Source: a virus. Taken from it: a DNA stretch of 26,189 nucleotides. A program made the translations under genes and the position numbers. Below the pieces are notes generated by a model that searched no databases, was not told the origin of the DNA, and worked only from the letters and a program-made list of their open reading frames with translations. The stretch covers positions 1 to 26,189 of IMG/VR virus record IMGVR_UViG_3300048838_000100; one strand, given 5' to 3'. Shown in pieces: positions 1-26,189 of the stretch; position 1 is the stretch's first letter, and every line of letters starts with the position of its first letter.

Positions 1-181
1 CATATGCTGTCCTTGGGACGCCGCCGACTGGCTCCCCTGCCGCGACGGAAAAGCCCGGCCAGTTGAATCCGGCACATTCCCGCTGGCTCATGGGATACCC
101 GCCAGAGTGGGACGCCTGCGCGGTTACGGCAATGCCATCGTCCCGCAAGTCGCGGCGGCGTTCATAAGGGCTGCTGCATGA
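1..181 (+). CDS. DNA (cytosine-5-)-methyltransferase, C-terminal fragment
   Basis: This is the 3' end of a gene that begins before the window; the reading frame starts at base 2 and stops with TGA at 179-181. The 59 visible residues include [10 protein letters not shown], then [20 protein letters not shown] and [13 protein letters not shown]. The [15 protein letters not shown] stretch matches the conserved C-terminal motif X region of C5-cytosine methyltransferases, and the preceding [10 protein letters not shown] is typical of phage-encoded members. The catalytic PC and ENV motifs would lie upstream and cannot be seen. The enzyme would transfer a methyl group from S-adenosylmethionine to cytosine, usually to shield phage DNA from host restriction. 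The stop codon overlaps the next ATG (ATGA), so the two genes are probably translationally coupled. Confidence 0.85.
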
Positions 182-486
182 CCTACTACGCCACAGTCCC
201 CGCCAGCCAGACAGAGCTGCGCCAGTACCGATCAGACGCCAGCGACCAGGATGCAAAGGTGCTGGCCTTCTTCCGCGCCAACCCTGACCGGCTGTTCACT
301 CAGGAACGGATACACGATCTGGTCATCCCGCACGCGCCCCGATCGTCCGTGTGCCGGGCGGTGAACACCCTGACCCGGCTCGGCAAGATCGAGAAAACCG
401 GCACGCTGTACCTGAGCCTTCAGGGGCGACGAGTGCACACCTGGCGACTCATGCGCACGGGTCCAGTCCAAAGGCCGCTCCTGTGA
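178..486 (+). CDS. winged-helix-like DNA-binding protein (hypothetical)
   Basis: This 102-aa product begins at an ATG that overlaps the methyltransferase stop. Residues about 25-75 read as a compact winged-helix fold: a helix (DQDAKVLAFFRANPDRLF), then TQERIHDLV, then a recognition-helix-like SSVCRAVNTLTRLGKIEKTG followed by a short wing. The RAVNTLTRLGKIEKTG segment resembles the region just before the wing in MarR/DprA-type and phage wHTH proteins. I infer DNA binding, possibly a small regulator or replication-associated factor; the family is not certain. The end overlaps the next gene by 4 nt (GTGA). Confidence 0.6.
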   Translation: MTYYATVPASQTELRQYRSDASDQDAKVLAFFRANPDRLFTQERIHDLVIPHAPRSSVCRAVNTLTRLGKIEKTGTLYLSLQGRRVHTWRLMRTGPVQRPLL

Positions 487-908
487 AGCTGTACGTCTGC
501 AAGGGGCTAGGCGCAACACTCCGGCCAGCCGATGAGGTGGCTACGGACGCTATCCGCAAGTTCCCGGCAGGCGAAATCTACGAAGTCGAGATCAAGCGGC
601 CCAGAAACCTGAAGTTCCATCGCAAAGCCTTTGCCCTGATGCAACTGGCCTACGAGAATCAGGAAAACTATACGGAATTCGACAAGTTCAGGCGGGCGCT
701 GGTGATCGAGGCGGGCTATTTCGACGACCTGCGATTGCTGGACGGGGCGACGGTCAGAGAGGCCAAAAGCCTGTCGTTCGCAAAGATGGATGAGGATGAT
801 TTCGGAAAACTGTACAACGCGCTGATAAACACTATCCTGCGGGTAGTCCTGCCGGGCGTGGACAGGCCAGAGCTAGAGGCCCAGGTGGAGCAGTTCCTGT
901 GGGCGTGA
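483..908 (+). CDS. DUF1367 family phage protein
   Basis: This 141-aa protein belongs, by motif, to DUF1367, which occurs in the nin/late-early region of lambdoid and P22-like phages. The signature is visible: VEIKRPRNLKFHRKAFALMQ, then AYENQENYTEFDKFR, then SFAKMDEDDFGKLYNALI, ending LPGVDRPELEAQVEQFL. These match the RNxxFHrKxFAL and SxsFxkMxEddFgxLYxxxi blocks of the family. I chose the GTG at 483 because it overlaps the upstream stop as GTGA; a longer reading frame back to 351 exists but would overlap the preceding gene heavily. The molecular function is unknown. In lambdoid phages it is found beside YbcO/Rus/Q genes, as here. Confidence 0.8.
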   Translation: MKLYVCKGLGATLRPADEVATDAIRKFPAGEIYEVEIKRPRNLKFHRKAFALMQLAYENQENYTEFDKFRRALVIEAGYFDDLRLLDGATVREAKSLSFAKMDEDDFGKLYNALINTILRVVLPGVDRPELEAQVEQFLWA

Positions 909-1156
909 AGTCGTTACGCAAAGCCGCCGAGGGCCAGCCCTGCATCATGTGCGGGGCGAACGATGGATCAACCGTGTTGCATCACTTGCGTCTAGGTAGC
1001 GTAGGCATGGGCAAGAAACCCGCCGATCATTACGGAATCGAGCTATGCGCTGACTGCCATCGCTACGTCCACAACCACGGCATAGCCGATTACAAAGCCA
1101 TGCTGATAGCCCATCTGCGGCAGGTTGACAGGTGGATAGAACGGGGCGTGCTGTAA
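905..1156 (+). CDS. YbcO-like (DUF1364) HNH/zinc putative nuclease
   Basis: This 83-aa product starts at a GTG forming a GTGA overlap with the DUF1367 gene. A second in-frame GTG at 899 is possible. Residues form a zinc-ribbon/HNH layout: C13 and C16 (CIMC), H26-H27 (VLHHLRL), then C48, C51 and H52 (CADCHRYVH), with further histidines at H56 and H58. The N-terminus KSLRKAAEGQPC and the glycine-rich GSVGMGKKPAD are characteristic of the YbcO/DUF1364 family, whose E. coli prophage member is classed as a putative nuclease. Beta-beta-alpha metal nucleases of this sort may act in phage recombination. Its position after DUF1367 and before a Q-type gene supports the assignment. Confidence 0.8.
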   Translation: MKSLRKAAEGQPCIMCGANDGSTVLHHLRLGSVGMGKKPADHYGIELCADCHRYVHNHGIADYKAMLIAHLRQVDRWIERGVL

Positions 1157-1192
1157 TCAACCAATGACGACAACGCAACAACGGAGACAACC

Positions 1193-1333
1193 ATGACCGT
1201 GACATATCGCACTTACGTTTGGATTGAGGACGGCACCGATACGGACGCGCTGGTATTGGGGGGTATCGACCCGGCTAACGAGGCGTATGTGATCGAAGCC
1301 GCTCCGGGCTATCTGGTGCAGGTTGACGCATGA
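1193..1333 (+). CDS. small conserved-looking protein, 46 aa
   Basis: This short gene encodes 46 residues beginning MTVTYRTYVWIEDGT and ending GYLVQVDA. An upstream GGAG at 1182-1185 gives an acceptable ribosome-binding site, and the stop overlaps the start of the antiterminator gene as ATGA, which is the same packing used by the neighbouring genes. The product is acidic with alternating beta-like segments and no membrane segment. I do not recognise a family. Coding status rests on its ribosome-binding site, its tight fit and its amino-acid composition. Confidence 0.6.
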   Translation: MTVTYRTYVWIEDGTDTDALVLGGIDPANEAYVIEAAPGYLVQVDA

Positions 1334-1779
1334 TCGACTGGATCCACCACCGAGGTAAAGATTGGGGCCGGTGGCTAAACCGGGATGAATCTGGCTGGCC
1401 TAGCGTGTCCCTGATGAGCCGGATCAGGGTCGAGGGGTCGGTCGGGTCGGCAATCAAGCAGCACAACCAGCATATCCCGGTAAAGCTGATGCCGAGGGAG
1501 ATCGCCGACTTCCACCGGGTCGTGGTGACGATGGACGAAACCTGCCGTGCTGTAGTGGAAATCACCTATCGGTCAAAAGCCGGACGCGACGAGAAAGCCG
1601 CAGCTCTTGGCCTGTCGAAATCCCGCATGTACCAGATACTCGACCACGCGCACGGCTACCTATTGGGCAGGCTGGATATACGACCACAAGATTTGTCCAA
1701 TTTGTCCAACCAGTACCCCCCGGCATATGCCAAGCTCGATTCCGACAATGGGCAAGCCGTCCAGGTTCTCAGGGATTGA
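1330..1779 (+). CDS. Q-like late antiterminator (Phage_antitermQ type)
   Basis: This 149-aa protein has the layout of the P22/phi82-type antitermination Q family. An N-terminal block (residues 2-25, IDWIHHRGKDWGRWLNRD then SGWPSVS) is followed by a central helical part, and residues about 86-117 form a sigma-region-4-like helix-turn-helix (RDEKAAALGLSKSRMYQILD). The WGRW...GWPS and ALGLSxSRMYxxLDxAH motifs are the main evidence. Such proteins bind near a late promoter and modify RNA polymerase so that it ignores terminators. The location directly before packaging genes, and the three intrinsic terminators further downstream, agree with that role. No separate late promoter gap is visible after it, because the next gene already overlaps by 32 nt. 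Confidence 0.7.
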   Translation: MIDWIHHRGKDWGRWLNRDESGWPSVSLMSRIRVEGSVGSAIKQHNQHIPVKLMPREIADFHRVVVTMDETCRAVVEITYRSKAGRDEKAAALGLSKSRMYQILDHAHGYLLGRLDIRPQDLSNLSNQYPPAYAKLDSDNGQAVQVLRD

Positions 1780-2314
1780 GATCGAGTCCGATTTCGGAAG
1801 GCTTCCCCGCGCTTCCACACGGAATATCAAGGGGCGCACGGTCGAGTGGGTGTACTTCGTCCAATCCTTGGCTGAGCCGTATCGCATAAAGATCGGCAAG
1901 ACGCACAGCCTGAGGGGGCGGCTGATGATGCTCCAGTGGATGTGCCCTGTCCCGCTGGCCTTTCTCGGCGCTCACGCTTGGCCCGAGTTCACTGAACCGG
2001 CCATCCACGAGTGCTTCAAGGACTTGAGAAGTCACGGGGAATGGTTCTACCCGGGCGATAACCTGATGAGCGCCATAGAGGCTATGGACGCTCTGGATGG
2101 GCCGCAGGACCCGATGGCAATACTGGAGTTCTTTGCTCCGTACTCGTCGCCCAAGATAGATACTGTTGCGGTGCATGAGCAGTTCTACATCGGGCGGGCA
2201 GGCAGCCAAGCCAAGCGTCGGCGGGCTATGGAGTCGGCCTATTTCGACGAGAAGTCGGGTTACAGGCCGAAGGGTAGCGTTAAGTACAGCAGAGACTTTG
2301 AGGTTCCCCGGTAG
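1748..2314 (+). CDS. T5orf172/MUG113 (GIY-YIG-like) domain protein
   Basis: This product of about 188 aa has a T5orf172/MUG113-type GIY-YIG-related domain at residues about 34-112: VYFVQ, then IKIGKT, LRGRLMMLQWMCPVPL, the acidic helix EPAIHECF and the diagnostic HGEWFYPGDNLMSAI. Such domains sit in phage homing-type or DNA-cleaving proteins and in other nucleic-acid proteins. The C-terminal 70 residues are basic (QAKRRRAMES, YRPKGSVKYSR) and may bind DNA. The start is uncertain: ATG 1748 overlaps the antiterminator by 32 nt and has no clear Shine-Dalgarno; ATG 1727 and ATG 1607 are also in frame but overlap more. Function is inferred from the domain only. Confidence 0.7.
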   Translation: MGKPSRFSGIEIESDFGRLPRASTRNIKGRTVEWVYFVQSLAEPYRIKIGKTHSLRGRLMMLQWMCPVPLAFLGAHAWPEFTEPAIHECFKDLRSHGEWFYPGDNLMSAIEAMDALDGPQDPMAILEFFAPYSSPKIDTVAVHEQFYIGRAGSQAKRRRAMESAYFDEKSGYRPKGSVKYSRDFEVPR

Positions 2315-2628
2315 TGAAGCTCCTGAACGAAGCAACGGCGGTAACGCTCAACATCGAGCGCCGTGGGGATGACGGATCGCTGATTACCCCGACCAGCCTC
2401 AAGTACCGGGTGGACAATCAGACGAGCAACCAGCCGATCACCGCATGGACAGCCCTCACGCCAGCGGCCACTACTACCGTAGTGATCCCCGCCACCTCAA
2501 ACGCCATTCAGGACGATGGCAACAGCTTTGAGGACGTGGTTGTGACGGTTATGACCGATGAAGGGCTGGATACTCAGGAAACCAACACGCAGACCTACCG
2601 GGTGAGAAACCTGGGCGGGGTGCGGTGA
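2314..2628 (+). CDS. hypothetical beta-sandwich-like phage protein
   Basis: This gene encodes 104 aa from a GTG start that overlaps the preceding stop by one base, with GAGG at 2300-2303 about 10 nt upstream. The sequence alternates short beta-type strands (ATAVTLNIERRG, SLKYRVDNQTS, TTTVVIPATSNAI, EDVVVTVMTDEG) and resembles a small fibronectin/Ig-like sandwich. The MKLLNEATAVTLNIERRG opening recalls small proteins found just before terminase genes in other podophages, but I cannot assign a role. It could be a virion decoration or a chaperone for a tail part. Confidence 0.65.
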   Translation: MKLLNEATAVTLNIERRGDDGSLITPTSLKYRVDNQTSNQPITAWTALTPAATTTVVIPATSNAIQDDGNSFEDVVVTVMTDEGLDTQETNTQTYRVRNLGGVR

Positions 2629-3149
2629 TGCTGACAGCAGAACGACTGCGGGAGGTTCTGGACTACAACCCGGGGACGGGCGAGTTTAGGCGGAAGATCA
2701 GCGGGAGCAATAGAGTCAAGCCGGGCGCTGTTGCTGGGTCCCTCATGGGACTTGGTTATTTGCTGTCGTACGTTGACGGCTGTAGGTACCTCAACCACAG
2801 GCTTGCGTGGCTGTACGTTCATGGGTACTGGCCAGCCGCCCACATTGACCACATCAACGGCGTCAGGTCTGACAATAGGCTGGCAAACCTCAGGGAAGCG
2901 TCGCACGCTCAGAACCTTGCTCACCGCGTCAAACTCGACAAGGACAACAGGTCCGGGTATCGCGGCGTGTCGTGGTGTAAGGCGAGGCGGAAGTGGTCGG
3001 CTGAGGTTCGGCATAACGGTCAGCGACGCCGCTTGGGACGCTTCGATAATATCGAGGATGCGGCAAAGGCTTACGAAGCGGCTGCGAGGGAGTTGTTCGG
3101 GGGGTTCTATTCCGGCAATGCCGCACAGAATCAGACGGTTGAGATTTAG
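2628..3149 (+). CDS. HNH homing endonuclease with AP2 DNA-binding domain
   Basis: This 173-aa protein combines two recognisable domains. Residues about 56-100 form an HNH module: NHRLAWLYVHGYWP, then the catalytic core H72-I-D-H75-I-N77-G, N83 and N87 (DNRLANLREAS). Residues about 108-160 form an AP2/ERF-type DNA-binding domain (GYRGVSWCKARRKWSAEV, RRLGRFDNIEDAAKAYEAAA). This is the standard architecture of free-standing phage homing endonucleases. ATG 2628 is chosen; a GTG three bases upstream is equally possible. It sits as an extra cassette between a small virion-like gene and the terminase genes, consistent with mobility. Catalytic residues look intact. Confidence 0.9.
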   Translation: MLTAERLREVLDYNPGTGEFRRKISGSNRVKPGAVAGSLMGLGYLLSYVDGCRYLNHRLAWLYVHGYWPAAHIDHINGVRSDNRLANLREASHAQNLAHRVKLDKDNRSGYRGVSWCKARRKWSAEVRHNGQRRRLGRFDNIEDAAKAYEAAARELFGGFYSGNAAQNQTVEI

Positions 3150-3152
3150 TTT

Positions 3153-3449
3153 ATGAGCAGGCCGGTTGGGAGCAAAAACAAAGTTGGCGCTCAGGTCAAA
3201 GAAAACCTAGTTGCGGTGTTCAACCGACTGGGCGGGACGGCAGCGATGGCTGAGTGGGCCAGCGAGAACAAGACGGAGTACTACCGGATGTACGCCCGCC
3301 TTTCACCGACTGAGCTAGATGTAACGGCGCAGGTCATTGATGCCAGCATTCTTACCGACGCAGAGCTTGCCGAACTTATCGCCAGCGGAAGCTGCGCAAG
3401 AGTTACTGACCAGGCGGAAGGCACGGTCGAGTCTAGCGGCGTACATTGA
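3153..3449 (+). CDS. putative terminase small subunit
   Basis: This 98-aa protein opens with MSRPVGSKNKVGAQVKENLV, the lysine-rich start typical of small terminase or terminase-adjacent proteins. It continues with a helical body (NRLGGTAAMAEWASENKTEY, YRMYARLSPTEL) and ends with an acidic helix DAELAELIASGS. The small subunit recognises phage DNA and hands it to the large subunit for packaging. Assignment depends mainly on the position directly before the large terminase and the overall feel of the sequence. The reading frame runs 110 nt into the large-subunit gene in another frame. The last ~20 residues (after LIASGS) look less conserved and may be the by-product of that overlap. Confidence 0.6.
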   Translation: MSRPVGSKNKVGAQVKENLVAVFNRLGGTAAMAEWASENKTEYYRMYARLSPTELDVTAQVIDASILTDAELAELIASGSCARVTDQAEGTVESSGVH

Positions 3450-4830
3450 TCGGCTTGATCTTGGGTTGGTCCCTGCCGCCCATCATCGGTTGCTGATTAG
3501 CGAGCTCGAAGCGCTTGATCGCGGCGACGTTCGCCGGTTGATGGTGCTACTGCCTCCGGGTAGCGCTAAATCAACCTACGCAACAGTCCTGTTCCCGCCG
3601 TGGTTCATGGGTAGGAATCCGGGGCTATCGGTCATCGGCTGTAGCAATACCACGACCCTAGCCGAGCACTTCAGTCGCCGGAGTCGGAATGTGGTGGGGA
3701 GCCAAGCTCACCGTTCTATTTTCTGGGATGGCCTGTCCGACGACTCGACGGCTGCGGGATCGTGGGAGACCGCAAGCGGTTCCAGTTACTACGCGGCGGG
3801 GGTCGGCGCAACGATCACAGGCCGCCGGGCCGACCTCGGGATTATTGACGACCCGGTTAAGTCACGCGAGGAGGCCGATAGCGAACTGACCCGGCAGAAA
3901 CACTGGGATTGGTACGTCAACGATTTCAAGACGCGGCTGAAGCCGAACTATCGGCAGCTGCACATTCAGACCCGCTGGCATGAGGACGACCTGGCGGGAC
4001 GGATACTCGCTACGGAAGGCGACAAATGGCGGGTCCTGAAGCTGCCGATGGTGGCCGGTCTGGATGACCCGTTAGGCCGCGCCCCCGGCGATCGGTTGTG
4101 GCCGGAATGGTTCACGGCAGAGATGGTTGATGAGGCGCGCCGCGATGAGCGGTCGTTCAGCGCTCTCTACCAGCAGGACCCAAGCCCACAGACCGGCACA
4201 TTCTTCAAGCGTGAATGGTTCTGGTTCTACAAGCCCGACGAAACGAAGCTGGTCAGAAAATACCTCACCAGTGACTTCGCCTTTACCGAGAACGGCGGCG
4301 ACTTCACCGAGATTGGAATTCACGGCGTCTATCAGGATCGCGGCGAAACCAAGCTGTATCTCTGCCTTGACGGCTGGTATGGCCAGCAGGATCAGGTGAA
4401 CTGGGCCGAGGAGTACATGACGCTTGTTGCCCGTCACCGGCCTGTTGTGGAGTTCGGTGAAGGCGGAATGACCCGCCGGGCTTCTGAGGGGTTGCTAACC
4501 CGCGTCAGGCGCGAGCGTAAGGCACCGGGCGGCAAGATCGAATGGATGCCTAGCGTGAGTGACAAGGTAGCGCGAGCGGCCTCCCTGAGGGCAATGGCGA
4601 GCATGGGTCGGGTAGGGCTACCAGACAACGACTACGGCCACCGGGTACTCGCGCAACTGCTGGGCTTCCCGGCTGGCAAGCATGACGACGCCGTGGACAT
4701 GGTGGCGATGATGGCAAGGGCCATCGACCAGGCTCACCCGGCAATGGCGCTAGGGGCTAAGCCCACGGTCGTTAAAGACCGCTGGGACAAGGTATTTGAC
4801 GGTGACGAGGGCGGATCGTGGCGAGTGTAG
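3340..4830 (+). CDS. terL: terminase large subunit
   Basis: This 496-aa protein is the ATP-driven DNA-packaging motor and headful/cos nuclease. The ATPase part shows a P-loop LPPGSAKST (residues 71-79, the relaxed Walker A form found in many TerL proteins), a Walker B/catalytic LGIIDDP (about 167-172) and the coupling-type segment QTRWHEDDLAGRIL. The RNase H-like nuclease part shows TSDFAFTENGGDFTEIG with D312 and later KHDDAVDMVAMM with D449-D450. ATG 3340 is preferred; a TTG lies just before it. The N-terminal helix ending ...HHRLLISELEALDRGD is family-like, so the gene really does begin inside the preceding reading frame. The 3' end overlaps the portal start by 13 nt. Confidence 0.92.
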   Translation: MPAFLPTQSLPNLSPAEAAQELLTRRKARSSLAAYIDRLDLGLVPAAHHRLLISELEALDRGDVRRLMVLLPPGSAKSTYATVLFPPWFMGRNPGLSVIGCSNTTTLAEHFSRRSRNVVGSQAHRSIFWDGLSDDSTAAGSWETASGSSYYAAGVGATITGRRADLGIIDDPVKSREEADSELTRQKHWDWYVNDFKTRLKPNYRQLHIQTRWHEDDLAGRILATEGDKWRVLKLPMVAGLDDPLGRAPGDRLWPEWFTAEMVDEARRDERSFSALYQQDPSPQTGTFFKREWFWFYKPDETKLVRKYLTSDFAFTENGGDFTEIGIHGVYQDRGETKLYLCLDGWYGQQDQVNWAEEYMTLVARHRPVVEFGEGGMTRRASEGLLTRVRRERKAPGGKIEWMPSVSDKVARAASLRAMASMGRVGLPDNDYGHRVLAQLLGFPAGKHDDAVDMVAMMARAIDQAHPAMALGAKPTVVKDRWDKVFDGDEGGSWRV

Positions 4831-6629
4831 AGGCAAAAGACGATCAGCTATCCCGTCTGGTACGGGACTTCGATGCGTGGTTTGACGCCACGCAGGACGA
4901 GCGTGCCGAGGCCATCGAGAGCCGGGATTACTACGATGGCAAGCAGTGGACCGAGGAAGAAGCCCGCACGCTCAAGCTGAGAAAGCAGCCGGTCCTGACT
5001 GACAACAAGCTCAAAGACAAAATCGACTACATGATCGGGTTGGAGATCAACGCCCGCACCGATCCGAAGGCATTCCCGCGTACCCCTCAGCACGTTGAGG
5101 ATGCCGAGGCGATTACCGACGCCCTGCGGTATGTGGGCGATGACCAGGATTTCCCGAAAACCCGCTCCGACGTGGCTGAAAACATCTTCGTTGAGGGCAT
5201 GGGCGGGACGGAAACCTACGTCAAGCAGTCCAAGACTGGCGTTGATGTGTGCATCAAGCGCAACCGTTACGAGCGCTGCTTCTGGGACCCGCATTCCTCG
5301 GAACGCGACTTTTCGGACGCCCGCTATCTGGGCACGTTCGTCTGGATGGACATTGAGACCGCTCAGGAGCGCTGGCCCGATCGTAGCGAGATATGGGATT
5401 CGTGCATGGCTGAAGCCTCCGGCAGCCAGTCGGAGTCTGACAGCGACCGCCCCACGGATACTGTGCATCTGGATCGACTCCGCCGCCGGGTGCGGATCAT
5501 CGAGGCGTACTTCCTCAAGGGCGGCGTGTGGTTTCGGGCCAAGTTCGTCAAGAACGGTTGGATTGAGGAACCGGAAGCGTCCCCGTTCCTCAACGATGAA
5601 GGCGAGCCGGAGCATCCCTACTGCTGGGGATCGGCCTACGTTGACAAGGATAACCACCGTTACGGCGTGATCCGTCGCTGGAAGTCGCTGCAAGACGAGA
5701 TCAATCACCGCCGCAGCAAGTCCCTGCACCTGCTGAATACGAACCAAGTCATCATGGAGGAAGGCGCGGTTGCCGATGTCCAGAAGCTGAAGATGGAGTT
5801 GGCAAAGCCTGATGGCGTGGTTGTTCGCACGCCTGGTATGGAGCTGGTCGTACAGAAGAACTTGGACCTGTCTACCGGCCACTTCCAGATGATGATGCAG
5901 GCGATTGAAGCCCTCGCCATTGTCGGCCCGAAGGCGATCACCAACGTATCCGCGTCACAGTCAGGACGGGCCAAGCAGCTTGACCGGCAGTCTGACGCGC
6001 TGGAACTGGGGCGACTGTTTGACCATCTGCGTTACTTGCAGAAGCAGACCTATACGAAGGTCTGGCACCGGATCAAACAGTACTGGACCGATGAGAAATG
6101 GGTACGGATTCGGGACGATGAGGGTGCGCCCAAGTTCGTCGCCCTGAACAAGCCGATCACGGCGCTGGAGTTGTACCAAGCTGCCCGGCAGTCGGGTCAG
6201 CCGATCCCGCTTGAACTGGCCCGCATGGCGCAGATGACGCCGACGCAGCCCGTCGGCAAGCGTAACGACGTGGCCGCGCTGGATGTGGACATCATCATCG
6301 ACGAAGCCCCGGACGTGGTGACGCTGCAATCCGAGCAGTTCGAGAACCTTGTGGCTCTCGCGCAGGCTGGCGTGATATTCCCGCCCGATGTTTACCTCGA
6401 TGCTTCCGCCATCCGTAACAAGAAGGCGCTGAAAGAGAAGCTGACGGGCGGCGAAGACCCGCAAGCGCAGGCAATGGCACAGGAAGCGGCTGCGATGCAG
6501 AAGCGCGGTGCAGAGGCTGAGATCAGCAAGACGGAAGCCGAAGCTGAGAAGGTCACGCAGGAAGCGAACCAGAAGAAGATCGAGAACATGGCCGGTATGG
6601 CTGGCCTTGCGGGAATGGCGCAGGGCTAA
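4818..6629 (+). CDS. portal protein, P22 gp1-like
   Basis: This 603-aa protein matches the P22-type portal family. The evidence is an N-terminal helix with ESRDYYDGKQWTEEEARTLK, then RKQPVLTDNKLKDKIDYMIG and a conserved acidic/aromatic core RNRYERCFWDPHSSERDFSD. Later come YFLKGGVWFRAKFVKNGW and NVSASQSGRAKQLDRQSDAL. The last 55 residues are an alanine/glutamate-rich helix (TEAEAEKVTQEANQKK), corresponding to the C-terminal barrel-type helix of P22. The portal dodecamer forms the head entry vertex and binds terminase. It is shorter than the 725-aa P22 protein. GTG 4818 is preceded by GAGG at 4807-4810 and overlaps terL. An intrinsic terminator follows 22 nt after the stop. Confidence 0.92.
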   Translation: MASVEAKDDQLSRLVRDFDAWFDATQDERAEAIESRDYYDGKQWTEEEARTLKLRKQPVLTDNKLKDKIDYMIGLEINARTDPKAFPRTPQHVEDAEAITDALRYVGDDQDFPKTRSDVAENIFVEGMGGTETYVKQSKTGVDVCIKRNRYERCFWDPHSSERDFSDARYLGTFVWMDIETAQERWPDRSEIWDSCMAEASGSQSESDSDRPTDTVHLDRLRRRVRIIEAYFLKGGVWFRAKFVKNGWIEEPEASPFLNDEGEPEHPYCWGSAYVDKDNHRYGVIRRWKSLQDEINHRRSKSLHLLNTNQVIMEEGAVADVQKLKMELAKPDGVVVRTPGMELVVQKNLDLSTGHFQMMMQAIEALAIVGPKAITNVSASQSGRAKQLDRQSDALELGRLFDHLRYLQKQTYTKVWHRIKQYWTDEKWVRIRDDEGAPKFVALNKPITALELYQAARQSGQPIPLELARMAQMTPTQPVGKRNDVAALDVDIIIDEAPDVVTLQSEQFENLVALAQAGVIFPPDVYLDASAIRNKKALKEKLTGGEDPQAQAMAQEAAAMQKRGAEAEISKTEAEAEKVTQEANQKKIENMAGMAGLAGMAQG

Positions 6630-6651
6630 ACGCCGCCAACAGACGACCACC

Positions 6652-6676
6652 ACCCGCCGAGTGCGGGTTTTTTATT
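6652..6676 (+). terminator. intrinsic terminator after the portal gene
   Basis: A 6-bp stem ACCCGC/GCGGGT (6652-6657 with 6663-6668) encloses a 5-nt loop CGAGT and runs directly into six T residues (6668-6673). It separates the packaging genes from the head genes. I see no convincing promoter between it and the scaffold gene. Confidence 0.8.
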
Positions 6677-6732
6677 GACTACAAAAGGTGCCGCCTACCT
6701 CAAGGGCGATCACGCCGCCGGTGTTCGGGCGC

Positions 6733-6738
6733 AAGGAG
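6733..6738 (+). promoter_or_regulatory. ribosome-binding site deciding the scaffold start
   Basis: AAGGAG at 6733-6738 lies 6 nt before GTG 6745. The reading frame is open back to a GTG at 6688, but that upstream stretch lies close to the terminator, and its weaker AAAAGG site is less convincing. Confidence 0.7.
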
Positions 6739-6744
6739 AGCGAA

Positions 6745-7473
6745 GTGACGACAGGATCAATGGACTTGGACGCGATTCTCACGGGGACTCCCGAGCCTGT
6801 AGAGGCTCTAGAGGCAGAACCCACGGGCGAGGTGGAAGCACCAGCGGTTGAACCCGCAGCAACGCCGCCGGTTGTAGAGAAACGCACTGAGGCAGACGAC
6901 AAGCCCACTCCGGGGCACGTTCCCTTTCAGGCGCTCGCCGATGAGCGCCGGAAGCGTCAGGAGTTGGAGAGCAGGCTGGCTGAAATGGAGAAGGCGCAAG
7001 CGCCCGAATCCAAGCCAAACCTGTTTGAAGACCCTGACAACTGGGAGAAAGCCCTAGACGAGCGCATGGAGCGAAAGCTTCAGGGTGTTCGGCAGGAATC
7101 TGAGCAGAAGTTCCTCGTATTGGTCGAGCAGGCCGCGAAAGCCCGCCATCCCGACTTCGACGAGGTAGCCCAGGTGTTTGCCGCAACCGCCCGCACCACA
7201 CCAGGACTGATCGAGGAAGCGCGTCTAGCGCCCGATCCCGCTGAGTACATCTACCAAGCGGGACGCAACCTGAAGCGATTTCAGGAAGCCGGGAGCATTG
7301 ATGCACTGATCGCTCAAGCCGAAGCGCGGGGCGCTGAGAAAGCCCGTCAGGAGTTGCAGGGCAAGCCTGCACCGAAGATTCCCGAGTCACTCACCGACGA
7401 AACCGGGTCTGGCGAGCGAGCGCCGCAAGCGTTCGCCCCGAAGTCCCTTTCAGAACTTTTACCAACATATTGA
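6745..7473 (+). CDS. capsid scaffolding protein
   Basis: This 242-aa acidic, low-complexity protein lies between the portal and the major capsid genes, the usual scaffold position. Residues 1-55 are proline-, glutamate- and alanine-rich. Residues about 58-85 form a charged helix with coiled-coil character (FQALADERRKRQELESRLAE). The middle contains a long helical region (DNWEKALDERMERKLQGVRQ, KFLVLVEQAAKARHPDFDEV) typical of phage scaffold/head-assembly proteins. The KARHPDFDEVAQVF motif is shared by such proteins in N4-gp56 capsid phages. The protein would direct procapsid assembly and then leave the head. GTG 6745 is chosen on its ribosome-binding site. The stop codon overlaps the Shine-Dalgarno of the capsid gene. 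Confidence 0.8.
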   Translation: MTTGSMDLDAILTGTPEPVEALEAEPTGEVEAPAVEPAATPPVVEKRTEADDKPTPGHVPFQALADERRKRQELESRLAEMEKAQAPESKPNLFEDPDNWEKALDERMERKLQGVRQESEQKFLVLVEQAAKARHPDFDEVAQVFAATARTTPGLIEEARLAPDPAEYIYQAGRNLKRFQEAGSIDALIAQAEARGAEKARQELQGKPAPKIPESLTDETGSGERAPQAFAPKSLSELLPTY

Positions 7474-7478
7474 GGTGA
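7472..7478 (+). promoter_or_regulatory. strong ribosome-binding site of the capsid gene
   Basis: GAGGTGA at 7472-7478 lies just before ATG 7482 and overlaps the scaffold stop codon. The match to the anti-Shine-Dalgarno is near complete, as expected for the most highly expressed virion gene. Confidence 0.75.
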
Positions 7479-7481
7479 GTC

Positions 7482-8597
7482 ATGGCTGATACTACCAACG
7501 CCACGGGCTTGCGCGTCCAACAGTGGGACAGCAAGTTCTTCGAGGAATACGTCCGCGAGAATCGTTTTGCCCCTTACATGGGCACAGACGAGAACGCGAT
7601 CATTCAGATGAAGGAAGACCTGACCAAGAAAAAGGGTGATCGTATCGCTCTGGCTCTGGTCAACAAGCTGAGCAACGCGGCCACCACTGGCACGGCGACG
7701 CTGGAAGGCAACGAGGAAGATTTGACCTCGCGCTCGCACCTCCTGACCGTCGACAAGCGCCGGAACGGTGTTCGGGTTGCCGAGATGAGCGAGCAGAGGT
7801 CGGCTATCGACCTCCGCAACGCTGGCAAGGTGATGCTCAAGAACTGGGCCGTCTCCGACACTCGCACGCTCATCATCAAGGCGCTGAACAGCTTCCGCTC
7901 GGCCAACACGATCTATACCTGGGAGACTGGCGCCCAGATTCAGAACGATGTGGGTCACACGGTGCTGGATGCGTGGCTGGTTGATAACGCAGACCGGCAC
8001 ATCTGGGGCGCGGCCTCGACGGGTGGGACGGACTTCTCTGCGGAACACAACAAGCTCGATAACACGTCCGACAAGATGACGGCCACGCTGCTGACTTCTG
8101 CGAAGATTCTCGCGCAGACGGCCAGTCCGAATATCACGCCGATTCGCACGAAGGGCGATGAGGAGTGGTTCGTGGCGTTCCTGCATCCGTATCAGATCCG
8201 CGATCTGGTGTTGTCCGATACTGTCTTTCAGGCCGCACAGCGTGAGGCCCGTGAGCGCAGTAAGGAGAACCCGCTGTTTCGTGGCGCTGACTATTGCTGG
8301 GACGGCATCATCATCCGCTCGATCCCCGAGATCCCCCTGGTTGCGGCTTCGTCAATTACTGGCGGCTCCGCAGTACAGACGGCGCAGGGCTTCCTCTGCG
8401 GCGCTCAGGCTCTCGGCTACGGTCTGGCGAAGCGGTGGACCAGCAAGACGGAAACGTTCGACTACGGCGATAAGGTCGGCGTTGCCATTGAGCAGATCTA
8501 CGGCATCGAGAAGCTGTGTTTCGGTAGCGGGTCGGGTGATACCGATGATCTCAAGCAGAACGGCGTCGTGTCCATGTGGACTGCGGCTGTCGCATAA
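7482..8597 (+). CDS. major capsid protein, N4-gp56 family
   Basis: This 371-aa protein is recognised as the N4-gp56 family major capsid protein (HK97-type fold). Clear family marks are an N-terminal WDSKFFEEYVRENRFAPYMG, the block IIQMKEDLTKKKGDRIALAL, the LTSRSHLLTVDKRRNGV strand, MSEQRSAIDLRNAGKVML, and near the end VGVAIEQIYGIEKLCFG. It forms the icosahedral shell. It sits after the scaffold and before a probable decoration gene. The length is typical for the family. No fusion, frameshift or insertion is seen. Confidence 0.93.
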   Translation: MADTTNATGLRVQQWDSKFFEEYVRENRFAPYMGTDENAIIQMKEDLTKKKGDRIALALVNKLSNAATTGTATLEGNEEDLTSRSHLLTVDKRRNGVRVAEMSEQRSAIDLRNAGKVMLKNWAVSDTRTLIIKALNSFRSANTIYTWETGAQIQNDVGHTVLDAWLVDNADRHIWGAASTGGTDFSAEHNKLDNTSDKMTATLLTSAKILAQTASPNITPIRTKGDEEWFVAFLHPYQIRDLVLSDTVFQAAQREARERSKENPLFRGADYCWDGIIIRSIPEIPLVAASSITGGSAVQTAQGFLCGAQALGYGLAKRWTSKTETFDYGDKVGVAIEQIYGIEKLCFGSGSGDTDDLKQNGVVSMWTAAVA

Positions 8598-8611
8598 GGA
8601 GTACATGACAA

Positions 8612-9109
8612 ATGGCTGCTGAAACTCTGACTTCGACCCGTGGTGGCGATACTTTCCCGGCTTTCAAGCCGCTGGGGACCGGTACCGTTGCTGCGGCTTA
8701 CGGCTCTTACACCATCGCGGCAGCGGTTGAGACTGGCGACATCTTCGAGATGTGTAAAGTCCCGGCAGGTGCCGTTCTGCTGGGGGGCTGGTTCTACGGT
8801 GACGACATTGATACCGGCACGGAGGCGCTTGACATCGACGTGGGCTGGGCCGCAAACGGCGGGTCGGGCACTTACGATGCGGTGGATACTGACGGTCTTG
8901 GAAACTTGGGGACCATTACCGGCGACACGTTCGCCGCCGGTAATCTCGCCAATGTCGCTGGCATCATGTATCCGCTGATGGGCAAGTTTCTGGAGGGTGA
9001 ACTGCCGACGTTCACCGCAGAAACGACCATCCAGCTCTATGTGAATACGGCATCCAATGCCGGGCACACGGGCACTGTGTCTGTCGTCGTGTTCTACGTC
9101 GTTCCGTAA
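8612..9109 (+). CDS. probable head decoration/structural protein
   Basis: This 165-aa protein is rich in glycine, alanine and threonine and alternates short beta strands (GTVAAAYGSYTIAAAVETGD, CKVPAGAVLLGGWFYGDDID, TTIQLYVNTASNAGHTGTVS, VVVFYVVP). It lacks a signal peptide or membrane segment. The position directly after the major capsid gene and before a strong terminator suggests a capsid decoration or cementing protein. The VPAGAVLLGGWFYGDDIDTG stretch resembles small structural proteins of other N4-gp56 phages. AAGGAG at 8596-8601 is 10 nt from ATG 8612. A tiny out-of-frame ATG at 8605 is not used in my call. Confidence 0.65.
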   Translation: MAAETLTSTRGGDTFPAFKPLGTGTVAAAYGSYTIAAAVETGDIFEMCKVPAGAVLLGGWFYGDDIDTGTEALDIDVGWAANGGSGTYDAVDTDGLGNLGTITGDTFAAGNLANVAGIMYPLMGKFLEGELPTFTAETTIQLYVNTASNAGHTGTVSVVVFYVVP

Positions 9110-9116
9110 CAGGATC

Positions 9117-9145
9117 AGGGGCCGGGTAACTCCGGCCCCTTTTTT
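9117..9145 (+). terminator. strong intrinsic terminator after head genes
   Basis: A 9-bp stem (9117-9125 with 9132-9140, AGGGGCCGG/CCGGCCCCT) with loop GTAACT is followed by a T run to 9145. Only two bases separate the T run from the ATG of the next gene at 9148. The head genes are thus likely to be expressed above the neck genes unless antitermination operates. Confidence 0.9.
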
Positions 9146-9147
9146 CT

Positions 9148-9522
9148 ATGGCTAGAGAACTCGAACTGATTTACGGCGACACTCTGGCAGAGATCGGGGC
9201 GACCGGTCCTGATCGGGTGGTGTCTGCTGAAGATGGCGAGGAAATGGCCCGGATTTATACCGGCGTCTGGCACCTGCTCGATGAACTGGGCATTGCCTCA
9301 TGGGATTTAGACGGGCCGGTACCTGATGCGGCGGTAATTCCGTTGGTGTGGGTGCTGGCCTTCCACGCCGCACAACCGTTCGGCATTACCGGCGAACGCT
9401 TGGAGCGCCTGCGGGCGACCGGGCAACTGGCCGGGGCACAGCCGAGTCTCGGGGAGCGCCTGCTGCGGAAACTGGCAGCGCCAGAGTACCTGAGCGATGT
9501 AACCCCGGTGGTGGACTACTGA
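9148..9522 (+). CDS. putative head-tail connector/neck protein
   Basis: This 124-aa mainly helical protein lies between the head block and the gp10-like gene, the place of gp4-type connector or tail accessory proteins in P22-like phages. Features are an acidic N-terminal half with GVWHLLDELGIASWDLDG, a hydrophobic helix AVIPLVWVLAFHAAQPFG, and a C-terminal LLRKLAAPEYLSDVTPVVDY. A tail-end YxSDVTPVxxY pattern resembles small podophage neck proteins, but I cannot prove homology to gp4. ATG 9148 has no Shine-Dalgarno, because the terminator fills the upstream region. An internal ATG at 9244 has GAGG too close to it. The stop overlaps the next start. Confidence 0.55.
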   Translation: MARELELIYGDTLAEIGATGPDRVVSAEDGEEMARIYTGVWHLLDELGIASWDLDGPVPDAAVIPLVWVLAFHAAQPFGITGERLERLRATGQLAGAQPSLGERLLRKLAAPEYLSDVTPVVDY

Positions 9523-10895
9523 TGGCCTTTAGCCGTTTCGCAGTCAATTCCTACACGTCCCCGGCGCTATCGCTGTCGGCGCAGCGTGTCGTGAATGCGC
9601 GAACGGTCAAGGCACAACCGGGCGCAAAGACACAGACCCCGGTATTCCGCTGTCCGGGTATAGCCGCCTTCCAGACCTTCCCTGCGCCGATCCGTGGCGC
9701 GAACCTGGTAGGGGACCGACTGATTGTTGTCGCGGGCACGACCGCTTATGGCGTGTCGTCCAGTGGTACTTTGACGGCGCTGGGGCCTATCCCCGGCTCT
9801 GGTCCCTGCGCTTCGGCGGCGGGGACGGGGAAAGCCGTCTTTCTTTCTTCGGGTGATGGCTATGTGGTCGATTCGGTAGTCACGCCGATCACCGATCCCG
9901 ATTACCTGCCCTCTACGCATGTCACATGGTCAGACGGATATTTCGTGTTTCTGGCGGCTGACCGGGTGTTCACATGCGAGCTCAACGACCCCACCGACCT
10001 CGATGCACTGGCCTTCGATACCCTGATCTGGGCGACTCAACCGCCGAATGCCATCATTGCCGACACCCGCGACCTGATTCATTTCATGCCGCATGCAATG
10101 GCCATCGGCTACAACAAGGGGACGATCCCGTATCCGTTTGGATTATCTCAGGATGGATTCATTGAGCGCGGGTGTCTGGCTCCACGAAGCCCTGCCAAGC
10201 TAGACAATACGGTGTTCTGGCTGGCTGATGATCGGACGGTGCGGGCGCTTCGCGGTAATACCCCCGTCAGAATCACCACAGAGCCGCTAGAACAACTGTT
10301 CGCCACCTTCTCGACCCTCGATGACGCCTACGGCATGGCGATCAGTCAGGGCGGCTGTTTTTCGTACATCCTGACATTCCCTACCGAGGGCCGGACGTTT
10401 GAGTACAACGTGGCCACGGAACTGTGGAACGAGCGGGCTTCCTACGGGGCGGATATGTGGCAGGTAGAAGGCCACATAGAGGCGTATGGAAAGCATTTCG
10501 TGTGGGCTGGTAACAAGCTCGGCATTCTCGACCCTGAAACCTACGCCGAGTGGGGCGAGTCTCAGCCGGTACTGCTCACCTCAGAGCCGATGCATAACGG
10601 GGTTAATTATGTGCATTTTGACCGTATCGAGCTGGATGCCGACATGGGCAACGGGCTGATAACCGGCCAGGGATCAGACCCGCAGATTGCGCTGCGATAT
10701 TCGGACGACGGCGGCAAAACGTGGTCGGCTGACTTCTTCCGGTCGCTGGGGGCGATGGGCGAGACACGGGCACGGGCGATCTATACCCGGCATGGCCGTT
10801 CACGGAACAGGGTCTATCAACTCGTCTATTCCGACCCGACCGTGTTCGCGTTCTACGGCGCGTGGATCAACGAGGCTCCCGCCATTGCCGCATGA
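9522..10895 (+). CDS. P22 gp10-like packaged-DNA stabilisation / tail hub protein
   Basis: This 457-aa protein resembles the Phage_stabilise (P22 gp10) family, whose member is 472 aa in P22. The opening MAFSRFAVNSYTSPALSLSA and QRVVNARTVKAQ is the typical start (Y...S...SaQrxiNlYpE-type). It is followed by a beta-propeller-like series: GANLVGDRLIVVAGTTAYGV, HVTWSDGYFVFLAADRVF, PRSPAKLDNTVFWLADDRTV and ending YQLVYSDPTVFAFYGAWINE. The protein closes the neck below the portal and connects to the tail spike or needle. ATG 9522 overlaps the upstream stop. A longer reading frame back to 9348 runs inside the previous gene and is rejected. Confidence 0.85.
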   Translation: MAFSRFAVNSYTSPALSLSAQRVVNARTVKAQPGAKTQTPVFRCPGIAAFQTFPAPIRGANLVGDRLIVVAGTTAYGVSSSGTLTALGPIPGSGPCASAAGTGKAVFLSSGDGYVVDSVVTPITDPDYLPSTHVTWSDGYFVFLAADRVFTCELNDPTDLDALAFDTLIWATQPPNAIIADTRDLIHFMPHAMAIGYNKGTIPYPFGLSQDGFIERGCLAPRSPAKLDNTVFWLADDRTVRALRGNTPVRITTEPLEQLFATFSTLDDAYGMAISQGGCFSYILTFPTEGRTFEYNVATELWNERASYGADMWQVEGHIEAYGKHFVWAGNKLGILDPETYAEWGESQPVLLTSEPMHNGVNYVHFDRIELDADMGNGLITGQGSDPQIALRYSDDGGKTWSADFFRSLGAMGETRARAIYTRHGRSRNRVYQLVYSDPTVFAFYGAWINEAPAIAA

Positions 10896-11160
10896 GCAGC
10901 CATTACGCGAGCCGATTATCGGCCCTGATGGGCAGGTGTCGCGGCGGTGGAAGGACTATTTCGCCCACCTCGATACCGATCAGGGCGTATCGGCTGACTT
11001 TGAGGCAGAGAGCCGTGTCACCGCTGGCGGTGGTGATGTGTCTGGCGATCTGCGGCGGCTGAAGGCGCTACAGCGGGAGCCGGTCGGGGTTCAGACCCAG
11101 GATCGCCGCGTGAGTCGAATCTTGTCCCTGCTACGGGAAATGCAGTTTTTGGAGTCTTAG
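10885..11160 (+). CDS. small tail-region protein (hypothetical)
   Basis: This product of about 91 aa contains PLREPIIGPDGQVSRRWKDY near its start, a motif seen in small podophage neck/tail proteins (PLxxPIxxxDGxVxRxWxxY). After a variable middle with GGGDVSGDLRRLKALQRE, it ends in a helix RVSRILSLLREMQFLES. The start is unclear: TTG 10885 with CGAGG at 10871-10875 fits and overlaps the gp10-like end by 11 nt, whereas the nearby ATG 10892 is in another frame and gives a non-family peptide. Function unknown; a structural or assembly role is inferred from context. Confidence 0.6.
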   Translation: MPHEQPLREPIIGPDGQVSRRWKDYFAHLDTDQGVSADFEAESRVTAGGGDVSGDLRRLKALQREPVGVQTQDRRVSRILSLLREMQFLES

Positions 11161-11163
11161 AGA

Positions 11164-11490
11164 ATGGCGCTACCGATAGCAAATACGGTCACCCTGTCAC
11201 CGGGCGCGGTGCTGACAACCTTGTACACCGTCCCCACGGCTCGCAGGGCCAACGTGCGGTATCTGCAAGTCACGAACATTGCCGGAGCCGGAAAGACGTT
11301 CCGCCTTGCAATCTCGCCTGACGGTGCGGCGATTGATGACGCGCATTATCTGGCCTATGACATGGCGGTAGCCGCTAACGACAACGTGGCATGGAGCGGG
11401 ATGCTGCTCGGTGCCGGGGACGTGGTGAGGGCTTACGGTTCGGATGCGAACGTGAAGTTCCTCATTTCAACCTACGAAGACGACGCATAA
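11164..11490 (+). CDS. small beta-sandwich structural protein
   Basis: This 108-aa protein has an N-terminal TVTLSPGAVLTTLYTVPTAR, then RANVRYLQVTNIAGAGKTFR and a C-terminal SGMLLGAGDVVRAYGSDANV followed by KFLISTYEDD. The order (YTVPxxxxAxVRxLxVTN, then AGDVVRAY) is that of a small phage beta-sandwich often located among tail or neck genes. GGAG at 11151-11154 is 9 nt before ATG 11164. It is predicted to be a virion part rather than an enzyme, as no catalytic motif is seen. Confidence 0.65.
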   Translation: MALPIANTVTLSPGAVLTTLYTVPTARRANVRYLQVTNIAGAGKTFRLAISPDGAAIDDAHYLAYDMAVAANDNVAWSGMLLGAGDVVRAYGSDANVKFLISTYEDDA

Positions 11491-11499
11491 GGGTCTGGT

Positions 11500-12354
11500 A
11501 TGGGATTTCTAAGCGATGTAGCCGGGTCTCTAACTGGCGGGTTAATCGGTACGGATGCCGCGTCAGACGCTGCTAAGACATCTGCAAAAGGCGCTGAGGC
11601 CGGTATAGCCGAGCAGCGCCGCCAGTTTGACACGACGCTGCAACTGCAAGCGCCGATGATCAACACGGGCAATGCGGCCCGGTCGTTGCTGGCGTCAATC
11701 ATGGGGCTGGATGTTGCCGGTTCTGAATTCACGGTTGGTGGCACGACCAAAACCACATACCCACAGCCAACGGGTGGCATTAATCGTTTCATGGGGCGAC
11801 CCGTCAATCAGGGTCAGCCCACAACGACCACGACCGGCGGGACGACCTTCACCAATCCCGCAGCATCACCGATGGGCGCGGATGAGATCACGAAGCGGCT
11901 TGAGGCGTTCCCCGGCTACCAGTTCGCTGTAGACCAGGCACGAAAGAACACGCTGGCCACGGCGTCTGCTTTGGGGTCCGGTGGCGGCAACGTGCTGACG
12001 GCGATTTCCGACCGGACGGCGCAGGGCATCGCCATGCCGACCTTCGAGAACTACCTGAACCGGCTCGGTGGGCTGTCTGGGAGCGGCCAGAACGCATCCA
12101 ATGCGGCAGGTACGGCGGCACTGAACACCGGCCAGAACGTCGCTGCGGGCTTGCAGAACGCGGCAGATTCTCGGGCATCGGGGATTCTCGGGCGCAATCA
12201 GAGCATTGGTAGCGCCCTGTCCAGCATTGGCGGGATGGTCGCTGGCGGGATGGGTGGTTTTGGTGGCATGGGCGCTGCTGCTGGTAATGCCGCCGCTCCA
12301 GTCAGCACGGCGCATCTGCCGTGGCTGCTCGGCAATCCGCTCGGGGGGCCGTAA
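11500..12354 (+). CDS. DNA ejection protein, gp7-like
   Basis: This 284-aa protein starts with the glycine-rich hydrophobic MGFLSDVAGSLTGGLIGTDA common in internal/ejection proteins. It has a central EAFPGYQFAVDQARKNTLAT, a GSGGGNVLTAISDRTAQGIA strand and NYLNRLGGLSGSGQNASNAA, then a glycine-rich tail with MVAGGMGGFGGMGAAAGNAA. The PGYQF...ALGSGGGN...NYLNRLxGLxGxGQ pattern matches phage proteins annotated as DNA transfer/ejection (gp7-type). Such proteins leave the capsid first and help build the channel across the host envelope. AAGGG at 11489-11493 serves ATG 11500. The gene overlaps the next by one base. Confidence 0.7.
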   Translation: MGFLSDVAGSLTGGLIGTDAASDAAKTSAKGAEAGIAEQRRQFDTTLQLQAPMINTGNAARSLLASIMGLDVAGSEFTVGGTTKTTYPQPTGGINRFMGRPVNQGQPTTTTTGGTTFTNPAASPMGADEITKRLEAFPGYQFAVDQARKNTLATASALGSGGGNVLTAISDRTAQGIAMPTFENYLNRLGGLSGSGQNASNAAGTAALNTGQNVAAGLQNAADSRASGILGRNQSIGSALSSIGGMVAGGMGGFGGMGAAAGNAAAPVSTAHLPWLLGNPLGGP

Positions 12355-13445
12355 TGAGTACCGCTTTAGACATCATCATCGCCCGTGGATTTGGCTCGCC
12401 CGTACAGGGCGCAATGGACTCGTTCAACAACCAGCGGCAGGCGAACAACTCCAATAAGTTGAGCGGCATCCTTCAGCAGAACACCGCGCAGGATCAGCAG
12501 TGGCAGGGCGAAGATCGGGCGCTAGATGAACAAGCCCGCCAGAAGGCCAGCCAGAAGGCGCAGGAGCAAGAATCACTGCTGGCCATGATCCCTGAGATAG
12601 ATGCCCGGTTGCGTGCGAATCCCGACGATCAGGAAGCCCGTGCGGCAGCGGTGGAGATTCATTCCCGGCTGAACCCCGAGAAGTCGGCAGAGGGTATTGG
12701 CGGGATGCTGTATCCGAAGCAGAGCGGCCCGCAATCCAGCTTGGGTAAGCTCGGTGCTGATCTTTCGGCGGGGCGCATATCGCAGGCGGATTACGATGCA
12801 GCAGTGCGAAAGGAGACGACGATCCCCAGTCCCGCGCAGATCAATGCATCATTCACGCCGGCCCAGATCATGGGGCCGGACGGCACCCCGCAGACGGTCA
12901 TGGTGAACACCAGAAACCCGGCAGAACAGGTTTCGCTTGGTGCCACGCCGCCAAAGACCCAAGCCACAAAGACCACTGACACGCAACGAGCCGCTGCTGG
13001 CTATGTGTCGCGGATGGAGCGGGCAGAAGCGGCCTTGAGCAATCCAAAGGTCGGACTCTCGGGGTATGTCCCCGGTCAAGCCGAGTTTATGGCGTGGTCT
13101 GCAAAGCAGGGCGGGAGTACGGTCGCTAATCGCTTTGTCAGTAAGGCCGGCCAGCGGTACTTCCAGCTTGCCGAGGATTGGCTGCGTGCAAAACTCCGCA
13201 AGGAATCTGGCGCGGTTATCGGCAAAGAGGAGGCGTTTCAGGAGTATTCGACCTATTTCCCCGTCCCTGGTGATTCTGAAGAAGTGCTGGCCCAGAAGCG
13301 TAATTCTCGGGTCACGGCCATCGAGGCTCTGCAAGGTCAGTCACCGCAAGGATCGGTGCCGGCCAAGCCACAGCAGCAACCGGCCACCGCGCAGCCACGG
13401 ACATTCACGACCAAAGGCGGCGCGACGGTGGAGATTCTGGACTGA
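12354..13445 (+). CDS. DNA ejection protein, second of three (gp20/gp16-like)
   Basis: This 363-aa protein begins with a hydrophobic segment (STALDIIIARGFGSPVQGAM), followed by a long glutamine-rich helix (AQDQQWQGEDRALDEQARQK, ASQKAQEQE). Residues about 265-325 carry WLRAKLRKESGAVIGKEEAF and YFPVPGDSEEVLAQKRNSR, a motif repeatedly seen in phage ejection/internal virion proteins. I infer that it travels with the DNA into the host envelope together with its neighbours. ATG 12354 overlaps the preceding stop; the 33-nt upstream extension is rejected. The end overlaps the next ATG by one base. Confidence 0.65.
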   Translation: MSTALDIIIARGFGSPVQGAMDSFNNQRQANNSNKLSGILQQNTAQDQQWQGEDRALDEQARQKASQKAQEQESLLAMIPEIDARLRANPDDQEARAAAVEIHSRLNPEKSAEGIGGMLYPKQSGPQSSLGKLGADLSAGRISQADYDAAVRKETTIPSPAQINASFTPAQIMGPDGTPQTVMVNTRNPAEQVSLGATPPKTQATKTTDTQRAAAGYVSRMERAEAALSNPKVGLSGYVPGQAEFMAWSAKQGGSTVANRFVSKAGQRYFQLAEDWLRAKLRKESGAVIGKEEAFQEYSTYFPVPGDSEEVLAQKRNSRVTAIEALQGQSPQGSVPAKPQQQPATAQPRTFTTKGGATVEILD

Positions 13446-15559
13446 TGGGTAGCGCACTTGTCACGCTGCCTGATGGTCGTCGGGCAAAGGTCAGCTATGA
13501 AACGCAGGATCAGCTCGACGAAGCTGTGGCCGAGTTGGAGCGCCCCGTATCTGTGGGGATTGGAGAGAACCTGCGGGCGATACCGCGGCAGGTAGGGCTT
13601 GCTGCCCGCTATGGTATCGAGGGCTTGGGCGATGTTGCCGGCATCGTCGTGAACCCCGTTGCGGCTTTTGGTAATGAGGCGACCGAAGCAATGGGGATGG
13701 GTAGGCCGTTCCCCATTACGGGGACTGGCGGGCTTGCGACACAGGCCGCAGACGCTATTGGCCTGCCTTCACCAGAAGGCGCCGACGAGCGCGTGGTTGG
13801 CGACGTGTCACGCCTGATGGTGGGCGCGGGGGCGATGGCCGGCGGAGCAAACACCCTTGCTCAAGGGGCGACAGGGGCAGGCAAGGCGGCACTGACTCAG
13901 CTTGCCGCTAACCCCGGATCGCAGATCGCCAGCGCAGCCGGAGCCGGTGCTGCTGGTGGCTCAGTCAGGGAGGCCGGTGGTGGCCCGTGGGAGCAGTTCG
14001 CCGCGTCACTGCTCGGAGGTATAGCTGCGCCGGTTGCGCTGTCTGCGGCTCAATCTGGCGGGCGGCAGTTGGCTAATACGGTACGTGCCGCCCTCAAGCC
14101 TAACGAGATTGACGGCCAAGTTCAGGTTGTCTTTGAGCGTGCAGGGGTGGACTGGGGAAAGCTGTCTGCCGGTGCGCGTCAGCAGCTCGTGGAGGACGCC
14201 AAAGCGGCTGTGTACTCTGGACAGAACCTAGACGACATGGCTCTGCGCCGCCTGGCCGACTACCGAAGCACTGGAGCAACGCCGCTCACGGGCGACATCA
14301 CCCAAGATCCTGGTCTGCTGACGAAACAGCGGAACCTCGCCAAGACCCAAGCCAACATGAGCGCCACCGGGCCGCTTGATCTATCGCGGGTGCAGAACCA
14401 GAACGCGAAAGCGGTGCTAGGTGTGCTGGATGACAGCGCATCGTCCTCAAAGGACGCATACGCAACCGGCCAGTCTGTCATTGAGCGGGTGAAGTCGGCA
14501 GACGATGCGCTTACGGTTGAGAAAAACGCCGCCTATAACGCTGCTCGTGACGCGACCGGGCAGGACATCCCGCTTACCCCGGCGACGTTTATTAACAAGG
14601 CCAGAGAGGAACTTGACCGGCAGTTGAAAGGGAAGCACCTCCCTGCCGAGATCAGCAACACGCTCGACGACATCGCATCAGGCAAGGCTCCGTTTGATGT
14701 GCGGATTATCGACATCCTCAAGACGGACCTCGCCACGGCATCTAGAGGATCAAAAGATGGAAACGTCCGGGCGGCAATCAAGATTGTCAGGGATGCGCTA
14801 GAGTCTACCGAGCCAAAGCTGGGCCAGTTTGGTGGCTCGCAGGTAGTAACGAAGCAGGCCGGTGACGCGATCGCCGCCGCGAGCAAACTACCGAAGGAAG
14901 CACTGACGCTGCTCGACAAGGCGCGGAAACTTTCGGCAAGCCAGTTCAAGTGGCGTGAATCTGCGCCGTTCATCGAGGATGCGTTAGGCGGTGCAGAGCC
15001 TGACAGGTTCGTGCAGAAGCACGTTATCAACGGCTCTGTATCGAGCTTGGCGAAACTTCGCAAGCTGGCAGGCGGTGATCCGATTCTGCGGGACGCGGTG
15101 CGCACTCAGCTAGTCGGCTACATCAAGGCCAGGGGCGGTGCTGATACGGACGCAACGAAGTTCAGCAGTGCAGGTCTTGAGAAAGGGCTTGAACAGATAG
15201 GAGACAGAAAGCTGTCGATGTGGTTCACACCGCAGGAGATCAACAAACTCAAGTCTGCCGTTCGCGTGGCGAAGTACATGCAATCGCAGCCCATTGGATC
15301 GGCTGTGAATAACAGCAACTCAGGGGCGATGATAGTTGGCAAGGTGCTGGACTTCATTCAGTCCAAGTCGAAGCTGGTGCCGCTTGGCGAAGCGATGATT
15401 GCCGGTCCGATCACGAACATCCGCGCTGGGGCGCAGGCACGGCAACTGCAAAACATCAGCGGCGCTCTGGTTGTCCCGACACCGCGACAACCGCTGCCAG
15501 CCGGGGCTTTAGCTCTTGGAGCGGCTGTTCCACCACGCGACAAGGATTCCCGCAACTAG
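13445..15559 (+). CDS. large DNA ejection/internal virion protein
   Basis: This 704-aa protein is alanine- and glycine-rich in its first 220 residues, with several amphipathic or hydrophobic segments (SRLMVGAGAMAGGANTLAQG, FAASLLGGIAAPVALSAAQS). The rest is long and helical (DQVTx-type charged stretches such as KHLPAEISNTLDDIASGKAP). The N-terminal VTLPDGRRAKVSYETQDQLD is a short beta module found at the start of other phage large internal proteins. No lysozyme or transglycosylase motif is visible. Position and order match the third and largest ejection protein of P22-like phages. It overlaps the previous gene by one base and is followed by a terminator after 57 nt. Confidence 0.65.
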   Translation: MGSALVTLPDGRRAKVSYETQDQLDEAVAELERPVSVGIGENLRAIPRQVGLAARYGIEGLGDVAGIVVNPVAAFGNEATEAMGMGRPFPITGTGGLATQAADAIGLPSPEGADERVVGDVSRLMVGAGAMAGGANTLAQGATGAGKAALTQLAANPGSQIASAAGAGAAGGSVREAGGGPWEQFAASLLGGIAAPVALSAAQSGGRQLANTVRAALKPNEIDGQVQVVFERAGVDWGKLSAGARQQLVEDAKAAVYSGQNLDDMALRRLADYRSTGATPLTGDITQDPGLLTKQRNLAKTQANMSATGPLDLSRVQNQNAKAVLGVLDDSASSSKDAYATGQSVIERVKSADDALTVEKNAAYNAARDATGQDIPLTPATFINKAREELDRQLKGKHLPAEISNTLDDIASGKAPFDVRIIDILKTDLATASRGSKDGNVRAAIKIVRDALESTEPKLGQFGGSQVVTKQAGDAIAAASKLPKEALTLLDKARKLSASQFKWRESAPFIEDALGGAEPDRFVQKHVINGSVSSLAKLRKLAGGDPILRDAVRTQLVGYIKARGGADTDATKFSSAGLEKGLEQIGDRKLSMWFTPQEINKLKSAVRVAKYMQSQPIGSAVNNSNSGAMIVGKVLDFIQSKSKLVPLGEAMIAGPITNIRAGAQARQLQNISGALVVPTPRQPLPAGALALGAAVPPRDKDSRN

Positions 15560-15601
15560 CCAACCTGCGACGATTGGATCTATACCTGCTGGCCACTCCA
15601 T
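15509..15601 (-). CDS. possible antisense membrane microprotein, 30 aa
   Basis: On the minus strand an ATG (15601-15599) opens a 30-aa frame starting MEWPAGIDP, with a single hydrophobic segment IVAGWLVAGILVAWW and a polar basic tail NSRSKS. AAGGAG (plus-strand CTCCTT at 15611-15616) lies 9 nt before the ATG, a good ribosome-binding site. It overlaps the end of the large ejection gene in antisense and lies just past the terminator hairpin. Everything else in the window is on the plus strand, and no minus-strand promoter was found, so it may be chance. If real it would be a small inner-membrane peptide. Confidence 0.3.
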   Translation of the reverse strand: MEWPAGIDPIVAGWLVAGILVAWWNSRSKS

Positions 15602-15616
15602 AAGGTTTGGCTCCTT

Positions 15617-15638
15617 AACCCGCTTCGGCGGGTTTTTT
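15617..15638 (+). terminator. intrinsic terminator after the ejection genes
   Basis: A 7-bp stem AACCCGC/GCGGGTT (15617-15623 with 15628-15634) with a stable TTCG tetraloop runs into TTTTTT. It ends the ejection block and lies 14 nt before the tailspike start. Confidence 0.9.
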
Positions 15639-15652
15639 ATTGGACAAAGAGA

Positions 15653-17626
15653 ATGGCATCAAAAATCTACAGTTCCGCCCGAAGCCGCGAGTTTACATCA
15701 GCGGGAGCGCCTTTGAGCGGCGGGAAGCTGTACTTCTACCTCGCCGGGACGACAACCCCGGCCACGGTGTATACCAGCTCGGCCATGACCACGGCCCACG
15801 CGCACCCGGTATTGGCTACCACGGCGGGCCTGTTCCCGGCCATTTGGCTGTCTGCCGGCGTCACCTATGACATCACCTGCAAGAACTCGGCTAATGCAGT
15901 GCAATGGACGGTGCTGAACTACTCGGACGCGCTGACGGCGGATGAAGTTGCGCCGCTGATTTTCCCCCGAACCGCCGCTGAGATTGCCGCTGGCGTTACG
16001 CCTACGGACTACGGGTATGAACCGGGCGACGCGCGGCGGTACGGGGCGGTTGGTGACGGGGCTGCGGATGACACCACTCCTGTCAGTAACGCCGTTTTGT
16101 CTAACGACCGCGTGTTTGGCGAACCGGGGGCAACGTATAGACTCACTTCAGGCATTACGCTGATCGAAAATCAGGTGTTTGATGCCACTGGTCTGACATT
16201 CGACATAGCTCACGCTGAAACGGCGTTCACTCTACCAAGCGGATGCACATGGATCGGCGGAAAGATAGTCGGCCCTGGAATCGCCTACACGCTTGGCAGC
16301 AAGGCAATGTACGCGACCGGCACGCGGAATGGAGCTGCCGTAGCCCCAACCAGAGTGTCAGACATCACGATAAACGATGTGTGGATCGACGGCTTCGGTG
16401 AGTACGGCATTGAAATGCTCTATACCGATAACGTGCGGATAAACAGGCCGCGACTCTCCAACATAGGTTACGCCGCTATTCTTGGCTATTCAGCGCGAGA
16501 GACGCGGGTATATGCGCCGTGGATAGATACTCTGGCTGGTGAAACCGTGTCCGGTGAGTTGAACGCCTATGGTATTGCGTTTACATCGTTGGTCAATGCT
16601 TCGGATTTCGTCAGAGACCCGGTAAGCGTTGATTGTGGTGTGTACGGCGGAACTATTGCCAACATCCCAACATGGCAGGGGCTGGATACCCACGGCGGCT
16701 CATTCATTGAGTTCAAGGGCGTCACGCTAACAAACTGTCGAGTAGGGGCGGCTCTGACAAATCTCACGACGATTGGCGCAAGCGATTGCGTTATCGAAGG
16801 ATGTGTGTACCAGAATTGGTACACCGCAGGCGAGACAAACAGTAACGGGACATTCAAGCGCGGCGAAGCATGGTGGGATGTTGGCGCAACATCCAGCGCC
16901 AGGAATGCTAGAAACACCATTCGCAACAATGTGTCTGTAAATGCCGGTGATCCTGAGAGTGCGCTTGGCGGGGCCACCATCGAGTTCTCACAAGACGGTG
17001 AATTTAGCAACAACAGAACCTATGGCGCATACAACTGTGGCCTGTATGTAGATGAGTACGTCAGGCGCTATGAGATAACTGGAAACACGTTCACTGATGT
17101 TAGGTCCATCGGCACGGGCGCTGGCGCACCTACAGACAATCCACACTGTATCCGGTTCTTTGGCGCTGACCTGTCCGGGATAACTGTCGCCGGGAACACG
17201 TTTGCCAGGAAGAACTCAGCCCTCGATGTGTACGTTGGTCTGTACGGCGTGCTGTTCGATGCTGCCGCCAATCGCGGCGTGTTTCTCGGGCCGAATACCT
17301 ATGACGGCATCACCACGCCACAGGTCGGGACGTTTACAGGCGTCACCGGGGAAGTTCACAGCGTCGTGTCAGTCGCGTCTGCCGCGACCATATCAATCCC
17401 TTTCGGGTCGAGGACGGTGAGCATTACCGGCACGACAAATATCACGTCGGTGTCTGCTGCCGCTATGGGCGGGCAGACCGTCACGCTGATTTTCGCGGGT
17501 GTTCTGACCTTCACTGACGGGAGCAACCTGAAGCTGGCTGGCAACTTCGTGACCACCGCAGATGACGTGATAACGCTAACGTGCGACGGCACGAATTGGT
17601 ACGAAGTCAGCAGGAGCGTCAACTAA
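15653..17626 (+). CDS. tailspike, beta-helix (pectate-lyase-like)
   Basis: This 657-aa protein begins with a compact phage tail anchor domain at residues about 1-85 (APLSGGKLYFYLAGTTTPAT, TTAHAHPVLATTAGLFPAIW). It is followed by the DARRYGAVGDGAADDT motif at 126-141 that starts pectate-lyase-like right-handed beta helices. The next ~400 residues show helix-rung repeats (e.g. ITINDVWIDGFGEYGIEM, IEGCVYQN, ITGNTFTDVR). The C-terminus (FTDGSNLKLAGNFVTTADDV, ITLTCDGTNWYEVSR) is a common phage tail end domain. The protein probably binds and perhaps cleaves a surface polysaccharide; an active site cannot be fixed from sequence. The ribosome-binding site before ATG 15653 is weak (AAAGAGA). Confidence 0.85.
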   Translation: MASKIYSSARSREFTSAGAPLSGGKLYFYLAGTTTPATVYTSSAMTTAHAHPVLATTAGLFPAIWLSAGVTYDITCKNSANAVQWTVLNYSDALTADEVAPLIFPRTAAEIAAGVTPTDYGYEPGDARRYGAVGDGAADDTTPVSNAVLSNDRVFGEPGATYRLTSGITLIENQVFDATGLTFDIAHAETAFTLPSGCTWIGGKIVGPGIAYTLGSKAMYATGTRNGAAVAPTRVSDITINDVWIDGFGEYGIEMLYTDNVRINRPRLSNIGYAAILGYSARETRVYAPWIDTLAGETVSGELNAYGIAFTSLVNASDFVRDPVSVDCGVYGGTIANIPTWQGLDTHGGSFIEFKGVTLTNCRVGAALTNLTTIGASDCVIEGCVYQNWYTAGETNSNGTFKRGEAWWDVGATSSARNARNTIRNNVSVNAGDPESALGGATIEFSQDGEFSNNRTYGAYNCGLYVDEYVRRYEITGNTFTDVRSIGTGAGAPTDNPHCIRFFGADLSGITVAGNTFARKNSALDVYVGLYGVLFDAAANRGVFLGPNTYDGITTPQVGTFTGVTGEVHSVVSVASAATISIPFGSRTVSITGTTNITSVSAAAMGGQTVTLIFAGVLTFTDGSNLKLAGNFVTTADDVITLTCDGTNWYEVSRSVN

Positions 17627-17657
17627 ATGACCACCATTCACGACAGAGGATTCAAAC

Positions 17658-17903
17658 ATGCCAACCCCTAATCAAGAAACCCGCAGCGCCACTGGCGGCG
17701 CGGCAGTAACCGCTAGTGACTCTACCGACCTCGGCGTGACCCGCGCTCTGTGGGTTGGCGTGGCGGGCAATCTGGCTGTGCAGTTTGTTGACGCGGCAAC
17801 GACCATAACGCTTGTCGGGATACCGGCGGGTACGCTTTTGCCGATTCAGGTCAGCAAGGTCATGGCTGCAACTACCGCAACGTCAATCGTCGCCCTGTAC
17901 TGA
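17658..17903 (+). CDS. spike base protein, RCAP_rcc01079 family
   Basis: This 81-aa protein matches the small spike-base family named for the Rhodobacter gene transfer agent protein Rcc01079. The family pattern is clear: AVTASDSTDLGVTRALWVGV, then AGNLAVQFVDAATTITLVGI, then PAGTLLPIQVSKVMAATTAT and SIVALY. In the gene transfer agent it attaches head spikes. Here it follows a tailspike gene and so may link adhesins to the particle. AGAGGA at 17645-17650 is 7 nt before ATG 17658. The length is typical. Confidence 0.8.
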   Translation: MPTPNQETRSATGGAAVTASDSTDLGVTRALWVGVAGNLAVQFVDAATTITLVGIPAGTLLPIQVSKVMAATTATSIVALY

Positions 17904-17913
17904 GGATCAGATC

Positions 17914-18393
17914 ATGGCGCTCGTTCCCATCAAGCCCGCACAAGTCCCGCTGGAATACACCAGCGCGACCGATATTGATTTCGCCAATGACGTGCTGCTG
18001 CTGGGATCTAATGCCAACAGCAACCAGGTTGTGCGGGTGGCACCGTCAGTGTTTAGGGATGCGCTGGCGCTACCGACCGCTACCGAAGCATTCACCGCCT
18101 CCGACACGCTGACCACTGCCGAGTCTGGCAAGTGGTGTACGAACGTTGGCGCGGCGGCTGCTGTCATGCTAACCGCCCCTGCCAGCCCAACCGTTAACGA
18201 GTGCGAGTACACGCTTGAGCGGGTGGCTGGTTACGCCTTCCGGTTCAAGCCTGGTGCGGGTCATACGGTCAACGGTGGCACGGCTGACAAGTACGTTGAG
18301 CTGGCCGCTGCCGGGGTGCTGACGTTCAAGTACATCCGTGCGGGCGCGTGGGTGATTACCAACGATTCGGCTGCTTGGAACTTTGAGCCATGA
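17914..18393 (+). CDS. small tail/virion protein (hypothetical)
   Basis: This 159-aa protein starts at ATG 17914, 8 nt after GAGG at 17902-17905, and overlaps the next gene as ATGA. The second half has beta-strand character (CTNVGAAAAVMLTAPASPTV, CEYTLERVAGYAFRFKPGAG, GVLTFKYIRAGAWVITND), resembling the C-terminal domain of phage tail fibres that ends in a W-V-I-T-N motif. It may be a separate fibre tip or chaperone, but no family is certain. A longer frame back to 17812 overlaps the spike base gene and is rejected. Confidence 0.6.
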   Translation: MALVPIKPAQVPLEYTSATDIDFANDVLLLGSNANSNQVVRVAPSVFRDALALPTATEAFTASDTLTTAESGKWCTNVGAAAAVMLTAPASPTVNECEYTLERVAGYAFRFKPGAGHTVNGGTADKYVELAAAGVLTFKYIRAGAWVITNDSAAWNFEP

Positions 18394-19157
18394 TCGGCAT
18401 TGGTATCGGCATTAGTCCGGGATGGAACGGCGGCGGTGGTCAGAACCCCGCTGCGATGGTGATTGGTGATACGACAGCCGGTTACTCAATCGCAGCCGGC
18501 GCATCGCGCTACCCCGGCTATCTCGACAATAGCTATACAGATTTTGCTGATGCAACCCTCTCCGTTACGGCTTCTGGTTCCGGGTCGGTCACGGTCGGCG
18601 TGCGTGGCGTGCTAACACCGGGACAAACAGCCGTCACATTAACCGAAAGCCCGATTATCACGGCCCTGTCTGCGGGGGAGGCAACGTATGACATGAGTGC
18701 GTTGCCGTACTTCCCTTTTTACCAGTTCATATTCACTGAGGCTGGCGGGTCGAGCGCGGTCGAGGTTACGGCAACACTGATGCAGTCGGGCACTTGGACG
18801 CAGCCGTACTATTTCCCCACCATAGGTGACTGGTCCGCAGCGTACTCAATCACAGCAGGGGCAACAGCACAGCCTACCGCTGTCGATATGCAGGGTATCG
18901 ACTTGTCGCGGGCGACTCTGGTGGTCATTGTCACCGGGTCTGGAACGCTGTCAGTTTCTGTTGGCGGGTCGTCAACGCTGACCGGCTCAGAGACCGCGTT
19001 CGCAGGCAACCCAATCATGAGCGGCCTGACAGCGGGGACGCATTATCTCGACCTTGACGGCTCGCCAACGCACAACTTCTGGCACATGGATTACACCGAG
19101 ACAGGCGGCGTGTCGTCTGCGAGTGTCCAGTCATACATTGTCACGAGGGCTGCGTAA
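18390..19157 (+). CDS. virion protein with two tandem homologous domains
   Basis: This 255-aa protein has a short glycine-rich N-terminus (MIGIGIGISPGWNGGGGQNP) and then two copies of one beta-rich domain at residues about 26-130 and 146-250. Matching landmarks are GDTTAGYSIAAGAS and GDWSAAYSITAGAT, then ATLSVTASGSGSVTV and ATLVVIVTGSGTLSV. Next come SPIITALSAG and NPIMSGLTAG, and finally FTEAGGSSAVEVTATL and YTETGGVSSASVQSYI. The MIGIGIGISPG opening recalls short phage tail peptides. The protein lies among adhesins and is probably structural. I do not recognise a named family for the repeat domain. Confidence 0.65.
   Translation: MIGIGIGISPGWNGGGGQNPAAMVIGDTTAGYSIAAGASRYPGYLDNSYTDFADATLSVTASGSGSVTVGVRGVLTPGQTAVTLTESPIITALSAGEATYDMSALPYFPFYQFIFTEAGGSSAVEVTATLMQSGTWTQPYYFPTIGDWSAAYSITAGATAQPTAVDMQGIDLSRATLVVIVTGSGTLSVSVGGSSTLTGSETAFAGNPIMSGLTAGTHYLDLDGSPTHNFWHMDYTETGGVSSASVQSYIVTRAA
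18465..19139 (+). repeat. intragenic domain duplication
   Basis: The two copies (18465-18779 and 18825-19139) are recognised at protein level only; the DNA has diverged, so the duplication is old or selection has remodelled it. Each copy is about 105 codons. Confidence 0.75.
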
Positions 19158-21310
19158 TGGCAAAGGTACTAATCGCGCTGCCCCAGTGGATCGTTGAGAA
19201 CAACAGCAACGGGCCTCAGATCAACGATGTTACGGCCATGCTTTCGACGATGGGGTACAGGTACGAGTTTCTCTCCTGCGGGCCTAATTCGACGTACATC
19301 ACAGAAATGAGAACCAGCGGCAAGGGTTATGCCTTCGTCGTTGTGGTCTACCCGCGCACGACTTCAACATTTGTTGGTACTGAGTTTGGTGAGGTATTCC
19401 TGAGCGGCGGCTGTGCAGTTCCGGTGATGGCAACGTATTGCGTATCGCCTGGGGCTGGGAATACCAGCGTGATGGGCGTGTCAGGAACGGGTGTTGTTGC
19501 ATATCGGTATATGATCCACAACACCAAGACGCTGCCGGTCTATGCTGCGACAGTCAGCACCAACAGCGGGCAGGAATCGTCTGTCACGCAGCTTGCCGCA
19601 CACCGCACAACGCCAGCCGATCACATCCTATGGAAGCGTACAGGATCGAATAAGCCGACATACTGCGATGCTGGCGGCACATCAAATAGCTTGCTGCCGT
19701 TTCTGGTTCAGCAGGCCGTTACGGACGGGCACATCGCAGCGCCGCCGAGAAAGCTGCAACTGGCGTTTGATATTGACGACTTCCCTGCCTCTGCTGCCTA
19801 CCAAGCCGACCCCGTGGGCGATGTTGTAACGGTTTACGAGGCGCTGATTACGCACGGTCTTCAGACTGCGAACGGCATCCACGGGCGCGACATTGACACC
19901 GATCAGCCGGACTGGGTATGGGACTATGTTGCCGCCAGAACCCCAGACTTGGGGGGTGTGTATTGGGCCATAGAACATCAGGGCAGCACACTATGGAGCG
20001 ACACGTATACCAATGTTCTGGACTTCTACCACAAGCACAATGCGGCGATCAGAGCAAAAGGCATTCGTACCGGCTTTGACCTGAATCAATCCGACTCGTG
20101 GGGATACCACTACTTCAACACGAATTTGCGAGCGCCTGACGGTCTGCGCGTCTGTAGTGAGATGGGCATGAAGGTGGTGCGCTTTGAAAGTGGCACCAGT
20201 TATCTTGCGCCTGAGCCTGTGACTTGCGGTACACAGACAAGCCGCATCCTCGGCATGTTGGCTGTCGGGTCAGAGAGTCCATACAACTCAACGACGAAAA
20301 CGCTTGACCCGCTTGATGGCGAGGACACCACATCATCCTCATCAGGTAACGCGCTGGCGTCCCGCTGGCTTCAGGGGTCGTGGCTTACCAATGGTGGCGC
20401 TCACCATCAGGTCCCATACGTCCACGGTGGAAACTTTGAGGACATAGCTATAGGTGTTCCCGATGGCGTTGGGGAGTACACCCTTCAAAACATGGGCGAC
20501 ACATTAGCAATGCTGCATGACGTTGTTGAGTCGGTGCATCCGATTGATATAGGCGACCGGTACGGGTTCACGAAGTCGCGGGTTGTTGTGGATCAGCCCG
20601 CGCTGGCAACTGTGGTATTTAATGGCACTGATACTTGGCTTGCGGATCACACGAATCGCAGCCGGGCCGATACGGGTGAACTGACATTATTTTGTGAGGT
20701 CGAGTTTACTGGTGGGGACGCGGCGCTAAAAACCATATTCATAATGTCTACGAGCGGGTCTGCGCGGCGTTTCGCGCTGGAGCGAGACGCATCTGACAAG
20801 CTATCGCTGACTATTCGGGACACGAGCAACAATAGCTGCAACCGAGTATCAGCGGGCGCATATACGTCTGCAAATGGCGTTCTGCAAATCATCGTGAGCG
20901 CGAACAAGACAGCGAGCCGCGTGCAGATGTATGTCAGCGAGGATGGTGGCGCGTGGTCGCAGGTGCTTACAAATACGACATGGGACGGTAGCACGGGAAT
21001 TTGTGGATTATCGCAGGCCGATCTAACAGGTATCGGCGCGTTCCCAACCACCCCCGGCGTATCCGTACAGCGAATGCCCATGCAGGTTGGCTGTTTGTGG
21101 TTCATGCCGGGTGTCAGCTACGACCTTGCGAACTACTCGGATCGCGCCCGATTCGTTAAAGACAACGGGGATCGGCAGTACCTCGGCGCGACAGGGACGC
21201 TGGTGAATGGTCGTCAGCCAGAAATCTGTTTCTTTGGCACAGAATCTGAATGGACGAATCGCGGCTCGTCTGGGACGTTTGCAGAGTACGGGGCAATCAC
21301 GGATGTTTGA
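19157..21310 (+). CDS. polysaccharide-deacetylase-like tail protein with LamG domain
   Basis: This 717-aa protein has three parts. Residues 1-180 look like a Rossmann/flavodoxin-like alpha/beta domain (MAKVLIALPQWIVENNSNGP, then GKGYAFVVVVYPRTT). Residues about 198-475 resemble a NodB/polysaccharide-deacetylase-type barrel: KLQLAFDIDDFPAS with the acidic pair D205/D208 region, then IHGRDIDTD, KHNAAIRAKGIRTGFDLNQS, VPYVHGGNFEDI and MLHDVVESVHPIDIG. Several histidines are available as metal ligands. Residues about 480-717 form a LamG/concanavalin-like domain (LATVVFNGTDTWLADHT, ELTLFCEVEF, SRVQMYVSEDGGAW, LWFMPGVSYDLANYSDRARF). I infer removal of acetyl groups from host surface glycan plus carbohydrate binding. 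GAGGG at 19145-19149 serves ATG 19157. Confidence 0.6.
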   Translation: MAKVLIALPQWIVENNSNGPQINDVTAMLSTMGYRYEFLSCGPNSTYITEMRTSGKGYAFVVVVYPRTTSTFVGTEFGEVFLSGGCAVPVMATYCVSPGAGNTSVMGVSGTGVVAYRYMIHNTKTLPVYAATVSTNSGQESSVTQLAAHRTTPADHILWKRTGSNKPTYCDAGGTSNSLLPFLVQQAVTDGHIAAPPRKLQLAFDIDDFPASAAYQADPVGDVVTVYEALITHGLQTANGIHGRDIDTDQPDWVWDYVAARTPDLGGVYWAIEHQGSTLWSDTYTNVLDFYHKHNAAIRAKGIRTGFDLNQSDSWGYHYFNTNLRAPDGLRVCSEMGMKVVRFESGTSYLAPEPVTCGTQTSRILGMLAVGSESPYNSTTKTLDPLDGEDTTSSSSGNALASRWLQGSWLTNGGAHHQVPYVHGGNFEDIAIGVPDGVGEYTLQNMGDTLAMLHDVVESVHPIDIGDRYGFTKSRVVVDQPALATVVFNGTDTWLADHTNRSRADTGELTLFCEVEFTGGDAALKTIFIMSTSGSARRFALERDASDKLSLTIRDTSNNSCNRVSAGAYTSANGVLQIIVSANKTASRVQMYVSEDGGAWSQVLTNTTWDGSTGICGLSQADLTGIGAFPTTPGVSVQRMPMQVGCLWFMPGVSYDLANYSDRARFVKDNGDRQYLGATGTLVNGRQPEICFFGTESEWTNRGSSGTFAEYGAITDV

Positions 21311-21319
21311 GGGTTTGAC

Positions 21320-23311
21320 ATGAGACTGAAAGCGATAGCAGATCACAACCGGGTTGTACGGCTTGAGGACTGGAGCCTGTCGGCCAGTGATCTGAACGGC
21401 ACGAACGATATGTCGGCGAAGATCACTGAGGCATTTACGCAAGCGTATACAGCGAAATGGCCGCTTGAATTCCCGCAGGGGGTGTTCGGCCTCGGTTCGT
21501 CTGTCACCGTCAGGGCACCGATCATCGGGGCTGGTGGCGGTGGCCCTCGCTCGTATTACCTTACCCCACTATACGGAACCAGATTTGTAAATCTTGGCGT
21601 GACTGGCGCAACAACCGGGATGCTGCAAGTCGATTCCGCATCCGTCGGGACTGATACCCCGCGTGGTTTCTACATCCGAAACGGCATCAGCATTGATGGG
21701 AAAATAGGCGGGTCACTACAAACCGTCATCGGGCTGTATGCGCCAGGTCTTGTTGGCACAAATCTGTTAACTAGGTATGCAATCGAGCGAGTTTATGCGA
21801 CAGGTTGTTCAACCGGGATGCATATCGTCGGTTTTACTGGTGAGATAAGGAACTGCTACGCAATCGAGAACACTCTCGGTCTTGTTCTTAGCGTGGCTAA
21901 TTCTGTGAATATCATCGGCGGCGAATACGCTCCAACTGATTCTGCATCGTCGTGGGCTATACGCTTGCTGGCAAGCGCACACGTCAACTTCGTCGGGGTA
22001 AACGCGGAAAATGCAGACGCTGGCGCGGTTGCGATTCAGGGTAACGGAATTGATATTGCTGAAGGATGTAAGCAGGTATCCATCGGAGCCTATCTTGAGG
22101 ACATGGCGGGTAACTCAGCGACTTCCGGCTATCACGTTCGAGTAGGCGCAATTTCCGCATCAGGGGGCGGTGCAGCGACAAATACGATAGCAGCGGCGGC
22201 AACTGGAATATCCTTCACTAACACGGTGTCTACTGCAAATGCATCCGTTGCTGGTACCTATGGCAGTCTCGGCCCACGCATCCATCTTGGCAACGTCATC
22301 GGTGTAGACCTCGGCACACTAGCGATGACAACGAAAAACCTTGAGATTAGCCAATACGCCAAGAACATCAGCGGGGCAGTCGTTGGCGTCAGCCCGCAAG
22401 CGGGGGGGTCTGTGTCGCTGGCAGACAGCTACGCTTCCAGTTTCTATGTCACGGACGAAACAATGTCGGTAGGCCGCGCAGCGCGGTCATTCATCCCGAA
22501 CCCGTCTGGTCGCGGATCAAGTGGCGCTGCGATCCGTGGCTACCGAGATATTGTGTTGTCGTCAGGCATCACCATTGCGTCTGAGACAAGCATTGTTCGT
22601 GCGGATGGGCACTCTATCAAGATCACTCGCGCTGCTGCTCAAGTGGGCACTTATCCCCGCGCCAGTTTCTTCCCTTACGGGCAGGACGTTCTACTAGCCC
22701 AGAAAGGCACCGCCGTTCTGACCGGCTGGATATATGTGCCGTCAGCCGCTGACGGTAGCCCGAATGATGCGTTCAAGGAGAACGGAACAACCGATCTGCG
22801 GTACCCGGTCGTTGGGTTTGAATACGACACCGGCTCTACCGCATCGTCACACTACAATATGGCCGGAGGAAGCGGCGCAAGCAGCACCGGGTACTACACG
22901 CTCAACGGGTGGACACGATTCTTCTGCTTCAAGCCGATGGCGGATTTCGGCGCGATCACCAGACTCGGGTGGTCTGTCAAGCCGATCAATGACCAGGCGC
23001 CGGTACTCAGCGGCGCGGGACAAGACCACAGCGTCTACATCTGCGACGTTGCATTGTGCGTCAGCCCGCAGTCGTGGACTGATCTACTGGCTGGACGTTT
23101 CTCGCTTGACCCCGCGGCGGGGACGTTCATTGGAGATCAGTTCATCTGTTCGTACACCGCAGCCCCGACCAGTGCGAATACCTACTGGAAAAAGGGCGAC
23201 CAGATTCTGAATCCAGATGCTAATGCTGGAACCTTCCTCATGTGGAGAACTACAACTGCGGGCACTGGTGCGACGGCGGTATTCAAAGACGCAGGCGTGA
23301 TTGCAGTCTAA
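21320..23311 (+). CDS. second beta-helix tailspike/adhesin
   Basis: This 663-aa protein lacks the long N-terminal anchor of the first spike. It opens with a short lead and a pectate-lyase-like entry (NGTNDMSAKITEAFTQAYTA, LEFPQGVFGLGSSVTVRAPI). Rungs of a right-handed helix follow (IERVYATGCSTGMHIVGFTG, EIRNCYAIENTLGLVLSVAN, SVNIIGGEYAPTD). Residues about 410-590 look like a carbohydrate-binding jelly roll (IVRADGHSIKITRAAAQVGT, GWIYVPSAADG), and a short tail ends WRTTTAGTGATAVFKDAGVI. It is probably a capsule- or O-antigen-binding spike. TGAGGG at 21308-21313 lies 6 nt before ATG 21320, overlapping the previous stop. Lack of an anchor suggests attachment through a partner protein. Confidence 0.7.
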   Translation: MRLKAIADHNRVVRLEDWSLSASDLNGTNDMSAKITEAFTQAYTAKWPLEFPQGVFGLGSSVTVRAPIIGAGGGGPRSYYLTPLYGTRFVNLGVTGATTGMLQVDSASVGTDTPRGFYIRNGISIDGKIGGSLQTVIGLYAPGLVGTNLLTRYAIERVYATGCSTGMHIVGFTGEIRNCYAIENTLGLVLSVANSVNIIGGEYAPTDSASSWAIRLLASAHVNFVGVNAENADAGAVAIQGNGIDIAEGCKQVSIGAYLEDMAGNSATSGYHVRVGAISASGGGAATNTIAAAATGISFTNTVSTANASVAGTYGSLGPRIHLGNVIGVDLGTLAMTTKNLEISQYAKNISGAVVGVSPQAGGSVSLADSYASSFYVTDETMSVGRAARSFIPNPSGRGSSGAAIRGYRDIVLSSGITIASETSIVRADGHSIKITRAAAQVGTYPRASFFPYGQDVLLAQKGTAVLTGWIYVPSAADGSPNDAFKENGTTDLRYPVVGFEYDTGSTASSHYNMAGGSGASSTGYYTLNGWTRFFCFKPMADFGAITRLGWSVKPINDQAPVLSGAGQDHSVYICDVALCVSPQSWTDLLAGRFSLDPAAGTFIGDQFICSYTAAPTSANTYWKKGDQILNPDANAGTFLMWRTTTAGTGATAVFKDAGVIAV

Positions 23312-24744
23312 TGGCTAACTCAATCCTAGACTCCCACATGCCGACGACCAGCAACGCGATTCTCACGTCGCACGGGTTTCCTGACAACACCAGTGGTAAC
23401 GCGCTGCTGGTGAGTCATGGCGATCCGTATACATCCGGGACAGACACCACGCCAAACGCCTTCACCTTCACCGATCAAACCGGTGTAGCCACCAGCACCA
23501 CAATCACGTCTGCTCCGATCACGGTCACAGGTATCAACGCTACAGCGACTGTCACCATCACGGGCGGGACGTATCAGATCAACGGCACGGGCAGCTTTGT
23601 CAGCACTTCAGGAACCGTTAACAATCTGGACACCATCACCGTCCGGCATACCAGTTCGGCCAGCAACAGCACCGCGACGAATACCGTCCTGACGGTGGGC
23701 GGGGTGTCTGATACGTTCACCAGCACGACTGTTGCGGCCAGCGGCTCGACGCTGACGCACGGGGCGGAGTTCACGATCACCGGTAGCGGGTTCGGGACGA
23801 AGGTGGCCAATGGTGTAACAGTCAATACCCCAAGATTCTTCTGGAGTGGCAACAACACAGACCCCACGTTTGACTGGATACAAGGCGAAAGCATGAGCAG
23901 GCAGGCTACTGGTTGGCGAGCCAGTACGCCAAACGCCAGAATCAGCCACTACCTTGTAGGTAAGCGAAGCGACGGGGATTATCAAGATTGGGACATGGTT
24001 CGGTCTGTGGACTTTCCTGTTACTACCCAGCCTGTTGAAGTTTACGCCTCCTTTCTTGTGCGGCTAGATTCTTCGTGGGATGACTCGACGCATGAGGCCG
24101 GGTTGTTCGATCACCAGATGAAACCCTGCTCGATGCAGTGGCACGGCGCGGATTACATGGACTCCCCCTACCTATACCACGGAGTTCCGTATGTTGAGTC
24201 AACGGGAAACACGGCTGGTGAGTGGGTTTGGGGGCAGAATGGCATAGCCATCACTAACACCAGTGGAGGAGTGAACGCGGCAAACCCACGAGCCGGGTGG
24301 GTGCGAGTTGAGTATATTGCTTCACACTCGGCTTCTGGTTTTGTGCGGGTATTTGAGACAACCTCAATCAACTCTCTTGGCAGACGTTCTGTACTGGTAG
24401 CAGATGGCGACACTCGTTTTAGCGGTGGCGCATTGCCTTCAGATAGCACTGCTGCGTTCCATTTCGGCGGCTACGTTCGGGACTACGACACCGGGAATAA
24501 CTGGATTTATCACACCAACATGTTCCTAGACGTTGGCTCGACCACTAGAGTCGTTCTCACCGATACCAACGACCTCGTTACAGCTACCATGATTGAACCG
24601 CAGCCTTACACCGCGTGGGGGGCGTCATCTATCACGATAGTCGGGAATTGCGGTGGGTTGGCTTCTAGCAGCACAGGATACTTGTGGGTGCTGACTGGTG
24701 CAAATACGGTTGTTCAAGGCCCAACAGCAGTGACGATCGCATGA
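23311..24744 (+). CDS. multidomain Ig/IPT adhesin with putative jelly-roll C-terminus
   Basis: This 477-aa protein has, in order, three short NxxLxSH repeats (residues 3-36), an Ig-like domain at about 48-140 (PNAFTFTDQTGVATSTTITS, TGGTYQINGTGSFVS, TVNNLDTITVRHTSS) and an IPT/TIG-like segment at about 144-172 (GSTLTHGAEFTITGSGFGTK). A C-terminal half of about 300 residues follows, with aromatic beta strands (FWSGNNTDPTFDWIQGESMS, PVEVYASFLVRLDSSWDDST, WVRVEYIASHSASGFVRVFE) consistent with a lectin/lyase-type jelly roll. It is probably a third receptor-binding protein or a linker for the other two. ATG 23311 overlaps the preceding stop; the upstream extension to 23242 is rejected. It overlaps the next gene as ATGA. 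Confidence 0.65.
   Translation: MANSILDSHMPTTSNAILTSHGFPDNTSGNALLVSHGDPYTSGTDTTPNAFTFTDQTGVATSTTITSAPITVTGINATATVTITGGTYQINGTGSFVSTSGTVNNLDTITVRHTSSASNSTATNTVLTVGGVSDTFTSTTVAASGSTLTHGAEFTITGSGFGTKVANGVTVNTPRFFWSGNNTDPTFDWIQGESMSRQATGWRASTPNARISHYLVGKRSDGDYQDWDMVRSVDFPVTTQPVEVYASFLVRLDSSWDDSTHEAGLFDHQMKPCSMQWHGADYMDSPYLYHGVPYVESTGNTAGEWVWGQNGIAITNTSGGVNAANPRAGWVRVEYIASHSASGFVRVFETTSINSLGRRSVLVADGDTRFSGGALPSDSTAAFHFGGYVRDYDTGNNWIYHTNMFLDVGSTTRVVLTDTNDLVTATMIEPQPYTAWGASSITIVGNCGGLASSSTGYLWVLTGANTVVQGPTAVTIA
23317..23418 (+). repeat. three short N-terminal peptide repeats
   Basis: The motif N-[SA]-[IL]-L-x-S-H occurs three times as NSILDSH, NAILTSH and NALLVSH at codons 3-9, 15-21 and 30-36 of the adhesin. 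Spacing is 12 and 15 codons. The DNA of the copies is not identical. Confidence 0.7.
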
Positions 24745-25091
24745 GGTACTTCACCAACATAGTTCTCTGGTACACCGGCTTCAGCTGGTTCGATGGGCTG
24801 CCATTCAAGCGCGACTGGACTGCTGACTCGTGGAAGTGGCGTCTGCTCTACACCATCGACTATGGCAGCCACGTCCTGACCGGCGGCGCAGTCGTGAGCT
24901 GGTCTCGCTGGTTCTACGACAACCGGGAGAAGTACAAGGTCGCCAAGTTCTTCGACAGACTTCTCAACCACTTCGAGGACAACCACGGGCGCTCCGCTGG
25001 CCCGCCGTTGTGGGGTTCAAAAGACTGCGCTATGCGCTACCGGCTACTGACGATTGGTGCGCTGCTCGCGGCGTGGTTTCTATGGGCCTGA
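24741..25091 (+). CDS. hypothetical membrane-associated protein
   Basis: This 116-aa protein is rich in tryptophan and tyrosine (VLWYTGFSWFDGLPFKRDW, DSWKWRLLYTIDYGSHVLTG). It has an amphipathic helix (REKYKVAKFFDRLLNHFEDN), a HGRSAGPPLWGSKDC loop and a C-terminal hydrophobic segment YRLLTIGALLAAWFLW that could span the membrane. I recognise no family. The setting after the tail genes and before other membrane proteins suggests the lysis region. ATG 24741 overlaps the adhesin stop as ATGA; a longer frame to 24684 is discarded. Confidence 0.6.
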   Translation: MRYFTNIVLWYTGFSWFDGLPFKRDWTADSWKWRLLYTIDYGSHVLTGGAVVSWSRWFYDNREKYKVAKFFDRLLNHFEDNHGRSAGPPLWGSKDCAMRYRLLTIGALLAAWFLWA

Positions 25092-25112
25092 ACAACAAAA
25101 GGAACAGGTGCA

Positions 25113-25514
25113 GTGGATGATGGAACGCAGACGAAGGCTTTTCTGGAAGCGGGTCTCTGGGATGCAGCCGGGTGGCTCATTGCAACATTGTCGGCTGGGG
25201 TTATTGCGCTTATGAAGCGGTCATGGCGACAGCAAGAGACGCGGCTCACTGCGCTTGAGACGGCGTGCGGGGTGGAACACAAGCAGCGCCAGCATGACCT
25301 GAACCAGCACGCGGTGGCAGACTCACGGAGCCATGATGACATCCGCAAGGAACTGGCAACGGAACTGAAACTGGTTTACGCGAAGATCGACAGCAGTAAT
25401 TCTGCGGGTGAGGCTCGGGCGGATGCCTTGAGTTCCCAGATGACCACGCAGCACGGGCAGATCACTGCTCGGGTGGACAAGATTCTTGAACTGATGATTG
25501 AGGGTGGAAAATGA
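25113..25514 (+). CDS. membrane-anchored coiled-coil protein, lysis-region candidate
   Basis: This 133-aa product has one hydrophobic segment at residues about 15-34 (LWDAAGWLIATLSAGVIALM) followed by the positive KRSWRQQ, so the N-terminus is likely outside and the rest cytoplasmic, or the reverse. From residue 40 it is a long charged helix with coiled-coil character (ETRLTALETACGVEHKQRQH, DIRKELATELKLVYAKID, ARVDKILELMIEGG). Such a layout is seen in holin-associated and XhlA/i-spanin-like phage proteins, but no family is certain. GTG 25113 has AAAGGA at 25097-25102 about 10 nt upstream. The stop overlaps the next ATG (ATGA). Confidence 0.6.
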   Translation: MDDGTQTKAFLEAGLWDAAGWLIATLSAGVIALMKRSWRQQETRLTALETACGVEHKQRQHDLNQHAVADSRSHDDIRKELATELKLVYAKIDSSNSAGEARADALSSQMTTQHGQITARVDKILELMIEGGK

Positions 25515-26038
25515 TTAAGTACGAGAAGTGGCTCATGGCGATCATCATGCTGGCAGCGGTGGCGCTGTTCCTGTTGGCGGGGAGTGCGTTTGCTGGCACG
25601 GCAACAGTTAGCTTCACGGCTCCTACGCTGCGCACAGACGGCAGCCCGATTACCGGGGCGCTGACGTATCGGTATGAGGTCGGAACGTGCCCCAGTCTCG
25701 CCACGATCAACCACACGATGACTCAGGCGGCGACCAGTTACACCGTCACTCTGCCCGCCGGGACCTACTGCTTCCGGGTGTTCGCTATTGAGGCTGGTGG
25801 CGGCACGTCTGGCCCGTCGAACATCCCGACAAAGACCATCACCATTGCCCCGCCGGTTCCGCTGATTATCACGATCAGCAGCAACGGGTATGTTCTGAAG
25901 CAGTGGTCCGATGGGCGCAAGGTGTTCAGCTTGGTCAGCTCGGGCAGCGTCCCGCTCGGCATTGCCTGCGAACCCCTACCGGGCTTGACCGGCTACGGGC
26001 TGGCAGACGGCAAGGTGGCGATCTGTGGGCCGGGTTGA
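25511..26038 (+). CDS. secreted fibronectin type III-like protein
   Basis: This 175-aa protein has a Sec-type signal peptide: a short basic start MIKYEKW, hydrophobic core LMAIIMLAAVALFLLAG and an SAFA cleavage site near residue 28. Residues about 29-112 form one fibronectin type III-like domain (ATVSFTAPTLRTDGSPITGA, LTYRYEVGTC, SYTVTLPAGTYCFRVFAIEA). The C-terminal 60 residues have a cysteine pair (IACEPLPGL, KVAICGPG) that could form a disulfide in the periplasm. The role is unknown; it may act in the envelope during lysis or exclusion. ATG 25511 overlaps the preceding stop. The next gene starts 14 nt before its end. Confidence 0.7.
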   Translation: MIKYEKWLMAIIMLAAVALFLLAGSAFAGTATVSFTAPTLRTDGSPITGALTYRYEVGTCPSLATINHTMTQAATSYTVTLPAGTYCFRVFAIEAGGGTSGPSNIPTKTITIAPPVPLIITISSNGYVLKQWSDGRKVFSLVSSGSVPLGIACEPLPGLTGYGLADGKVAICGPG

Positions 26039-26150
26039 ACACTGGTGGGACCGCTGGGCAAAGATGACCGGGAAGCCGGTGCCTGACGCGCTGAAGGTGA
26101 ACCACGGCAGCCTGATAAAGCATCGCGGCTACAAGAGGCGGAAGAAATGA
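26025..26150 (+). CDS. small basic protein, 41 aa
   Basis: This 41-aa protein starts at GTG 26025, 6 nt after AAGGTGG at 26012-26018, inside the end of the secreted-protein gene. It begins MGRVEHWWDRWAKMTGKPVP and ends in a highly basic tail KHRGYKRRKK. No membrane segment is present. The frame fits the tight packing of the operon, and the stop overlaps the next ATG (ATGA). The function is unknown. Confidence 0.55.
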   Translation: MGRVEHWWDRWAKMTGKPVPDALKVNHGSLIKHRGYKRRKK

Positions 26151-26189
26151 ATCCTGAGAACCGACCGAACATCATCACCGTGGGCCTGC
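26147..26189 (+). CDS. start of an unknown gene, cut by the window end
   Basis: Fourteen codons are visible from ATG 26147 (MNPENRPNIITVGL), coupled to the previous stop as ATGA. The hydrophobic turn IITVGL could begin a membrane segment, as in a small holin, but too little is present to assign a family. Confidence 0.5.
   Translation, partial: MNPENRPNIITVGL

What the first reader, a model, noticed from the sequence alone, without database searches (positions are those of the whole stretch)
19157..21310. Tail-block deacetylase fused to a lectin-like domain
The protein shows a FDIDDFP acidic motif, an alpha/beta N-terminus and a LamG-like end. Phage tail enzymes that remove acetyl groups from surface glycan are known (SGNH esterase types), but a NodB/polysaccharide-deacetylase-like version flanked by two beta-helix spikes would be an uncommon receptor-processing design. 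The catalytic assignment is inference; only the sequence motifs are seen.
Basis: partly seen in the sequence, partly recalled or inferred. Interest (0 to 1): 0.6.

Follow-up and report, generated by a model that had tools for sequence, protein, structure and literature searches.

The report
Orphan phage tail-region protein, deacetylase-like motif
This is a real but orphan gene in the tail region of a P22-like virus of bacteria; by motif order and domain layout it could be a sugar deacetylase, but no relative was found, both structure predictions failed, and part of the usual metal-binding motif is missing, so the enzyme call is unproven.

Summary
The ORF 19157-21310 (717 aa) is real: long, with a GAGG ribosome site and a start overlapping the preceding stop. 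FDIDDFP lies at residues 204-210. The window is a 26-kb fragment of a P22/Pam1-like podovirus; the gene lies downstream of a head-bound beta-helix tailspike.

No homolog was found in phage, plasmid, IMG/VR or GTDB-species searches, nor in 37 related phage records. No Pfam, NCBIfam or PHROG family matched, and no PDB sequence. Both AlphaFold runs failed (pLDDT 33), so the proposed fold test could not be made. FDIDDFP alone is uninformative: 135 other stretches encode it, none related.

The layout (alpha/beta N-domain, then 'DIDD', His at +66, His at +215) parallels Agd3 (CE18) and heparan-sulfate N-deacetylase better than a classical NodB/CE4 enzyme, and residues 12-38 and 198-216 fall in register on a bacterial Agd3-like profile. 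Scores are weak and post hoc (ranks 28 and 131 against 3,680 decoys), and HHalign gives nothing. The HxxxH metal motif is absent. 'LamG' and the downstream beta-helix have no profile support.

Verdict: a plausible, divergent and possibly metal-altered deacetylase or glycan binder; unproven.

The parts
19157..21310 (+). orphan 717-aa protein in the tail block (subject of the finding)
   Evidence: ORF, TAATG overlap with the upstream gene, GAGG ribosome site; no homolog
19157..19726 (+). residues 1-190: probable alpha/beta/alpha N-terminal domain, comparable in position with the Agd3/NDST1 N-domain
   Evidence: strand/helix order in a low-confidence model; in-register weak profile hit at residues 12-38, rank 28-32 of 3,680 decoys; Agd3 and NDST1 domain layout from papers
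19748..20581 (+). residues 198-475: candidate (beta/alpha) catalytic domain
   Evidence: order of motifs read from the sequence; no profile match; fold prediction failed
19766..19786 (+). FDIDDFP motif, residues 204-210; D207/D208 would be the catalytic base and metal ligand if this is a deacetylase
   Evidence: translation; same DIDD in NDST1 as printed from PDB 8CCY
19880..19882 (+). H242 (GIHG), alternative candidate metal ligand at the end of presumed strand 2
   Evidence: sequence only; inference
19976..20002 (+). H274-QGSTLWS-D282: the only candidate for motif 2; the second His of HxxxH is missing (T278 at that spacing, or D282 if four residues are inserted)
   Evidence: sequence; spacing compared with NDST1 D320/H389/H393
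20423..20425 (+). H423 (YVHGGNFED), candidate catalytic acid, +215 from D208 (NDST1: +209)
   Evidence: sequence; NDST1 spacing
20591..21310 (+). residues 479-717: C-terminal region, beta-sandwich/CBM-like by eye
   Evidence: CBM_35_2 E=0.02, below cut-off; no PDB match
15653..17626 (+). upstream beta-helix tailspike with Pam1-type head-binding domain
   Evidence: Beta_helix 2.6e-7; 7eeq tailspike head-binding domain 2.2e-13
18390..19157 (+). 255-aa protein just upstream, possible adapter, overlaps the start codon
   Evidence: no family match; overlap
   Evidence: no Pfam or PDB match; only phrog_17585 at E=0.024, unknown function

Best explanation
The protein is a tail-associated surface-glycan enzyme or binder of a P22/Pam1-like podovirus. 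The most likely mechanism is metal-dependent removal of acetyl groups from host polysaccharide by a divergent Agd3/NDST-like module: an alpha/beta/alpha N-domain helping to bind the chain, a (beta/alpha)7 domain with D207 as base, D208 and H274 (plus H242 or D282 in place of the usual second His) holding the metal and H423 as acid, followed by a C-terminal glycan-binding sandwich. Shown: the gene, its place in the tail block, the FDIDDFP motif, the absence of relatives. Inferred: the fold, the metal site, the activity, and virion attachment (it has no recognisable head-binding domain).
For: Tail-block position after ejection proteins and a head-bound beta-helix tailspike. Two-domain layout and motif order like Agd3 and NDST1: both have a Rossmann-like/amidotransferase-like N-domain, then a (beta/alpha)7 domain (papers read). 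D208 to H274 and to H423 spacing is 66 and 215, against 69 and 209 in NDST1. NDST1 bears the same DIDD. Residues 12-38 and 198-216 fall at the expected places of bacterial Agd3-like profiles (ranks 28 and 131 among 3,680 decoys). The best local alignment with Agd3-like L272 is in register at VDIDDWFAASAHYMAD / FDIDDFPASAAYQAD.
Against: The profile scores are not significant on their own (E=14 and 86). HHalign does not beat shuffled controls. The pairwise score against L272 is reached by 38 of 200 shuffles, and a semi-global alignment of the NDST1 fragment is no better than decoys. HxxxH is missing. No deacetylase family matches. The fold was not predicted. The Agd3/NDST comparison was chosen after seeing the motif.
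Confidence: 0.33

Rival explanations
1. A non-catalytic or differently acting receptor-binding protein: an alpha/beta module and beta-sandwiches that bind host glycan. FDIDDFP is either coincidence or a degenerate remnant of an enzyme site.
For: HxxxH absent; no enzyme family matches; FDIDDFP recurs in unrelated proteins; only a weak CBM-like hint at the C-terminus.
Against: His at deacetylase-like spacing and the two-domain Agd3/NDST-like layout; tail proteins of this size are often enzymes (general knowledge).
Confidence: 0.35
2. A glycoside hydrolase or other (beta/alpha) barrel carbohydrate enzyme in which the acidic residues of FDIDDFP act as nucleophile or acid, so a depolymerase rather than a deacetylase.
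For: The alternating strand/helix look of residues 198-475 and an acidic motif at a presumed strand end also fit this (inference); tail-block setting.
Against: No glycoside hydrolase family matches; the NDST1-like DIDD and spacing of His are not explained.
Confidence: 0.2
3. A classical CE4/NodB polysaccharide deacetylase.
For: The acidic motif at a presumed first strand.
Against: No Polysacc_deac family hit even at E=10; H(S/T)xxH not present anywhere in residues 198-475; an amidotransferase-like N-domain is not part of CE4 (general knowledge).
Confidence: 0.07

Closest known systems
Agd3-type deacetylases (CE18 with CBM87; PDB 6NWZ; bacterial relatives L269-L272, L277-L279 here)
   Same: Order of an alpha/beta/alpha N-domain (once predicted amidotransferase-like) and a (beta/alpha)7 domain opening with a DD motif after a '...T-x-G...' linker; in-register weak similarity at residues 12-38 and 198-216.
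   Different: No significant profile match; HxxxH missing; distance from the second Asp to His is 66, against 132 in Agd3 and 91 in L272.
Heparan-sulfate N-deacetylase domain of NDST1 (PDB 8CCY)
   Same: DIDD motif, His at about +66/69, a further His at about +215/209, Rossmann-like N-domain.
   Different: Second His of HxxxH absent; alignment score not above decoys; no sulfotransferase domain.
Phage tail deacetylases of SGNH type (G7C gp63.1, Klebsiella prophage receptor-binding proteins; also Aristophanes, PP99, Possum)
   Same: Would do the same job: remove acetyl groups from surface polysaccharide (papers seen).
   Different: Those are SGNH serine esterases; this protein would be a metal-dependent enzyme. 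No SGNH family was matched here.

Membership tests
CE4 / NodB polysaccharide deacetylase (PF01522) | profile match to the NodB homology domain | tested here: not met
   no match up to E=10 for the domain
CE4 / NodB polysaccharide deacetylase (PF01522) | motif 1 with tandem Asp on the first strand | tested here: inconclusive
   D207-D208 present; location on a strand not established
CE4 / NodB polysaccharide deacetylase (PF01522) | motif 2, H(S/T)xxH metal ligands | tested here: not met
   no HxxxH in residues 198-475; H274-Q-G-S-T278 only
Agd3 family CE18 (PF25115/PF25116) | profile match to Agd3_CE or CBM87_Agd3 | tested here: not met
   no Pfam match; direct search of the window with PF25115 empty; local profiles E=14 or worse
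Agd3 family CE18 (PF25115/PF25116) | CM1 DD, CM2 HxxxH, CM4 His in order | tested here: not met
   DD and a late His present, HxxxH absent
Agd3 family CE18 (PF25115/PF25116) | alpha/beta/alpha N-domain plus (beta/alpha)7 domain fold | tested here: inconclusive
   both single-sequence models failed, pLDDT 33
SGNH-type phage tail deacetylase | SGNH/GDSL profile match | tested here: not met
   no match in Pfam, NCBIfam or PHROGs
LamG/concanavalin-like lectin domain at the C-terminus | profile or structure-sequence match | tested here: not met
   only CBM_35_2 at E=0.02, below its cut-off; no PDB sequence match
P22/Pam1-like podovirus (the virus itself) | terminase, P22-type portal, coat, head-closure, ejection proteins, Pam1-type tailspike head-binding domain | tested here: met
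   PHROG matches; terminase relatives CBW1004C-Prop1, Pam1 and Pan3 at 42-44%; portal relatives to 64%; 7eeq 2.2e-13

The most novel reading that the evidence does not exclude
A phage-borne, metal-dependent Agd3/NDST-like N- or O-deacetylase used as a receptor-processing tail enzyme, with an altered metal triad (a His/Asp variant in place of HxxxH).
Probability: 0.2. Interest if true: 0.6.

Novelty: new variant of a known kind. Interest (0 to 1): 0.25.

Why it matters
Phage tail deacetylases described in the papers I saw are SGNH serine esterases acting on O-acetyl groups. A metal-dependent enzyme of Agd3/NDST kind could remove N-acetyl groups, a different way of reading and altering host capsule. 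If the protein is instead a plain binder, it is one more orphan tail protein, which is common.

Tried and rejected
PF12062 hits in two Planctomycete genomes were rejected; the open frame read at one locus is a tyrosine recombinase. Agd3-like proteins were sought in viral contigs: none. A repeat of the profile test with L364 used a wrong frame and is not counted; could not recover the right one. Structure prediction with the Agd3-like proteins as alignment was not attempted, because those loci came from a tool not on the permitted list. No fold search was run, as both models were too poor. The chorismate-synthase and FliD matches are noise.

Full report
What is there. The window is a 26,189-base virus record, a fragment of a P22/Pam1-like podovirus: terminase at 3337-4830, P22-type portal at 4818-6629, coat at 7482-8597, head-closure protein at 9348-10895, DNA-ejection protein at 11500-12354. 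The terminase is 42-44% identical to CBW1004C-Prop1, Pam1 and Pan3, and portal relatives in IMG/VR reach 64%. The tail block begins with a tailspike (15653-17626) that has a Pam1-type head-binding domain (7eeq, E=2.2e-13) and a beta-helix (Beta_helix, E=2.6e-7). The ORF of the finding, 19157-21310, follows a 255-aa gene of unknown family, whose stop overlaps its ATG.

The observation. The 717-aa frame is real and coding-like: GC by codon position resembles its neighbours, a GAGG ribosome site lies upstream, and the chance of such an open frame is about 2e-11. FDIDDFP is at residues 204-210. The same seven residues are encoded in 16 other viral and 119 bacterial stretches, none of them related and many probably not coding. 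The motif alone therefore does not identify an enzyme.

Relatives. None was found: phages, plasmids, IMG/VR patterns, GTDB-species genome patterns, 398 Pseudomonadota genomes, 37 records of related phages. Close relatives may have been withheld from these collections, as the tools warn, so 'orphan' means orphan in what was searched. Pfam, NCBIfam, PHROGs and PDB sequences give no credible match for the whole or for any domain.

Structure. AlphaFold2 without an alignment gave pLDDT 33 for the whole protein and for residues 194-478. These models say nothing about the fold, so no fold search was made.

What the sequence suggests. Agd3 (CE18) and NDST1 both have a Rossmann-like N-domain followed by a (beta/alpha)7 deacetylase domain; Agd3's N-domain was once predicted amidotransferase-like (papers PMC7229062 and PMC10864358). 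This protein appears to have the same order. NDST1 carries DIDD too, with His at +69 and +73 and an acid His at +209; here His lies at +66 and +215 and the residue at +70 is Thr. I collected seven bacterial Agd3-like proteins, whose profile finds 6NWZ (3.4e-49) and NDST1 (5e-7) in the PDB, and scored the phage protein against it with 3,680 decoy ORFs. Its best stretches fall where homology would put them (residues 12-38 on the N-domain start, 198-216 on the DD motif), but only at ranks 28 and 131 and E=14 and 86. HHalign is at shuffle level, the alignment to L272 is in register at the DD motif but its score is reached by 38 of 200 shuffles, and an NDST1 fragment scores no better than decoys. 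The comparison was chosen after seeing the motif, which lowers its weight further.

The weak point of the enzyme idea is motif 2. Known CE4, Agd3 and NDST enzymes use HxxxH or close variants for the metal. Nothing of that form exists in residues 198-475. A working site would need another ligand, such as H242 (in a GIHG turn) or D282. These are guesses. An inactive descendant that binds glycan is equally possible.

Other claims of the finding. 'LamG-like' rests on appearance: only CBM_35_2 at E=0.02. The downstream 'beta-helix spike' 21320-23311 has no match to a beta-helix family or structure. The protein has no recognisable head-binding domain, so whether it is part of the virion is unknown.

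Known background. Phage tail deacetylases on record in the papers I saw are SGNH esterases: G7C gp63.1 and Klebsiella prophage receptor-binding proteins are so described (PMC10743462, PMC13123978). Aristophanes, PP99 and Possum appeared in a search list only, and their SGNH class is from the finding and my own knowledge. I found no paper on a NodB- or Agd3-type phage tail enzyme in the searches made, which is not proof of absence.

Noticed in passing
window 15653-17626: Tailspike with a Pam1-type head-binding domain and a beta-helix; probably the canonical receptor-binding protein of this phage.
   Followed up: partly
window 18390-19157: A 255-aa protein with a Gly-rich start and two similar beta-rich halves by eye, directly before the finding's gene; possible adapter.
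   Followed up: no
window 23242-24744: A 500-aa protein with a weak short-tail-fibre PHROG match (phrog_4924, 6e-5) whose frame overlaps the gene before it; perhaps a further glycan-binding tail protein.
   Followed up: no
L269-L272, L277-L279: Agd3-like proteins in a sample of Actinomycetota genomes; L277-L279 form a divergent group that the Pfam Agd3_CE model barely detects (E=0.008 for L277, below its cut-off).
   Followed up: partly
L281 (MZ188970.1) 19569-21446: Annotated '6-phosphogluconolactonase' although it aligns with the portal protein of the window at 37%: a misannotation in the public record.
   Followed up: no
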